Below are positions 1-64,000 of a DNA stretch of 64,000 nt, one piece after another. Numbering within the stretch: position 1 is the stretch's first letter; each line of letters opens with the position of its first letter. The DNA is from Desulfatibacillum sp. GTDB lineage: Bacteria > Desulfobacterota > Desulfobacteria > Desulfobacterales > Desulfatibacillaceae. The notes beneath the pieces are model-generated. The model was not told where the DNA came from. It searched no databases and saw only the letters and a program-made list of their open reading frames with translations. The DNA is taken from positions 62,001 to 126,000 of the forward strand of contig JAEINP010000002.1 of NCBI GenBank assembly GCA_016342355.1, written 5' to 3'. The position numbers and the translations under genes were made by a program.

Positions 1-186
1 CTCAAAGGAGAAATCCCGCTTGTCACCTTCGCGAACTCCATCACTCTCACTCCAGGCACAATAACCATACAGATTACCGCCGGAAATGAAGTGCGTATTC
101 ATGCCCTGGATTTCACCACCGGTGACCTTGCCGCCCTGAGGCGCATGGAATCCCGAGTGGCCAGGGCTTTTGGGGAGGATATATAA
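1..186 (+). CDS. mrpE: Na+/H+ antiporter subunit MrpE, C-terminal part (gene runs off the left edge)
   Basis: The first 61 codons read as an uninterrupted frame ending in TAA at 184-186. The stretch NSITLTPGTITIQI is the hallmark of the MrpE/MnhE/PhaE family, followed by a short soluble tail. MrpE is a small membrane subunit of the multi-subunit Mrp cation/proton antiporter and is thought to help assembly. The stop directly abuts the ATG of mrpF, as in compact mrp operons. Start and N-terminal membrane segments lie outside the window. Confidence 0.9.
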   Translation, partial: LKGEIPLVTFANSITLTPGTITIQITAGNEVRIHALDFTTGDLAALRRMESRVARAFGEDI

Positions 187-495
187 ATGCATGGTTTTCT
201 TCTTGGCGCAGGATTATTCCTGACCCTGCTTATGGCGATGTCCCTGTACAGAGCTGCTTTGGGCCCCACAGTGCTCGACCAGTTGATAGGGGCGAATGCC
301 ATCGGCTCCAAAACCGTTGTTTTACTGATCATCATCGGCCACTTGTTCGCACGGGTGGACATGTTTGTGGACATCGCCCTGGCCTATGCCATGCTCAATT
401 TCATCGCGGTGCTTGCAGCCTCGCGCTATTTTCACAAGCGCAAAGGCCTGGATTCCGTGGACGAAGAGATTACCCCTCACATTCATTGGGATTAA
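187..495 (+). CDS. mrpF: Na+/H+ antiporter subunit MrpF
   Basis: 102 residues with three hydrophobic segments, the usual size of MrpF/MnhF/PhaF. The motifs RAALGPTVLDQLIGANAIG and VDIALAYAMLNFIAVLAASRYF are typical of the family. It is a small integral inner-membrane subunit of the Mrp antiporter. The ATG follows the mrpE stop without a gap and mrpG starts four bases after its end, so the three genes are translationally coupled. Confidence 0.93.
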   Translation: MHGFLLGAGLFLTLLMAMSLYRAALGPTVLDQLIGANAIGSKTVVLLIIIGHLFARVDMFVDIALAYAMLNFIAVLAASRYFHKRKGLDSVDEEITPHIHWD

Positions 496-499
496 CGGT

Positions 500-829
500 A
501 TGCTACATATTATCGCCATGTTATCCATTGCATGCGGCCTTATCTTCTTTGCAGGAGCGACCGTCGGGATTCTGCGTTTTCCCGACTTTTACACCAGGCT
601 GCATGCCGCGGGAAAACTGGACACTTTGGGGGTTTTGCTCGCCATGGCGGGGTTGGCTCTTTATAATTTGCATCCTTTTTCCATCGAGGCGCTTCTGACG
701 AGCCTCAAAATTCTTTTGGCCGTGGCATTCACTTTCATAGCCAGCCCCACGGCGACCCATGCCATTGTGGACGCCGGGGTTCGCGCCGGACTTCGCCCCT
801 GGACCAAACAGGAGGATGACCAACAATGA
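500..829 (+). CDS. mrpG: Na+/H+ antiporter subunit MrpG
   Basis: 109 residues from the ATG at 500; the open frame extends further upstream but only as overlap with mrpF. The motif GILRFPDFYTRLHAAGKLDTLG is the MrpG/MnhG signature, and three hydrophobic segments are visible. It is a small membrane subunit of the antiporter. It ends in an ATGA overlap with the next gene, whose GGAGG ribosome site (811-815) lies inside mrpG. Confidence 0.93.
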   Translation: MLHIIAMLSIACGLIFFAGATVGILRFPDFYTRLHAAGKLDTLGVLLAMAGLALYNLHPFSIEALLTSLKILLAVAFTFIASPTATHAIVDAGVRAGLRPWTKQEDDQQ

Positions 830-1071
830 TCTGGCAGTTGGATCTGGCCATTCTGACGCTGGTTGCCATTTGTGCGGTGGCTGCCATTACCGTACGCGAT
901 CTGCTAGGGGCGGCTGTGCTTTTTGGAGCCTACAGCTTCATGCTTTGTCTGTTATGGGCTATCATGGGGGCCGTGGACGTGGCCTTTACGGAAGCCTCCG
1001 TGGGCGCCGGGGTCAGCACCGTGTTTTTCATTGCCGCCGTGTTTCGAACAACGAGGAGGACGAAAGATTAA
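826..1071 (+). CDS. MbhD-like (DUF4040) membrane subunit of the Mrp complex
   Basis: 81 residues and three hydrophobic segments. The pattern VRDLLGAAVLFGAYSFMLCL followed by DVAFTEASVGAGVSTVFF matches the DUF4040/MbhD domain. In classical Mrp this domain is part of the large MrpA subunit; in membrane-bound hydrogenases it is a separate subunit. Here it is a stand-alone gene, so MrpA is split. Its ATG overlaps the mrpG stop (ATGA), and its end overlaps the start proposed for the next gene. Confidence 0.88.
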   Translation: MIWQLDLAILTLVAICAVAAITVRDLLGAAVLFGAYSFMLCLLWAIMGAVDVAFTEASVGAGVSTVFFIAAVFRTTRRTKD

Positions 1072-1897
1072 ACGTCTTTGGCTTATACCTGTTTTAGGAT
1101 GTTGGGCCATGCTGATTCATGCGGCCTTGGAATTTCCGGTCTGGGGAGACCCCAACGCACCGGCGCATCTACACGTCGCCCCGGAATATCTGGAAAGAGC
1201 CTATGAGGAAACAGCAACGCCTAACGTGGTTACAGCAATCCTGGCCGACTATCGCGGTTACGACACCATGTTCGAAACCGCCGTTATTTTTTCTGCGGGC
1301 CTTGCCTGCTTCTTTCTGCTCCGGACCCGGTCGCGGAAAGACCCCGGTGACCGCTTTTTCCGTCACCTGGCCACGGATATGGTGATCCGCATACAAAATC
1401 CATCCATGAAGATTCCGGATACCCCTTACCTGCAGCCGATGGACAGCTTCTGGACCCCAAGGAGTACCATCGTGCGGGCGGCAAGCAGGGTGCTTGCGCC
1501 TTTTATCCAACTATACGCCCTGTATGTGGTGGCTCACGGGCACTATAGCCCGGGAGGCGGATTTCAGGGGGGAGTCATCCTGGGGGCGTCGTTTATTTTG
1601 ATAGCTCTTTCCCACGATCTCAGAACCTGCATGAGGCAGACCCCTGAAAAGTTGATTGGAGTGCTGAGCCCCGCAGGCGTGCTGTTTTATGCCGGCGTGG
1701 GAATCCTGTGCGTACTGGCGGGGGGAAATTTTCTGGACTACGGAGCCCTGGCCGGCTGGTTCGGAATGGCCCGGGAGGCGGCCCGCTCTCTGGGAATACT
1801 TTTGGTGGAAATGGGCGTGGCCGCCTGTGTCATGGCCACCATGGTGATCATCTACGCCAATCTTTCTTCCGCCGGCGGTCACCGGCAGGGATTGTAA
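1067..1897 (+). CDS. MbhE-like / MrpB (MnhB) fusion subunit of the Mrp complex
   Basis: About 276 residues. The first ~95 resemble the MbhE-like module (ETATPNVVTAILADYRGYDTMFE), which in typical Mrp is the end of MrpA. The second half is an MnhB domain (VVAHGHYSPGGGFQGGVILG). The frame is open to 923, but that part overlaps the previous gene. The first internal ATG (1109) would remove half of the first membrane helix. An AGGAGG at 1054-1059 lies seven bases before an ATT at 1067, giving a well-formed N-terminus beginning (f)MKRLWLIP, so an ATT start is preferred; ATG 1109 is the fallback. Function and family are firm; the start is an inference. Confidence 0.8.
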   Translation: MKRLWLIPVLGCWAMLIHAALEFPVWGDPNAPAHLHVAPEYLERAYEETATPNVVTAILADYRGYDTMFETAVIFSAGLACFFLLRTRSRKDPGDRFFRHLATDMVIRIQNPSMKIPDTPYLQPMDSFWTPRSTIVRAASRVLAPFIQLYALYVVAHGHYSPGGGFQGGVILGASFILIALSHDLRTCMRQTPEKLIGVLSPAGVLFYAGVGILCVLAGGNFLDYGALAGWFGMAREAARSLGILLVEMGVAACVMATMVIIYANLSSAGGHRQGL

Positions 1898-1902
1898 ACA
1901 AA

Positions 1903-2301
1903 ATGGATGCAATAATAGAAATTGCCATCGCCAAATACAACTACTGGATGTACATCTCCCTTATGATGATCGGACTGTACGCCATAATAGCCAAAAATAA
2001 TTTCGTCAAAAAGATCATCGGCATGAACATCCTTCAGACAGCCATCATTCTGTTTTACATCTCGATCAGCGCAAAGCGTGGCGCTACAATACCCATCATC
2101 CGCCATGCAGAAGGACACGGACATGAGGCTGTTAACGCCATGGAATACATGAATCCCCTTCCTCACGTGCTTATGCTCACGGCTATTGTTGTTGCGGTTG
2201 CCACATTGGGGGTGGCCCTGGCCCTTACGGTCCGTTTATACGCCCGATTCGAAACCCTTGAAGAGGATGAAATCAACGATCAGATACGGGAGGCCCAGTG
2301 A
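1903..2301 (+). CDS. mrpC: Na+/H+ antiporter subunit MrpC (NuoK-like)
   Basis: 132 residues from ATG 1903; an upstream extension of the frame only overlaps the MnhB gene. It contains YAIIAKNNFVKKIIGMNILQ and DPLPHVL-like NPLPHVLMLTAIVV, characteristic of MrpC/MnhC and related to NuoK of complex I. Three membrane segments are seen, with a charged tail rich in Glu. It forms part of the ion path of the antiporter. The TGA stop overlaps the GTG start of mrpD. Confidence 0.93.
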   Translation: MDAIIEIAIAKYNYWMYISLMMIGLYAIIAKNNFVKKIIGMNILQTAIILFYISISAKRGATIPIIRHAEGHGHEAVNAMEYMNPLPHVLMLTAIVVAVATLGVALALTVRLYARFETLEEDEINDQIREAQ

Positions 2302-3773
2302 GCAATTATCCGGCCTTTCTGATTATCGCCCCTCTTTTCGCAGCATGCCTGACAGCCACCGCCGGATGGATTCGGCGTTCCCTTAGCTTCCCCCTGGCGG
2401 TTTCGGGCCTGACAGTTTCTTTTCTCTCTTCCTTAGGGATTGCCGCACGGGTATTGGCCTCCGGAAAATTCCAATATAGCATGGGCGGTTGGGCTCCGCC
2501 TTTGGGTATTGTCCTGGAGTTGGATTACCTTAATACGCCGTTTCTTGTAGTCGTTTCCGGAGCGGCTCTGGTCAGCCTGATAGCCACAAGGCAATTTGTT
2601 GAAAAAGAACAGGAAGCCAAAGCTCCGGCTTTTTATGCCCTGATGGTGCTTGCCGTTACCGGCATGCTGGGCATGGTAGCCACAGGAGACGCCTTCAACC
2701 TGTACGTTCTGCTGGAAATCTCTTCGATCACCGGATACGCCCTGGTGGCCTCGGGAGACCGCTTGGCACCCCTGGCGAGCCTGCGGTATTTGCTTCTTGG
2801 CACCATTGGCGCGTCCTTTTATCTCCTGGGCGTGGGACTCCTGTACATGCTTACGGGAACCCTGAACATGGCGGATTTAAGCAGGCTTCTGCCTCCCTTG
2901 TATGGTTCAAACGCCGTTCTGGCGGCCTTTCTTCTTATTTTGTGCGGAATTTGGTTGAAAGCGGCTTTGTTCCCATTGCACGCGTGGCTTCCGGGCGCCT
3001 ATTCCCACTCAAGCCACGCTTCGGCATGCCTGCTGGCCCCCCTCATGACCAAGGTCATGATTTATGTGATGCTGCGGGTCATGCTTTCGGTTTTTACCCC
3101 CGCTTACATTTTTGATCACCTTTCCTTGGAGGGATTTGTGGTGACTCTTGCCTCCGTGGCCGTGGCGGCAGGCTCTGTCATGGCCCTGGCCCAGCGTAAT
3201 CTTAGGCGCATGGCCGTGTATATTGTAATCGCCGAAGTGGGCTATATGGTCGGCGGCGCCTGGCTGGGAAACCAAACCGGAATCACCGGCGCGGTCCTTC
3301 ACGCCCTGAATGACGTTTTGATGACCCTGTGCCTGTTTCTGGCCATCGCCGCAGTGGCCGGAAGGACCGAAACCCTGGATTTCAAGGATCTCAACGGCCT
3401 TTTCGGCAAAATGCCTTTTACCATGGGAGCACTGGTTCTGGGCGCCATGTCTATCATTGGAGTGCCTCCTGCCTGCGGATTCTTTAGCAAGTGGTTCCTG
3501 CTTCAGGGGGCCATTGAGGCCGGAAGGTTCGATTTTATGGCGGCTCTTCTGTTTTCCAGCCTCATCAATGTGGTCCTGTTTTTCCGAGTGTTCGAGTACG
3601 CCCTGTATTCAGACGGCCACATGCATAAACAGGAAGAGCACGGACAGACAGGCATCCAGGAAGCTCCGCTGTCACTGGTTATTTCCTTATGGGTTGCAGT
3701 GGCCGGAATTCTGGCTGTAGGTTTCTGTTCCGGCCCCATTGTGCGCATGTTCATTCAACCGGCGCTTTTGTGA
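2298..3773 (+). CDS. mrpD: Na+/H+ antiporter subunit MrpD (proton-conducting, NuoN/NuoM-like), copy 1
   Basis: 491 residues from a GTG overlapping the mrpC stop. It is a polytopic membrane protein of the proton-conducting transporter family. Functional landmarks are present: the Glu in YVLLEISSITGYALVASG, the TM7-type Lys in WLKAALFPLHAWLPGAY, and the downstream Lys in LMTKVMIYVML. It is the likely proton- or cation-translocating unit. Two further homologues follow in the same operon. Confidence 0.93.
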   Translation: MSNYPAFLIIAPLFAACLTATAGWIRRSLSFPLAVSGLTVSFLSSLGIAARVLASGKFQYSMGGWAPPLGIVLELDYLNTPFLVVVSGAALVSLIATRQFVEKEQEAKAPAFYALMVLAVTGMLGMVATGDAFNLYVLLEISSITGYALVASGDRLAPLASLRYLLLGTIGASFYLLGVGLLYMLTGTLNMADLSRLLPPLYGSNAVLAAFLLILCGIWLKAALFPLHAWLPGAYSHSSHASACLLAPLMTKVMIYVMLRVMLSVFTPAYIFDHLSLEGFVVTLASVAVAAGSVMALAQRNLRRMAVYIVIAEVGYMVGGAWLGNQTGITGAVLHALNDVLMTLCLFLAIAAVAGRTETLDFKDLNGLFGKMPFTMGALVLGAMSIIGVPPACGFFSKWFLLQGAIEAGRFDFMAALLFSSLINVVLFFRVFEYALYSDGHMHKQEEHGQTGIQEAPLSLVISLWVAVAGILAVGFCSGPIVRMFIQPALL

Positions 3774-3795
3774 AAGCGCCAACCGGAGTCTGAGA

Positions 3796-5274
3796 GTGCA
3801 CGAAATTTACTCCATACGGCCCTTTCTTGCAGTTATCGCGTCCCTGGCTGTGACGCCCATCCTCCTGTCCGCCCGTTCGCCCAATGTTCGGGAGGGATGG
3901 ACCTTTGCGGCGGGCGCTCTGAAACTGGGAATCGTCGTCTCTATGCTGCCGGCTGTGCTTGGCGGATCTGTTTTTTCCTTCCGTTTGGCCGAAATTCTTC
4001 CCGGAATACACTTGGCTTTTCGTGTTGACGCCATGGGCTTGTTATTCGCTCTTGTGGCTTCCACGCTCTGGATCGTGACTTCGGCATATTCCATTGGTTA
4101 CATGCGCGGCCTTAACGAGCATTCCCAAAGCCGGTACTACTGTTTTTTTGCAGTGGCGCTTTCCGCCACCATTGGGGCGGCCTTTGCAGCCAACCTTGTC
4201 ACACTTTACATGTTCTATGAAATTCTTTCCTTCGCCACATATCCTTTGGTCACGCACCATCAGGATGAAGAGGCCAAAATTTCCGGTCGCAAATATCTTT
4301 TCTTTATTGTGGGTGGCTCCGTCGCCCTGGTGCTGCCCGCCATGATTATATGCTACATAAAGGCAGAAACCCTGGATTTTGCGCCCCAGGGATTCCTGTC
4401 GGGGCATGTGGGGCCCGGGCTGACGACAGTCCTTCTTCTGCTTTTTGTATTCGGTATGGCCAAGGCGGCCCTCATGCCCATGCACGCCTGGCTGCCAGCC
4501 GCCATGGTGGCGCCCACTCCTGTTTCCGCCCTCCTCCATGCCGTGGCCGTTGTCAAGGTCGGGGCATTTTCCGTCGCCCGCATTCTTACAGGGGTTTTCG
4601 GAGTCGACCTTCTTGCGGAATATGGACTGGGGACCTTGCTGGCCGTGCTGGCATCCATAACCATGCTCACCGCGTCTTTCATCGCCCTTTCCCAGGACGG
4701 GCTCAAGCGGCGGCTCGCCTTTTCCACTATTGCGCAGCTATCCTACATCCTCCTTGGCGTTGCCCTCCTCACGCCCAAGGGAATTACCGGGGGCCTGGTT
4801 CACATCGCCATGCACGCCTTTGGCAAAATCACTTTGTTTTTCTGCGCGGGAGCCATTTTCGTGGCGACGGGGATAAAAAACATCTCTGAAATGAAAGGAC
4901 TGGGCCGCCGGATGCCCATCACCATGGGGGCATTCTTCGTGGCAAGTCTTTCCGTAATCGGGCTTCCGCCCGGGGGCGGTTTTATTTCCAAATGGTTCCT
5001 GGTTCTGGGAGCTTTGGAAGCGCACGAACTGGTTTTTCTAGTAGTACTGCTTATCAGCTCATTTTTGAATGCGGCCTATTTTCTGCCCATTGCCTACAAC
5101 GCATTTTTCGCTAAGCCGGAAAATGCCGACATGGACGCCGGATTCCAGGAAGCCCCGGCATGGTGCGTGGCGCCCCTGGTGGCGACCACCCTGGCCTCCC
5201 TGTGGCTTTTTTTCAATCCCTGGCCCTTTCTCGATCTAGCGCGGCTTGCCGTTGCACAGGTTACCGGAGGTTGA
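3796..5274 (+). CDS. MrpD-like proton-conducting membrane subunit, copy 2
   Basis: 492 residues from GTG 3796, chosen because the longer frame back to 3739 overlaps mrpD and adds a polar stretch ahead of the first membrane helix. Same superfamily as mrpD: the conserved Glu in MFYEILSFATYPLVT, the TM7-type Lys in FGMAKAALMPMHAWLPAAM, and VVKVGAFSVARI are all kept. It is therefore probably an active ion-translocating subunit. It lies 22 bases after mrpD in the same operon. Confidence 0.9.
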   Translation: MHEIYSIRPFLAVIASLAVTPILLSARSPNVREGWTFAAGALKLGIVVSMLPAVLGGSVFSFRLAEILPGIHLAFRVDAMGLLFALVASTLWIVTSAYSIGYMRGLNEHSQSRYYCFFAVALSATIGAAFAANLVTLYMFYEILSFATYPLVTHHQDEEAKISGRKYLFFIVGGSVALVLPAMIICYIKAETLDFAPQGFLSGHVGPGLTTVLLLLFVFGMAKAALMPMHAWLPAAMVAPTPVSALLHAVAVVKVGAFSVARILTGVFGVDLLAEYGLGTLLAVLASITMLTASFIALSQDGLKRRLAFSTIAQLSYILLGVALLTPKGITGGLVHIAMHAFGKITLFFCAGAIFVATGIKNISEMKGLGRRMPITMGAFFVASLSVIGLPPGGGFISKWFLVLGALEAHELVFLVVLLISSFLNAAYFLPIAYNAFFAKPENADMDAGFQEAPAWCVAPLVATTLASLWLFFNPWPFLDLARLAVAQVTGG

Positions 5275-5276
5275 GC

Positions 5277-5432
5277 ATGCATGAAGAGGCAACCCGGCAG
5301 AACCGGGAAGAAATCATGATTCTGGACCACGAGCCCAAGCCAGGATACCGAACCGCTCTTATTGCGGCGGTGATTGCGGGCATTTTGTGGCTTGCGGTGT
5401 GCTTTGCGGGAGTATTTCATCATGGCGCCTAA
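5277..5432 (+). CDS. small single-pass membrane protein in the Mrp operon
   Basis: 51 residues from ATG 5277, three bases after the preceding stop. The N-terminal half is polar and acidic; the C-terminal half is one hydrophobic helix (ALIAAVIAGILWLAVCFAG). Its ribosome site is the GGAGG at 5267-5271. It overlaps the next gene by 11 bases, so it is part of the operon. I do not recognise a family; an accessory subunit of the antiporter is the contextual guess. Confidence 0.7.
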   Translation: MHEEATRQNREEIMILDHEPKPGYRTALIAAVIAGILWLAVCFAGVFHHGA

Positions 5433-5667
5433 ACCCGGATGGTTCGACAAGCCCGGCAATCTGCGGCTCTTTTTGCGGGCGTTTTATATGGTCCTGGGGG
5501 GGCTTCTGGTGGCGGACCTCTTCGTGCTCAAGCATCCCCATTTTCCATGGGAACATGCGCCTGACTTTTCTGCGGCGTACGGCTTTATTTCCTGTGTGGT
5601 TCTGGTGCTGGTGGCGCGCGGGCTTAGGCGCATCGTGAAACGGCGGGAGGATTACTATGATTCCTGA
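5422..5667 (+). CDS. small two-helix membrane protein in the Mrp operon
   Basis: 81 residues from ATG 5422. Two hydrophobic segments (roughly residues 17-35 and 52-68) are separated by a short loop with HPHFPWE, and the tail is basic. The frame is open further upstream but only inside the preceding small gene. It overlaps the third MrpD-like gene by 11 bases. No family recognised; it resembles the small uncharacterised subunits that accompany split Mrp/Mbh-type complexes. Confidence 0.72.
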   Translation: MAPKPGWFDKPGNLRLFLRAFYMVLGGLLVADLFVLKHPHFPWEHAPDFSAAYGFISCVVLVLVARGLRRIVKRREDYYDS

Positions 5668-7429
5668 CATCCCTCCCGGAATCCTGCTTATCTGCGGGGC
5701 GTTCCTTACCCCCTTTCTCCGGGGCGGAGCACGGAAGGCGTGGCTTCTGATTCTGCCTCTGACCGCTTTGGCCGTGGTGATTGCAGCTCCGGAGGGAACC
5801 CGGTGGACTGTTGATTTTCTGGGCCAAAAGTTGATTCTTTTCCACATGGATCGCTTGTCCCGAGTTTTCGGAATCATTTTCACCCTCATCACGGCAATAG
5901 GCTTTCTATTCGCCCTTCGAGTAGAGGACACCCTCCAGCATACAGCGGCCCTTGTGTATGCTGGAAGCGCTCTGGGGGTCACCTTTGCCGGAGATTTCTT
6001 TTCCCTGTATGTTTACTGGGAGTTCATGGCAATCAGTTCAACATTCCTGGTTCTGGCGCGCCGAACTCCGGAAGCCCGGGCAGCGGCGTTTCGTTACATC
6101 CTCGTACACCTGGCTGGCGGGCTGGTTTTATTGGCGGGAATAGTCCTTCTGTTTTCCCAGACCGGAAGTTTGGCTGTCCGCCACATAGGCCTGAACGGAA
6201 GCGCTTCATGGCTCCTTTTCCTGGGAATCGCCGTGAATGCAGCCATCCCTCCCCTGCATCCGTGGCTCAAGGACGCTTATCCCCAAGCCACGGCCACTGG
6301 CGCCGTATTCCTTTCGGCCTTCACCACCAAAAGCGCCGTTTATCTCATGGCGCGAACCTTTTCCGGCACAGAGCTTCTCATCTGGCTGGGGGCCATCATG
6401 ACCTTTGTCCCCATTTTTTACGCCGTGCTGGAAAACGACATCCGAAGCGTATTATCCTACAGCCTGATCAATCAGGTCGGATTCATGATGTGCGGTGTGG
6501 GAATCGGCACCCAACTGGCCATTAATGGAACAGTGGCCCACGCCTTCTGCCACATCCTTTACAAGGCCCTCTTGTTCATGGCCGCAGGCAGCGTGCTGCA
6601 TGTAACCGGCCGCATCCGATGCACGGATCTGGGAGGGCTGTACAAAACCATGCCCATCACCTGCCTGTTTTGTATTGTCGGGGCGGCATCCATATCGGCC
6701 TTTCCTTTTTTTTCCGGATTCATCAGTAAATCCATGATTGTTTCCGCCGCAGGGTATGGACACCTTGCCGTGGTCTGGCTTATGCTCCAATTTGCTTCAG
6801 CGGGCGTGTTCCACCATGCCGGAATCAAGGTTCCGTACTTCATGTTCTTTTCCCATGACCGGGGTATAGATGCCAAGGAGCCCCCCTTGAACATGCTCCT
6901 GGCAATGGGCATAGCAGCCTTTGTATGTGTCGCCGTAGGAGTTTACCCCAAGCCCCTGTACGCCATTTTGCCTTATCCCGTAGATTACGTCCCGTATACG
7001 GCGACCCATGTGGTCAGCCAATTGCAACTCCTTTTGTTCGGCGCTCTGGCCTTCGCCCTGCTCATGCTGTCAGGCGTCTATCCGCCCGAAATCAGGGCTA
7101 TCAATCTGGACGTGGACTGGTTCTACCGCAAGGGCGCCCGCGCCGCGGACAAGGCTTTATCCACGGTGCTAAACAAAGCCAACAAAATGGCGGACGGGCT
7201 TTTTTTCCAATTCATTCCAGGATGCGCCGCCCGTTTTTCCTCCAACGCCCCTTCGCGCCTTGTGGGTATCCCTTTAGCTTGTTTCTTCTGGCTCATGGGG
7301 TGCAGGGGACAATACCTGGAGTTCAGAATGGACAGCATGCGGAAATCCATTGAGAAGGAATCTTTGCCCGTCGGATGGGCTGCGGCGGCCATCGCTCTGA
7401 TGTTGGTTTTTTTGTATATTTGGAACTAA
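5657..7429 (+). CDS. MrpD-like proton-conducting membrane subunit, copy 3, with altered TM7 lysine site
   Basis: 590 residues, the longest of the three homologues, with extra C-terminal membrane helices. The conserved Glu is present (SLYVYWEFMAISSTF), and TTKSAVYLMAR keeps the downstream Lys. At the TM7 site, where homologues have K-A-A-x-x-P-x-H-x-W-L, it reads VNAAIPPLHPWL, so the lysine is Asn. Ion translocation through this unit may be altered or absent. It overlaps the preceding small gene and ends the operon. Confidence 0.88.
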   Translation: MIPDIPPGILLICGAFLTPFLRGGARKAWLLILPLTALAVVIAAPEGTRWTVDFLGQKLILFHMDRLSRVFGIIFTLITAIGFLFALRVEDTLQHTAALVYAGSALGVTFAGDFFSLYVYWEFMAISSTFLVLARRTPEARAAAFRYILVHLAGGLVLLAGIVLLFSQTGSLAVRHIGLNGSASWLLFLGIAVNAAIPPLHPWLKDAYPQATATGAVFLSAFTTKSAVYLMARTFSGTELLIWLGAIMTFVPIFYAVLENDIRSVLSYSLINQVGFMMCGVGIGTQLAINGTVAHAFCHILYKALLFMAAGSVLHVTGRIRCTDLGGLYKTMPITCLFCIVGAASISAFPFFSGFISKSMIVSAAGYGHLAVVWLMLQFASAGVFHHAGIKVPYFMFFSHDRGIDAKEPPLNMLLAMGIAAFVCVAVGVYPKPLYAILPYPVDYVPYTATHVVSQLQLLLFGALAFALLMLSGVYPPEIRAINLDVDWFYRKGARAADKALSTVLNKANKMADGLFFQFIPGCAARFSSNAPSRLVGIPLACFFWLMGCRGQYLEFRMDSMRKSIEKESLPVGWAAAAIALMLVFLYIWN

Positions 7430-7471
7430 GGCGTTCGATTGCCCAATAGATCGTATCACCGGAGGCGCATT

Positions 7472-7960
7472 ATGCCATCACTGGCCGAAATGAAGAAAAT
7501 CCCTTTAATGTCCTTGCTGTCAGACGACATGCTAAAGCGTGTCATTCCTCTGATTACAGAAGAACGCCGTGCCCCAGAACAAAATGTTTTCACAGAAGGC
7601 GATCCCGCCAACGGCATCTTCATGCTCCTAAGAGGCAAGGCGCTGCTTAACATGTCCGCCTCCAGTTCCGTAAGCGTGTCGGTGTCCGCCATCGATCCGG
7701 GAGACACCTTCGGATGGAGCGCCATTTTGGGCCGAACTTTCTATACGGCGACAGCCGCTTGTGTTGAAGATAGTGTATTTTGGAGACTACCGGGTAAGGA
7801 GTTTTTGGGCCTTCTAAACCAGGACCCAACCATGGGGTATCTGGTTATGGAATTTTTGGCGAAAATCTTGAACGACCGTCTGGAAAAACGCACCACGCAA
7901 CTTTTCAAAACCCTGCTGGAAAACATCGAAATGATTTGCAATCAGGAAGAAGTAGGCTGA
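7472..7960 (+). CDS. cyclic-nucleotide-binding-domain protein (Crp-fold, no DNA-binding domain)
   Basis: 162 residues from ATG 7472, which has GGAGG at 7461-7465; the frame also opens at a TTG at 7439 with no such site. Residues ~15-130 form a cNMP-binding beta-barrel (NVFTEGDPANGIFMLLRGKA, DPGDTFGWSA), followed by a helical tail. A helix-turn-helix is missing, so it is not a Crp-type activator as it stands. It may bind a nucleotide or other ligand and act by protein contact. It follows the Mrp operon by 42 bases and could be co-transcribed. Confidence 0.85.
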   Translation: MPSLAEMKKIPLMSLLSDDMLKRVIPLITEERRAPEQNVFTEGDPANGIFMLLRGKALLNMSASSSVSVSVSAIDPGDTFGWSAILGRTFYTATAACVEDSVFWRLPGKEFLGLLNQDPTMGYLVMEFLAKILNDRLEKRTTQLFKTLLENIEMICNQEEVG

Positions 7961-8111
7961 ATACCAAACAGGCGACGCCAATCAGTGAGCAAGCGCGGAT
8001 ATGGGCGATGGAACCGGCATCGTGGAATACTACGCGGACAAATCCCCCGGTGTCTGTCAGCCAAGCCACACGTAATCCCCCAAAATTGGTTTGAAATGCG
8101 AAAGATTTTTA

Positions 8112-8150
8112 TTGACATGCCTTGCTATCTGGTTTACTGGTTGAACCAGT
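8112..8150 (+). promoter_or_regulatory. candidate promoter with FadR-type palindrome
   Basis: TTGACA (8112-8117) is a consensus -35 box. Over the expected -10 region lies a perfect 15-base palindrome, ACTGGTTGAACCAGT (8136-8150). It contains TGGT-N3-ACCA, the pattern known for FadR-subfamily GntR operators. The downstream gene is a FadR-type regulator, so autoregulation is likely. The -10 element itself is weak (TACTGG at the 17-bp spacing). Confidence 0.6.
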
Positions 8151-8190
8151 GAACCAGTGAACCAGTGAACCAGTTAACCAGTTAACCAAT
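8143..8190 (+). repeat. six-unit 8-bp tandem repeat
   Basis: Units begin at 8143, 8151, 8159, 8167, 8175 and 8183. The first four are GAACCAGT, the fifth TAACCAGT, the sixth TAACCAAT. The array extends the ACCAGT half-site of the palindrome just upstream and ends eight bases before the upstream ATG of the regulator frame. It offers a row of regulator half-sites at 8-bp phase, and is also the kind of tract that can change copy number by slippage. Confidence 0.85.
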
Positions 8191-8218
8191 AAGCCAGATG
8201 ACAAATGTTGAGGCTATT

Positions 8219-8956
8219 ATGGATACCAGTCGGGACAACCTGTTCGCGCCGGTGAAAAAAGCAACTCGTACATCCGAAATTCTGACCGAAACACTTTGCC
8301 GTGTGATTGTGGAAGGCAAGATCAAACCCGGTGAATTTCTTCCTTCAGAACGAGCGCTGGCGGAAAAATTCCAAGTGAACCGGAATACGGTGCGGGAAGC
8401 CCTACATTCTCTGGAGCAAATGCATCTTTTATCCATCACCCAGGGAAGCCGGATCACGGTTCAGGACTATCTGACCACCGCGGGTTTCGACTTTGTTGCC
8501 GAGCTATTTTCCTCTTCTGAGGCAGGGTCCAAAAAACTTATGGCCGATATAGGGGAGGCTTATTGGGCAATCGGTCGGGCCATGATGCAGTATGCAGTGG
8601 ATAACATGAAGGCGACTGAGCTTCCCGTCATCGCCGAAGCGGTGGAGGATTTCGCGGCCCTGGCCCTGACGGCTGATCCGGACCTAAAATTGCTCCAGGA
8701 TCTGGATTTTGAGGTCCAAAACCGGCTCATGCGCAGCTCCGGCAACCAAGTCATGATCCTCTTGCACAATTCCATCCGCCGCATCTACGAAAAAATCTCC
8801 GGTCTCTTCGAGCCCATTGTAGGAAGCCGTGAAGCCCTGGCCCAAACCTACCGCGAAATCATTGCTTTGCTGGAAGAGGACCAGCGCGAAGAAGCCAAAC
8901 AAGCCTTTGAAAAAATATTCCGGGAAGGAAAGGAAGCCCTTTCCCGGGCCGGTTGA
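8219..8956 (+). CDS. GntR-family transcriptional regulator, FadR subfamily
   Basis: 245 residues from ATG 8219, preceded by TTGAGG at five-base spacing; an in-frame ATG at 8198 lacks a ribosome site. Residues ~10-80 are a GntR winged helix (FLPSERALAEKFQVNRNTVREALHSL has the recognition-helix pattern). The rest is an all-helical FCD-type ligand-binding domain, which in relatives binds organic acids or acyl-CoA. The upstream palindrome and repeats suggest autoregulation. The genes directly downstream are decayed, so its original target locus may have been lost. Confidence 0.85.
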   Translation: MDTSRDNLFAPVKKATRTSEILTETLCRVIVEGKIKPGEFLPSERALAEKFQVNRNTVREALHSLEQMHLLSITQGSRITVQDYLTTAGFDFVAELFSSSEAGSKKLMADIGEAYWAIGRAMMQYAVDNMKATELPVIAEAVEDFAALALTADPDLKLLQDLDFEVQNRLMRSSGNQVMILLHNSIRRIYEKISGLFEPIVGSREALAQTYREIIALLEEDQREEAKQAFEKIFREGKEALSRAG

Positions 8957-8973
8957 TAAAAAGGAGGCGTGAC

Positions 8974-9168
8974 ATGTTGGAAACCCAAAGTCTGAATATA
9001 CCAGAAGATGGAAGAACCGGGGTCGAGGAAGATCCCCGTGATTTTGCTGATTTGCCCCTGGATTCTTTTCCGCGCCTGATCAACTTGCGGGGAAACCTCC
9101 GCCGCGCCACCAAAAGAATTTTCGTTGAGCGGGCTTCGCTCATCACCGAATTCCACAGAAAAAAATGA
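8974..9168 (+). pseudogene. remnant of a glycyl-radical enzyme N-terminus
   Basis: 64 residues from ATG 8974 with AGGAGG at 8962-8967. The end, LRRATKRIFVERASLITEFH, resembles the N-terminal pattern of pyruvate-formate-lyase-like glycyl-radical enzymes (xxIxxERAxLxTExY). Such enzymes are about 800 residues; here the frame stops with TGA at 9166 just after this motif. No catalytic Cys or glycyl-radical Gly region remains. A small functional protein cannot be excluded, but a deletion remnant fits better. Confidence 0.45.
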
Positions 9169-9183
9169 AACAGGAATTCTTCA

Positions 9184-9568
9184 ATGATTAGGCCGCATAT
9201 CAGGACCACATGGCGCTTTTCTTTGGCCAAAGCCCTTTTTACGCAGGGCGTAGCCCTGGCTCCGTTCACGAAGTTATCATTTTTAGGGAAATGGTTTTAC
9301 AAGAACTTTTCCTCCCATGATGAGGGACGGGTCATTCCCATAGACCAATCCATCCAGGGCCATGAAAACACCGTCCTGCCTTCCCGGGTGCAGGGCCTGC
9401 GAAGAGGCCTGCTTCGCGGGCGCCATCCGGGTCCACGGCGGCAGGGCTGAGATATCGGAGGCCTGCCGGGGTTGCGGCAGATGCGTCACTGTCTGTCCTA
9501 ACCAGGCCGTGAGCCTGGAGGTTTCCGGGCATGGCCTGCCTGAGGGGCTCTCGGAACGAATAGCTTAA
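9184..9568 (+). pseudogene. broken 4Fe-4S ferredoxin-like gene (internal deletion and frameshift)
   Basis: From ATG 9184 the frame reads a conserved-looking N-terminus (GRVIPIDQSI, ENTVLPSRV). Homologues of this kind continue with a long Cys-rich section. Here the frame instead meets a second frame at about 9375-9400 that carries two 4Fe-4S cysteine sets (CRACEEAC and CRGCGRCVTVC) and ends at 9568. The middle of the protein appears deleted and the two halves are out of register. It sits after the glycyl-radical remnant, so both may come from one lost locus. Confidence 0.5.
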
Positions 9569-9836
9569 AGTTGTTTCAGACTTCTTTGAATTGACTTTAA
9601 TGCAGACCAAACAAAGCCATGGGAATCTTCCAATTATTTGATATAAAGAGAACTATCAATCAGACTGGAAGTTCGGGAGGGGTTGAAGGCTTGGTTGGAG
9701 GTGTTTTGGATGATCCCGGCCTGATTTCCGGCTCTGAACGAAGGAAAAACGACCCAAAACCTAAAAACCAAGCGTGTGGGGTCATTTTGGGAGTTGACTG
9801 CCGCATAATATGGGTTAATGCAAGAGAGGATGAATT

Positions 9837-10676
9837 ATGCAGGGTAACGTGGAAAAATGGCGGAAAAGGGTGGCTGTGTGGGATAAGGGCGAAGTGCCCA
9901 TTGAGTACGTGGCCGCTGGGGATAAGAAGGATCAGGCCATGGTTTTTGTGCACAGCCTTCTGGCCAACTGGAAACAATTCATCCCCCAATTGGAGCATTT
10001 CTCCAAGGACCATTATGTCCTGTCGATTTCCTTAAGGGGCCATGGCGGATCCGGACGGCCTGCCCATGAATCTCCGGAAACCTACTCCCTTGAAAAATTT
10101 TCCTCCGACGTCCTTTCCATTTGCGACCACTTGGGCCTGGAGCGTTTTCACTATGTGGGAAACTCAGCAGGAGGCCTCACTGGCTATGAATTTTTAAGCC
10201 GATATCCGGAACGACTAAAAACACTGACCACCTTTGGCTCTCCCGGGGATGTGGATTTTCCCCTCTGGCTGACCCGGGGATACGGCCGATTCATGAGCCT
10301 GGTGGTTCGTGTACTGGGACAACAGTTTTATGGAAAAGTTGCCTCAAGGGCGGCGGTATGCACGGGCGATGCCTATCAGTTCCTGATTGATGAAGTCGTC
10401 TGGGAGGTAAACTGGCAGGTGGTGCGCCACGTTTTTAACAGCATCGGCAAGATTTCTTTTGTGAATCTCCTGGAAACCTCCACCGTCCCCATCCTGGTCA
10501 TCCACGCTGAAAAGGATTACGGTTTCCAGAGACTTTTAAGAACCACCTACGAGGCTGAAAAGAAAAATCCCCATCTCACCATAAAACAGCTTGCCAATGC
10601 CGGGCACCTGGCCAACCTGGACCAGCCGGAGGCATTGAACCGGATTATTGAAAAATTTTTGAAAGAGGACAAATAG
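9837..10676 (+). CDS. alpha/beta hydrolase
   Basis: 279 residues. The fold's landmarks are visible: an oxyanion-loop region VFVHSLLANW, the nucleophile elbow G-N-S-A-G-G with Ser110, an acid candidate Asp227 (HAEKD) and the base His257 (NAGHLAN). A cap of roughly residues 140-205 is hydrophobic. Ester or C-C bond hydrolysis is plausible; the substrate cannot be told. Codons begin at ATG 9837, within AGAGGATGAATT. It precedes the AOR gene by 107 bases and may share its regulation. Confidence 0.85.
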   Translation: MQGNVEKWRKRVAVWDKGEVPIEYVAAGDKKDQAMVFVHSLLANWKQFIPQLEHFSKDHYVLSISLRGHGGSGRPAHESPETYSLEKFSSDVLSICDHLGLERFHYVGNSAGGLTGYEFLSRYPERLKTLTTFGSPGDVDFPLWLTRGYGRFMSLVVRVLGQQFYGKVASRAAVCTGDAYQFLIDEVVWEVNWQVVRHVFNSIGKISFVNLLETSTVPILVIHAEKDYGFQRLLRTTYEAEKKNPHLTIKQLANAGHLANLDQPEALNRIIEKFLKEDK

Positions 10677-10783
10677 ACTCCTTTGGGCGCTATCTGTAGC
10701 CTGGTCCGAGGGACTAAATCAAATAAAGTCGAGGCGTTGAGTGATTAACCAGGCATCAAAACCTCTCTTCAAAGGATTGGAAA

Positions 10784-12634
10784 ATGGCCGCCAAAAGAAT
10801 TATCGCCGTGAACAACCGGGTTTTGGACGTAAATCTGACAACGGGAGAAACTGGAGAAATTCCTGTTTCCGAAACAGATCGGCGCCTGTATCTTGGGGGC
10901 AAGGGCTTGGCGTTGAAGCTCCTTTTTGACACAATAGCTCCCGGGGTGGACCCTTTGGGTCCGGATAACATCATAGTTCTCATGAGCGGCCCCACAGCCG
11001 GAACCAAAGCCCCCTCGGGCGGGCGCTTCGCCGTGGTGAGCAAATCTCCCCTGACCGGCATTTTCTGCACGTCCCTTGCCGGTGGTAAATTTGGGGTCAG
11101 CCTCAAACGGGCCGGATTTGACGGCATTGTCATCCGGGGGCGGTCGCAAAAGCCGGTCCTGATATCCGTGGATGACAGCGGCGCGACAATTCTGGACGCC
11201 TCGGACTCGTGGGGCATGGACACCTATGAGTTCCAGGATGCGAAAAAAGACCTGGGCGATTGGGTGGTGGCGGGACCGGCCGGGGAGAACCTGGTCCGTT
11301 ACGCTGTCCTGGTGGCTGGGCGGAGGGTGGCTGGACGGGGAGGCATGGGCGCGGTTTTTGGCTCCAAGAACTTGAAAGGCATCGCGGCCAAAGGCAAGGC
11401 GCGGATTGCGCCGGCAGACCCAAAGGGTTTTGAAAAGGCCTTTGCCGTCGCCGACAGCAAGATGCGGAATCATGAAAAGACGGGCCATGTCCTCAAAGAT
11501 CTTGGAACCCCCCTAAACGTGCGCCTGTATGGCCCGAACAACATAATGCCTGTAAGGAATTTCAAAAAGGCGCGTTTTGAAAAAATGGAGGATATCAGCG
11601 GCGAAGCCATTCGTGACAAGCACTTTGTAAAGCGCCATGGTTGCATGGGGTGCTCCATACGTTGCGGTCGGATGGGCCGGTATAACAATCAGGTGATGGT
11701 GAGCCCGGAATACGAAACCATCGCCTTGCTTGGCTCCAACCTGGAGATCGGCTCCCTGGATCATATCGCCCAGTTCAACGACACCTTAAACCGCCTGGGA
11801 ATGGACACCATCTCCTGCGGCAACACCTTGGGGTTTGCCATGGAGCTTTCGGAAAAGGGTCTTTTGGAGTTCCCCCTGTCCTTTGGCGACCCGGCCGGGA
11901 TTCCGGAGATGTTGGAGGATATCGCGTATCGCCGGGGCCTGGGCGACGACATGGCCAACGGGGTCCGGGAAATGGCCAAAAAGTATGGAGGCGAGGAATT
12001 TGCCATCCACGTCAAGGGCCTGGAAATGGCCGCTTACGATCCCCGGGGCTGCGTGGGCCAGGGTTTGGGATACGCTACGGCCAATGCCGGCGCCACCCAC
12101 CTTTCCGGCGCCACCCATGCCGTGGAGGTGGAATCCTATCTGAACGCCCATGACACCAAGGGCAAGGCCGAGTTTGTCAAATTCATGCAGGACCTCACCG
12201 ACGCGGTCAACTCGGCGATTTTTTGCATATGGACCGAATACCCGTTTCTGGAGGAAAATTTCGTTTACAAAAACACCCCCAAGCCGCTTTTGAAGTGGAT
12301 GATGCAAAACCTTCCGTCCGTGGCCGTTTCCTCCACAGACCTTTCCGACTACTGCAACCTGTTGTCCGGGGTCTTGGGAACAAAAATCCGCCGCAAAGAT
12401 TTCTATGGGGTGGGCGAACGCATTTTCAACCTGGAGCGGCTTATGAACGTTCGGGAAGGAATTGGGAGAAAAGACGATACTCTTCCCAAAAGGCTCTTGA
12501 GCGAGGTCCGGGAGGACAACGCACCACCTATTGATCTGGAGACCATGCTTGCCAAATATTACCGCCTGCGGGGATGGGATGAAGACGGGCGCCCCGGGAA
12601 ACAGTTGCTCAAACGGCTGGGAATCGAGCCTTAA
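10784..12634 (+). CDS. aldehyde:ferredoxin oxidoreductase (tungsten/molybdopterin)
   Basis: 616 residues, the usual length of the AOR family. The N-terminal domain has YLGGKGLALKLLFD and GRGGMGAVFGSKNLK, which bind the bis-tungstopterin. The cubane-binding cysteines are in CMGCSIRC, with a later Cys in AIFCIW. YDPRGCVGQGLGYATANAGATH is a second pterin-contact region. The enzyme oxidises aldehydes to carboxylates with ferredoxin, or the reverse, in the cytoplasm. ATG 10784 is the first start of the frame. No separate ferredoxin gene is intact nearby. Confidence 0.92.
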   Translation: MAAKRIIAVNNRVLDVNLTTGETGEIPVSETDRRLYLGGKGLALKLLFDTIAPGVDPLGPDNIIVLMSGPTAGTKAPSGGRFAVVSKSPLTGIFCTSLAGGKFGVSLKRAGFDGIVIRGRSQKPVLISVDDSGATILDASDSWGMDTYEFQDAKKDLGDWVVAGPAGENLVRYAVLVAGRRVAGRGGMGAVFGSKNLKGIAAKGKARIAPADPKGFEKAFAVADSKMRNHEKTGHVLKDLGTPLNVRLYGPNNIMPVRNFKKARFEKMEDISGEAIRDKHFVKRHGCMGCSIRCGRMGRYNNQVMVSPEYETIALLGSNLEIGSLDHIAQFNDTLNRLGMDTISCGNTLGFAMELSEKGLLEFPLSFGDPAGIPEMLEDIAYRRGLGDDMANGVREMAKKYGGEEFAIHVKGLEMAAYDPRGCVGQGLGYATANAGATHLSGATHAVEVESYLNAHDTKGKAEFVKFMQDLTDAVNSAIFCIWTEYPFLEENFVYKNTPKPLLKWMMQNLPSVAVSSTDLSDYCNLLSGVLGTKIRRKDFYGVGERIFNLERLMNVREGIGRKDDTLPKRLLSEVREDNAPPIDLETMLAKYYRLRGWDEDGRPGKQLLKRLGIEP

Positions 12635-13069
12635 CAATGTAAAGGCACGCCCATATATTGTAGTTCTCCAAGTCTTCAAAAAATTGGGACCTTCACGAGT
12701 ACAATCCCAATTTCTTCGAGAAATACAGGGGTCTATGTCAGGCGTTTTTGAATATGGGCTAAATTGAAAAAAACACATGGCGGTTACAACCAATCCGATT
12801 GTTTTGCCAAGTGGTCCGGGAGGATGATCCCCGGGCCTGTTTTTCTTTGGTGGCAGCCTCGGGAACTTGTTCCCACGGTGCGTCAGCGCAATAAATCCAT
12901 ATATAAATCACTAAAATTTCAATAAAATGATTTGAGAGTAGCTTTTAAATTCCAAAAAATACACCTACATAAATTCATTTTTTTAGGTTAAGTCCTGTTT
13001 GTTTGTTATTTTCATAACTCTGTGGTATCAGCATAATTAAAATGAACCTGGTAGTGATGGAGTTGCACC
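12635..13069 (+). other. intergenic region with two inverted repeats
   Basis: No gene is evident. A 9-bp inverted repeat, AAATTGGGA (12681-12689) and TCCCAATTT (12705-12713), lacks a T-run. A better terminator lies at 12813-12848 (separate entry). From about 12890 to 13050 the sequence is strongly AT-rich and probably carries the promoter of the next gene; TTGTTA (13003) and TATCAG (13026) at 17-bp spacing are a weak candidate. Confidence 0.6.
12813..12848 (+). terminator. rho-independent terminator
   Basis: GGTCCGGG (12813-12820) pairs with CCCGGGCC (12830-12837) with one G-U pair, followed by a T-rich tail TGTTTTTCTTT. It lies 180 bases after the AOR stop and would end that transcript. Confidence 0.6.
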
Positions 13070-13345
13070 ATGAAAAAAATGTCTAACGGACTTCCCCTTG
13101 ATAAGCACCTTGTACTGGCCGGACAGCTCAGGCAGGCCCAAATATACCTGGAACTGGCATCCGAGATTATTCACCAAGGATACCATAGAACCACATTTCC
13201 CGCCCATGATATCACACGCATTGTAAACTCGATGATTCATCTGCAATCCATGATGAAGGACAGGCTGGTCCGGGAGCACCCTGACCAGGAGTGCATGGAC
13301 CTGATGCAGTCGAGCTGGTTTTCCGAAGGAACCACCCCGGAATAA
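13070..13345 (+). CDS. small hypothetical cytoplasmic protein
   Basis: 91 residues from ATG 13070, with a GATGGAG ribosome site seven bases upstream. It is predicted mostly helical, with no signal peptide, membrane segment or cysteine pair. Features are an amphipathic helix LAGQLRQAQIYLELASEII and a second helix around ITRIVNSMIHLQSMMKD. I do not recognise a family. It stands alone between the AOR gene and the convergent NSS transporter. Confidence 0.65.
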   Translation: MKKMSNGLPLDKHLVLAGQLRQAQIYLELASEIIHQGYHRTTFPAHDITRIVNSMIHLQSMMKDRLVREHPDQECMDLMQSSWFSEGTTPE

Positions 13346-13414
13346 TAACTGGTTGGTGTGCGGAAGAATTTCCAGGATGACGCTGCCGAAAGGCCAACCG
13401 CCTGAAATGGCGGT

Positions 13415-14743
13415 TTACCCAATCCCCCCCAGCACAATGCCCAGAATCAATACCAGGACGCAGGTGGGGACAAAAACCCAGGCAAGAAACAGAATCACAG
13501 GGCGGCCCCAGGGTCTCCTGCATCCCTTGTTCACGGCTTCCAGGGCCTTTTGGGGTCCCAGCACCCACAGCATGGCTGCTGCAATGAGCAAGGCGCCCGC
13601 AGGCAACAGGTATATGGTGAAAAGGTCCACCCACTTCTCAAAGGCCCCCATGTGCAAATCCAGGACCATTCCCACGGCAAGGGAACCGCAAGCCACCAGG
13701 AGCGCGGCCTTTTTCCTGGTCATGCCAAGCTGGTCCATGAGGGTTTCCACCGGGACTTCCACCAGATTGATGGCTGAGGACAAACCCGCCAGGATCACAC
13801 TAAAAAAAAACAGGCTTCCGTAAATCCTCCCGCCGGGCATGGCATCGAATATTTTAGGCATGGTGACAAACAGGAGATCAGGCCCGGCCGCAGGGTCCAG
13901 CCCAAAGGCGAAAGCAGCAGGAATGATCACAAAGGCAGCCATAAAGGAGGCCAGGCTGTTCATGATGGCTGTGGTTAGCGCGGCACGGGGAATATCCATG
14001 GTGTCATTGAGGTAACTGCCATAAATGAGCATGCCTCCCAAACTGACCGTAAAAAAACTCTGGCCTAAAGCCATGATCCAGGTATGGATGTCGCCCAGGC
14101 AGGACCAGTCCGGCCTGGCAAGAAAGATCACTCCTTCCATGGCGCCGGGAAGGGTCAGGCTCCGAACCAGGAGGATTGCCATAATCCCGAACAAGAGGGG
14201 CATGGCCGCTTTGTTGATGCGCTCCAATCCGCCCTGGACTCCCTGCGCCGCAATCAGGGCTGTTAAGGCCACGGCCAAAACATGCCAGGGGATGGATGAT
14301 GAATGGCCCGCCAAACCTTCAAACAGTTGGACGGGGTCCATGCCGGAAATATCCCGGGTCAGGAACAGCCAGAAGTATTTCATGATCCAGCCCAGAACAA
14401 TGGTGTAAAAAACAAGAATCCCCGTGACAGCCAGGACAGGCACGGCGCCCAGAGCCATGCCTAACTTAGGACTTATCGCCCCAAAGACCTGGATAAAAGC
14501 TCCCATGGGACCCCGCTGCTCTCTCCTGCCTAAAGCCAGTTCTGCAGCCAGGCCAAAACGCACCAGCCCGAACACAAACAGAAGATACGGTATCAGAAAG
14601 GCTGCTCCTCCGTATCGGCCTAAACGCCAGGGGAACAGCCAAATATTACCCAGGCCGATGGCGGCGCCCATGCAAGCGGCGATGAATCCAAAGCTGGAAC
14701 TCCAGGTTTCACGAGGTGTCTGAGAGGGAGGGTCAATTTTCAT
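13415..14743 (-). CDS. sodium:neurotransmitter symporter family transporter (NSS, LeuT-like)
   Basis: 442 residues, about 11-12 membrane helices. The unwound first helix with its Na+/substrate site is clear: GAAIGLGNIWLFPWRLGRYGG. Further family features are VFYTIVLGWIMKYFW and FFSVILAGLSSAINLVE. Members couple Na+ entry to amino-acid or amine uptake across the inner membrane. It could draw on the Na+ gradient from the Mrp complex. An inverted repeat (13396-13415) overlapping the stop codon may serve as its end signal. Substrate unknown. Confidence 0.9.
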   Translation of the reverse strand: MKIDPPSQTPRETWSSSFGFIAACMGAAIGLGNIWLFPWRLGRYGGAAFLIPYLLFVFGLVRFGLAAELALGRREQRGPMGAFIQVFGAISPKLGMALGAVPVLAVTGILVFYTIVLGWIMKYFWLFLTRDISGMDPVQLFEGLAGHSSSIPWHVLAVALTALIAAQGVQGGLERINKAAMPLLFGIMAILLVRSLTLPGAMEGVIFLARPDWSCLGDIHTWIMALGQSFFTVSLGGMLIYGSYLNDTMDIPRAALTTAIMNSLASFMAAFVIIPAAFAFGLDPAAGPDLLFVTMPKIFDAMPGGRIYGSLFFFSVILAGLSSAINLVEVPVETLMDQLGMTRKKAALLVACGSLAVGMVLDLHMGAFEKWVDLFTIYLLPAGALLIAAAMLWVLGPQKALEAVNKGCRRPWGRPVILFLAWVFVPTCVLVLILGIVLGGIG

Positions 14744-14818
14744 CGTATGCAGGTACCCTGTTTAAAGGCCTGCTGTCAATCCATTCCCCCTATCCTCAAA
14801 TCGTTTCCCGCCCACCTT

Positions 14819-15136
14819 TCATATGGGTGGGGCAATGGTCACGACCACACGCATGTCTGTAGCGCCTCGTATGCCGTGGGGTTCCGCAATGTCCGCAATC
14901 AGAATGTCCCCGGTTTTGGCTGGCAGAGTCGCCCCATCCGCCCCAAGGAATTCACCCTCCCCTTCCAGGACAAGGATGGAAAGCTGGCCCTCAATATCAT
15001 GGGAATGGATGGGCAATTGCTGTCCAGCCTTGAAATTGAAGTTGAGAATCTTGAAATAGGGGGAATCGTGAACCAGGAACTTGCTCAGGCTCAGGTCGTT
15101 GAAGCCGTTGGATTCTATGATGTTCAGATGTTTCAT
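14819..15136 (-). CDS. cupin-domain protein
   Basis: 105 residues forming one conserved double-stranded beta-helix. Metal-binding motif 1 is PIHSHDIEGQLSILVLEGEG and motif 2 is around DIAEPHGI, giving three His and a Glu/Gln set. Such small cupins bind a metal and may be enzymes, sensors or stress proteins; nothing here fixes the role. It is separate from the NSS gene and faces the same way, 129 bases ahead of the VOC gene. Confidence 0.83.
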   Translation of the reverse strand: MKHLNIIESNGFNDLSLSKFLVHDSPYFKILNFNFKAGQQLPIHSHDIEGQLSILVLEGEGEFLGADGATLPAKTGDILIADIAEPHGIRGATDMRVVVTIAPPI

Positions 15137-15265
15137 AATGAGGCCTCCAGTTGGACTGCGGGTTTAGGGTTTGTGCACACCGTTTTGTTCCGTTGTCTCT
15201 TGGAATAAATATTAGGCCTAAAACCGCGGCATGTCCTTGACCCATGTCAATAGTTTCATTTTTCC

Positions 15266-15862
15266 TTACTTATTTTCAAAATGATTCTTTTGTTCAAACA
15301 GCTCCATGCCGGCCCCGGCGAAAGCCACCCTCCAGTCCCGGGGTGTGGGTTGGGTGACTGGAGGCCACTGGCCCGGTTGGGGATCGGGACCTTCCAGGGC
15401 GGTTTCCGAAGGGGAACGATCCACCAGCACCGGAGTCTTCCGGATATCCCTGCCAGGCACAGGCCAGGAAAACTCTATGGGAATACCGTTGGGGTCAAAG
15501 GCGTAAATGGAATGGATAAAGCCGTGGTCCATGGCGTCGGAAACGGAAAAACCGGCAGCCTCCAGCCTGTCCTTAAGGTCGTACAACTCCTTTTCCGTGG
15601 CCACGCCTATGGACACATGATCAAAAATATAGGGTCCCTGGACAGGATACCCGTGGTCTTTGGGTTCAACAGGCTCCACCTTGGGCCACTCAAAAAACGC
15701 GATACAATCCTTTTCGTTGATTTCAAAAAAATAATGGCGAATGCCCGGCTTTCCCAGCCCCGCCACCAGACGCATACCAAGGAGATCCCGCCAAAACCGA
15801 ATGGTTTTTTCCAAATCGCCGGTGGCCATGGCCAAATGGTTAATACCCGTGTAGGTGGTCAT
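15266..15862 (-). CDS. VOC/glyoxalase-fold metal-dependent protein
   Basis: 198 residues. Two beta-alpha-beta-beta-beta modules are visible: the first has INHLAMATGDLEKTIRFWRD, the second DHVSIGV and AFDPNGIPIEFSW. The two His and the final Glu are the likely metal ligands. Relatives include glyoxalases, extradiol dioxygenases and methylmalonyl-CoA epimerases; an epimerase or lyase would suit an anaerobe better. The last ~60 residues are Pro-rich and outside the core fold. It has a GGAG-type site just upstream of ATG 15862. Confidence 0.82.
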   Translation of the reverse strand: MTTYTGINHLAMATGDLEKTIRFWRDLLGMRLVAGLGKPGIRHYFFEINEKDCIAFFEWPKVEPVEPKDHGYPVQGPYIFDHVSIGVATEKELYDLKDRLEAAGFSVSDAMDHGFIHSIYAFDPNGIPIEFSWPVPGRDIRKTPVLVDRSPSETALEGPDPQPGQWPPVTQPTPRDWRVAFAGAGMELFEQKNHFENK

Positions 15863-16052
15863 GATTTGTCGCCGCTCCTTTCAGGCAATTCCTGGTTAAT
15901 ATTGTTGCATTTTATCTATTAAGTGTATGGGAGTCCAATCGACAGGTCAAGAAACTCACATAGTAATAACTCTCATTTTTTGTTGCCATAAGAGATGGAA
16001 ATACCCTATTATTGAAAAAATCTTGGAAACACCTGGTTGTAATTCACAATAA

Positions 16053-16067
16053 CTATAATCATCATAG
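16053..16067 (+). promoter_or_regulatory. PerR-like box overlapping a TATAAT element
   Basis: CTATAATCATCATAG matches the known PerR box TTATAATnATTATAA at 11 of 14 fixed positions and contains a perfect TATAAT (16054-16059). It lies ten bases before the start of the selenoperoxiredoxin gene. Peroxide-responsive repression would suit the product. The closeness to the ribosome site is unusual for a promoter, so this is tentative. Confidence 0.35.
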
Positions 16068-16076
16068 GAGGTGCCT

Positions 16077-16802
16077 ATGCCAACAGAATTCAAACCAGGA
16101 TGCGCCCGCCCTACAGGAGGGCCTGTGGGAGAAGGGCCGGCGAAAAACGCCGCACCGAAAACAACCATCCAAGAAAAACCCAGGGAGGCAAGCATGATCA
16201 AGGTGGGGAAAAAGGCCCCGGATTTCACGGCCCCGGCCTATTTGAAGGGAGGATTCGTTTCGGTGCAGTTGTCCGAGTATTTGGGCAAGTGGGTTGTTTT
16301 ATGTTTTTATCCAGGTGATTTCACCTTTGTCTGAGCGACAGAAATCTCGGCGGTCGCCGAGAAGAACGCAGAGTTTGAAAAACTGGGCGTACAGGTCCTT
16401 TCCATGAGTATCGACAGTGTTTTTGTCCATAAAATGTGGAACGACCACGAGCTATCCAAGATGGTGGAAGGGGGCGTGCCCTATCCCATGCTGTCCGATG
16501 CGGGCGGCAAGGTGGGGACCCTTTACGGCATCTATGATGAGGATGCGGGAGTGGAAACCCGCGGCAGGTTTATCATTGACCCGGACGGAGTGGTCCAGGG
16601 CTATGAAGTGCTGACTCCGCCCGTAGGCAGGAATGTCGCCGAGTCACTGCGCCAAATCCAGGCTTTCCAGTTGGTGAGGCAAAGCAAAGGAACGGAGGCC
16701 ACGCCTTCCGGATGGAAACCCGGCAAAACCACCCTCAAGCCCGGACCGGATCTGGTGGGCAAGGTCTGGGAAGTATGGAAAACCTCCATGGCTTTTGATT
16801 GA
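16077..16802 (+). CDS. prxU: selenocysteine-containing peroxiredoxin (PrxU type); in-frame TGA at 16332-16334
   Basis: Read through one TGA, the frame gives 241 residues with Sec at position 86. The core PGDFTFV-U-ATEI matches the Prx motif PxxxTxxC with Sec as the peroxidatic residue. The C-terminal W-x-PG segment ([21 protein letters not shown]) is AhpC/2-Cys-like, but the usual resolving Cys just before it is replaced (EATPSGW). It reduces peroxides in the cytoplasm, with a thiol partner resolving the selenenic acid. Two starts have good sites: ATG 16077 (AGGAGG 16066) and ATG 16194 (GGGAGG 16183). The first adds a Pro/Gly-rich tail with Cys11; the second gives 202 residues with Sec47. Confidence 0.9.
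16332..16362 (+). promoter_or_regulatory. UGA codon with bacterial SECIS hairpin (prxU)
   Basis: After the UGA (16332-16334), TCTCGGC (16345-16351) pairs perfectly with GCCGAGA (16356-16362) around the loop GGTC. The loop begins 17 bases after the UGA and has G at its first two positions. Both fit the known bacterial SECIS rules for SelB binding. Confidence 0.8.
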
Positions 16803-16829
16803 CCAGACATTTCCAAGATGCGAAAACCA

Positions 16830-16863
16830 AACGGCCCGGGAAATCTCCCGGGCCGTTTTTTTT
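16830..16863. terminator. bidirectional rho-independent terminator
   Basis: AACGGCCCGGGA (16830-16841) pairs perfectly with TCCCGGGCCGTT (16846-16857) around AATC, followed by eight T on the + strand. On the - strand it is followed by TGGTTTT. It would end prxU and the opposing TRAP transcript. Confidence 0.9.
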
Positions 16864-16908
16864 GAAATGTCGCCTGGTTGGAACAAAGGCGGCAACAAGT
16901 ATGATCTG

Positions 16909-18960
16909 TCAGGCCGCCGGAATTTGGGAATTTTTCCGCATTTTTTGCATGCCCACCGCCACGGCGTAAATGGCCAGGCCAACCAGGAAAAAATAATACT
17001 TGTGCTCTTCGCTCACGCCAAACCAGTTTGCGGGAGCTCCGGGATGAAACAGGATAAAGGAGGCGCACAGAAAAAAAGGCATATCGTACCACCGGTTTTT
17101 CACAAGGCACCAATCCTGGGCAAAGCATTCAAAGGCGGACATGGCTATAAGCGCCATGCCGAAAATGAGTAAGCCCTGAGGCCAGCTTGAAATGCCTTGC
17201 AAGAGAAGATCCGGATTGAACACAAACAAAAAAGCAATGACCGAGGTTCGGATATCGTACAGGAATCCCTGGATTCCAGTGGGAATGGGGTCGGAATCCG
17301 CAATGGCCGCGGCGGCATAGGCCGCCAGCCCCACCGGAGGGGTGTCGTCGGCCAGGATGCCGAAATAAAAGCAGAACAGATGGGCGGAAATAAGGGGGAT
17401 TACAAATCCGAAGCTCTGGCCCACATTGACGATGATGGGAGCAGTGAGGGAAGCCATGACAATATAGGTCGCCGTGGTGGGCAGGCCCATGCCCAAAAGC
17501 AGGCTGGCGATGGCCGTGATAAAAAGCAGCAGATAGATATTTCCCTGGCTCAGGGTTTCCACTATCTGGCTCACCATGCCGCCGATGCCCATGTTCACAA
17601 CCCCCACGATAATGCCCGCCGCAGCGCAGGCCAGGGCCACGGACATCATGTTCTTGGAGCCCTGGATCAGGCCCATGCCTATGATGCGAACCGAGTCTAG
17701 CAATCCTTGCAAGAGACCGGTATTTGCCAAGTATGAACGGCGGATTTCCTGGTAGAAAATCACACCGAACAGGATGAGTATGGCACGGTAGGCAGCCATT
17801 TCCGGAGAATGGCGCAGGATGATCAATTCATACAGCAACACCCCCAGGGGCAGCATGTAATGAAGCCCTCTTTTGAGGGTCTTGAAAAACAGGGGGATTT
17901 CTTCCTTTGCCAAGCCGCTGATTCCCAGCTTGGAGGCCTCCAGGTGGGTGATGCAAAACAGGCCGAAGTAGGATGCGAAGGCCGGAATGGCCGCCGCCTT
18001 AACCACCTGGATATAGGGAATATTTACATATTCCGCTATGATAAATGCCGCGGCGCCCATAATGGGCGGCATAAGTTGGCCGTCGGTGCTGGCCGCCACC
18101 TCCACAGCCGCGGCTTTTTTCGCCGGATACCCCACCTTTTTCATAAGAGGTATTGTGAACGGTCCGGTTGTAACGATATTGGCGATGGACGAACCGGAAA
18201 CCATGCCGGTGGCGCCCGAAGCCACCACGGCGGCCTTGGCGGGCCCGCCCTTGTACTTGCCCAAAAAAGATAGGGCTAAATCCGTAAAAAATTGCCCTGC
18301 TCCGGCTTTATCCAGCAAAGAGCCCAGGAGGACAAACAAATAGACAATGGAGGCCGACACCCCCAGAGGTATGCCGTAGATGCCCTCGGTGGTAAGGCTG
18401 ATGTTGCTGCAATACTTGCGGAGGGACACTCCCTTGAAAGCCATAAAATCCGGCATATGGGGTCCCATAAAAGCATAGATGGTAAAGACGATGGCGATGA
18501 CGGACAAGGCCGGGCCGATCACCCTGCGGGCTGCTTCCAACAGCAGGACCACCAGGACGATTCCAAAGGCTATGTCGCGCCCAATGGGAGCGCCAGCCCT
18601 GTATGCCAGACCGTCATAATCAAACACAATGTATAATGAGGCAATGACGCCAATAACGGCCAAAGCATAATCCATCAGGGGAATACGGTCGATGACAAAA
18701 AAATAGCCCAGGCCCCTCCGGGTTTTCCGCATAAGGGGGGTGAGCAAAAAAAGCAGGGCCATGGCGAAGGCAAGATGAAAAGCCCGGGTTTTGGTGCCAT
18801 CCAGAATCCAAAGCCCACCGGCCAGGGCCATTTGAAAAGCAGCCCAGGCTATGGCGATGGAGCCCACCAAATATTTTTCAAACGAGCGCAGGTTTCGGAC
18901 ATCGCCGGTTTCTGCTCTCAGGAGTTCTTGGGCGTATGAAAGATTTTTTTGGTCACTCAT
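16909..18960 (-). CDS. TRAP transporter fused permease (4TM + 12TM, TAXI type)
   Basis: 683 residues, highly hydrophobic. The N-terminal ~200 residues carry the small DctQ-like helices and the rest the large DctM-like subunit. Family motifs include ATGMVSGSSIANIVTTGPFTIPLMKK (a part of which is the substrate-site loop) and LLLGMGLPTTATYIV. This fused form is typical of TAXI-type TRAP systems, which take up dicarboxylates or amino acids using an ion gradient, often Na+. The receptor gene is 234 bases upstream on the same strand. An AAGGGA ribosome site precedes ATG 18960. Confidence 0.93.
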   Translation of the reverse strand: MSDQKNLSYAQELLRAETGDVRNLRSFEKYLVGSIAIAWAAFQMALAGGLWILDGTKTRAFHLAFAMALLFLLTPLMRKTRRGLGYFFVIDRIPLMDYALAVIGVIASLYIVFDYDGLAYRAGAPIGRDIAFGIVLVVLLLEAARRVIGPALSVIAIVFTIYAFMGPHMPDFMAFKGVSLRKYCSNISLTTEGIYGIPLGVSASIVYLFVLLGSLLDKAGAGQFFTDLALSFLGKYKGGPAKAAVVASGATGMVSGSSIANIVTTGPFTIPLMKKVGYPAKKAAAVEVAASTDGQLMPPIMGAAAFIIAEYVNIPYIQVVKAAAIPAFASYFGLFCITHLEASKLGISGLAKEEIPLFFKTLKRGLHYMLPLGVLLYELIILRHSPEMAAYRAILILFGVIFYQEIRRSYLANTGLLQGLLDSVRIIGMGLIQGSKNMMSVALACAAAGIIVGVVNMGIGGMVSQIVETLSQGNIYLLLFITAIASLLLGMGLPTTATYIVMASLTAPIIVNVGQSFGFVIPLISAHLFCFYFGILADDTPPVGLAAYAAAAIADSDPIPTGIQGFLYDIRTSVIAFLFVFNPDLLLQGISSWPQGLLIFGMALIAMSAFECFAQDWCLVKNRWYDMPFFLCASFILFHPGAPANWFGVSEEHKYYFFLVGLAIYAVAVGMQKMRKNSQIPAA

Positions 18961-19146
18961 GGAATCCCTTCTACATATCCAAGGGGGTGAACACTAAAGG
19001 CATGGCGGCATTATTACTCCATGCGCCAGCGGGTTTTAGCCCGGCAAGCAACCACAGGTTCAATTTTAGATGGGTTGCGGTACAGTGCGTACAAAAACTG
19101 TCGGTTTAAAAATCGGTATGAACTGATACTGCTCTTCCGAAACAGA

Positions 19147-19180
19147 GCCGGAGCACCCGGGTGTCCCCGAGCGCCCCGGC
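19147..19180 (-). terminator. GC-rich hairpin after the TAXI receptor gene
   Basis: GCCGG (19147-19151) pairs with CCGGC (19176-19180), and an inner CGGG/CCCG pair sits around GACA on the - strand. The following bases (TCTGTTTCGG) are only weakly T-rich. It could attenuate transcription between receptor and permease, keeping receptor levels higher. Confidence 0.4.
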
Positions 19181-19194
19181 GTATTGCCAATATA

Positions 19195-20187
19195 CTATTT
19201 AAGGAGTGAAGGCTTGATGTACTTCACCAGCCCGGCCTCCTTAAAATACTTGAGAGCGCCTGGGTGAATAGGAGCGGAAAGACCCTGAAGCATTTCTTCC
19301 GCGGTAAGGGCGGCATAGGCCGGATGCAGTTTTTTGAAGTCCTCCAGGTTGTCGAAAACTTCCTTGGTGATGGCGTAAACTATATCGTCGCTAACCTTGG
19401 CCGAGGTCACCAGGGTGGCCTTGACGCCAATGCTGGGCACGTCTTTGTCGTTCACGGCGTTGGGGTAATTGTCGATCTTGATATAGCTCTTGGCGTAGTA
19501 GGGGTATTTGTCCAGGAGTTTATCCACGCCAGGGCCGTCAATAGGCACAATGGCGACCTTGATGCGACCGGAAGTGGCCTCCTTGATATTTCCGTTGGGA
19601 TGGCCCACGGTGTACACAAAGGCGTCGATTTTCTCGTCCTGTAGCAGGCTGGGAGATTCCACGGCCTTGGCGTATTCGGCAACGATATCACTCTCGGTCA
19701 GACCATAGGCTTCCAGCACGTCCTTGGAGTTCTGGAGTTGCCCGGAACCCGGATTGCCGATATTGATCCTCTTGCCCTTGAGATCCCCGAAATTCTTGGC
19801 GCCAATGCTGGCTGCGGCCACACAGGTCATCAATTCGGGATGGATGGAAAAAACCGCGCGAAGGTCTTTTTGGGGACCTACTTTCTCCCATTCGGCCTGG
19901 CCCATCATGGCCTGATATTGCCTGTCCGACTGGGCGATACCAAAGTCCAGGTCTCCGGAAAGAACCGCATTGATGTTATAAACCGAGCCGCCTGTGGATT
20001 CCACCGTGGCCTTGATGTCATACACGCTGGCCTTTTGGTTGACCATTCTGCTGATGGCTCCGCCCGTGGGATAATACACACCCGTGACGCCGCCCGTCCC
20101 GATAGTCACAAAGGTCTTGGCCGACACAGGGCCAAACCCGGTGAGACAAAACAAAACGGCAATAAACAGGATTAGTGCTTTTTTCAT
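19195..20187 (-). CDS. TAXI-family TRAP transporter solute receptor
   Basis: 330 residues from ATG 20187, which has a GGAGG site; the longer frame to 20262 lacks one. A signal peptide ends at about VSA-K (KKALILFIAVLFCLTGF core). The mature start FVTIGTGGVTGVYYPTGGAI is the diagnostic TAXI motif. Other matches are FGIAQSD and KGKRINIGNPGSGQ. It binds the solute in the periplasm and hands it to the fused permease encoded next. Family identity is firm; the ligand is unknown. Confidence 0.93.
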   Translation of the reverse strand: MKKALILFIAVLFCLTGFGPVSAKTFVTIGTGGVTGVYYPTGGAISRMVNQKASVYDIKATVESTGGSVYNINAVLSGDLDFGIAQSDRQYQAMMGQAEWEKVGPQKDLRAVFSIHPELMTCVAAASIGAKNFGDLKGKRINIGNPGSGQLQNSKDVLEAYGLTESDIVAEYAKAVESPSLLQDEKIDAFVYTVGHPNGNIKEATSGRIKVAIVPIDGPGVDKLLDKYPYYAKSYIKIDNYPNAVNDKDVPSIGVKATLVTSAKVSDDIVYAITKEVFDNLEDFKKLHPAYAALTAEEMLQGLSAPIHPGALKYFKEAGLVKYIKPSLLK

Positions 20188-20902
20188 AATTTCCTCCTTC
20201 GGTTGTTGTTGTCGGTGCCATACACAAGGAATAACAGCGCCTGAATTCGGGCCAAACCGCAAGACCTGAAGCCAAACCTAAATTTGATAACTGGAAAACG
20301 GGCAGACTGCGTGTTGCAGGGCATGAAACCCGGAACAAGCAATCTCTCAATGGTCTTGTGGTGAATCCGGTGTCGAATATATAAACATGTATATCATAGA
20401 TTTCATGGTCTTGAAAAGTTTTTAGGAATCATTTTCCAAAACCGAAGAACAGTGCAGGGAAAATACATCAAGTATATCCATAATGTTGCCCTCAGGCGCT
20501 TGCTGCACCATCAAAACCAAAAATCTGCTTGGCTAAAAACCAGAATGGCCCCAGGGACTCGGGTTATCTGCTTGAAAGCCAGGACAGGCTATGGTAAGAT
20601 TTTTCAAGTCAAAAGTTTCTGCGACCTCTTCACAATTCGTTAATCGCTCTCCGGGAGGTCAGGACATGGCGCAATAACTGATGGATATGAAATCCGTGAA
20701 TTCATCCGAATAACATAACCAATGGATACAAAATCCAAAGAGTTCCCGCGGCTGCAATCTGTTTTCTATTATTGCCGCACCCCACCGCCTGCGTTTCTTT
20801 CGCACTGTATTGCTATGAGTATATCATCCACAAATACCTGTTTCGTGCATAATAGGCATCCTGGCATTATCATGAGTCACTGGAAAATCAAGGGATCATG
20901 AA
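20188..20902 (+). other. intergenic region without a recognised gene
   Basis: 715 bases between divergent genes. A 63-codon frame at 20452-20643 has no good ribosome site and no family look. Around 20680-20740 a degenerate direct repeat of the form ATGGATA-N2-AAATCC occurs twice about 40 bases apart, a possible regulator site for the phosphatase gene. Promoters of both flanking genes should lie here. Confidence 0.5.
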
Positions 20903-22894
20903 ATGCCCATAATCAAATTGAATATTCGGTGGAAGTATTTTCTTACCCTTCTGGTCCTTTGCCTTTTCCCCCTGGTTGTCATCACTCTGGCCAGTCATAT
21001 AGGAATCAAACAACTTGTTGAAACCATTTCCCAGGACACGCGGGATGCCTTTAATGATTTGTCCCACAGGGCATTGCTCCAGACTGCCCAGACCCAGTCC
21101 CTGATTTACCAGCGCTCCCGGCAGGCGGTGGAATTTGCCTTGTTGGACTTGAGCAAAGAAGCGCAACTGGTTGAAAAGCAAGGGGGCAGCGTCCCGGAGG
21201 CAATTTCCAAACCCATGGCTGACATATTGAACGCTTTTCCCAGGATGGCGAAAAGAGTTTTAGTGGTGGGAAGTTCGGGCGTCGCCCTGGTTTTGCACGA
21301 GGGGGATGACGCGCCTGTGGCCCCGGATCAGGAAACCAAGGATTGGATCAAGGAAAAGCTGGAGAACAGCCACGAACCTGGCAAGGTTGTGTGGGCGTCT
21401 CCCGGTTTTTCCTCACCCGGGGAGCCTTCCCACTACACAACCCTGGTTTTTTTCGGGGATGCTAAAACCGGAAAGCAAATGGTCGCCCTGGAAATCAGCA
21501 CCCTGGACAAACTCAACCAGGGAGTGACTGCAGCGCCTTGGCGAGATATGACCCAATCTTTTTTGGTTGCTTCCGGGATCCATCCGGAGACAGGCGAACC
21601 GGGTTTAAAAATTCTTGCTCAAAAAAAAACGGGCCCGGGAGGATGGTCCGGCCCGGAAGATGAAAAATGGCTGACATCTTCGGATCAAGGACAAATCAGA
21701 AGCATACTGGACTCCATTTCCAGGGACGGTTCCGGGACCAAGCAGTTTGCCCATGGAGAAGAAACCTGCGTATGGGCATGGGCGCCCACAGGCAAGGGGA
21801 CCTGTTTTGTCACCCTGGTTCCCACCTCGGTGGTGGAGATAAAATCCAGGCAGGTGGCCCAAATCTTGGCCGGATACACCCAATCCACCCTGGTCCTTTC
21901 GGGCCTGGCTGCCCTGGCCACCCTCCTTCTTGTGGCCCTGGCTGCCTTTATGGGCTCCCGGCGTTTTTCCAGGCCTCTCATGGAAGTCATTCAGGGGATT
22001 GCCAAGGTCTCACGGGGGGATTTTTCCATAAGGGTGAACCTGAAAACCGGAGATGAATGGGACAGCCTGATCCAGGGTTTTAATCGCATGGTGCCCATGC
22101 TGGAGGAAACCATGGCCTGGCGCAAACGATTGGAACTTGCCAGGGAAGTCCAGCAAAGCCTTTTGCCCAAAAGCCCTCCTAGTGTAAAAGGGCTGGATAT
22201 TGCGGCGAGAAGCGTCTCGGCCCAACAGGTGGGAGGGGATTACTACGACTTCCTGAAAGCCAACGAGGAGCAACGGCTGACCGTGGCCGTGGGGGACATC
22301 ACCGGCCACGGGGTGGGTGCAGCCCTGCTCATGACCACTGCCCGGGCACTGGTGCGGAGGCGTTCCAGGAGAGCCGGGAATCTGGCAAAAATCATCTTTG
22401 ATATCAACAAGCAACTGGCCCCGGATGTGGCCGACTCAGGCAAATTCATGACCCTTTTCCTGGCGGAAGTGGACATGAACAAAATGGTTGTGCGCTGGGC
22501 CAATGCCGGACACGACCCCGCCCTGATATATGATCCTACCAATGATTTATTCGAGTCATTGGAAGGGGGAGGCCTGATCCTGGGGCCGTTTGAAAACTCG
22601 GTGTACGAACAATACAAACGCCCTATCAGCCCCGGGCAGATTATTATCCTGGGTACGGACGGCATTTGGGAAACCATGAATTTTGAGGGAAATTACTTTG
22701 GCAAGGAAAGCCTTAACAAAGTGGTGGCAGCCCATGCCCATTTACCTGCCAGGGACATTGTGGAACAGGTTTTTCAGGCTTTGAATACATTCCGTCGCCC
22801 CAAACGCCAGGAAGACGACGTGACTCTGGTGGTCATCAAGGTCCTGGAGGAAGGGACAGAGTACAAGCAACTCAAACTTCCCGAGCTTTGCTAA
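20903..22894 (+). CDS. membrane sensor with HAMP and SpoIIE/RsbU-type PP2C phosphatase domain
   Basis: 663 residues. An N-terminal helix (YFLTLLVLCLFPLVVITL) and a second at ~330-355 enclose a periplasmic sensor domain of dCache type. A HAMP linker follows (SRRFSRPLMEVIQGIAKVSRGDF). Residues ~430-655 are a PPM phosphatase: QQVGGDYYDF, VAVGDITGHGVGAALLM, LGTDGIWE and RQEDDVTLVV hold the metal-binding Asp residues. It should dephosphorylate a Ser/Thr-phosphorylated anti-sigma-antagonist or similar partner on an external signal. No STAS or kinase partner is adjacent. Confidence 0.9.
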   Translation: MPIIKLNIRWKYFLTLLVLCLFPLVVITLASHIGIKQLVETISQDTRDAFNDLSHRALLQTAQTQSLIYQRSRQAVEFALLDLSKEAQLVEKQGGSVPEAISKPMADILNAFPRMAKRVLVVGSSGVALVLHEGDDAPVAPDQETKDWIKEKLENSHEPGKVVWASPGFSSPGEPSHYTTLVFFGDAKTGKQMVALEISTLDKLNQGVTAAPWRDMTQSFLVASGIHPETGEPGLKILAQKKTGPGGWSGPEDEKWLTSSDQGQIRSILDSISRDGSGTKQFAHGEETCVWAWAPTGKGTCFVTLVPTSVVEIKSRQVAQILAGYTQSTLVLSGLAALATLLLVALAAFMGSRRFSRPLMEVIQGIAKVSRGDFSIRVNLKTGDEWDSLIQGFNRMVPMLEETMAWRKRLELAREVQQSLLPKSPPSVKGLDIAARSVSAQQVGGDYYDFLKANEEQRLTVAVGDITGHGVGAALLMTTARALVRRRSRRAGNLAKIIFDINKQLAPDVADSGKFMTLFLAEVDMNKMVVRWANAGHDPALIYDPTNDLFESLEGGGLILGPFENSVYEQYKRPISPGQIIILGTDGIWETMNFEGNYFGKESLNKVVAAHAHLPARDIVEQVFQALNTFRRPKRQEDDVTLVVIKVLEEGTEYKQLKLPELC

Positions 22895-22921
22895 AGCCGG
22901 GAAACCTCAGGCCTCCCGGCT
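22895..22921. terminator. hairpin between convergent genes
   Basis: AGCCGGGA (22895-22902) pairs perfectly with TCCCGGCT (22914-22921), starting right after the phosphatase stop codon. No T-run follows on either strand, so it may be a transcript-end stabiliser rather than a complete intrinsic terminator. Confidence 0.45.
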
Positions 22922-22935
22922 GATAGGTAAACCGC

Positions 22936-23697
22936 CTATTCCTTGTCCGTGATCTTGTCCATAGCCCTAAGCAAGGGGGTAAACAGATCCATGGGCAAGG
23001 GAAAAATGATGGTGGAATTGTTTTCGGACGCCATTTCCCGCATGGTCTGGAGATATCTTAGTTGGAGCGCCACGGGGGTATCCTGAATAATCACCGCCGC
23101 TTCGGACAGACGAGTGGATGCCTGAAACTCCCCTTCCGCATTGATAATCTTGGCCCGCCTTTCCCGTTCCGCTTCCGCCTGCTTTGCCATGGCCCGCTGC
23201 ATCTCATTGGGCAGGTCAATATGCTTGAGTTCCACATTGGCCACCTTGATGCCCCAGGGGTCCGTGTGGGTATCCAGGATTTCCTGGAGTTGGCTGTTGA
23301 GTTTATCCCTGGCTGATAACAATTCATCCAGTTCCGCTTGTCCGCAAACGCTCCGGATGGTGGTTTGGGCAAGTTGACTCATGGCGTACTGGTAGTGTTC
23401 CACCTCGATGGTGGCCTTGACCGGTTCCACGACCCGAAAATAAATCACCGCGTTAACCTTTACGGATACATTGTCCCGGGTGATGACGTCCTGGGGGTCC
23501 ACATCCAAAGCCACCAGACGCAGGCTGACTTTCATCATCTTGTCGACCCCGGGAATAAGGATGATCAACCCGGGACCCTTGGCGCCAATGCACCGCCCAA
23601 GCCGGAAGACCACACCGCGTTCGTATTCGTTCAAAATCCTGATGGAAGATGCCAAAAAGGCGACCACAAAAAATACAATAATTCCAACCGGTATCAT
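22936..23697 (-). CDS. SPFH/stomatin-family membrane protein (slipin)
   Basis: 253 residues. One N-terminal membrane segment ([19 protein letters not shown]) is followed by an SPFH domain with [22 protein letters not shown] and [18 protein letters not shown] coiled segment around [19 protein letters not shown] ends the core. Such proteins oligomerise in lipid patches and are paired with NfeD proteins, as here: the nfeD gene is 133 bases upstream on the same strand. Confidence 0.92.
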
Positions 23698-23830
23698 GCC
23701 ATATCCTCCTTGATGGTGGTAAAATGCTTTTAAAAGGCGAGTTGATAAATCTCCGTCTTCCGCTCATATATGCAAGCATGGAGGTCCAATGCTCCATTCC
23801 TTTGCCCCTTGCATTTCCATTTCCCAAAAA

Positions 23831-25138
23831 TCAGGGCTCCGGTCTTTTTTCCACAGTCAACAATAGGCCGTCCACAGAAACCACGCGGATATAATCCCCA
23901 ATCTCCACAGGCTGGGAAAACTTGGCGTTCCACATTTCAGCATGAACCCGGACCTTTCCCCGCGTGTAGGAGGACACTTGGATCACCTGGCCTGTTTCGC
24001 CCACAATCCCGGCTTCGCCTGTGCGGATTTTGGCTTTGTGGGCCTTCACCACCAAGGCCACCACAATAATAAAAAAGGCGGAAACAAAGGCCACGGTGGG
24101 AATCAACACGCTCCAGGCCACACGCATGCCCGATACCTCGTAATCAAATAACATGGTCGCCCCCAGAAACATGGAAACAGTACCCCCTATGGCCAGGGCG
24201 CCATGACTGGCGATCTGGGTTTCCAGTATAAACAATACGCCCGCCAGTAAGATAAGCAGCACGCCTGCGTAATTGACCGGCAGGGTCTGAAAGGCGTAAA
24301 AGGCCAATAAAAGGGAGATGGCGCCCAAGACTCCGGGAAAGATGGCGCCCGGGCTTGCAAACTCAAAATACAGGCCCAGCATCCCTAGTGTCATGAGGAT
24401 GAAGGCGATGTTGGGGTCGGAAATTGTTTTGAGGATCTTTTCCCGCAGGGATTCCTTGACCGTCCTCACTGTATATTCTTTGGTCTCCAGCACGCCCTTG
24501 CCCGGTATTTCCCTGCCGTCCAGCTTTTCCAGCAATTCGGGCAGGTCCCTGGCTATCAGGTCAATCACGTTCAGTTCCAGGGCCTCTGTTTCCGTGGCGG
24601 AAACGCTTTCCCGGATTGCCTTTTCCACCCATTCGGCGTTTCTTCCCCGCTTTTCAGCCACGCTCCTGGCATTGGCGACGATATCGTTGGTGATTTTGGA
24701 CACCATGGTTTCGTTGATTTCCGCACCGCCAGAACCCACGGGATGGGCGGCCCCGATGTTGGTGGCCGGCGCCATGGCCGCCACGTCGGCCGCATTGGTG
24801 ATCATCACCCCGGCGGAAGCGGCCCGAGCGCCCGGGGGAGACACATAAACCACCACAGGAACCTTGCTTTCCAGGATAGCCATGACAATGGGACGCATGG
24901 ATTCCACGGCGCCCCCGGGGGTGTCCAATTGGATGACGCAGCACAAGGCCTTGGTGTCGTTGGCGTCCTTGATGCCGTTCATTACATAGGAGGCTGTGGC
25001 CGGGCCAACGGCGCCTTTGAGTTCTAAAAGAACGACTTCTCCGTTGGCGCCCCGGGCAGACGAAACCGCTACCACAACCAGGCAAAAAAACATCCAACCG
25101 ACTATCCATGGCATGTTTGTGTCTTTAAATGCACGCAT
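23831..25138 (-). CDS. nfeD: NfeD-family membrane-bound ClpP-class serine protease
   Basis: 435 residues from ATG 25138, which follows an AGGAGG site. A signal sequence is followed by a ClpP-fold protease domain (VVLLELKGAVGPATASYV). PGARAASAGVMI holds the likely nucleophile Ser and GAAHPV is a family signature. Four or so membrane helices follow, then a C-terminal OB-fold NfeD domain (GEAGIVGETGQVIQ). Long NfeD proteins cleave stomatin-type partners and take part in membrane quality control. The stomatin gene lies directly downstream, supporting a shared operon. Confidence 0.92.
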   Translation of the reverse strand: MRAFKDTNMPWIVGWMFFCLVVVAVSSARGANGEVVLLELKGAVGPATASYVMNGIKDANDTKALCCVIQLDTPGGAVESMRPIVMAILESKVPVVVYVSPPGARAASAGVMITNAADVAAMAPATNIGAAHPVGSGGAEINETMVSKITNDIVANARSVAEKRGRNAEWVEKAIRESVSATETEALELNVIDLIARDLPELLEKLDGREIPGKGVLETKEYTVRTVKESLREKILKTISDPNIAFILMTLGMLGLYFEFASPGAIFPGVLGAISLLLAFYAFQTLPVNYAGVLLILLAGVLFILETQIASHGALAIGGTVSMFLGATMLFDYEVSGMRVAWSVLIPTVAFVSAFFIIVVALVVKAHKAKIRTGEAGIVGETGQVIQVSSYTRGKVRVHAEMWNAKFSQPVEIGDYIRVVSVDGLLLTVEKRPEP

Positions 25139-25353
25139 GACGCCTCCTGACCTTGGAACGAATTTGGTAAATATAATACTAAAGTACCCCAGGCCATCTG
25201 GCAAGGCAAGGGCTTTTGCCCGGGACGGACCGGTTTGCCAAATAAAGATCGAATTTATACGGGAAGTTGACTAGACCGTTAGGAATGGGATACAATGTTT
25301 GAGCCTGAACAAGGCTAAATCACTAAGGACCGCCCTTGGGCTTTGGAGTTGCC

Positions 25354-28300
25354 GTGCTTAACCGCTGTCTATACATTTCCATATTCACCGTCGCCCTGGC
25401 CTTCCTGCTTTTCTCCAGTCCCGCCTTCGCCGGTTGGGCGGTTAACGGAGACGCCTTTTGGGTGGATCTTCCCGGGGATTCGGAACAGGTCACCCTCACT
25501 CCCGAACTCAATGATCAGGCGGGCTCCGCCTGGATTGAAACCCAGATCGACCTGGCCCAGGACTTTGATATTTCCTTCCGTATTTATTTGGGCGATATTG
25601 ACTCCGGCGGAGCGGACGGCATTTCCTTTGCCCTGCACAAAGATCCGGCTGGCACGGCGGCCTTTGGCGACACTTCCGGCGGCGGCGAGTGGATCGGCAT
25701 GAACGGCATCTGTCCTTCGGTGAGTGTGGAGGTGGATACCTGGCAGAATACCGGTCGGGGCGACCCCACTTATGACCATGTGGGCATAAATGTTTACACT
25801 CCCTCCGGAACCACCTGTTCAGGATATCCCAACCACTCCGGAGCAGGCCCCATCCAGGCTGACCCGGGCTCCACCAACGTGGAAGACGGGGACGAACACG
25901 TCCTCCGCATCACCTGGGACACATCCAGCAACCAATTGGTGGTTTATTTTGACAATTCGTATCGTCTTCAATACACGGACGACATAATCAACAATGTATT
26001 CTCGGGCGACTCCATGGTTTATTTTGGATTCGCCGCTTCCACGGGCGGGGCATACAACCTCCAGTACATCATACCCAACACCCCGGACGTGGCCGCCGAA
26101 AAAACCGTGGACCAGCCCCTGTTTTTAAAAACCGACCTCCCCGCCACCATTGAATACACTATTGATATAGAAAACAACGGGGATGTGACCGGGTTTGGAA
26201 CCCAGATCACCGACACCCTCCCCGCAAACTTCACATATATAAACAACTCCACCTCCGGGGGCACCACCGTCAACCCCTCCATCAGCTATTCCGGCGGACG
26301 TCAGGTTTTGCAATGGGACATGTCCGCCACGCCCATCCCCCCGGACGGGGGCTCCATGAGCATCACGTTTGAAGTGACCATCAGCTCTTCTGTTGTTCCG
26401 GGATCCTTTCCCAATGACTTCACGGTTTCCGGCGATAACTTCGCTCCCATCAATCAGACGGAAATGGCGGAAGTGGTGATCGGACCGGCGGACCTGGAAG
26501 TGGACAAGGCCCATACCGGCGACTATTACGTGGGGCAAAACGGAACATTCACCCTGGACGTCTATAATAACGGCCCGGATTATTGCGAAAACATCATCAT
26601 TGAAGACACCCTGCCCGCTGGCCTGGATTATGTGGGGATTTCCGGAACGGGATGGTCCCTGCTATCCTCTTCGGGCCAGACATACCGCTGGACCCATGCA
26701 GGCCCCCTGAACAACGGCGCCAGCCTGCCCACCCTGACGGTTACTGTGTTTGTCAACGATACTAGTGGCGCCGCCTACCCCTCCATAACCAACTCGGCCA
26801 CCGTGTCCAGCGACGCCCCGGACCTGGTTCCCGGCAACGATTCCGACTCGGACACGGTGACGGTCCACGCCCTGGCGGACCTCTCAATTACCAAAAGCCA
26901 CAGCGGCGATTTTGGAGTGGGCAGTAACGGGACCTATGACATTGGGGTGACCAATAACGGCCCCAATGAAGACCCGGCGGCGACCATCACTGTCACGGAC
27001 ACCCTGCCCGCAGGACTGACTTATGTCTCCTTTGGGGGAACTGGCTGGTCCCTGGCTTCTTCTTCCGGCCAGACATACACCTTTACCCATGCAGGCGCCT
27101 TGGCTTCCGGCGCCAGTCTGCCTGTTTTATCCGTCACGGTGCTTGCCGGGGCCGGGGCCGTTGGCACGGTCACCAACACGGCAGTGGTTTCCAGCGCCAC
27201 TAATGACGACGACCTGACCAACAACACAGCCACAGACCCCACTACGGTATTGCCTACAGTGGATCTGTCTATCACCAAAAGCCATACGGGCGCATCTTTC
27301 GCCATTGGCGATAACGTAACCTTTGACATCGCAATCGCCAACAACGGCCCCAATGACGATTCCGGCCCCATCAGCGTCATGGACACCCTGCCCACGGGAC
27401 TGACCTATGTGTCTCTTTCGGGCGCGGGCTGGTCCCTGGCGGCTTCCTCCGGCCAGGACTACACATTCACCCATGCCGGGCCTTTGAACAACGGCGGCAG
27501 CCTGGCCACCCTGTCGGTCACAGCCTCGGTGGCGGCCGGTGCGTATCCAACGGCCACCAACACGGCCACCGTGTATACCACCAATCATGACCCGAATTCC
27601 GCCAACAGCCAGGACACCGACACAATCACCGTAGCCCCCCTGGTGGACCTGTCCGTTTCAAAATCCCATACGGGAAATTTTTCCGTGGGAGCGGCGGGAA
27701 CCTATTCCATTGACGTGGCCAACACTGGCGCAACAGCCGATCCCGGCCCCATTTATGCAGCGGACACCCTGCCCGCCGGATTTAACTACACTTCTGTGTC
27801 CGGCACGGGCTGGTCCCTCTACTCCACCTCGGGCCAGACCTACACATTTGTGCATTCAGGCCCCTTGGCAACGGGCGCAACCCTGCCCACACTTTCTGTT
27901 TCCGTGACTCCCGCTTCCGGTACTATCGGAACCTTCATCAATACAGTCACGGTTTCCAGCAGTTCCACGGACGGTGATTCGGGCAACAATACAGCCACTG
28001 ACCCCACTACGGTGACGGACAATGTGGACCTGGCAATCAATAAGAGCCACAGCGGCGACTTCACGGTCAGTTCCAATGGAACCTTTTCAATTACTGTAAG
28101 CAACTTAAGCGCAAACGCGGAGCCCGGACCTATTTACGTGGTGGACACCTTCCCAACCGGCTTAACCTATACGGGTTTTAGTGGGACGGATTGGAGCTTG
28201 GCTTCATCTTCAGGCCAGGAATACACCTTTGTGCATGCAGGGCCATTGGCTGGTGAAAACACCCTGGATACCCTGAATGTGGAGGTTTTTGTCCAGCCAG

Positions 28301-29733
28301 AAGCCTATTCAAGCGCCACAAACAGCGCAGCGGTTTCCGGCATAGGAACAGACATTGCGCTGACAAACAATTCAGCTACAGATACCGTAACAGTAGTCCG
28401 GCCTTCATCAGGCAACAAGCCGATATATTTCAGGGAGTATTCATCGAGTTATTCACTGCTTTCCAGAGACAGCGATGCCTACTCGGATTCTTCTGAAGAA
28501 ATTGATGGGGGTTCGGACAGCAATACCTGGTTTTTATATCCCTATTTGGAACTGCCCATAACCATTCCCGCCAATGTTGACAATATAGTGGTCTATCTTG
28601 TTTTGGATGAAAACGGGCGTGGATCAAGAAGATATATCAACATAAGAATATGGGACTATTATGGGTTTTTCGACGAAGACATTGACCAGACTGTGGATAT
28701 CTCCGGCAGGCAACAGTACTCTTTTTCCATCCCAATTGGCAGCAGTGCCATGACATTGCCCGCAGGCGACTCAATTTATGTACAAGTTACAAACGAAACG
28801 AATCAAGTGGATAGAACGATTATTGTTTATTCAGATGATGGCTCCTCAAATCCGGGCTTATCGAACAGATCATACGTGGATCTTGTGTCGGAAACGGTAA
28901 TCTCCATAGATAACCTTGACACGTACGATGCCACATATAGCGGGGGCGCCATCGAGACCACCTTTGACGCCTCCGTCCCCGATACGGTCTATGTGCGTGC
29001 GGAAATTTCCGACCCCTTCGGCAGCTTTGATATCACGGAAGCAGCCATCGACATTATTGATTCCGAGTCAACTTACCAGATTACTTCCGGATCCATGACC
29101 GAAGTGTACGACTCGGGCGATGCGACCAAAATTTACGAGTACGCCTTTACCTTGAACTCCACCATGCCCACCGGCCTGTGGACTGCAAGGGTGACCGCCG
29201 TGGAAGGCACGGAAGGACTGGTGACGGACGTGGGCACAACCCAATTTACCGTCGTCATCCCCCCTGACTTCACGGTCCTGAAAACCGCTCAGACGGTGTA
29301 CGATCCCTATAACAACACCACCAATCCCAAGGCCATTCCCGGGGCGTATGTCATGTATTCCGTGCTTGTCACCAATTTCGGGGGAGCCTCTGACGCAGAT
29401 TCCTTTATCATGACCGACCCCATAGACTCCAACATAGAACTGTTTGTGGGAGATCTCAGCGGCGCGGGTTCCGGCCCTGTCCAGTTCAGTTGCAGCACGG
29501 GCGCACCCCCGTGTGGTTTGACCTACACGTTCACGAGCCTCGCCAGCACCACGGACGATTTGGACTTTTCCCAATACACCACGGGCACGGATTTTTCTTA
29601 TGTGCCGGTGGGAGATGCCGAAGGCTTTGACGATGTGGTTCGCCGTTTGCGTGTCAATCCCAAAAACAGTTTCAGCGCTGCCGGGGTGGATAATCCTTAT
29701 TGCACCATCTATTTCAAGGTACGCGTTAAATAG
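25354..29733 (+). CDS. large secreted protein with L-type lectin domain and DUF11 repeats
   Basis: 1459 residues from GTG 25354, with GGAG five bases upstream; the frame also opens at TTG 25336. A signal peptide ends near SPAFA-G. Residues ~25-240 resemble an L-type (legume-like) lectin domain (GGADGISFALHKDP, SVEVDTWQN). Then come one divergent and five close DUF11 beta-sandwich repeats of ~128 residues, each starting like (A/V)DLSITKSHTG. The last ~450 residues hold a different beta-rich region and a final DUF11-like domain. No LPXTG or sorting motif is seen. It is probably a cell-surface or released adhesin-like protein. Confidence 0.85.
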   Translation: MLNRCLYISIFTVALAFLLFSSPAFAGWAVNGDAFWVDLPGDSEQVTLTPELNDQAGSAWIETQIDLAQDFDISFRIYLGDIDSGGADGISFALHKDPAGTAAFGDTSGGGEWIGMNGICPSVSVEVDTWQNTGRGDPTYDHVGINVYTPSGTTCSGYPNHSGAGPIQADPGSTNVEDGDEHVLRITWDTSSNQLVVYFDNSYRLQYTDDIINNVFSGDSMVYFGFAASTGGAYNLQYIIPNTPDVAAEKTVDQPLFLKTDLPATIEYTIDIENNGDVTGFGTQITDTLPANFTYINNSTSGGTTVNPSISYSGGRQVLQWDMSATPIPPDGGSMSITFEVTISSSVVPGSFPNDFTVSGDNFAPINQTEMAEVVIGPADLEVDKAHTGDYYVGQNGTFTLDVYNNGPDYCENIIIEDTLPAGLDYVGISGTGWSLLSSSGQTYRWTHAGPLNNGASLPTLTVTVFVNDTSGAAYPSITNSATVSSDAPDLVPGNDSDSDTVTVHALADLSITKSHSGDFGVGSNGTYDIGVTNNGPNEDPAATITVTDTLPAGLTYVSFGGTGWSLASSSGQTYTFTHAGALASGASLPVLSVTVLAGAGAVGTVTNTAVVSSATNDDDLTNNTATDPTTVLPTVDLSITKSHTGASFAIGDNVTFDIAIANNGPNDDSGPISVMDTLPTGLTYVSLSGAGWSLAASSGQDYTFTHAGPLNNGGSLATLSVTASVAAGAYPTATNTATVYTTNHDPNSANSQDTDTITVAPLVDLSVSKSHTGNFSVGAAGTYSIDVANTGATADPGPIYAADTLPAGFNYTSVSGTGWSLYSTSGQTYTFVHSGPLATGATLPTLSVSVTPASGTIGTFINTVTVSSSSTDGDSGNNTATDPTTVTDNVDLAINKSHSGDFTVSSNGTFSITVSNLSANAEPGPIYVVDTFPTGLTYTGFSGTDWSLASSSGQEYTFVHAGPLAGENTLDTLNVEVFVQPEAYSSATNSAAVSGIGTDIALTNNSATDTVTVVRPSSGNKPIYFREYSSSYSLLSRDSDAYSDSSEEIDGGSDSNTWFLYPYLELPITIPANVDNIVVYLVLDENGRGSRRYINIRIWDYYGFFDEDIDQTVDISGRQQYSFSIPIGSSAMTLPAGDSIYVQVTNETNQVDRTIIVYSDDGSSNPGLSNRSYVDLVSETVISIDNLDTYDATYSGGAIETTFDASVPDTVYVRAEISDPFGSFDITEAAIDIIDSESTYQITSGSMTEVYDSGDATKIYEYAFTLNSTMPTGLWTARVTAVEGTEGLVTDVGTTQFTVVIPPDFTVLKTAQTVYDPYNNTTNPKAIPGAYVMYSVLVTNFGGASDADSFIMTDPIDSNIELFVGDLSGAGSGPVQFSCSTGAPPCGLTYTFTSLASTTDDLDFSQYTTGTDFSYVPVGDAEGFDDVVRRLRVNPKNSFSAAGVDNPYCTIYFKVRVK
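26488..28404 (+). repeat. five tandem DUF11-coding repeats (~384 bp each)
   Basis: Repeat units start near 26488, 26875, 27259, 27643 and 28024, spaced 387, 384, 384 and 381 bases. Each encodes the core DTLPAGLTYVS-(S/F)GxGWSL-x-SSGQxYTFTHAGPL. The units are similar but not identical, so this is an old, in-frame protein repeat that could still recombine. Confidence 0.9.
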
Positions 29734-29959
29734 TTTTCTATCCACGTCTTGAATGGTATTTGCCAGCCTTGTTTTCTTTGACGCAAGGCCTTTGGCCGGA
29801 TAGAGAATTATCCCCTTGCTCCGATTAGCCTGTATGGGATAATATCTGTTTACGGGGATCAAATCTGAAATAGCATAAATATTGCATAAAAATTCCCTGG
29901 AATTTTTTTTCACGTCACGATTCGCCGCCCTATCCTTTAAATGTTCCGGAGACTTGTCC

Positions 29960-32638
29960 ATGACCTGGCTGGCGCCTTCCGTTGTTGCAACCTTGATGGG
30001 CACTGCGTTACTGGCCTTTGTGTTTTTTTATCTATATGCCCAGGACCGCAAAAAATATCTGGCTGTGTGGGCTGTTAGCTGGACTGTCTATCTCTTGCGT
30101 TATTGCTTCATGATGTGGATTATCTTTGGCGCAAAAAACAATCTCTTACTTATGGGGAACCAGGTAACATCGCTCATAAGCGGAATGCTGCTTTTATGGG
30201 GCACCTATCTTTTCATGGGCAAAAAATTCCCCAAAATCCACCTATACCTCTGCAGTGCGGGAGTTCTGTGGATCATCGCCAGCATTTCCCTGAAATTTTC
30301 ATTTTTTGTAATGGCTTTTCCAACCTTCACCTTCCTGGCCATTGTTTACATCCTGACCGGCGCTCAGTTTGTAAAGTCCCGGGACATCCAAGGCCCGGAG
30401 TTGAAAGTTACCGGCTGGTTGTTTATTGTTTGGGGATTACATAAGGCCAATTATCCTTTCATGCGACCCGTGGAATGGTTCGCTGCCTATGGGTACCTCA
30501 TAAGCGCCACTCTGGAATTCGCTGTAGCTCTGGGCATGATCATGGTCTATTTCCGCAAAGCCAGGAGCGACCTCCACAACAGCGAAAAGCATCACCGGGA
30601 AATGATCGCCAACATTTCAGACGTCATTTTCATTATGGACCCCACAGGCCGTATAGAGTTCGCCAGCCCGAACCTGGAAAAATGGTTTGGATGGAGTTCT
30701 CAGGGTATTATAGGCACCCATGGCCTGGAGCGGGTCCATCCTGACGATAGACAACAAGTTCAGTCTGAATTCATGAAAATCATGGAGGACAGACTGAAAG
30801 TCCACCCCATGGAATGCCGTTACATGTGCAAGGACGGGTCGCACAAGCCCATTGAGGTCATTGCCACGGATCTTTCCCACCATCCCACCATCCAGGGTGT
30901 ATTGATGAATTTCCGGGACATCTCGGACCGTAAACAAACCGAAGCCGCATTAAAATGGGAACTGAAGCTCAATATAGCCAAGGCCGACATTTCCAGAGAA
31001 CTGATGTCCCAGGACTATGACATTAAAAAGGTTAGCGACATTACTCTGAAATACGCCCTGGAGCTTACCAAAAGCAGCCACGGCTTTGTTTCTTCCATCG
31101 ACCCTAAAACCCGGGACAACCTGGGCCATACCCTGACAGATATGTTCGGGGACCAATGCCGGGTTGCAAACCAAATGGCCCGCTTTCCCATTGGCCCGGA
31201 TGGAAAATACCCAACCTTGTGGGGATGCGCCCTCAACGACAAAAAATCCTTCTTCACCAACCACCCGCACCGCCACCCGGGTTCCACTGGACTCCCCCAA
31301 GGCCACATTGCCCTGAACAGTTTCCTGGGTGTGCCGGTCCTCATGGGTGAAACGCAGATGGGCCTGATCGCCCTGGCCAACTCGGACCAGGAATATACGG
31401 AAGCCGACATCCAATCCATTGAAAGACTCTCGGAGATTTACGCACTTGCCCTGCACCGTCAGCAATATGAACTGGACAAAAGCAACATGGAAAAACAGCT
31501 CCAACAAATTCATAAGTTGGAAGCCATCGGCACCCTGGCCGGAGGAATCGCTCACGATTTCAACAATCTCTTGTTTCCTATTGTTGGTATGGCAGAGCTT
31601 CTTTTGGAAGACCTGGACCCGGAAAGCCCTGAACATGAATACGCCCTGGAAATTTTTACGGCGGGAAAAAGAGGAAGCGACCTGGTTAAACAAATACTGG
31701 CTTTCAGCCGCCAGGCGGAGCAGGAAAAGAAACCTGTCAGAATCCAGGATGTGCTGGAGGAAGCTATCAGGCTCAGTCGATCAACCATTCCGGCCAACGT
31801 GGAAATCATGAGGGATATTCAAAAAGATTGCGGATGGGTGATGGCGGACCCTTCGCAAATCCACCAAATAGCTCTAAATCTTATCACCAATGCCTGCCAC
31901 GCGGTTGAGGAAAACAATGGAGCCATTGCCGTTAGTTTAAAGGAAACAAAACTGGCATCCGAAGATTTATGGAACCAAATCCTTGCTCCGGGAAGATATG
32001 CTGTCCTGACAGTATGCGATAATGGTACCGGCATTGAACCCGGGGTCATGGAAAAAATATTCGAACCCTACTTCACCACCAAAAAACAAGGCAAGGGAAC
32101 CGGGCTGGGGTTAGCCCTGGTCCATGGAATCGTCAAGGAACATAAGGGCGACATACGGGTATACAGCGAGGTTGGCAAAGGAACCACTGTCGGTATTTAT
32201 TTGCCGTTGATATACAGCAAATCCGAAACAGGGCATAAAGATACGCCTGACAAACTGGAAACCGGGTCGGAACATATCCTGCTGGTGGATGACGAAGTGG
32301 CTGTCACTCGCCTGGAGCAGCAAGTCCTGCAACGGATGGGTTACCAAATCACGGCGTTTAACAGCAGCGTCAAAGCCCTGGACGCTTTCCAGGCCCAACC
32401 CAACGCATTTGACCTTGTGATTTCCGACATGAGCATGCCCCATATGACAGGGGAACAACTGGCCCGGGCTATGCGGGAAATCAGGCCGGACATTCCCATC
32501 ATCATTTGCACGGGTTTCAGCGAAAGAATGAACCAGAAAAAAGCAGAGGCGCTGGGCATAAAGGGCCTGTTGATGAAACCCGTAGTAAAATCCGAACTGG
32601 CCCGGGAGATAAGAAAGGCGCTGAATGGAAATGATTAG
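29960..32638 (+). CDS. hybrid sensor histidine kinase (7TM-PAS-GAF-HisKA-HATPase-REC)
   Basis: 892 residues from ATG 29960 (CCGGAG upstream); the longer frame from a TTG at 29882 lacks a site. About seven N-terminal membrane helices (residues 1-200) are followed by PAS (~220-335; SDVIFIMDPTGRIEFASPN), GAF (~360-505), the phospho-acceptor His in AGGIAHDFNNLL (~530), the ATPase boxes DNGTGIEPGV and GKGTGLGLALVHG, and a C-terminal receiver with LVISDMSMP (Asp ~821) and LLMKPV. It should sense a membrane or ligand signal and relay phosphate. No response-regulator gene is adjacent. Confidence 0.93.
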   Translation: MTWLAPSVVATLMGTALLAFVFFYLYAQDRKKYLAVWAVSWTVYLLRYCFMMWIIFGAKNNLLLMGNQVTSLISGMLLLWGTYLFMGKKFPKIHLYLCSAGVLWIIASISLKFSFFVMAFPTFTFLAIVYILTGAQFVKSRDIQGPELKVTGWLFIVWGLHKANYPFMRPVEWFAAYGYLISATLEFAVALGMIMVYFRKARSDLHNSEKHHREMIANISDVIFIMDPTGRIEFASPNLEKWFGWSSQGIIGTHGLERVHPDDRQQVQSEFMKIMEDRLKVHPMECRYMCKDGSHKPIEVIATDLSHHPTIQGVLMNFRDISDRKQTEAALKWELKLNIAKADISRELMSQDYDIKKVSDITLKYALELTKSSHGFVSSIDPKTRDNLGHTLTDMFGDQCRVANQMARFPIGPDGKYPTLWGCALNDKKSFFTNHPHRHPGSTGLPQGHIALNSFLGVPVLMGETQMGLIALANSDQEYTEADIQSIERLSEIYALALHRQQYELDKSNMEKQLQQIHKLEAIGTLAGGIAHDFNNLLFPIVGMAELLLEDLDPESPEHEYALEIFTAGKRGSDLVKQILAFSRQAEQEKKPVRIQDVLEEAIRLSRSTIPANVEIMRDIQKDCGWVMADPSQIHQIALNLITNACHAVEENNGAIAVSLKETKLASEDLWNQILAPGRYAVLTVCDNGTGIEPGVMEKIFEPYFTTKKQGKGTGLGLALVHGIVKEHKGDIRVYSEVGKGTTVGIYLPLIYSKSETGHKDTPDKLETGSEHILLVDDEVAVTRLEQQVLQRMGYQITAFNSSVKALDAFQAQPNAFDLVISDMSMPHMTGEQLARAMREIRPDIPIIICTGFSERMNQKKAEALGIKGLLMKPVVKSELAREIRKALNGND

Positions 32639-32674
32639 TCCGGTTCAAGACAACACCGCCAGCCAAACCGCCTA

Positions 32675-34291
32675 TTAATAATTCCCTTTGATAAAACTCC
32701 GCACAAGCCTTGCTGCCGCCACGGCCTCGGGCGAATGCCCGTCCGCACCCACCTCGGTGGCGATGGACCCGTTGACCGCCGCGCCTCCTACAATCACTTT
32801 CAGGCCAGAATCGCCAGCCCGGCGAACGTCCTCAATCATGGCAGGCAACTGCCGCCGGGCCGAAGTGATAAACGCCGATAAGCCCACAATGGACGGGTTA
32901 TGCTTATGGACTGCCTCCGCAAACCGGCTGGCAGAAACATCCACGCCTAAATCCAACACACCAAACCCGTTCGCCTCCAGCATGATGCGCACCAAATCCT
33001 TGCCGATGGAATGCAGATCCCCCTTGATCGTGCCGATGATCACCTGGACGGAAGATTCCCCAGCCTTGTTGATCAGGGGCCGCAACTCCTCCATGCCATG
33101 GTAAAAGGCGTCCACCGTCAGGAGGATTTCAGGCAGATAGCATTGCTTGGTTTCGTAGCGCGCGCTGGCCTTGCGCACAGAACGAATAAGCCCGCCTTGG
33201 GTGATGAGCAAAGGGTCCATGTTGCGGGACAAGGCGCTTTTCACCAAATCCGCGGTTTCCACATTTTTCCCCAAAGAAACCGCCGAGGCGATAGGCCGCA
33301 ACTGGTCTGCGTGTTTTCCCACCTGGTCCAGGGTTTGGTTTCCCGCCTCCATGAATGCGGCGATGTTAGCCAGGGGGGTACCCGGTGGCAGGGCGCAGCC
33401 CGTACTCAGGATGAAATTGGGCAAAATACCCATGGTGGCGGCCAGTTCCCGGGTGGATTCAGCCACGGATTCGGGCGAGGCCATGGCCACGACGTCCACC
33501 GGGTCCAGGTTGCCGATTATCGCCACATCCTCAGGCAATCGATCTTCCACGGCCATTAACTCCATGCACTGGTCAAAGCTGATGCCCGCTGTTCCCGTGT
33601 CAATCATGGGCTTTATAAGGCCGGAAACATCGCCGCAGATATGCAGGATGCTGGGGCCGCCATTAACCAGATCAAAAACCTGTTGCAGATACTGGCCTGC
33701 GCATGCCTCAAAGGCGTCCGGCGGCAACAGGGCCGCCAAAGGATCGGAAATCCACAACACGTCCGCCCCCGCATCCAGAAGCAGACGGGCGTAGCTTTTC
33801 GCCACCTGAGTGGCTTTTTCCAGCAAGGAGGCCAGTTCCCCCTGGCCTTCCCGGACATTGCGGAGCACTGCCTGCTCCCCCGCCACCTGCCCTGCCGCGG
33901 TAAAGGGGCCGTAGACCTGCCCGGCAATAGAACGATGGGGAAAAGCCCGGCGCATGTCCCGGACCACCCGGGCATTGACAGCCATGCGGGGCGCATCCAC
34001 AGCCTGGGGAGTCAGGATGGAGGATGTCGGAGCCTTAACCGCAGGCATGTTTTCAGGGTCAAACAAAACCTTTGCGCCCATGGCTTCGGCCTGAATCACA
34101 ATGTCGCCGAAAAAAAACATCAGGTCCGCCGGAATCTCTTCATAGTACCGGGACACAGCTTCCCACTTGGCCTCATAGCTATGGCACAATTCCCCGACAT
34201 TGGCGGAAACCAATTGCAGGGAAGGAAGGGCATTTATAGGGAATACCCGGATACCCGATAGCCTGTGACTGGCCGAACTGTCATTTTTCAT
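32675..34291 (-). CDS. CmuA-like corrinoid methyltransferase (URO-D/MtaA domain fused to B12-binding domain)
   Basis: 538 residues from ATG 34291, with GGGGGAG six bases upstream; an in-frame ATG at 34306 lies ahead of that site. Residues ~15-330 are a uroporphyrinogen-decarboxylase-fold methyltransferase with a probable zinc set (ILHICGDVSG and STGCALPPGTP). Residues ~340-538 are a corrinoid cap and Rossmann domain with the base-off motif D-x-H-x-x-G in KGDLHSIGKDL. The same N-to-C arrangement is known in the chloromethane methyltransferase CmuA. It should move a methyl group from a small substrate via protein-bound cobalamin. It ends the operon starting at 38303. Substrate unknown. Confidence 0.85.
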   Translation of the reverse strand: MKNDSSASHRLSGIRVFPINALPSLQLVSANVGELCHSYEAKWEAVSRYYEEIPADLMFFFGDIVIQAEAMGAKVLFDPENMPAVKAPTSSILTPQAVDAPRMAVNARVVRDMRRAFPHRSIAGQVYGPFTAAGQVAGEQAVLRNVREGQGELASLLEKATQVAKSYARLLLDAGADVLWISDPLAALLPPDAFEACAGQYLQQVFDLVNGGPSILHICGDVSGLIKPMIDTGTAGISFDQCMELMAVEDRLPEDVAIIGNLDPVDVVAMASPESVAESTRELAATMGILPNFILSTGCALPPGTPLANIAAFMEAGNQTLDQVGKHADQLRPIASAVSLGKNVETADLVKSALSRNMDPLLITQGGLIRSVRKASARYETKQCYLPEILLTVDAFYHGMEELRPLINKAGESSVQVIIGTIKGDLHSIGKDLVRIMLEANGFGVLDLGVDVSASRFAEAVHKHNPSIVGLSAFITSARRQLPAMIEDVRRAGDSGLKVIVGGAAVNGSIATEVGADGHSPEAVAAARLVRSFIKGNY

Positions 34292-34343
34292 AAAAAACTC
34301 CCCCATGGTCAGGGCGCCATTCCCAATCCCTCCCCGGTTCCAT

Positions 34344-35090
34344 TTATTCCGCGCCTTCCAGCAGCAGGTGTATTCGGTCGCTCATGTCCATAAACGCCGC
34401 AGAATTCCGGTCCCTGGGCCGGGGCAGGTCACAATCAATGATCTCCCGAATATGGCCCGGAGGCCCCTGCATCACCACCACCCGGTCCGCCAGCAAAACC
34501 GCCTCCTGGATATCATGGGTCACAAACACAATGGTCTTGCGATCCACCCTCCATATGCGCATCAATTCCTGCTGCAAGACCGCGCGGGTCTGGGCGTCCA
34601 GGGCGCCGAAAGGCTCGTCCATAAGCAGCACCTGGGGATCGGTTGCCAAGGCCCGGGCAACGGCCACACGCTGCTGCATGCCGCCCGATAGCTCCACGGG
34701 ATAAGCCCTGGCCTGATCCTCCAGGCCCACCAGGGCCAGGTAATCCAGGGCGGTTTTCTCCCGCTCAGCCCTGGACACGCCCTGCATCTCCAGCCCAAAA
34801 GCCACATTGGCCAGCACGGACCGCCATGGGAACAAGGTGTACCGCTGAAAAACCACGCACCGTTCCGCCGAAGGCCCTTCCACCTTTTTGCCACTGAGTA
34901 AAATCCGGCCCCGGGTGGGTGTTTCCAGGCCCGCAATCAGGCGGAGGGTGGTGGTCTTACCGCAGCCGGAACGGCCCACCAGGCAGACCAGTTCATTTTC
35001 GACTATGACCAGGGAGAGGTTGTCCACGGCCTCGATTTTCTCACCGTTTATACTGGAATAAACTTTACCAACACCTGCCAATTCGAGCAT
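34344..35090 (-). CDS. ABC transporter ATP-binding protein (nitrate/sulfonate/taurine type)
   Basis: 248 residues. Walker A is GRSGCGKTTT, the signature motif LSGGMQQRVAVARAL, Walker B VLLMDEPFGALD, and the switch His is in VFVTHDIQEAV. The sequence is closest in style to the SsuB/TauB/NrtD group. It powers the importer encoded by the two genes just upstream; its start is three bases after the permease stop. Confidence 0.93.
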   Translation of the reverse strand: MLELAGVGKVYSSINGEKIEAVDNLSLVIVENELVCLVGRSGCGKTTTLRLIAGLETPTRGRILLSGKKVEGPSAERCVVFQRYTLFPWRSVLANVAFGLEMQGVSRAEREKTALDYLALVGLEDQARAYPVELSGGMQQRVAVARALATDPQVLLMDEPFGALDAQTRAVLQQELMRIWRVDRKTIVFVTHDIQEAVLLADRVVVMQGPPGHIREIIDCDLPRPRDRNSAAFMDMSDRIHLLLEGAE

Positions 35091-35093
35091 AAT

Positions 35094-35924
35094 CTATCCC
35101 ATTCCTCCCCAAAACAACTTGGATTCCAGCCTGCGAAAGCCCCTGTCCATGAAAAAACCAATGACGCCAATGGCCACCATGCCCGCCACAATAATATCGG
35201 CCCGCAACAGTTCATAGGCGTACCAAATCAGATATCCCAGGCCGGAACTGCTGCCAGGCATCATCTCGGCGGCGACAAGACACATCCACCCTATTCCCAA
35301 ACCAATGCGCAGGCCCGTGACAATCAGGGGCAGGCTGGCTGGAATAAGGATCTTCACCAGCAAGGGCCACCCTTTGGCGCCCAGGGTCCGGGCGGACTCA
35401 ATGTACTCCCGGGGAATACTGTGAACCCCCTGGATGGTGTTGAGCAAAATGGGAAAAAACGCCCCGATGAAAATAATGGCAAGCGTAGAAAACTGGATGC
35501 CGGACCAGATGGGGCTGGCCGCCAAAAACGGAAGCATGTCCGGCACGCCCCGGATTCCCATCCATGCCAGAATCAGGGGCACCCATGCCAGGGGCGGAAT
35601 GGGCCGAAGCATTTCCACCGTGGAATCCATCATGTGGTTGACGGTTTTGAAATAACCCATGGCCAGCCCCAGGGGCACGGCGGTAATCACGGCCAGCAAA
35701 AAACCCAGGATGACCCGCAACAGGCTGACAGCCATGTTTTCCAGCAGGCTGCCCGTGATGAGAATTTTTGCCGTGGGGTGGAACAATACCGCTGCCACGG
35801 CGTCAAGCCGTGGCAGAATGGTTTGTTTGTCCAGCCACAGGGCTACCACCTGCCACAAGGCAGCCAGGACCAGGGGCAGCACAAAGCGTCTGGCGTGATG
35901 TCCTATGCGTTTTATTACACGCAT
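35094..35924 (-). CDS. ABC transporter permease (SsuC/TauC type)
   Basis: 276 residues with about six membrane helices. The cytoplasmic coupling helix is ESARTLGAKGWPLLVKILIPASLPLIVTGLR-like, with the conserved EAA-loop glycine. It forms the inner-membrane channel of the importer. Its ATG overlaps the stop of the binding-protein gene (TGATG), so the two are translationally coupled. Confidence 0.92.
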   Translation of the reverse strand: MRVIKRIGHHARRFVLPLVLAALWQVVALWLDKQTILPRLDAVAAVLFHPTAKILITGSLLENMAVSLLRVILGFLLAVITAVPLGLAMGYFKTVNHMMDSTVEMLRPIPPLAWVPLILAWMGIRGVPDMLPFLAASPIWSGIQFSTLAIIFIGAFFPILLNTIQGVHSIPREYIESARTLGAKGWPLLVKILIPASLPLIVTGLRIGLGIGWMCLVAAEMMPGSSSGLGYLIWYAYELLRADIIVAGMVAIGVIGFFMDRGFRRLESKLFWGGMG

Positions 35925-37087
35925 CAGGCAATCAGCCCTTTTGCCTTAAGCTGCCGAGTGGCATTGTTCATCATTGCAAAATCAAATGCTGCGGCTTCCA
36001 GGGCAGAACCCTGCACACCCTTGAGCTTGCCGTCAAACATGCCCATGCCATCCATGGTCTGGGCGTAAATATTAACGCTTTCAATCCATCGTTCGGTGGC
36101 CACGGTGGTATATGTCATGGTTTGCATGGCCATAATTTCCACGGATTCGGACACCCCCAGCCAGGAGGAACAGGCCTGGGCGGTCAGGTCCTTGCGGGTA
36201 TTGGCCACTTCCACACCCAGGGCCATGAGGGACAGCACGCGGCCGACCAGTTCCGGTTCCTGGGTCATGAAGGTTCCCGTGGCTTCCAGGGAGCAGCAGG
36301 CATGCCCGGCCCAACGCTGGGCAGGGGGAACATCCTGGAGATTGAGGATCTGGCGGCCTATGCCCTGGTCGATAGTGACCGAGGGAAAAGGCTGGGCGCC
36401 GATGATGCCTTCCGTGATGTTGTTGCTGAGGGCCGCCACCAGGTTGCCGTGGCCCTTCATGTTGATGAAAAGGATGTCAGCCTTGTTATCCCGGGAATCC
36501 TCCGTGTAGGTCACGCCTTCATAGTCCAGGGCGGAACGGAAAATGATGGCCGATACGGTCTGAGGCCCGGGCATGCCGATCTTAAACTGCTTGCCCTGCC
36601 CTTTTACATAGGCCACAAAGGAGTCCCAGGTCTCCACGGGAATTTCTTTTTTGAGCACAAATACATTGCCAGCCGTTTGTAAGGGAGAAATGATTTTGGT
36701 GTCCACGCCCTTGTCTATGGACGCCATAATTGACTGGGTGCCGCTGATCGCCATATCCACGCTGCCATTGGCCACCAGCTTTTCCACATCCGAGCCTTTT
36801 TTGGTGGGAATCAACTGAACCCGGGCTATGGAGGAGCCATGGTCATACAGCTCATAGAGCTTGGCCGGATTCAAGGGCTTGAGCCAGGTTTTGTATTCCT
36901 GATCGAACAGCTCTCCCTGGGTTGCGGCAACCATCAAAGGGGCATGGTGGTCAGACAGGATGTAGGCCATCTTAATTGTGGGAACGCCAGACGACCATGC
37001 CTTGCGAGGGGCAAGGGAACCCAGTGCCGCACCCAGTGCGACCGTTCCGGTGGTTTTCATAAAGCTACGACGGGTAATCTCTTTCAT
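35924..37087 (-). CDS. ABC transporter substrate-binding protein with Tat signal (nitrate/sulfonate/taurine type)
   Basis: 387 residues from ATG 37087, preceded by AGGAG. The N-terminus carries a twin-arginine signal (TRRSFMKTTGTVALGAALG), so it is exported folded. The mature protein begins with the SsuA/TauA/NrtA pattern (IKMAYILSDHHAPLMVAA). Further motifs, KFKIGMPGPQT-like and EDSRDNKADI, fit a two-lobed periplasmic binding protein. It should deliver a small organic or sulfonated ligand to the permease. The ligand may be the methyl donor used by the methyltransferase in this operon. Confidence 0.9.
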   Translation of the reverse strand: MKEITRRSFMKTTGTVALGAALGSLAPRKAWSSGVPTIKMAYILSDHHAPLMVAATQGELFDQEYKTWLKPLNPAKLYELYDHGSSIARVQLIPTKKGSDVEKLVANGSVDMAISGTQSIMASIDKGVDTKIISPLQTAGNVFVLKKEIPVETWDSFVAYVKGQGKQFKIGMPGPQTVSAIIFRSALDYEGVTYTEDSRDNKADILFINMKGHGNLVAALSNNITEGIIGAQPFPSVTIDQGIGRQILNLQDVPPAQRWAGHACCSLEATGTFMTQEPELVGRVLSLMALGVEVANTRKDLTAQACSSWLGVSESVEIMAMQTMTYTTVATERWIESVNIYAQTMDGMGMFDGKLKGVQGSALEAAAFDFAMMNNATRQLKAKGLIA

Positions 37088-37127
37088 GACGGTACTCCTT
37101 GGATTTGGTTGTTCATAAATCAAAATT

Positions 37128-38303
37128 TTAAATTATTTCCAAAAACGCTTCGATGCGCGTTCGCAAAGATTCCAGGTCGCTCTCCCCGTAATCCGAACAC
37201 AAATGCAGCACGGGCAATCCCGGATCATCGTTCATCAATCGACCAACCCGGTGCGCTTCCACCATGTAGGTGTGGCAGGCGTGCCAGGTGAGATCAACAA
37301 TGGCGTCCACCTTGTATAAACCCGCCAGTTCTTTAAGCAGGGCCACCCGGCCGCTATTGGGGGTCATGCAGGCGCAGGGCAGCTCAAGGTAACGTCGGGC
37401 AATGGCATCCAGGGGATGGGGCGTGTCCTCGTCCACGTTAATCCAGGCGGATTTGAGACTGGTACAATTTTCCATGGCAATAACCGTGGCCCCGGAGTTT
37501 TCAATCAGCCTCAGCACCTTGTCCGAGCCTTTACCAATGGGCGTACCCGTAAGCAAAATGCGGGAGCCGTTCGCAGGGGGGGGGAGCGGGGATTCTTCCA
37601 TGGCCCGGACCAGGGCCTCCAGCCTTTGTGCGTAGTCCACCTGGTCCGCCCAAAAATTCCTGGCCTCCAGAACAGCCAGCAATTCCCTGCCTGAAACGCG
37701 GATACCACCGCCTCCCAGGTTTGCCTGGTGCAATTGCCTGATGAGGCTGCGCACCCTGTTTTGAATGCGAATTTGCCGGTTGAGTTCCTCGGTGGTAATG
37801 GCGTTTCCGGTCAGTTCCTGGAGGAATTCGCCAAAACGCCCCACCTCTTCCCTCCAGAACGCCAGGGAATGGGGCATCCCGGAATTGTAGGGCAAATGCA
37901 TGAGATGGACTGGTTTTAGTTTTTCCATGGCCTCGAACATCTTTTTTTTGCCATCGCAGGTGGTTTCCCCCACAATGGCGTCGGCAGCGGAAAAGAAAGG
38001 ACAAGTGCCAGTAATGGCGAATCCGTAGCTGGATTTAATCAAAGGGCACAGATTGGCCGGAAGTTCCGCCTCGGCGGCGGAAATGGGTTCCTGCTTTTTG
38101 CCGCACAGGCCAACCGGAAGCGCTCCGGCAGCCCGAATCATTTCCACGGGGGCGAAAATGCAATAAATTCCCACCACCTTGCGGCCTTCTTCCCGGGCGC
38201 CCTCAAGGCTTGCCAGGCTTTGCTCCGGCATACTGTCAAATCCGTTTAACAACTTTTTTATCAGGCTAAATTGTTCCATGATCTCCGCAAGGCCATCGCC
38301 CAT
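37128..38303 (-). CDS. 2-hydroxyacyl-CoA dehydratase D-component-like (HgdB/double-cubane) iron-sulfur protein
   Basis: 391 residues, single-gene form. Conserved Cys sites are in APVEMIRAAGALPVGLCG, ANLCPLIKSS, VGETTCDGKKKM, CACMTPNSGR and LTWHACHT. VGETTCDGKKKM is the signature of the HgdB/BcrC/double-cubane-cluster protein family, whose members do ATP-driven low-potential reductions with an ASKHA activator. No activator gene is in view. It is the first gene of the operon with the ABC importer and methyltransferase, so a reductive role on the imported substrate or in cobalamin reactivation is conceivable. Start uncertain: ATG 38303 or ATG 38279. Confidence 0.85.
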   Translation of the reverse strand: MGDGLAEIMEQFSLIKKLLNGFDSMPEQSLASLEGAREEGRKVVGIYCIFAPVEMIRAAGALPVGLCGKKQEPISAAEAELPANLCPLIKSSYGFAITGTCPFFSAADAIVGETTCDGKKKMFEAMEKLKPVHLMHLPYNSGMPHSLAFWREEVGRFGEFLQELTGNAITTEELNRQIRIQNRVRSLIRQLHQANLGGGGIRVSGRELLAVLEARNFWADQVDYAQRLEALVRAMEESPLPPPANGSRILLTGTPIGKGSDKVLRLIENSGATVIAMENCTSLKSAWINVDEDTPHPLDAIARRYLELPCACMTPNSGRVALLKELAGLYKVDAIVDLTWHACHTYMVEAHRVGRLMNDDPGLPVLHLCSDYGESDLESLRTRIEAFLEII

Positions 38304-38874
38304 ATTCGTGAATATGTTTTCCCTGGAATGCCCTGGTGTTTAAACCGTAACATGCGAGGCGCAACAGAGTACGCCCTGCACTGGACAAAGAGGACTGTAT
38401 ATTATAAATAATTAAAATATGTCTAATTGATTTTATCTATCAATCAGACCCAAGCCTTTCGTCAAGCCAATAACAGATTCATTTCAAGGTCATATTTGAT
38501 TCACTTTTTAGAAAATTTTTCAGGCCTGTATCTGTTGGAATTGGCGCCACAATTCATACGAATTTTGATTACTGTCATTGTGGCGATTAAAAATTGAGGC
38601 CTGTTTACAGGAGTGTTTTTTAACAATATGCCGGGAGTATTTTACCTGAACTCAGGCAAAGAACGGTTGCTCTTAAAGGAAAACTCAATAAAAAGGCAAT
38701 AAATATTAATCAAGGCTTGCAAGAGACGCCGCCTGTTTGATAGTATCATCTCTAGCCATCCTGGCTTGCTCCGACCATTGCACTGTTTTATATAATCTAG
38801 TCATATTCAAAACCCGGGGGGGGAAGATACGGACTATTAGCCACGCAAGTCCCCGTCCTCAAGAGGACTGTATC
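38304..38874 (+). other. divergent promoter region, AT-rich, no gene seen
   Basis: 571 bases between the HgdB-like gene (leftward) and the acyltransferase gene (rightward). A 6-7-6 inverted repeat, ATTGAT (38426-38431) and ATCAAT (38439-38444), is a possible regulator site for the leftward operon. No convincing ORF or RNA gene is visible. Confidence 0.55.
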
Positions 38875-39699
38875 ATGAGCATAACAAGCACTTTATTGAA
38901 AAAAGCCTTTGTATCGTCGGAAATTGAAGAAGTCCATAACCGGATCACCAAGGAAGTTGGCAGCTTTGGATATGATGCCTGGGGGTATTCCCGGGACGGG
39001 GCCGCCGTATGCCTTGGGGTATTCAAAACGCTTTACGACCACTATTTTCGAGTGGAAGCCGAGGGGTTGGAAAACATACCCAAGCAAGGCCGGGTATTGA
39101 TTATCGCCAATCACAGCGGGCAATTGCCCATGGACGGCGCCCTGATCGGCATTGCCATCGCCACAAATCCTCATGGTCCCAGGGCGCCCAGGACTATGAT
39201 CGAACGATTTTTCCCTATGGTTCCTTTTGTGGGGAATCTACTCAACATGGGCGGGGCGGTGATTGGCGACCCGATCAATTGTCTGCGCATGCTTAGGCGC
39301 GAAGAATGCGTGGTGGTTTTTCCCGAGGGAGTTCGAGGCAGTGGCAAATCGTTTAAAAAGCGTTACAAGCTCCAGCGTTTTGGCTTTGGATTCATGCACA
39401 TTGCCATGGAAACCAACACTCCCATCATTCCCGTGGGGGTTGTGGGGTGCGAGGAAACCATGCCCTCGCTGGCCAATATCAAACCCTTGGCCAACCTGTT
39501 AGGCCTACCGTATGTTCCAATTGCCATTCCCTTTCCCCTGCCTTCAAAGGTCTACCTGAATTTTGGGAAACCCCTGCAATTTGAAGGCGAAGTGGAGAAA
39601 GAAAAGCAAGTGATTGAAAACGTGGAAGTAGTCAAAGACGCCATTCGAGGACTTATAGACAAAGGCCTGGCGCAAAAGTCCGGTTGGTTTTTCTCATGA
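38875..39699 (+). CDS. lysophospholipid acyltransferase family protein (MGAT-like PlsC)
   Basis: 274 residues from ATG 38875, with AGAGGA seven bases upstream; the longer frame to 38737 lacks a ribosome site. The active-site motif is IANHSGQLPMDG (His then Asp after six residues, a variant of the HX4D motif). A second block, VFPEGVRGSGKSFKKRY, binds the glycerol phosphate or acceptor, and PIIPVGVVGCEE follows. It acylates a glycerol or lysolipid acceptor at the inner membrane. The SDR gene starts 96 bases downstream in the same direction. Confidence 0.85.
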   Translation: MSITSTLLKKAFVSSEIEEVHNRITKEVGSFGYDAWGYSRDGAAVCLGVFKTLYDHYFRVEAEGLENIPKQGRVLIIANHSGQLPMDGALIGIAIATNPHGPRAPRTMIERFFPMVPFVGNLLNMGGAVIGDPINCLRMLRREECVVVFPEGVRGSGKSFKKRYKLQRFGFGFMHIAMETNTPIIPVGVVGCEETMPSLANIKPLANLLGLPYVPIAIPFPLPSKVYLNFGKPLQFEGEVEKEKQVIENVEVVKDAIRGLIDKGLAQKSGWFFS

Positions 39700-39795
39700 A
39701 CCTCCGGTCCTGCCTGCCATAACCACTTAGTTACACTGCCAGAAATTCGTGCACTAAAGAGCTGGGGGGTCCAGTCAATAAAAAGGGAAGTTCAG

Positions 39796-40788
39796 ATGCC
39801 GAAAATACAAACAATACCGAAAACGGAAAATCCCCAAGAAACAGATAGACCAACAGTGCTTGTTACCGGCGCAGCCGGTGTATTGGCCCAGGAAAGCATC
39901 AACCGCCTATCCCAAAAATACAATGTGATAGCCATTGATTTCAGGCGGGCCGTGCAGATAGGGGAGGATATTCCCAGTTACAAGGTGGATTTTTTAAAAC
40001 GGGGTTTTGAAGATATTTTCCGCCTGCACAAGATCGATACGGTCATCCACCTGGGCCGTGTGGGCACGGATGTAGGGGGGAGCCATTTCCGTCACAATGC
40101 CAATGTACGCGGCACCCAAAAGCTGTTTGACCTGTGTGTGAAATACGAGGTGGGACAGGTAATGGTGCTGTCGTCATTTTTCGTGTACGGAGCCAGCGCC
40201 TATAACCCCGCCCTTTTGGACGAAGAAACCCCCCTCAAAGCCTCGGACCTGTCCTTGAACCTCATCGACACGGTGGAGTTGGATAACCTTTCCCAGATAT
40301 ACATGTACAAACACCGCAAGGTGCGCATGAAAATCCTGCGCCCGTGCAATGTGGCGGGGCCGGGGGTGCGGAACAATATCGGCAGGCTGCTGTCCCGCAA
40401 GGTGGTCCCTGTTTTGTGGGGGTTTAATCCCGTCATGCAGTTCATCCATGTGTCAGACATGGCTGACGCCATTGTCAAGGCTTGCGCCAAACCCAGCATT
40501 TACGGAATTTTCAATATAGCGCCCAATGACTGGGTTCCTTACAAGGAGGTTCTCAGACGGTGTGACATCCTGGGGGTCCCCATGGTTTCCATACCCGATG
40601 CCCTGCCCATGTGGATCAGCCGGATGGCCGGGTGGCAGGCCTTTCCCAGTTATTTGGTCAACTATTTCAAGTATCCGGTGATCATTGACGGCAGCCGTTT
40701 TGCCAAGGCCTTTAATTTCACCCCAAAACGAAGCCTGGACGAACTTTTCATCCACTACCGGGAAATGAAGGCCAGACGCTGGGTCTGA
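39796..40788 (+). CDS. extended SDR / NAD-dependent epimerase-like protein without a clear YxxxK
   Basis: 330 residues. The nucleotide-binding start is PTVLVTGAAGVLAQESINRL, followed by the acidic turn of VIAIDFR, so NAD is probable. SSFFVYG gives the Ser region and ILRPCNVAGPGV the substrate loop. Where active members carry YxxxK, this one reads LNLIDTVELDNLSQ, with no Tyr/Lys pair. It may be non-catalytic, or use other residues. It follows the acyltransferase gene and ends three bases before the convergent protease gene. Confidence 0.8.
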   Translation: MPKIQTIPKTENPQETDRPTVLVTGAAGVLAQESINRLSQKYNVIAIDFRRAVQIGEDIPSYKVDFLKRGFEDIFRLHKIDTVIHLGRVGTDVGGSHFRHNANVRGTQKLFDLCVKYEVGQVMVLSSFFVYGASAYNPALLDEETPLKASDLSLNLIDTVELDNLSQIYMYKHRKVRMKILRPCNVAGPGVRNNIGRLLSRKVVPVLWGFNPVMQFIHVSDMADAIVKACAKPSIYGIFNIAPNDWVPYKEVLRRCDILGVPMVSIPDALPMWISRMAGWQAFPSYLVNYFKYPVIIDGSRFAKAFNFTPKRSLDELFIHYREMKARRWV

Positions 40789-40791
40789 TTG

Positions 40792-43443
40792 TCACCACAG
40801 ATTTTTGCTCCAATGGACAAGAGTCCTAAAACACCAGGCAAACCTGTCGGACCATGATCTGGCAGACCCGGGTTTCTCAAGGCTGGAGATAAAACACCCT
40901 CCCCCGCCCGAACCACCGGAGCCTACCCCATCCAGTTCCTCTTCGAATGAGCTTTCCCCGAAATCCAGGCCAATGCCAGCCTTGTTCTGGGGCGCTGCCG
41001 GGTCCAGGGTGGTGAAGGTGGAGTCATTGCCAAGATAGCTCATGCTCCCGCTCCATACCCGTACCCTGAAATGGTAGGTGGTTGCCGGTTTCAGGCCTAC
41101 GAGCTTGGCGCCCACGCCCTGCTGGCGGGAAGCTCTGGCCCCATCCTTGCCCACCACATATTCGTCGGCCACAATTTCTTCTCCATATTCCGCTGTGAGG
41201 CCGTATTCAAAAACCACGGTTCCCTGTCCCGGAGGCCGGATGGTGCCGGAAAGGTAGGCTGCAGTTTCGCTTATCTCGTAAGCTGCGCCCGTGGTGGCGT
41301 TGCCCGTGGAAGAAACATCCACATAGAGTTCAAAGGCCTGGTCTACGGAATGGGGAGTCCAGTCCGGTATGTTCACTTCCGGGAATATGCTGGTTCCGGG
41401 TTCCAGCCTGACAGCGCTCCGGGAGACCACCCAGTATGCCTGGGGAGTCCAGGTGAGATCCGCCTGGATAACCAACCAATATTTTTTACCGGCTTCCGGG
41501 ACGAATTTGGGGTTCAGTTCAGCCTGATATTCATAAATGTCCTTGTCCCGGTAGTATAGGTTTTCCTGGCATTTCTCCCCCGGGATATTCCACGAGGCCA
41601 GCAAATTGCCGGGCTCTCCCATGCCGGAGTCATGGTAAATGTAAATGTTCCAGGAGTCCGGGGTAACCGGGTCAGCCCGCAGCTGGCGGCTCCACCAATG
41701 GACCCGATTGATGCTGCCCACAGAGGTTTCAAACATGAAATCATCCGCGGTCCTGGCGTCAAAGGGATAGGCTGCGTCCACCTGAGAGGTATGGAGCAAT
41801 GTGCTGGTGAGGTCCGGAGGCTGGGACCAAACCTTCATGGAGTCGTCGGTCCTGAAACTCATGTCCTGGCCGTAGGAAATTCCGTAACTGTTCCGGGCGG
41901 CTATGCGGAAATGATAGGTGGTGAGAGGCTCCAGGCTGTTGGCCAAAATGGACGTGGGCACGCTCTCCGTGCTGCTGCCCGCCTCCACCCATTGGGTGCT
42001 CAGGCCGTAATAGGTCGTGGAGCCGTACTCGAACCTGTATTCGGTGTAGGCGCCATGGGCAACCACACTGCCCTTGAACATGGCGGAATGAGCCATGACG
42101 TTCTGGGCTTCCAGGGTCTGGACTGTGGGGGCCAGTGGATTGCCCGCCGTGGAAAAGGTGCGGTCCGCGCCGTAATTGATCTCCACCCCGTTATATGCCG
42201 CCAAGCGGTAATGGTGGGTGGTTTGGGAATCCAGGCCGGATATTTCCAGGGTTACGCTTTTCCTGCCTTCCGATGCATTTAGATAGATTGAAGTACTGGC
42301 ATGGTCGTAGTCCTCGTCCGTACCGAACTCCACCCATACTTCCGTATCCATGCCTTGGGTATCCACCGTACCGCTGATGACCGCGGATTCCTGGGTCAGG
42401 TTCAGGACTTCACCGGTATTGACAACCGGCCAGTCTGCGGGCGCCAGATACACCACGGCGCAGGCAACCCGGGCCGAACGGTACTTGATGCGCATGTATC
42501 CGTTTTCGCCCCACCCAGTGCCCCAACTGTTCCGTAAAATCCAATACCCGTTATTTTCGGCGTCTCCGTTGTCGTTCCAACCCACCAGGGCCACGGCGTG
42601 GTTGGTGGGGGCGTAGTAGGCGGGCACGGTGTCGCATGTGGTGTTGCCGTCTTCGTAAATCCCGGACTGATAGGCCAGGAAGGCCGGGCCCGCGTAAACT
42701 GCGGCAACCACTGCCCCATAAGTAAGGATGGCGGCCTTGATGGCGTCAATGTCTCCGCTGGGCACCCTGCCCCACGAATCAAACACCACGGGGGCGTCCC
42801 CGGCATGCTCATAGACCCCGGGATCTTCCATAATGTAAGGAAAGGCCTTTTCCGTCACAATGCCTTCCTTGGTGAGGGCTTCCACTTCCGAGTATGTGTA
42901 ATCGGCATCATCACACCCTCCGAAATGGGAGGAATAAGGTTCCAGGTTGCCAAGATGCCACGCGATATAGGATTCGGAAAAATCCGCCACGTTTTCATCA
43001 CTGCGCTGGGAAGCCATATTGTACACACCTTCTGCGGCGGCAGCAGCGGCAAAAGCGTAACACGACCCGCAATCCCCCTGGTCGTGGACGGGACCGATAT
43101 AGGAACGGCCATCCACATCCCTAAGGTCGTAACTTCCCGGGATGTCCTCCCAGGCCCCTTCATAGGCAAACCATTGTTCCTGGCCCACCACCATGGTTTT
43201 GAACAAACGGGGCATACGGCGGCCGAGGAGTTGTTCCAGTTGTTGGGGATCTTTATCAAAAACGGGGTTGGAACCGACCTGAAAGGCGTAATTATTGTGA
43301 GTAATCTCGTCCCGGATTTCCTGGAGGGCGGTCTCCCGGGTTGGCGTTGCATCGTTGCCTGCCAAAGAGAGGCATGGAATGAAGAGCCCGAGAGTCAGGA
43401 TCAATGCAGGTAAAAATCCTCGGGAAAGTATTTGCAAACGCAT
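40792..43443 (-). CDS. secreted papain-family (C1A) cysteine protease with fibronectin-like tail
   Basis: 883 residues from ATG 43443 (GGAG seven bases upstream); an in-frame extension to 43587 is a polar segment ahead of the signal peptide. A short prodomain precedes the catalytic domain: Gln122 and Cys128 in HDQGDCGSCYAF, His282 in TNHAVALVGW, Asn305 in LRNSWG. After ~335 come several Fn3-like modules sharing THYRLAAYNG/TYHFRIAARN. The C-terminus has a Gly-rich GSGGGGCFISSL, like the CFI-box C-terminal sorting region. It is presumably a surface-anchored or secreted protease. Confidence 0.9.
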   Translation of the reverse strand: MRLQILSRGFLPALILTLGLFIPCLSLAGNDATPTRETALQEIRDEITHNNYAFQVGSNPVFDKDPQQLEQLLGRRMPRLFKTMVVGQEQWFAYEGAWEDIPGSYDLRDVDGRSYIGPVHDQGDCGSCYAFAAAAAAEGVYNMASQRSDENVADFSESYIAWHLGNLEPYSSHFGGCDDADYTYSEVEALTKEGIVTEKAFPYIMEDPGVYEHAGDAPVVFDSWGRVPSGDIDAIKAAILTYGAVVAAVYAGPAFLAYQSGIYEDGNTTCDTVPAYYAPTNHAVALVGWNDNGDAENNGYWILRNSWGTGWGENGYMRIKYRSARVACAVVYLAPADWPVVNTGEVLNLTQESAVISGTVDTQGMDTEVWVEFGTDEDYDHASTSIYLNASEGRKSVTLEISGLDSQTTHHYRLAAYNGVEINYGADRTFSTAGNPLAPTVQTLEAQNVMAHSAMFKGSVVAHGAYTEYRFEYGSTTYYGLSTQWVEAGSSTESVPTSILANSLEPLTTYHFRIAARNSYGISYGQDMSFRTDDSMKVWSQPPDLTSTLLHTSQVDAAYPFDARTADDFMFETSVGSINRVHWWSRQLRADPVTPDSWNIYIYHDSGMGEPGNLLASWNIPGEKCQENLYYRDKDIYEYQAELNPKFVPEAGKKYWLVIQADLTWTPQAYWVVSRSAVRLEPGTSIFPEVNIPDWTPHSVDQAFELYVDVSSTGNATTGAAYEISETAAYLSGTIRPPGQGTVVFEYGLTAEYGEEIVADEYVVGKDGARASRQQGVGAKLVGLKPATTYHFRVRVWSGSMSYLGNDSTFTTLDPAAPQNKAGIGLDFGESSFEEELDGVGSGGSGGGGCFISSLEKPGSARSWSDRFAWCFRTLVHWSKNLW

Positions 43444-43715
43444 GGGTATCTCCAAAGGCCGTGAGCCTATCTGGCAAACCCGGTTTGGCTTAGCTTCCCT
43501 GCCCGCCCATCCGGTGAATTGAAATCTATGTTCCAAAAAAGCGCTGAATTTGTGTTTGGGGCTTTCGAAGGGCCGCCCCTTATCCATCTCGGCTTTGTCA
43601 GTTCACTTAAGGTATCGGCACAAAGGGGATTTTCCTTAACCGGAAAATGCTTGGAATCCCCAAGTTTTCTCAGGCGTTAGGAAGGAAGGCGGCATGGGTG
43701 AAAATGCGCACGGAG

Positions 43716-43740
43716 GGGGCGATTTTTCGCCCCGATTTTT
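43716..43740 (+). terminator. terminator-like hairpin with no upstream gene
   Basis: GGGGCGA (43716-43722) pairs with TCGCCCC (43727-43733) around TTTT, followed by GATTTTT. No + strand gene lies upstream, so it may end a short RNA started near 43600 or act as an attenuator. Two small inverted repeats precede it (TTTTCC/GGAAAA and CTTGG/CCAAG, 43630-43670). Confidence 0.45.
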
Positions 43741-44123
43741 AGGAAAAAATTTTGCGGGAGCTTTTTACCCAACACCCATAGACAGGATTCTTGTGCAGGA
43801 ATGAAAAGGGCTGGAGGCATGGCTATTCAATCAAAGAGCGGCAGGCGCCAAATCCACCCAAAAAAATGCCGCCGACAATTTTGTATCCCTGTTTTGCCTG
43901 GGACAATCAGGAGATGTTATCAATTTTGCATTTACCCGAATAAAAAACGGAGTTTTTAAAAGCAGACGCGGTGAAAAACCCCGCAAATGCGGTGAAAAGT
44001 CCCGGCCCATAGGAAAAACGTTGAAAAAAATTTGAGGATAATTGGGTATTTTGCTGGAATTGCTATATTTATTTAGGAAAAAAAATGTACTTTTTTTAGG
44101 GACAATGGGTCAAAATCCAGGGC

Positions 44124-44160
44124 GCCGACAAAAATGTCGGATTCCTTCAAATTTGTCGGC
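44124..44160 (+). promoter_or_regulatory. alternative hairpins sharing one arm
   Basis: CCGACA (44125-44130) can pair with TGTCGG (44135-44140) around AAAA, or, as GCCGACAAA (44124-44132), with TTTGTCGGC (44152-44160). The two structures exclude each other, which is the layout of a switch. Confidence 0.35.
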
Positions 44161-44267
44161 CTAAAAACCAAAGGATTGGGGCCACCTTAAAAAGATAAAA
44201 AAAACATTGTTCATTTTATCTTAAATTATAGATACTTAACTATGTTCAATACCAGACGTCACTATTC

Positions 44268-44283
44268 TGGCATTTTTTTTGCC
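44268..44283 (+). promoter_or_regulatory. candidate sigma-54 (-24/-12) promoter
   Basis: TGGCATTTTTTTTGCC has GG and GC exactly ten bases apart, matching the consensus TGGCAC-N5-TTGC. It points toward the surface-protein cluster, whose first start is 1.1 kb away. A weaker match with GG in place of GC lies at 44422-44437. Confidence 0.45.
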
Positions 44284-44580
44284 TAGTGCCTTAAGTATTC
44301 TTGACGCAGGTCCAATCCCTCCCGCCAGGACTGGAATCTGTGGGTTTTAACAGCTTGTATAGAAAGATGGCGGGGCAAAAAGAGCTATTGATAATCAAAA
44401 TCAGAACTTGCTTTTTTTTGCTGGCACGATTATTGGAAGTGCCTAATGAAAACTTGTGGTTTGTGCGTGTGGAAGAAATAGCGAGCGATTAAACCCCTCC
44501 GTTTCTCCATTGCCTCTTTCCGGGCTCATTTGCCCTGATGCCGAGGCGAAAACGAAGAGCTTAACAGGCTGGACCGCACC

Positions 44581-44654
44581 GATCGATACAGGGCGCTCCT
44601 GTGCGCTACCATGCGCGTGGAGCACACAGGTGTTTTGCGCCCTGCGGATCGATC
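44581..44654 (+). ncRNA. long imperfect hairpin, candidate structured RNA element
   Basis: GATCGAT plus AGGGCGC at the left pair with GCGCCCT plus ATCGATC at the right, with a short internal mismatch. Inside, CCTGTG/CACAGG and GCT/AGC form an inner stem with one bulge on each side. A second structure follows at once: GAGCC/GGCTC enclosing ACACC/GGTGT (44661-44693). No known RNA family is recognised. Confidence 0.35.
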
Positions 44655-45414
44655 AGGCCCGGAGCCAGCCTGACACCCCGGTGGTGTGGGCTCTCGATTT
44701 CCTTCCTGCGCAAAATCGAATGCGAAAAAGGATTTTGAACGCCAAGTCCTGCCTGACATTCCTCAGTCCCGAAATGGGCCTTTGCTGGCGCTAATCAGTC
44801 ACCGGCCATTATTTCGGAAACTCATGTCATGCAACGCGGAAAAGGGTTTCCCCTTTGCCGCCGTTCACCGTTCCTGCCGCTTGAAAAAGCGATTGCCTTT
44901 CCCCGGCAGCCTGGCTTCCTAAGCCTTTTCGCACACCTGAACAGGACATCAGTCCAGATTCCGTTGCGCTATGCACCGGTCCGACCAGGATGCCTTGTTC
45001 CGAACCCCTTTAACCGGAGGACCAGGACTATGCCCCGGAACACTCACCAAGACTTTCGGCAGGTGTTTCCGAAAACTTTAGGAAAAAATGAAACATTTTT
45101 CCTGGTCCGGCCCACTTTTTTTCAACATCCTGTAATTGTTGGAAAAAATAATTGTTCCGCGCCATGGGCGCGGCACACGGCGGGCTTTCCATAATCCAAG
45201 AAGCAGACAATCGGCCTTGTGAAACTTTTTAGAACAACCCTTTAGAAGAATTTTTCGGATGTGGCTTTAGTACAAGTTTTTAAAAACACTTTTTGAATAG
45301 GGGAGGATTCAGAAACAAATGCAGGAAAACAAAATGGAAACATGTAAACCGAACAACCTTAACCCATTAACCTTAAACCCAACTTGTTCCACTAAACCAA
45401 GAGGAGGAGTACAC

Positions 45415-46545
45415 ATGAAACGTTTGGCAATCGTAGCTTTGGCACTATTCGCAGTAGCTTTCATGACCACCGGCGCATGGGCCGAGGGAACAAAGGCTGG
45501 TACAACCGTCAGCAACACGGCTTACGCCACCTATAACATCGGTGCCGGCGCCACTGACTACACAGCACAGAGCGGTGCCGAGACCTTCACCGTGGACGAA
45601 CTCGTCAATGTGGAACTCGTGCACATCCAAACCAACAACGTGCAGGTCTCCCTGGATGAACAAGACGCAGTAACGGTCTTCGAAATCACCAATACCGGTA
45701 ACGGCGATGAAAATTATCACTTGGTTGCGAACAGCGGCTACACCACGCTACTGGACGGCGTATCAGATGATGACTTCAACCCCTTGAATCCCATCATCTA
45801 CATCGACGTTAATGACGACGGCGCTTATGATGGAGGCGACTCACTGTTCAACTCCACCAACTATCCCGCGGGCTTATCTCTGATTCCAGACCAAACGATT
45901 TCCCTCCTCGTGTTGAACGATATTCCCGACAGCGGCATCAATGTGGGCGAATTTGGTTTGACCCGCCTGTCCTGCTATTCCCAGACATTTGGCCAGGGTG
46001 CCGCAGCAGGCAACACCTCTGCCTCGGCTTCCAACGGCGCCAACGCCTCCGTGGCCGGCTCCACTGCCGGTCTGGGCGTGGACGAATGGTTCTACGAACT
46101 GGTCTCCGTTTCCATTTCTATTGATAAATCCCACTTCCTGGATGACGGCATTGCTACGGGAGATTACTACATCCCCGGCGCCACCATCACCTACACCCTG
46201 GAAGTCTCTGCTTCCGGCGCAGGCGACGCCACCAACTTGTTAATCACAGACGGCATCCCTGTTGGAACCGTGTTTGTGTCAGGAAGCCTGAAACTGGACG
46301 GCGTTTCTGTTGTTGACGGTTCTGCTGTTGGTGGTGGAACGGACTTCACTGACGCTGCCGATAGCGACGGAGCCACTTATATTTCCACAACCACCACTGA
46401 TGCCAACGGCGACACTTGCAATGGCCAGGTTACCTTCACTTTTGCTGACTTAACCGCACAGGCCCTCGACACCTTCAGCGCTGCTGACGGCGCCCATGTC
46501 CTCAGCTTCCAGGTGACCATCATCGAAACCGGCGTCACCCCATAG
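45415..46545 (+). CDS. secreted DUF11-type surface protein 1
   Basis: 376 residues from ATG 45415, preceded by AGGAGGAG; the frame also opens at 45319 but that start would bury the signal peptide. The signal (RLAIVALALFAVAFMTTGAWA) ends near AWA-E. The mature start VSNTAYATYNIGAGATDY and FTVDELVNVELV define an N-terminal beta-sandwich shared with the next genes. The last ~120 residues are a DUF11-like domain (ATNLLITDGIPVGTVFVSGSL). No enzyme motif is seen. It is the first gene of the cluster to 54248 and probably a structural surface or extracellular protein. Confidence 0.8.
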   Translation: MKRLAIVALALFAVAFMTTGAWAEGTKAGTTVSNTAYATYNIGAGATDYTAQSGAETFTVDELVNVELVHIQTNNVQVSLDEQDAVTVFEITNTGNGDENYHLVANSGYTTLLDGVSDDDFNPLNPIIYIDVNDDGAYDGGDSLFNSTNYPAGLSLIPDQTISLLVLNDIPDSGINVGEFGLTRLSCYSQTFGQGAAAGNTSASASNGANASVAGSTAGLGVDEWFYELVSVSISIDKSHFLDDGIATGDYYIPGATITYTLEVSASGAGDATNLLITDGIPVGTVFVSGSLKLDGVSVVDGSAVGGGTDFTDAADSDGATYISTTTTDANGDTCNGQVTFTFADLTAQALDTFSAADGAHVLSFQVTIIETGVTP

Positions 46546-46566
46546 TGACCAGGAAAGGGGAATATT

Positions 46567-47055
46567 ATGAGAAAGACCACTCTCATCATTACTGCACTAT
46601 TCACCGCCTTGCTGCTTTGCGGCGTAGCCTATGCAGAAAACGGAATCAAGCTCACGAACACGGCCCAAAAAGAGACCATCGTGACCAAAGAGGACGGGAC
46701 CAAAGAGGTGGTTTTGGAACAGCCTGACAAGGTTCTTCCCGGCGATACCATTGTGTACACCATTATGTATGAGAACCAGGGAAAAGACACCGCTGAAAAA
46801 GTGGCGGTGAACAATCCCATTCCGGAAAACACCCTGTACCTGGACGGCAGCGCTCAGGGCGTAGGGACGGAAATCCGGTTCTCGGTGGACAATGGCGCTA
46901 CCTTTGACTTCCCCGGAAACCTTAAGGTGGAAAACCCCGATGGAACCGAACGCATGGCCGGACCCGGCGACTATTCCGCCGTCCGGTGGGCCTTGGGCTC
47001 TGACTTGGCGCCCGGGGCCAAGGGGTCTGTCTCCTTTAAGGTGAAAATCAAGTAA
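46567..47055 (+). CDS. secreted single-domain DUF11 protein
   Basis: 162 residues from ATG 46567, 21 bases after the previous stop, with an AAAGGGGAA-type site. A signal peptide ends near AYA-E. The rest is a single DUF11 beta-sandwich: DTIVYTIMYENQGKDTAEKVAVNNPIPENT-like strands and SVDNGATFDFPGNLKV. Such a lone domain next to larger members looks like a subunit that packs with or caps them. The terminal PGAKGSVSFKVKIK is typical of the domain's last strand. Confidence 0.82.
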   Translation: MRKTTLIITALFTALLLCGVAYAENGIKLTNTAQKETIVTKEDGTKEVVLEQPDKVLPGDTIVYTIMYENQGKDTAEKVAVNNPIPENTLYLDGSAQGVGTEIRFSVDNGATFDFPGNLKVENPDGTERMAGPGDYSAVRWALGSDLAPGAKGSVSFKVKIK

Positions 47056-47064
47056 CCAACCTGT

Positions 47065-47086
47065 CCGCGGGCCGCAAGGCCCGCGG
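47065..47086 (+). promoter_or_regulatory. perfect GC-rich hairpin between two surface-protein genes
   Basis: CCGCGGGCC (47065-47073) and GGCCCGCGG (47078-47086) form nine G-C pairs around a GCAA tetraloop. No T-run follows. It begins nine bases after a stop codon and probably stabilises the upstream mRNA or partly attenuates, setting unequal protein amounts in one operon. Confidence 0.6.
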
Positions 47087-47146
47087 ATATAAAAGACAAG
47101 AAACATGCATGACACAAAACATTGTAAACCCCATGGAGGAAAGACC

Positions 47147-48343
47147 ATGAAAAACATGAAAAATCTTTTTGTTTTAGCCCTGGCCATTGTCGGCATAGGC
47201 CTCTTTGGCGTGCAGAATGCCCTGGCTACGGAATCAGGACAAGAGGTAAGCAACCAGGCAACTATTTCCTACGCCGTAGGCGGCGTTGGTCAGGATGCTG
47301 TTACGAGCTTAGCCGCCACCTTTGTCGTGGACCAGTTGGTGGACGTTCTCGTGGTATCAAACTCCAATCCGGAGTATGTGACTCCCGGTGAGACCACACC
47401 CTATCTTTCCTACACCGTGACCAACCAGGGAAACAACTATCAGGACTTTGTCCTCACCCTGTCTCAGGGGACGGAGCAGGATATCTACGGCGAGGACAGC
47501 AGTTTATTGAGCAACCTGACCCTGTCCACGCCGACTGCCGGGTACTCAGTGGATAATGACGGAACCAACGATTATATTGACGAATTGGCGCCCGGCGAAT
47601 CCGTTGAAATTCGCGTCACCTACAGCCAGGTTCCGTCAACCGTCGTAAACGGCGACGACCAGGACATCGTCTTGCTGGCCACGGCCCGCGCAGGCCACAA
47701 CACGGTTACGAGCGCAGCAGGCAGCGGCGTACTTGGAACCGCTCTGACCCCCACCGCCGTCACTACCGCTGACACCGCCGGTTCCGTGGATGTCGTCTTC
47801 GGCGACGAAACCGGCGACGTTGACGCCGACCGCGATGCAGCCCACAGCGACACGGCCCAGTTCGAGGTTCAATCCGCCTCGATATCCATCACCAAAAGCA
47901 GCTTCGTTGTTTACGACGGCGTCAATGACGTCTCCTCCGGCGAGGAGCCCAAAAGAATCCCCGGCGCCTGCGTGATCTACAGGGTGGTGGTGACGAACGA
48001 TAGCGGAGCCGCCGTTTCCGCAACCTTGGGCAGTATAACCGATGCATTGCCCACCTCGTACGTAACATTCGCCGGCAATTTTTATGACGGCTCCGGAGTC
48101 ACCGCCAATGGTCCGGTGCGGGTGTTCACGACAAGCACCACTCGATCCAACGTGGAAGCCGACCCGACCAGCCCCAGCGGCGTTTACTACACTTCGAACT
48201 ACACATTAAACAGCGGCACGCTCTCCGTTGATCTGGCCGCTATTCTCGCTGGAGAAACCGGCTCCGACAGCTACGTTTACTCCGCAGGCGAATTGCAGCC
48301 CGGCGAAAGCGTGTATGTGGATTTTGCGGTGCTGATCAACTAA
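47147..48343 (+). CDS. secreted DUF11-type surface protein 2
   Basis: 398 residues from ATG 47147 with GGAGG upstream; the frame opens earlier at 47105 but without a site. The signal peptide (FVLALAIVGIGLFGVQNALA) ends near ALA-T. The mature start VSNQATISYAVGGVGQDA and FVVDQLVDVLVV closely parallels surface protein 1. A second beta domain and a DUF11-like C-terminal domain (PGACVIYRVVVTNDSGAAV) follow. No enzyme motif. It probably forms a structural partner of protein 1 and of the barrel protein encoded next. Confidence 0.8.
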   Translation: MKNMKNLFVLALAIVGIGLFGVQNALATESGQEVSNQATISYAVGGVGQDAVTSLAATFVVDQLVDVLVVSNSNPEYVTPGETTPYLSYTVTNQGNNYQDFVLTLSQGTEQDIYGEDSSLLSNLTLSTPTAGYSVDNDGTNDYIDELAPGESVEIRVTYSQVPSTVVNGDDQDIVLLATARAGHNTVTSAAGSGVLGTALTPTAVTTADTAGSVDVVFGDETGDVDADRDAAHSDTAQFEVQSASISITKSSFVVYDGVNDVSSGEEPKRIPGACVIYRVVVTNDSGAAVSATLGSITDALPTSYVTFAGNFYDGSGVTANGPVRVFTTSTTRSNVEADPTSPSGVYYTSNYTLNSGTLSVDLAAILAGETGSDSYVYSAGELQPGESVYVDFAVLIN

Positions 48344-48405
48344 TTGGAAATCCGGTTATTTGGCACGGCCAATAACCAATACGTACACAGGAGAACCAAT
48401 CAGCA

Positions 48406-51400
48406 GTGTTTCGGTCTTTCTTCCATAAGCGTGATGGGCGCACCTCAGGCCTGACAGCCTGGGTTTGCGCCCTGTTTCGCCTATTGGTTGCATTCCTTGC
48501 ACTGCCTGACAACCTTAAACAAGGGTTCAGGCGGCGCACGTTCGGTGCAATCTTGCGCCGGGGTGCGCCCCTGCCCTTTATAATTTTTACCTTGTGCTTA
48601 ACCAGCGCTGCAGCTTACGCTTTGGAGCCGGGGGATCTCATCGTCAACATCGCTTACGGCACTTACGATGTGGGCTCTCGGATTGGAATCCCCGTGGAGT
48701 CCAACCGGGATGAAATCACGGTGGTCGCTTCCAACAAAACAAGCGCCGTAATACAACTCATGCAGTACGCTCCCACAGCCCTGAACGCTAATCTGGTGGA
48801 GGTGAACACCACTCAGGGCCGGAGCAGCGGCTCCACAGGCGATCCTTTTGAGCCCCTGGACCCGCCCATTCCATTCGGCAGGTCTGTAGCCATTGACTTG
48901 GACGACCCTGTACCCCTGTTGGACGCCACCGTGTATCACGGGGGAGAACCCGTGTTCCTGTTGGTGACCGACGCGGACCAGAACACCGACCCCTTAACCC
49001 GGGACACCATTGTGGTGACCCTGACGGTGTCGGACACCGGGGACATGGAACTGGTGCTTGTGACGGAAACCGGCCCCAATACGGGCGTCTTCGCAGGCTA
49101 CATTCAATCCAGAGTCCAGGCTAACGGCGCTCAGTACGACGGATACCTGGATGTGATTAACGGATGCGAAATCCTGGCCGAATACACCGACCCCACAGAC
49201 GGCACGGACAAAACTGCTGCAGCCGCCATGGTGGACCCCTCGGGCATTGTATTCAACAGTTCCACAGGCCAGCCCGTGGACGGCGCCATTGTCACCCTGG
49301 TGAACGCGGTCACCGGCGGTCCCGCCACCGTGTTTGGGGATGATGGGGTAAGCACCTTCCCCGCCACCCTTACCTCCGGGGGTACGGCCACAGATAGCGG
49401 CGGCGCCGCCTATACTTTCGCGGCAGGCGGATTCCGCTTCCCCTATGTGAACGCCGGGGATTACAGGCTGGAAATCACTCCGCCCGCCGAATATTCCGCG
49501 CCTTCGGTGGTCTCCACAGCCATTCTCCAAACCCTGCCCAATGCGCCGTTCAGCATCCTGGAGCCGGGTTCCCGGGGCGAGGTGTTCACTGTTCCATTAG
49601 GGCCGCCCGTTGCGGTGGATATTCCCATTGACCCTGCAAAGGGCCCCTTGTGGATTACCAAATCAACCAACAAGACCACGGCGGCCATTGGCGACTTTGT
49701 ACAATATGAGGTTACCATCAATAACGGTTCGGACGCCAACCTGACCCAGGTTCTGGTGACGGACCGCCTGCCCCTGTCTTTCCGGTACCAATCCGGTTCC
49801 TTGAAAGTGGAAGACCGGAAAAAGAAAGACCCAAGCCTTTCCGATGATGGCAGAATCCTATCCATAGAGATTGGCGCCCTACCCGCCGGAGAAAGCGTCA
49901 CCCTCACCTACGTGACCGAGATTTCAGTAGGCACGCCCATGGGCAAGGCGGTGAACACGGCCCAGGCCTATGAAATACTCGGGACCACAAACAAAGGCGC
50001 ATACAAAACCGGCATCGTTTCCAATACGGCCCATGCCACGATCCTGATTAAGGACGACTTCTTTAACGACCGCAGCATCATCATGGGCCAGATTGTGGCG
50101 GACCATTGCCCTTCCACCGAGCCTCCCAAGGACGGAGTAGAGCCTATCGTGGAACACTCGGTCCAAGGCGTGCGGGTCTTTTTGGAGGACGGCCAGTACG
50201 CTGTGACAGACGAAGACGGCATGTACCATTTTGAAGGGGTCATGCCCGGTGTTCATGTGGTGCAACTGGACCTGGATACCCTGCCGGAACAATACGAAGC
50301 CGCCTTCTGTGAGGAAAACACCCGCCATGCAGGCAGGCCATTTTCCCAATTTGTGGATGCGGCGGGCGGAACCATGTGGCGGTCCGACTTCTACGTGGCT
50401 ACTAAAGGGCCGGAAACCGGCAAAGCTCTTTTTGAACTGACTGGAGAGGCTCAGGAAAAGCACGATAAGGTCAGCATCAAAATTCATGCCGAAACGGTGG
50501 ACTTGAACAAAGTCATCACCACAGTTCTACTGTCCAAGGGGGCTTCTTATATACCCGGCAGTTGCAAAAAAGGCAGGGAGCCCCGCCCCGATCCCACAGA
50601 CGCCGGCGGTGCATTAATTTTTCGAATAGGGGACGTCAACGGGGACGAGGAGGCTGTATACACCTTTGAGGTGAACCGAGGAGATCTTGAAAACGACCGG
50701 AACTACAAGGCGGTCTGTATGTTCAGCACCCCCACGGAAAAAAATGGGAGAGCTCCGAAGATTCAGTGGTCGCCCTCAATGGAGTCGCCGGATGAAGGCA
50801 GGTGCGCCATTGAAACCAAGGGCGCCCAGCCCGGGGCTACGGCTTCGGAAGAAAATAGCGGCGAGTATGTCAATCCCTTGAATGCTTTTGACAAAAATTG
50901 GCTGGAGGCGCAGGAGCCTGGCCTGGAATGGATCTACCCCGGCCCCGAATATCTGCCGCCTATTCCATCCGTGAAACTGGCCGTCAAACACCCTCCGTCC
51001 GAAAAACTCAAGATCCTTTTGAACGGCAAAGAGATTTCTCCGTTTGGCTATTCCGGTTGCATGAAGAACGGTGCCAAGACCGTGGCGGTTTCCAAATGGA
51101 TCAGCGTTCACATCAAAGACGGGGACAACCTGTTTGAGGCGATCTGCTACAACTCCGACAACGCAGAAACGCAACGGATAAAAAGACTGATCCACTTCTC
51201 CACCCAACCGGTGGATGCAAAATTCCAGGAAGGAGACTCTCTTCTGATTGCAGATGGAAAAACCTTTTCGGAAGTGCATATTCTGTTCCTGGATGCCACG
51301 GGCAATCCCGCACGTCCTGGCATTGTGGGCGAATTCTCGGTGGACCCGCCCTATTCTGTGTATCAGGAATCCAAGGCCGTGAAGGCCGACCCTCTCGCCC

Positions 51401-53991
51401 CCAACCAGGAGGAAGAGGGAAGATACAAGGTAAACAATAAGGGCCAAGCTGTCATGAAACTCATGCCCACCGTCCAATCCGGCGAGGCCATTGTCCGGTT
51501 TAAATTGGACGGCCAGAATTTTGAAGAACGGGTATGGCTCCAACCTGGCTCCCGCGAGTGGATTCTGGTTGGTTTGGCCGAGGGCACAGCGGGGTATCGG
51601 ACCGTGGACGGGAACAAGGAAAACCTCAGGGACGCGGACCTGGAAGACCAATGGTACAAGGACGGCCGGACCGCTTTCTTTGCCAAGGGCTTGGTCAAGG
51701 GCAAATGGCTCATGACCCTTTCGTACGATTCCACCCGGGATTCCGAGGAAACCCGCATGTTCCGGGACCTGGACCCTGAGGAATATTACACCCTATACGG
51801 GGATGCCTCCACAGGCGGATACGAAGCGGCCAGCACGGAAAAGCTGTACGTGAAGGTGGAGCGGGGCAAGTTCTACGCCTTGTACGGCGATTTTGAAACC
51901 GGCCTGTCCACCACCGAGCTTTCCGCGTACAGCCGCAGTCTGACCGGCTTCAAGACCAAGTTGGACAGCAAGTACGTGACTCTGGACGCTTTCGCCAGCG
52001 AGACCAACCAGGCCTTTGTGAAGGACGAAATCCGGGGCGACGGCACCTCGGGTCTGTATTACCTGTCCCGCAAGGACATTGTGGAGAACTCGGAAAAACT
52101 GGTCATTGAAACCCGGAACCGCCACCGGAGCCAGGATATCATTTCGTCCGAATCCTTGGCCCGCACTGTGGACTATATTATTGATTACGACGCGGGAACC
52201 ATCTTCTTCAAGTCCCCTGTCCTGAGCACGGACGGCGACTTCAACCCGGTCTACATTGTGGTGGACTACGAGGCCGAAGACTCTGACGACAAGGACTTCA
52301 CCTACGGCGGTCGCGTCGGCCTGAAAATCCTGGACGACAAGGTGGAAGTGGGCGGCACCCATGTGCATGAAGGCGGCAAGAATACCCAGGCTGACCTGTT
52401 GGGCGCAGACCTGACCGTGGACATTACGGAGAATACGGAATTCAAGGCGGAATACGCCCATACGGACAGTGAACTCAAAGATGAGGAATCCCAGGGCGAA
52501 GCCTATCTGGCCGAACTCTCCCATGATTCGGCCAAGGTGGACGGCAGGGTGTATTACCGGAAGCAAGGCGCGGGATTCGGTGTGGGCCAGCAGAACGCCA
52601 GCGAGTCGGGCACGGAAAAATATGGCAGCGAGGTGGAATACCACATCACCGAAAAACTGGACGCCGAAGCCGAAGCCTATCGCAACACGGATCTGGGCAC
52701 CCGGGCCCGGGACGACATGGGCGAAGCCCGTGTGGAATACACCCAGGACCGCTATACCGTGGAAACCGGTTTCCGGGGCGGCGAGGAAAAAACCGACGAA
52801 GGCGACGTAAACCGGGTGACCCAGGTGTTGGGCGGGGCTTCGGTTAACTTCCTGGACAGGAAACTCTTGTTCACCGCGGACCACGAACAGGCCCTGTCCA
52901 ATGACAATAAAAATACGGATTATCCCACCCGCACGACCTTGGGCGTGGATTACCGGATTATTGAACAACTGAGCCTGTTTGCCCAAGACGAAATGACCTG
53001 GAGCGACGCAGAGGAAACCGAAAGCATCCGGGGTGGATTCAAGCTCATTCCGTGGCAGGGAGCCAACTTCGATACCTCCCTGGAGCAAACCGCGACGCGT
53101 ACAGAGGAACACGATCCCACAGGCGCCACTCTCGCCAATTTCAGCGTGGGCCAGAATGTGACCCTTTTCGAAAAATGGAAGCTGGACGCCTCGGTGGATC
53201 ACTCCCGGACCTTGTCCAAGGACGGCCAGGATGCGGATTCTTCCGACTCGGACAGCGATTTTGTGGCGACTTCCTTTGGGGCCACATACAGCGAAACCGA
53301 CTGGAGTTTTTCCAGCAAGGTGGAATTCCGTTTTGCCGACGACATGGACAAATGGAACGCTTCCGTGGGCTGGTACGGCGAACTGAACGATGGCCTGGGC
53401 ATGTCCCTGGGAGCTCAGGTTCTCCACAATGATTACAATGTGGATGGCGCCGAGGACGCCTCGGGCGACCTGCGTGTGGGCCTGGCCTGGCGGCCCCGGT
53501 TCTCCCGGTGGATCGTCCTGGACCGCCTGGACCTTATCTGGGAAGATGACAATGATGCGGATTCGCCCTATGAAAGCCGTCGCATTGTGAACAACATCAA
53601 TGCCAATTACAAAACCGGCTACGGCACCCAGGTTTCCCTCAAGCACGGCGCCAAGTACGTCCTGGATAACATAGACGGGGACAGCTACAGCGGGTTCACG
53701 GACCTGTACGGCATGGAAACCCGGTACGACATCACTAAAAAATGGGACCTGGGCCTCAGGGCTAGCGTGCGTCACTCCTGGAACACCCACCAGATGGAAT
53801 ACAGCACAGGCCCCAGCGTGGGATACAATCCCTTTGAAAACACCTGGGTAAGCGTAGGATACAATTTTGTGGGCTTCCGGGACGAAGACTTTGCAGACGC
53901 TGATTTCTACGCCCAGGGAGTGTACTTCCAGTTCAGGCTCAAGTTTGACCAATACACCAAAAAGGATCTTGAAAGGATCTTCGGGTTCTAA
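48406..53991 (+). CDS. giant outer-membrane-type protein: DUF11 and SdrB-like domains with C-terminal beta-barrel
   Basis: 1861 residues from GTG 48406; this start gives ~55 basic residues before the hydrophobic core (FIIFTLCLTSAAAYA), like an extended signal peptide, and the ribosome site is far, so a later start is possible. The mature start IVNIAYGTYDVG echoes surface proteins 1 and 2. A DUF11-like domain sits at ~410-520 and an SdrD_B/Cna-like fold at ~550-630 (VFLEDGQYAVTDEDGMYHFEGV). From ~1050 to the end, alternating aromatic strands and the terminal Phe (RIFGF) indicate an outer-membrane barrel. It may anchor or export the preceding secreted proteins. Confidence 0.8.
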   Translation: MFRSFFHKRDGRTSGLTAWVCALFRLLVAFLALPDNLKQGFRRRTFGAILRRGAPLPFIIFTLCLTSAAAYALEPGDLIVNIAYGTYDVGSRIGIPVESNRDEITVVASNKTSAVIQLMQYAPTALNANLVEVNTTQGRSSGSTGDPFEPLDPPIPFGRSVAIDLDDPVPLLDATVYHGGEPVFLLVTDADQNTDPLTRDTIVVTLTVSDTGDMELVLVTETGPNTGVFAGYIQSRVQANGAQYDGYLDVINGCEILAEYTDPTDGTDKTAAAAMVDPSGIVFNSSTGQPVDGAIVTLVNAVTGGPATVFGDDGVSTFPATLTSGGTATDSGGAAYTFAAGGFRFPYVNAGDYRLEITPPAEYSAPSVVSTAILQTLPNAPFSILEPGSRGEVFTVPLGPPVAVDIPIDPAKGPLWITKSTNKTTAAIGDFVQYEVTINNGSDANLTQVLVTDRLPLSFRYQSGSLKVEDRKKKDPSLSDDGRILSIEIGALPAGESVTLTYVTEISVGTPMGKAVNTAQAYEILGTTNKGAYKTGIVSNTAHATILIKDDFFNDRSIIMGQIVADHCPSTEPPKDGVEPIVEHSVQGVRVFLEDGQYAVTDEDGMYHFEGVMPGVHVVQLDLDTLPEQYEAAFCEENTRHAGRPFSQFVDAAGGTMWRSDFYVATKGPETGKALFELTGEAQEKHDKVSIKIHAETVDLNKVITTVLLSKGASYIPGSCKKGREPRPDPTDAGGALIFRIGDVNGDEEAVYTFEVNRGDLENDRNYKAVCMFSTPTEKNGRAPKIQWSPSMESPDEGRCAIETKGAQPGATASEENSGEYVNPLNAFDKNWLEAQEPGLEWIYPGPEYLPPIPSVKLAVKHPPSEKLKILLNGKEISPFGYSGCMKNGAKTVAVSKWISVHIKDGDNLFEAICYNSDNAETQRIKRLIHFSTQPVDAKFQEGDSLLIADGKTFSEVHILFLDATGNPARPGIVGEFSVDPPYSVYQESKAVKADPLAPNQEEEGRYKVNNKGQAVMKLMPTVQSGEAIVRFKLDGQNFEERVWLQPGSREWILVGLAEGTAGYRTVDGNKENLRDADLEDQWYKDGRTAFFAKGLVKGKWLMTLSYDSTRDSEETRMFRDLDPEEYYTLYGDASTGGYEAASTEKLYVKVERGKFYALYGDFETGLSTTELSAYSRSLTGFKTKLDSKYVTLDAFASETNQAFVKDEIRGDGTSGLYYLSRKDIVENSEKLVIETRNRHRSQDIISSESLARTVDYIIDYDAGTIFFKSPVLSTDGDFNPVYIVVDYEAEDSDDKDFTYGGRVGLKILDDKVEVGGTHVHEGGKNTQADLLGADLTVDITENTEFKAEYAHTDSELKDEESQGEAYLAELSHDSAKVDGRVYYRKQGAGFGVGQQNASESGTEKYGSEVEYHITEKLDAEAEAYRNTDLGTRARDDMGEARVEYTQDRYTVETGFRGGEEKTDEGDVNRVTQVLGGASVNFLDRKLLFTADHEQALSNDNKNTDYPTRTTLGVDYRIIEQLSLFAQDEMTWSDAEETESIRGGFKLIPWQGANFDTSLEQTATRTEEHDPTGATLANFSVGQNVTLFEKWKLDASVDHSRTLSKDGQDADSSDSDSDFVATSFGATYSETDWSFSSKVEFRFADDMDKWNASVGWYGELNDGLGMSLGAQVLHNDYNVDGAEDASGDLRVGLAWRPRFSRWIVLDRLDLIWEDDNDADSPYESRRIVNNINANYKTGYGTQVSLKHGAKYVLDNIDGDSYSGFTDLYGMETRYDITKKWDLGLRASVRHSWNTHQMEYSTGPSVGYNPFENTWVSVGYNFVGFRDEDFADADFYAQGVYFQFRLKFDQYTKKDLERIFGF

Positions 53992-54062
53992 ACCTGTTTT
54001 TCCAAATGTTTGAATCCGGCTTTTACTTCCGCCTGATAAACCGGCATTTTGGAGGGCCTGAC

Positions 54063-54248
54063 ATGGAAGAAAAAATTCGCGCCCTAAAACAAAAGGTAAA
54101 CGAACTGGAGGAAAAGGTCCGGCAACGGGAAGCCAGTCTTCCGGCCCATTCTGTCCGGGTCCACCAGATCGAGGAACTGGAACGCCTGGAAGAAGAAAGA
54201 GATTTGGCTCGGGAGCAGTTGCAGGAATTGTTGAAACAGCAGGGATGA
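54063..54248 (+). CDS. small coiled-coil protein
   Basis: 61 residues from ATG 54063, with GGAGG eight bases upstream (a longer frame from 54006 lacks a site). The sequence is almost all charged heptads (IRALKQKVNELEEKVRQREA and LERLEEERDLAREQLQELLK), so it should form a coiled-coil dimer. It follows the barrel gene by 71 bases and may be co-transcribed. Function unknown. Confidence 0.6.
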   Translation: MEEKIRALKQKVNELEEKVRQREASLPAHSVRVHQIEELERLEEERDLAREQLQELLKQQG

Positions 54249-54422
54249 ATTCATAGCGCCGGGCAGGATTAGGAGTTAGGGGGTCACAAGTTACTCCAAT
54301 GGCGTCAACTTGGTATAAAACCGCCTGACAGCCGCCGCGTAAAGGTTTGTTCTGTCCTCATGCAGCCACAAAAAAATGGCCCGCACCCGGGGTAGGATGC
54401 AGGCCGAATATTTTTTTTTAAC

Positions 54423-54446
54423 AAAAGGCCTCATCCGGCCTTTTTT
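54423..54446. terminator. bidirectional terminator hairpin
   Basis: AAAAGGCC (54423-54430) and GGCCTTTT (54437-54444) pair around TCATCC, with further T on the + strand and A-run upstream. It ends the surface-protein transcript and overlaps the last codons of the leftward acyltransferase gene. Confidence 0.7.
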
Positions 54447-55090
54447 AGCTTTTCAGTTTCTTCTTTTTCATAGCGGATCTCTTTTTGAGATCTCTGAAGC
54501 GCCACGCTTTCATCGGAGAACAGGTCCTCCCGCTTTCCTTTAATATTCTGATAAAAAGCCTGAATTTTCTCCATATCCTCATCAATATGGCCCGTGGGTA
54601 TGAATACGGGTCCCATGCCCCCGACCTTGCGCCCAAAATCTATGAAACCCATGACAATGGGAACCTGGGCCGTATGGGCGATATGGTAAAAACCGGTTTT
54701 CCACCAGCGCACCTTGCCTCGGGTGCCTTCCGGGGGCACCACCAGGATCAGTTTTTCCCTATCGGCAAAAATTCCGGCTGTCCGTTCCACCATGTTGGTG
54801 GAACGACTGCGCACCACGGGTATGCCGCCCAGCCATTTCAAAAGAAGGCCGAGGGGAAACCGGAACAAGGTGTCTTTGCCCAACCAATAAATGTTGATTT
54901 TGTATTTAAAGGCCAGACACAGGGTCACCACCAAGTCCCAGTTGGATGTATGGGGCGCGGCAATGAGTACATATTTAGGTTCATTCGGCGGCTGCCCTTC
55001 TGTTTTCCATCCAAAGGCCCACAGGCCTGCAACGGCAATCCAGCGAAAAAGGGTTCGGATAACAGGTGTATCAAAAATGGTGAAGTGCAT
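54431..55090 (-). CDS. 1-acylglycerol-3-phosphate acyltransferase-like protein
   Basis: 219 residues from ATG 55090; the open frame to 55282 adds a segment with no ribosome site. The catalytic HX4D motif is clear in APHTSNWDLV, and the second block is VVPPEGTRGKVRWWKTGFYHIA. A hydrophobic stretch at the N-terminus would hold it to the inner membrane. It transfers an acyl chain to a lyso-lipid acceptor. It differs from the other acyltransferase (38875-39699) in motif spacing. It stands alone, divergent from the TauE gene. Confidence 0.87.
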   Translation of the reverse strand: MHFTIFDTPVIRTLFRWIAVAGLWAFGWKTEGQPPNEPKYVLIAAPHTSNWDLVVTLCLAFKYKINIYWLGKDTLFRFPLGLLLKWLGGIPVVRSRSTNMVERTAGIFADREKLILVVPPEGTRGKVRWWKTGFYHIAHTAQVPIVMGFIDFGRKVGGMGPVFIPTGHIDEDMEKIQAFYQNIKGKREDLFSDESVALQRSQKEIRYEKEETEKLKKAG

Positions 55091-55335
55091 GCTATTTACC
55101 TTTCCAGCAAAATGGGTTGGGGCATTTTGGCCCTGCAGGATCAAGGTAACACAAAATTGTCGACAACATAGGATTTCCCGGAAATGTGACATTTCTTTTA
55201 CAAACAGCAGATATCTGTAAAATTGCCCATGGTCGGTTTTGTTTTTTGTGCTAAGTCTTTTAATGGTCGGAAGCCGATCCAAGCCAACCCGGCCGTGAAT
55301 ATTGCCCCTTTGGACTTTTTTGGAGAAAAATCGGA

Positions 55336-56085
55336 ATGCCTGTTTTACCCCATGAAATATGGATACTCTTGCCCATTGTTCTGGCGGCCTATACAGCCCA
55401 GACCCTTACAGGCTTTGGAGCCTCCCTCATCGCCGTGACTCTGGGCGCCCATTTCATGGACATTGACAGGCTGGTGCCTGTTCTTATTCCCCTTACTGTG
55501 GCGGCCACGGGCATGATTGCATGGCAGGAGCGAAAACACATTGATTTTGGACTTCTTGTCAGGCAGGTCTTCCCCCTTATGGGCGCGGGCCTTGTGGCGG
55601 GTTTGCTGGTTTATGAAATGCTTAGGGGCATGACTCCCAAATGGCTTTTAGGCCTGATTGTGGTTGTCTTTGCCGTCCGCCAGTTATGGCTGCATGTGCA
55701 GGAGAAAGCCGGAGACTTTGCTCTGTCTCCTGTTATGACCGGCCTGTTTCTGATTATGGCGGGCATTGCCCAGGCCTTTTACACAACAGGCGGTCCGTTC
55801 ATCACTTATGCCTTCATGGGCAAGCAGATGTCCAAGAAGGTCTTCCGGGCCACCTTGTGCGCGGTCTGGTGCAGCTTCAATTTGGTGTTGATTGGGGTGT
55901 TCCTCATAAACGGCCGCATCACCATGGATTCGTTCAAAATCACGGCCCCCCTGTTTGCTGTTCTTCCTCTTGCCTTTTTTCTGGGGGACCGATTGCATAA
56001 TCTGGTGAGTGAGAAATTTTTTCAGATTATCACGTGCATTCTACTTATCCTGTCAGGTTTTCCTCTGCTATTAGGTAGTTGCTGA
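55336..56085 (+). CDS. TauE/SafE-family sulfite exporter-type membrane protein
   Basis: 249 residues with about eight membrane helices. The start AYTAQTLTGFGASLIAVTLGA is the family's first repeat motif, and AQAFYTTGGPFITYAFMG the second. Members export sulfite, sulfoacetate or other organosulfur anions. A sulfur anion would suit the likely sulfate-reducing host, but no substrate is proven. TTTTTGGAGAAAAATCGG precedes the ATG, giving GGAG at nine bases. Confidence 0.88.
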   Translation: MPVLPHEIWILLPIVLAAYTAQTLTGFGASLIAVTLGAHFMDIDRLVPVLIPLTVAATGMIAWQERKHIDFGLLVRQVFPLMGAGLVAGLLVYEMLRGMTPKWLLGLIVVVFAVRQLWLHVQEKAGDFALSPVMTGLFLIMAGIAQAFYTTGGPFITYAFMGKQMSKKVFRATLCAVWCSFNLVLIGVFLINGRITMDSFKITAPLFAVLPLAFFLGDRLHNLVSEKFFQIITCILLILSGFPLLLGSC

Positions 56086-56211
56086 CCTAAACCACTGAAA
56101 TAGTTACTCTCACAATACCATTTTTAAGGAATTTTCACCCCCATAGACACAATCTTTTATTCCAATTATACAACCCAAATAGAATTTTTTTGTTATAAAT
56201 TGAAAATACAG

Positions 56212-56240
56212 TTGCCGTGACTGGGCTGAATTGGTATACT
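56212..56240 (+). promoter_or_regulatory. candidate sigma-70 promoter
   Basis: TTGCCG (56212-56217) and TATACT (56235-56240) are 17 bases apart. Transcription would begin near 56247, giving a ~175-base leader before the secreted-protein start at 56424. Confidence 0.45.
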
Positions 56241-56367
56241 GCTGTCATTGCATGTTTGGAATACATGCATCCAGCCTCTAACACGTGAGTTCAGTATCAT
56301 GATTATACCTAAGCATACCTGTCCAATATCCCCATTCATGCCCTATTCCTACCCGGGCTCAATCAAG

Positions 56368-56386
56368 ACAACTTGCGGGTGTTTCA
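56368..56386 (+). repeat. left arm of a 19-bp inverted repeat flanking a gene
   Basis: ACAACTTGCGGGTGTTTCA is the exact reverse complement of 57048-57066. The arm lies in the leader of the secreted-protein gene, 38 bases ahead of its start codon. Confidence 0.85.
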
Positions 56387-56423
56387 CCAAGCAGGAGTTA
56401 ATCGTTCCACTTGAGGAGGAGTT

Positions 56424-56939
56424 ATGATGATGAAAAAAGTTGCGGCATTGTTTTTGGTGATGTTCCTGTGCCTGGGCGCAGGGTTGAGTTTTGCCGGATA
56501 CGGTGGCGGACATGGAGGTGGATGCAATTGGGAAGACACCGGATCCATCCATCTTACCCCGGCTTGCTGGGATGTGTACATGCCGCCTGACGGAGGAGCC
56601 GCTGGCATCTATATGGCCATCAATTGGTTCTACATTCAAAATCGTGACGACAATGAAGTCAACTTCTACATTGACTTCTACAACGGCCTTGGGGAAATCA
56701 TCGGCCGTATCCCCGAAGAAGGCACAAGGTCCCTGGCAGGACATGCAGGCACCCGCGTTTCTCCCACCCAGGAATTGGACTTTCCAGTGAATACCTGGTG
56801 CAGCCCTGTGGTCAAATGGTCCGGATACAACATCGACTTCAGCCCCACCTGCGTGGGAAAAATCCAGTTCTTTGACATTGATGGAATGTTTGTCCACTCC
56901 GAATGGGGAGTGGCTTACGACGACAATGCCATCAATTAA
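56424..56939 (+). CDS. small secreted hypothetical protein
   Basis: 171 residues with a strong GAGGAGGAG ribosome site. The signal peptide (VAALFLVMFLCLGAGLSFA) is followed by a Gly/His-rich GYGGGHGGG that might bind metal. The rest is beta-rich and aromatic (YMAINWFYIQNRDDNEVNFY) with four Cys in the mature protein (C35, C49, C126 and C143), possibly two disulfides. I recognise no family. It has its own promoter candidate and terminator, so it is a single-gene unit. Confidence 0.75.
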   Translation: MMMKKVAALFLVMFLCLGAGLSFAGYGGGHGGGCNWEDTGSIHLTPACWDVYMPPDGGAAGIYMAINWFYIQNRDDNEVNFYIDFYNGLGEIIGRIPEEGTRSLAGHAGTRVSPTQELDFPVNTWCSPVVKWSGYNIDFSPTCVGKIQFFDIDGMFVHSEWGVAYDDNAIN

Positions 56940-57039
56940 CTCGCCACTGTTGATCAGTCTTTCCCCTCCAAGGCAGGAAGAGGGTTTCGGGCAGATCGCC
57001 CGAAAGGCCCCCGAGGGCGCATGCAAGATATAGTGAAGC

Positions 57040-57083
57040 AGGAGGGTTGAAACACCCGCAAGTTGTTTCACCCTCCTTTTTTT
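57040..57083 (+). terminator. rho-independent terminator of the secreted-protein gene
   Basis: AGGAGGG then TGAAACA (57040-57054, one bulged T) pair with TGTTTCA then CCCTCCT (57064-57077), followed by a run of seven T. One arm contains most of the right copy of the 19-bp inverted repeat. Confidence 0.9.
57048..57066 (+). repeat. right arm of the 19-bp inverted repeat
   Basis: TGAAACACCCGCAAGTTGT, the exact reverse complement of 56368-56386, inside the terminator hairpin. Confidence 0.85.
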
Positions 57084-57446
57084 ATGCCCGCCCCCTTCCC
57101 TTCTGCAAAGAATCTCCCTTGGACCGCCCTCCCCTTATTTTACCAGTATCCCATCCCCCACCCATTTTCACTTACCTAAAAAATTTGGATATCCCCAACT
57201 TTTTCACACCTGTTGAAAGGATCGGCCAACAGCTTGAGAGTTGAATACAGATGACGATTTTGTACTGCTGAAAATGGCTCACTGCTACACAGCATTGACA
57301 TAATCGTCCAAAACCCTTAGGTTGCCGACAAACTCATGCAAGCATTTGGCGTTTTATTGCAGGTGCTCTGCTGAGATATTCCTTGTTTTGCTACTTCCTG
57401 GATGCGCAGTCATTTTTATTCGCCATTTTTCGGGACAGGTTCTATC
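57084..57446 (+). other. intergenic region, nothing recognised
   Basis: 363 bases of C-rich then mixed sequence between a terminator and the TPR gene. Short frames are present but none has a ribosome site or family look. No clear promoter was found. Confidence 0.5.
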
Positions 57447-58184
57447 ATGCCGCTACTGTTTGTATTGGGTATCTTGGTTCAGGTTACCTTTGCCATTCAT
57501 GCCATAAAAAATGGCAAGGACAGGTATTGGATCTTCATTATCATGTGCTTTCCCCTCCTGGGTTGCCTGGTTTACTTTCTTGTGGAAATGCTGCCTGATA
57601 TGCATCATAGCCGGGCAGCCAAGGACATTGGCCAAGCCGTTATCAAAACCGTGGATCCTTCCCGAGACCTTCGCCAAGCCAGGGAAAAATTCGAATTCAC
57701 CCCCACCTTTAATAACTCCAAGGCTCTGGGGGACGAACTGGTCAAAAGCGGCCTCCATGAAGAAGCCATCCAAACCTACCGGTCCTGTCTTTGCGGCCCT
57801 CACCTAAAAGAACCGTATTGCCTGTTTGCCTTGGCCCAAAGCTATTTCGCCACAGAAAAGTTCCTTGAGGCCCTTGATTGCCTTGAAACCCTCGGCGACA
57901 CCCGCCCGGATTACAAACCCGCCGAAGCCCATCTTTTATATTGCCGGGCTTTGGAACTCTCCGGGAACGAAAACAAGGCCCTCAATGAATATGAAACCTT
58001 GTCCAGGCATTATCCAGGAGAAGAGGCAAGATGCCGCTACGCCCTGCTTTTAAAAAAAAATGGGCATGTCCATCAAGCCAGGGACGTGTTTCAAAGGGTT
58101 TTGGTGGAAGCCAAAATGGCCCCCAAGTATTACCGCTCCTCACAAAAAGACTGGATCTCCATGGCTCGGCAAAACCTGTCCTAA
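57447..58184 (+). CDS. membrane-anchored TPR protein with PLDc_N-like N-terminus
   Basis: 245 residues from ATG 57447; the longer frame to 57402 adds residues before the first helix. Two N-terminal membrane helices (LLFVLGILVQVTFAIHAI and WIFIIMCFPLLGCLVYFL) resemble the phospholipase-D-nuclease N-terminal module. From ~90 on are about four TPR-like helical pairs, such as SGLHEEAIQTYRSCL and EKFLEALDCLETLG. TPRs mediate protein contacts, so it is probably a membrane scaffold facing the cytoplasm. Partners unknown. Confidence 0.75.
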   Translation: MPLLFVLGILVQVTFAIHAIKNGKDRYWIFIIMCFPLLGCLVYFLVEMLPDMHHSRAAKDIGQAVIKTVDPSRDLRQAREKFEFTPTFNNSKALGDELVKSGLHEEAIQTYRSCLCGPHLKEPYCLFALAQSYFATEKFLEALDCLETLGDTRPDYKPAEAHLLYCRALELSGNENKALNEYETLSRHYPGEEARCRYALLLKKNGHVHQARDVFQRVLVEAKMAPKYYRSSQKDWISMARQNLS

Positions 58185-58312
58185 GGGCCCGGGACAACCC
58201 ACCCGTTTAAAATTTGAGCCAACAATTTCCGGCAAGGAAATAAGGAAAACAAGCCGGCCCGCCCCTGGTGTGAAAGAAGGGACAGGGCGGAATAAAAATG
58301 CTTGATGAAAAA

Positions 58313-58645
58313 TTATTTGAGGGAATCCCAAAAAGCCTTTGCGCTGTCCTGGGCGTTGCGCGTTCCGCCGCCCTGGCTGGGGGGTGTGTCAGGGCGCATT
58401 CCCGTCAGCCGGGCGATCCGTTCTTCCAGCGGAGGATGGGTGGAAAACAGGCTGGCCAGATTCTTGCCGGACAGGGGATTCACGATAAACATATGGGCTG
58501 TGGCGGGCTGGGCGTCCATAGGTATGCGACCGGAATAGGATCCAAGTTTGGCCAGGGCATTGACCAAGCCCCTGGGATTGCCCAAAATTTGAGCGCCTGT
58601 GGCTTCCGCCTTTACAATATGGGCAGGAATTTGGGCAGGCTGCAT
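58313..58645 (-). pseudogene. htpX: 3' remnant of an HtpX-type M48 protease gene
   Basis: The 110-residue frame reads [20 protein letters not shown] and [22 protein letters not shown], the typical C-terminal end of HtpX. The HEXXH zinc site and membrane helices are missing. The left edge of the homology coincides with the end of the DUF35 gene (stop near 58612), so a rearrangement has joined the two. It cannot encode an active protease. Confidence 0.7.
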
Positions 58646-59019
58646 TCTTCCGAGACATCATCCCAAGCCACCTGCACCGGCATCTCGCATGCCAATGATT
58701 CATGGGGGCATCCAATAATGTTCGTGAGTATCATGGGCCCCTCATCTAATTGCACGATGGCAACCACATAGGGCAACTTCGCCGCAAATGCGGGATGAAA
58801 AGCCTGATGGTAAATGGCGTAGCTGTAAACGGTTCCCTTGCCGACGGATTCGATCCACTCCGCATCCCGGCAATGGCATTGCGGGCAAAGAATGCTGGGC
58901 GGCCACCTTACGTCGCCGCATTCCGCGCATTTCTGGAACATCAACTGATGATTGCGGCATGCATCCCAAAAGGGTTTGCTGTCGGCATCCGGCGTGGGCG
59001 TTAGTTGATCATAAGACAT
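58612..59019 (-). CDS. DUF35 zinc-ribbon/OB-fold protein, partner of thiolase-like enzyme
   Basis: 135 residues. A rubredoxin-like zinc ribbon has CAECGD and CPQCHC, followed by an OB-fold ([31 protein letters not shown]). DUF35 proteins bind acyl-CoA and form complexes with SCP-2/Ltp-type thiolase-like partners, as in BbsA with BbsB and ChsH2 with Ltp2. The partner gene here ends five bases upstream. The C-terminus ([14 protein letters not shown]) is complete despite the htpX remnant that follows. Confidence 0.88.
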
Positions 59020-59024
59020 GATGG

Positions 59025-60188
59025 CTACCCTTTCCTGAAGATATAACAGGCATTAGATTGGAGTATCCCGCCGTTATCGCTGCAGAGAATGATTTCCGGT
59101 TCCTTGGTGTTGGTTTTCGGCCCCAATTGCCTGTCTCCACATTGGCCCCTGAGCTGCATGACCGCCTCGGACATGGGGGTCAGGCCCATGTAGTAGGCCT
59201 CGGAAAGCTGGCCGCCCGATGTATTTAGCGGCATGCGGCCTCCAGGCTCAATGGTTCCGCCCTTGAACCAGTCCTCTCCTTCACCGCGCCCGAAAAACCC
59301 GTAGTCCTGCATGGTGAGTTCCACGGTATAGGTAAAGCAGTCGTAAATCTGGCAGGCGTCCACATCCCCGACGCCGATTCCAGCCATTTGAAACGCCGCC
59401 TCCCCCGCCTTTTTCGCGCCGGTGGGTCCGGCCATGTATTTGGCTTGGCCGATTTCATTGGACGGATTATGATGCCCCATGCCTGCAATCAGCACGGGCG
59501 GTTGTTTTAAGTCCCGGGCTCTTTCTGCGGTGGTTATAATGATCGCGCGTCCGCCGTCGTTGATCAGGCAGTTGTCAAAAAGGCGAAGGGGTTCCACCAC
59601 CATGGGCGCGTTGTAATAATCCTCTTCGCTCATGGCCTTTTTGTGCATCATGGCCGCCGGATTCAGGTTGGCCCATTTGCGCTGACCCATGGCGATATGC
59701 TTCCATGTTTCCGGGCCCGTGGAAAACTCGTGCATGCCTCTCATGGCGGCCAGGGCGTACCCGCCCACAGCCCCAAAATGCCCGAACGCCGCTTCATTGC
59801 CCGTCAATTGGAGCAACATCTGATACATCCCGCCGCCCCACAGGGCGCTATGCCCGTAGGTGATGACCACGTATTTGCAGATTCCCGCTTCAAGCACGCC
59901 AACTGCGTGCTGTAAATGAAACCGCGATCAGTTGGCGTCCTGGCTGGCGTAACTGGGCGTCAGACCGAGATACTGAGAGATTGTCTGGGGCGTCAGATTT
60001 GGTTCGCCCGGGCAAGGGGGAAAATGGCGGTAGGAAATCAGGCCGTCAATATCCTCTTTCTTCAGACCGGCGTCCTGTATGGCATTTGCAACAGCCTCCT
60101 GGTGAAAGCTGACAGAGGTCCGTTCCGGAACCTTTCCCTGGGGCGTATAGCCCACTCCCACCACGGCGTACTTGTCTTTCAAATCCAT
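59025..60188 (-). CDS. SCP-2/Ltp-type thiolase-like protein interrupted by one in-frame TGA (candidate selenoprotein)
   Basis: Reading through TGA at 59930-59928 gives 387 residues, the normal family length, with position 87 undefined. No other stop or frameshift is present. ATG 60188 has GGAGGA upstream. The N-terminus (VVGVGYTPQGKVPERTS) and C-terminus (NTSGGQLSEAYYMGLTP and VMQLRGQCG) are typical of thiolase-like partners of DUF35. The UGA context, SQDAN-U-SRFHLQHAVGVLEAG, lies in the nucleophile-loop region, where thiolases have Cys near residue 85-90. A GHP motif is absent. Sec is possible because prxU shows Sec use and a SECIS-like hairpin follows. A nonsense mutation is the alternative. 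Start-to-stop without TGA reading would leave two fragments, 59928-60188 and 59025-59897. Confidence 0.65.
59889..59930 (-). promoter_or_regulatory. UGA codon with SECIS-like hairpin in the thiolase-like gene
   Basis: On the - strand, AGCACGC (59911-59905) pairs perfectly with GCGTGCT (59899-59893) around the loop AGTTG. UUCA (59920-59917) and UGAA (59892-59889) extend it below a five-base bulge. The loop starts 23 bases after the UGA and has G at position 2, within known bacterial SECIS limits. Confidence 0.45.
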
Positions 60189-60310
60189 GCGAAGTCCTCC
60201 CTGTTTTCCCAAAAAACCAGGACATTGCCAATTTTTTAAATATTAATCCTTCCGCATTCAGCAGGTCAAGGCAGGGCAATAAAACGATATGATGAGATCG
60301 TTAGAAATCA

Positions 60311-60351
60311 ATCATCCCGTACCGGCAGGAATATTACCGGTGCGGGATGAT
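60311..60351 (-). terminator. strong hairpin terminator after the enoyl-CoA hydratase gene
   Basis: A 15-pair stem with one G-U pair is formed by ATCATCCCGTACCGG (60311-60325) and CCGGTGCGGGATGAT (60337-60351). It lies 12 bases past the hydratase stop on the - strand and is followed by TGATTTCT. It separates the beta-oxidation operon from the thiolase-like/DUF35 pair. Confidence 0.65.
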
Positions 60352-60362
60352 CTGCGTAACAA

Positions 60363-61133
60363 CTACTCGCCGATGAACACGGGCGGGCGTTTTTCCAGGA
60401 ATGCCGTAAAACCCTCCACGCTGTCCTTGGTGTCTTTCACTACGGCGCTTCCCTCTGTTTCTGTGGCCAAACCTTTTTCAATGCCTTCGTAGGCGCCTGC
60501 GGACATGGCCCGCAACACCATTTTCACGGCCACGGGAGCACGTTGGGCGAGAACTCCGGCAAAGGCCAGGGTTTCTTCCATGAGCTTTTCCGGGGCGCAA
60601 ATTTGGTTGACCAGGCCGATCTCCAAGGCCTGTTTTGCGTCCAGACGCTTGGAAAACAAAATCATGTCCAGGGCCTTTGCCTCGCCCACCACCCTTGCCA
60701 GGCGTTGGGTGCCGCCCCATCCTGGAATAATGCCCAGGTTGAGTTCAGTCAGGCCGATTTTCGCCTTGAGGCTATCCGCCATAATGCGGAAATGGCAGCA
60801 CAGGGCCAGTTCCAGGCCTCCGCCCAGGGTGTGGCCGTTAATAGCGGCGATCACGGGTTTTTCAAACCGATCCAGGCGTGTCCATAGAGTCCGGGCCATG
60901 GGGCTGGTTGTAGGCAGGTTGGCCGCATCCGACACATCCATGCCAGCGGAAAAGCATTTATCGCCCGCGCCGGTTAGCACCACCACCCGCACGTCCTTGT
61001 CCTGGTCCGCTTCGTCCACGGCGGCCTTGAAATCCAAGACCGTAGCCAGGTTCCAGGCATTGGCCGGGGGATGATTGATGGTGAGTATGGCGATGTGATC
61101 TTTTTTCTCGTAAATGATATTATCCAGCTTCAC
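60363..61133 (-). CDS. enoyl-CoA hydratase/isomerase (crotonase family)
   Basis: 256 residues. The oxyanion-hole region AGDKCFSAGMDVSDAA and NGHTLGGGLELALCCHFRI are clear. Catalytic Glu candidates are E108 (GGGLELA) and E130 (GLTELNLGIIPGWGGTQRL), both present. It hydrates trans-2-enoyl-CoA to 3-hydroxyacyl-CoA in the cytoplasm. The upstream acyl-CoA dehydrogenase gene ends 11 bases before its start, so the two steps follow each other in one operon. No 3-hydroxyacyl-CoA dehydrogenase gene is in the window. Confidence 0.93.
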   Translation of the reverse strand: MKLDNIIYEKKDHIAILTINHPPANAWNLATVLDFKAAVDEADQDKDVRVVVLTGAGDKCFSAGMDVSDAANLPTTSPMARTLWTRLDRFEKPVIAAINGHTLGGGLELALCCHFRIMADSLKAKIGLTELNLGIIPGWGGTQRLARVVGEAKALDMILFSKRLDAKQALEIGLVNQICAPEKLMEETLAFAGVLAQRAPVAVKMVLRAMSAGAYEGIEKGLATETEGSAVVKDTKDSVEGFTAFLEKRPPVFIGE

Positions 61134-61144
61134 AATTCTCTCCT

Positions 61145-62308
61145 TTACCGGTTGGCCTTACGAAATCCCAGTTGATCCATGGCAATGATCATCTTGCAGA
61201 TGTTGGCCGAGCCTTCCACCAGCACATAGGTGGGGATGTCGCGGTAATACCGGGCCATGGGATATTCGGTGGAGTATCCGTAAGCCCCCATGAGGCGCAT
61301 GCCGAAATTGGCGCATTTCATGGCGGTTTCCCCGGCGAAATACTTGGCCTGGGCCACTTCAAGCCCGTTATTTTCCATGCCCTGGTCCTTCTGCCAGGAG
61401 GCTTTATAAACCAGAAGGCGGGCCGCCTCCACTTCCGTGACCATTTGGGCGATCATGTCCTGATTCATCTGGAAATTGCCCACGGCCTGACCGAACTGAA
61501 CCCGTTGGGTGCAATATTTTGTGGCGATGTCCAGGCAGGCCTGGGCGCTGCCCAAAGCGCCTGCGGCGGCGGACAGGCGGGTGTTGGCCAGGGACGAGAA
61601 CACGATCCTGGTTCCGTCGCCGGGTTTGCCCAAAAGGTTTTCCTTGGGCACACGGGTGTTGTCGAAAAAGAGTTCGCCGGTGGGCGAGGAATGGGAGCCC
61701 ATCTTGTTGATGTCCGTGGTTTTAATGCCGTTAAAATTCTTGGGCTCCACCACAAACGCGGAAAGGCCCTTGGATTTGGCGGCTTTATCGGTGTAGGCGT
61801 AAATAACAATTGCGTCCGCCTGATGGGCGTTGGAAATCCAGGTTTTGGAGCCGTTCAGAACATAGTGGTCGCCTTCTTCCCGGGCTTCGGTTTCAATAGC
61901 CATGACGTCGGATCCGGCGTTGGGCTCGGTGATGCCGAAGCCGCCCAGGTATTCGGCCTTGCACAGCTTTTCCACGTATTTTTTCTTGGCCTCTTCAGTG
62001 CCGTATTTGTAGATGGGATAGGCGCAGCCAAGGCCGATAAGATTAACCTGCACCCGCAGGGAACTGGAAGCCCGGGCGATTTCTTCAGTGATGATGGAGG
62101 CGGCCAGCCAGCCCATGCCTTCCCCACCGTATTCCTCGGGAATGACAGCCCCGAAAAAGCCCAGCTCGCCCATGGGTTTCAGAACCTCCTTGATGGGCAG
62201 GTAATGGTCGGCGTCCCATTGGTCCGCATTGGGAGCGATATTCTTGGTGGCGAATTCCCGGACAGCCTTTTGGAGCATCTTGTGCTCCCTGGACAGTTCA
62301 AAAAACAT
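61145..62308 (-). CDS. acyl-CoA dehydrogenase, glutaryl-CoA dehydrogenase-like
   Basis: 387 residues from ATG 62308 (GGGAG upstream); the longer frame to 62344 lacks a site. FAD-binding landmarks are GGFGITEPNAGSDVMAIET and KTWISNA; the catalytic Glu is E365 in VLVEGSANI. The tail ANICKMIIAMDQLGFRKANR and GAYGYSTEYPMARYYRD follow the pattern of deltaproteobacterial glutaryl-CoA dehydrogenases, which may or may not decarboxylate. Electrons would pass to electron-transfer flavoprotein. It precedes the hydratase gene and follows the thiolase gene by 40 bases. Confidence 0.9.
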   Translation of the reverse strand: MFFELSREHKMLQKAVREFATKNIAPNADQWDADHYLPIKEVLKPMGELGFFGAVIPEEYGGEGMGWLAASIITEEIARASSSLRVQVNLIGLGCAYPIYKYGTEEAKKKYVEKLCKAEYLGGFGITEPNAGSDVMAIETEAREEGDHYVLNGSKTWISNAHQADAIVIYAYTDKAAKSKGLSAFVVEPKNFNGIKTTDINKMGSHSSPTGELFFDNTRVPKENLLGKPGDGTRIVFSSLANTRLSAAAGALGSAQACLDIATKYCTQRVQFGQAVGNFQMNQDMIAQMVTEVEAARLLVYKASWQKDQGMENNGLEVAQAKYFAGETAMKCANFGMRLMGAYGYSTEYPMARYYRDIPTYVLVEGSANICKMIIAMDQLGFRKANR

Positions 62309-62348
62309 GGCGTATCTCCCTAATGCCGGGGAAACCCCGGCCACAAAA

Positions 62349-63542
62349 TTATTTTTGGGTGGTCAAATTTTCCCAGATGATGGTATAGCCCTGCCCTCTT
62401 CCCACACACATGGTGCACAGGCCGTATTTGGCCTGGGGATTTTCCCGGAACTGGGCCGCCATAAAGGCCACCAGACGCGGGCCGGAGGCTGCCAGGGGGT
62501 GGCCGAAAGCCAAAGCCCCGCCCCAGGGATTCACCCGGGGGTCATCCCATTGCACGCCCAGGCGGTCCAGGCAATACATGGCCTGGACAGCGAAAGCCTC
62601 GTTGATTTCCACAATATCAATATCCGCCATGGAAAGTCCGGCCTTTTTAAGAGCCTTTTCAGTAGCGGGAACAGGGGCGATGCCCATGACCCGAGGGTCC
62701 ACGGCAGCCACGGCTGAAGACACAAAGCGCATGACCGGATTCAGGCCCATGTCCCAGGCCTTGTCCGCTTCCATAAGCAGCACGGCGGAAGCGCCGTCGT
62801 TGAGGCCCGAGGCGTTGCCCGGGGTAACCCGGCCGTTTTCCCGGAAAGGAGTTTTCAGAGTGGCAAGGCCTTCCATGGTGGTGGACGGCCTGGGGGCTTG
62901 GTCCGTATCTATGAGAATTTTACCGCCATCCTGGTCCCGGGATTCCACAGGAATGATCATGCTTTTCATTTTTCCCGCTTCAATGGCTTTGGCGGCCCTT
63001 GCCTGGCAATGCACGGCGTAGGCGTCGGCCATTTCCTTGGTGAACTCGGGAAAACGGTCGTGGATGTTTTCGGCGGTCTGGCCCATGTTAAAGGCGCTAT
63101 CGTCTCCCATGACCTCTGCGGCCCGGGGATGGGGGTCCCGCATGAATCCCATGGGCAGGTGGCCCATGTGTTCCACGCCCCCGGCCACCAGGCAGTCGTT
63201 CATGCCGCTGGCGATAAGCGCAACAGCGAAGCCCACGGCGGTGAGGCCGCTGGCGCACATGCGGTCCACGCTGCAGCCGGGCACGTCCCAGCCCCAACCA
63301 GCCAGCATGGAAATCATACGGCCTATGGTGCCGCCCTGCTCTTTCATCTGGTTGGTGACGCCCCAGACCACGTCTTCAACGAGTCCGGGTTCCACGGGGG
63401 AATTCCGTTTTATAAGAGCCTGCAACAGGGGCACGCACAAGTCTTCGGAGCGGGTATTCCAGAATATGCCTTTTTCCCCCGCCCTTCCAAAGGCGGTGCG
63501 CACGGCGTCCACCACAACGACATCATACATTTTCTTACCCAT
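62349..63542 (-). CDS. acetyl-CoA acetyltransferase (thiolase)
   Basis: 397 residues from ATG 63542; the frame extends to 63599 only within the upstream gene. All active-site features of a degradative or biosynthetic thiolase are present: Cys96 in VDRMCASGL, INEAFAVQ, the His in ALAFGHPLAASG and the final Cys in LCTMCVGRGQG. It cleaves 3-ketoacyl-CoA to acetyl-CoA, or condenses two acetyl-CoA. The start overlaps the stop of the preceding thiolase (TAATG). Compare the neighbouring TGA-containing thiolase-like gene, which lacks the GHP motif. Confidence 0.94.
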   Translation of the reverse strand: MGKKMYDVVVVDAVRTAFGRAGEKGIFWNTRSEDLCVPLLQALIKRNSPVEPGLVEDVVWGVTNQMKEQGGTIGRMISMLAGWGWDVPGCSVDRMCASGLTAVGFAVALIASGMNDCLVAGGVEHMGHLPMGFMRDPHPRAAEVMGDDSAFNMGQTAENIHDRFPEFTKEMADAYAVHCQARAAKAIEAGKMKSMIIPVESRDQDGGKILIDTDQAPRPSTTMEGLATLKTPFRENGRVTPGNASGLNDGASAVLLMEADKAWDMGLNPVMRFVSSAVAAVDPRVMGIAPVPATEKALKKAGLSMADIDIVEINEAFAVQAMYCLDRLGVQWDDPRVNPWGGALAFGHPLAASGPRLVAFMAAQFRENPQAKYGLCTMCVGRGQGYTIIWENLTTQK

Positions 63543-64000
63543 TAGGATTTCCTTTCCAGGACTGCGGCAATTCCCAGGCCGCCACCGCCGCAAATGCATT
63601 CCAGGGCCATTTTGGCGTTCCTGCGACGCATTTCATAAACCAGGGAAACAAGGACTCGCACGCCGGTGCAGGCGATGGGATGTCCCAGGGAGATGCCCGA
63701 TCCGTTTACGTTGATCTTGCCGTAATCATTTTCCCCAATACCCATGTCTTTCAAATCTGCCAGAACCTGGGCGGCGAAGGCTTCCTGGATTTCGATCAGT
63801 TCCATGTCTTCCATGACCACGCCCGCCTTGGCAAGGGCCTTGCGGGCCGCCGCGCCCACGGTGAGGTAGGTGCGTGTGGGGTCGGCCCCGGCCACGGCCA
63901 CGGATTTTACATAGGCCAGGATTTCCAGGCCAAGTTCCTTGGCTTTATCGGCGCTCATGACCACCACGGCGGCGGCGCCGTCGTTTTCTGTGGAGGAATT
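63542..64000 (-). CDS. acetyl-CoA acetyltransferase (thiolase), 3' part (gene runs off the right edge)
   Basis: The last 152 codons of a second thiolase, beginning in STENDGAAAVVVMSADK. The substrate-loop motif IQEAFAAQ, the His in ISLGHPIACTG and the final Cys in LECICGGGGLG are present, so it is the active C-terminal half. Its stop overlaps the ATG of the next thiolase, so both are co-translated. Two adjacent different thiolases may act on different chain lengths. Confidence 0.92.
   Translation of the reverse strand, partial: NSSTENDGAAAVVVMSADKAKELGLEILAYVKSVAVAGADPTRTYLTVGAAARKALAKAGVVMEDMELIEIQEAFAAQVLADLKDMGIGENDYGKINVNGSGISLGHPIACTGVRVLVSLVYEMRRRNAKMALECICGGGGLGIAAVLERKS

Follow-up and report, generated by a model that had tools for sequence, protein, structure and literature searches.

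The window, i.e., the whole stretch of 64,000 nucleotides that was analyzed, carries on its reverse strand a gene for a thiolase-like protein followed almost immediately by one for a DUF35 partner subunit (Table 1). Conventionally read, the first of these is broken into two open frames in the same register (59928-60212 and 59025-59897), as the initial annotation had described. With TGA taken as selenocysteine (Sec) these become one uninterrupted frame of 387 amino acids in which the sole TGA is codon 87, and in the host genome this is the only stop within the match to the protein. The C-terminal half of the product corresponds to PF22691 (Thiolase_C_1, E = 1e-39), and a sequence-based profile match to PDB entries spans residues 3-386, indicating a thiolase fold over the full length. 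An AlphaFold model built from six sequences had a mean pLDDT of 41.6 and was of too low a quality to be used. The adjacent gene encodes zf-ChsH2 and OB_ChsH2_C domains, i.e., a zinc ribbon (CxxC-x10-CxxC) and an OB fold, bearing out the earlier proposal that a thiolase-like product lies beside its DUF35 partner. We also considered two compensating frameshifts around the UGA, giving DRGFIYSTQ in the other frame. This was rejected, since the annotated frame persists across the homologues (QDANUSRSHLQHAVG / QEANCARSHLLHA).

Table 1. Features of the locus, in window coordinates
Feature	Position	Strand	Basis and remarks
DUF35 / ChsH2-type partner subunit gene	58612..59019	-	PF12172, PF01796; 5 bases after the stop codon of the thiolase-like gene
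Putative Sec-containing thiolase-like gene	59025..60188	-	387 aa with UGA read through; PF22691, 43 full-family homologues
Tyr332 (SEAY)	59193..59195	-	Invariant; at the thiolase GHP His position, corresponds to Ltp2 catalytic Tyr344
YDCF motif (Tyr282-Asp283-Cys284-Phe285)	59334..59345	-	Invariant; matches the Y/C catalytic pair in Sal-type aldolases
Bacterial SECIS hairpin AGCACGC[AGUUG]GCGUGCU	59893..59911	-	7 bp, 5-nt loop; conservation, MFE
Arg89, motif [U/C]-x-R	59922..59924	-	Invariant in all aligned members
In-frame UGA, codon 87, predicted to be read as Sec	59928..59930	-	TGA in 30 genomes, TGC/TGT in 13
Enoyl-CoA hydratase, upstream	60363..61133	-	PF00378; context in host genome only
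Acyl-CoA dehydrogenase, upstream	61145..62344	-	PF00441/PF02770/PF02771; context in host genome only
Canonical thiolase, upstream	62349..63599	-	PF00108/PF02803; context in host genome only

The β-oxidation genes that lie upstream in the window are a feature of the host genome alone. Apart from DUF35, no neighbor was found to be conserved among 20 neighborhoods, and the same-strand genes vary from locus to locus, including two-component kinases, a racemase, an acyl-CoA dehydrogenase, and a hopene cyclase. A DUF35 homologue is present downstream in 43/43 members of the family, directly so except in one frameshifted copy (L077, see below). DUF35 is the only conserved neighbor, and therefore the thiolase-like gene and its partner travel as a two-gene unit. 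Downstream of DUF35 in the window is a short reverse-strand frame (58313-58645) that we take to resemble the C-terminus of an M48-type peptidase whose N-terminal part seems to be missing.

The initial annotation had supposed that a selenoprotein would be marked by Cys at the codon-87 column of homologues and by other genomes sharing the UGA, and both were found. Among 43 full-family homologues, counted after removal of one duplicate (L009 and L057 lie on one and the same contig), codon 87 is TGA in 30, all from distinct genomes and thus in 29 besides the host, and a Cys codon (TGC or TGT) in the 13 others; no other codon occurs. Such recurrence of the UGA greatly exceeds chance. The individual searches gave a uniform picture. 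A sample of 389 genomes of the class contained 15 close homologues (host included), each with exactly one TGA, always at codon 87, and the order sample, searched with a profile, yielded these 15 again. A sample of the phylum supplied 24 further members with TGA or Cys codons, and a scan of GTDB contigs gave one homologue with TGA at codon 87 and four with Cys there, 59%-60% identical. Five further members came from the Desulfurella-type phylum, all with Cys at this column. No relative of the protein was seen in the viral contigs searched.

The two forms of the protein are close relatives, the nearest Cys member being 77% identical to the window protein. In a tree calculated with column 87 blanked, three changes of state between Sec and Cys are needed, and two Cys lineages (L056, and L062 with L063) are nested inside the Sec clade on well-supported (starred) branches. 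One bacterial family contains both forms, 77%-80% identical to the window protein: L056 (genome G403) has Cys, and L054 and L055 (G660 and G578) have Sec.

Is the gene functional beyond the UGA? For Sec members at least 78% identical, the median dN/dS is 0.07 before the UGA and 0.10 after it, showing purifying selection on both sides. The earlier concern that the gene could simply be dead is refuted by this ratio of about 0.1 downstream. A GTG start 30 nt downstream and the frameshift, real or from assembly, in L077 would suit a gene that is dead or split in two, with the UGA a normal stop codon or an error of sequencing. That account is contradicted by the presence of UGA at the same codon in 30 independent assemblies with Cys elsewhere, by the selection downstream, and by the conserved SECIS hairpin and complete Sec machinery described below, and we give it almost no credence. 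L077 itself (genome G651) is a Sec-form copy with a frameshift at about residue 221 and its UGA and SECIS intact, the result of either an assembly error or recent decay.

Directly after the UGA, all the Sec genes have the sequence AGCACGC[AGUUG]GCGYGCU or a near variant of it. The initial annotation had reported a hairpin with a G in its apical loop starting 23 bases downstream. The G is confirmed, at position 2 of the loop AGUUG; it is this loop that lies 23 nt after the UGA, and the stem begins at 16 nt. Published criteria for bacterial SECIS elements call for a loop of 3-9 nt, a stem of 4-16 bp, G in the first two loop positions, a spacing of 16-37 nt, and MFE ≤ -7.5 (PMC13188914). The window hairpin agrees with all four published constraints, with a 5-nt loop, 7 bp, G at position 2, a spacing of 23 nt, and an MFE of -10.8 kcal/mol for the bare hairpin.

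Conservation of such a hairpin might reflect the protein sequence, and we therefore compared the pairing with a synonymous null, in which codons were redrawn from each gene's own usage in 1000 group draws. The Sec genes form on average 6.27 of the 7 pairs vs 4.97 ± 0.15 expected, and 0/1000 draws reached 6.27. The corresponding values for the Cys genes are 3.54 and 3.19 ± 0.26. Within the gene, the offset of +19 is the best of 1130 for a hairpin of this kind. The loop codons of the Sec genes are also unusual: Ala95 is GCA in 63% (17% overall), Val96 is GTT in 67% (20% overall), and Gly97 is GGC in 100% (41% overall). In the Sec genes the hairpin is conserved to a degree that synonymous codon choice does not explain; the Cys genes lack it.

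The host has the means to insert Sec. The tRNA-Sec with anticodon UCA, SelA, SelB, and SelD are all present, i.e., the components whose absence the initial annotation had held fatal to its proposal. SelB scored over the cut-off in every Sec-form genome but one, which is 71% complete. It was not found over the cut-off in three Cys-form genomes of the Hippea/Campylobacterota/Desulfurella group; ten other Cys-form genomes have SelB, and so the Cys form is not confined to hosts unable to make Sec. The UGA could in principle be read as another amino acid, such as Trp, Arg, or Gly, by a suppressor or a changed genetic code. No support for such a reading was found; Cys is the sole replacement in the 13 + 5 homologues, the host possesses SelA/B/D and tRNA-Sec(UCA), and the SECIS is conserved, making this alternative extremely improbable. 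The host selD gene (L106, contig C40, 14689-15612) has one in-frame TGA, and probably encodes a Sec-containing SelD.

The proposal of a candidate selenoprotein is thus upheld by the 30 UGA and 13 Cys codons, the SECIS, the machinery, and purifying selection, and we consider the presence of Sec at codon 87 to be as good as certain. Decoding would be by SelB and tRNA-Sec, helped by the SECIS hairpin starting 16 nt downstream. The sequence evidence strongly supports the predicted readthrough of the UGA, the pairing of Sec and Cys forms, the SECIS, the presence of the decoding machinery, and the association with the partner.

The family has the UGA, bSECIS, and Sec/Cys pairs typical of the 119 known prokaryotic selenoprotein families; unlike these, it belongs to the thiolase superfamily, of which there is no member in the list (PMC13188914, Table 1), and this May 2026 inventory includes no thiolase or acyltransferase. 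There is no mention of a Sec thiolase in deep-Sep (PMC12013277), a 2022 review, or the Sargasso Sea survey, nor in the main text of the marine Deltaproteobacteria study. NCBIfam of June 2026 contains no selenoprotein model matching the protein. A literature search combining selenocysteine with thiolase or acyltransferase returned nothing relevant, and an earlier prediction without a name may exist in a GenBank record or a supplement. The conclusion that emerges is that this is almost certainly a new selenoprotein family, predicted to be a DUF35-partnered SCP2/Ltp-type thiolase superfamily enzyme of sulfate-reducer-type bacteria.

We then asked where codon 87 falls in relation to the active site. 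With hhalign, the family profile was aligned to thiolase paralogues of the host genome and a genus sister. Codon 87 is opposite their nucleophile Cys (QDANUSR / QEANCAR against VENACAS), and a gap of two residues comes next. When an HMM of 29 members was compared with PDB sequences, codon 87 fell on the Cys of two archaeal thiolases (6esq and 7yvy). The earlier suggestion that codon 87 occupies the place of the thiolase catalytic Cys is therefore supported by profile alignment with both SCP2-type and archaeal thiolases, and very probably it does fall on the nucleophile column. After residue 87 the helix lacks two residues compared with that of canonical thiolases, and U-x-R stands in place of the small CxSG-type loop.

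The residues that are invariant in the family are residue 87 (U/C), Arg89, Cys104, Cys279, Tyr282, Asp283, Cys284, and Tyr332. The aligned nucleophile column, which is Cys in the SCP2-type thiolases, holds Sec or Cys in all members. The His of HDCF and that of GHP, characteristic of thiolytic SCP2-type enzymes, are absent, with the invariant Tyr282 and Tyr332 in their place. The catalytic Tyr of YDxF/Y and the second acid of the Ltp2/Sal aldolases are matched by the invariant Tyr282, Cys284, and Tyr332; the lack of a nucleophile Cys that marks those aldolases is not shared, the family having only Sec or Cys. Thus a thiolase nucleophile is combined with aldolase tyrosines, a hybrid active site by sequence.

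The best solved relative over the full length is an uncharacterized bacterial thiolase (PDB 4u4e, profile E = 1e-79), with an Ltp/SCP2-type fold and a YD-x-F motif; it has a Gly-Gly-Ser-Ser loop around the nucleophile column in place of Sec/Cys, and no UGA. The nearest solved relatives of known function are the aldolases TcLtp2 and CtSal. These enzymes of steroid side-chain cleavage, Ltp2 (6ok1) and Sal (9myr), have the thiolase fold and DUF35 partners (ChsH2 and Shy), and share the catalytic Tyr of YDHF/YDCY, the equivalent of Tyr344 (Ltp2), and the Cys of YDC (Sal). They differ in having no nucleophile Cys or Sec (Gly in CtSal) and in acting in steroid side-chain pathways, no genes of which were seen around the Sec thiolase-like family. 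In the archaeal acetoacetyl-CoA thiolase (6esq) and the SCP2 thiolases (6hsj) the nucleophile Cys aligns with Sec87, and the archaeal complex contains DUF35; however, these are only remotely identical, use Cys not Sec, and have the catalytic His of GHP where the Sec family has Tyr332. Benzoylsuccinyl-CoA thiolase BbsAB (7pxp) is likewise an anaerobic thiolase with a DUF35 subunit, but the similarity to BbsA and BbsB is remote, with scores far under the NCBIfam cut-offs (73.6 vs 750 bits and 36.6 vs 250 bits).

What might Sec87 do? We think it likely to be a covalent nucleophile in acyl-CoA C-C chemistry. In the cleavage or formation of a C-C bond it would react with a CoA-thioester substrate to give an acyl-selenoester. 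Tyr282, Cys284, and Tyr332 would serve as acid/base groups, and the DUF35 subunit would complete the complex. In thiolases the His of GHP activates the nucleophile, and a selenol is largely ionized at neutral pH. Since this His is replaced by Tyr332, a selenol that is ionized without help may make the reaction efficient, and the absence of a His to activate the nucleophile may be the reason for Sec. Tyr332 is also found in the Cys members, and the reaction therefore does not require Sec.

The similarity to the aldolases suggests a different role. A true selenoprotein could catalyze aldol or retro-aldol cleavage of the Ltp2/Sal type, with Sec87 as a general acid/base or substrate-positioning group and not a covalent nucleophile. 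The closest functional relatives of solved structure (6ok1 and 9myr) are aldolases, and YDCF and the Ltp2-type Tyr332 are invariant. Equivalents of the YDCF residues have been mutated in CtSal, where Cys304 of the YDCY motif exemplifies acid/base use of a thiol in the same fold (PMC12329534). However, the nucleophile position of CtSal is occupied by Gly (PMC12329534), whereas the Sec family has only Sec or Cys there, and we consider this role possible but rather unlikely. Most selenoproteins are redox proteins (PMC13188914), and with Cys104, Cys279, and Cys284 all invariant Sec87 might instead have a redox or regulatory function, e.g., as a selenenylsulfide switch with a nearby Cys (Cys104 or Cys284). 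Yet there is no CxxU or UxxC motif, residue 87 is on the nucleophile column, and the fold and DUF35 partner are typical of enzymes acting on C-C bonds of acyl-CoAs; this we regard as improbable. Covalent nucleophilic catalysis by Sec87 is thus the reading we favor, and on that basis the protein would probably be the first selenoenzyme of the thiolase superfamily, with Sec as a non-redox covalent nucleophile in an active site that has features of both thiolases (the nucleophile) and aldolases (the Tyr pair).

Almost all selenoproteins known so far are believed to act in redox chemistry, and what makes the cost of selenium worthwhile to an organism is an open question. If our proposal is true it would be a metabolic, non-redox use of Sec in the making or breaking of acyl-CoA C-C bonds. 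Sec at the nucleophile column, together with natural Cys versions that are 77% identical, provides a ready pair with which the contribution of selenium to non-redox nucleophilic catalysis can be tested. The annotation is also corrected, for standard gene calling would split or truncate the gene in every Sec-form genome.

The window contains a second probable selenoprotein. A forward-strand peroxiredoxin-like frame (16194-16800) has a TGA at 16332-16334, in a context resembling the T-x-x-U of known Sec peroxiredoxins, and the Sec peroxiredoxin noted in the initial annotation appears to be real.
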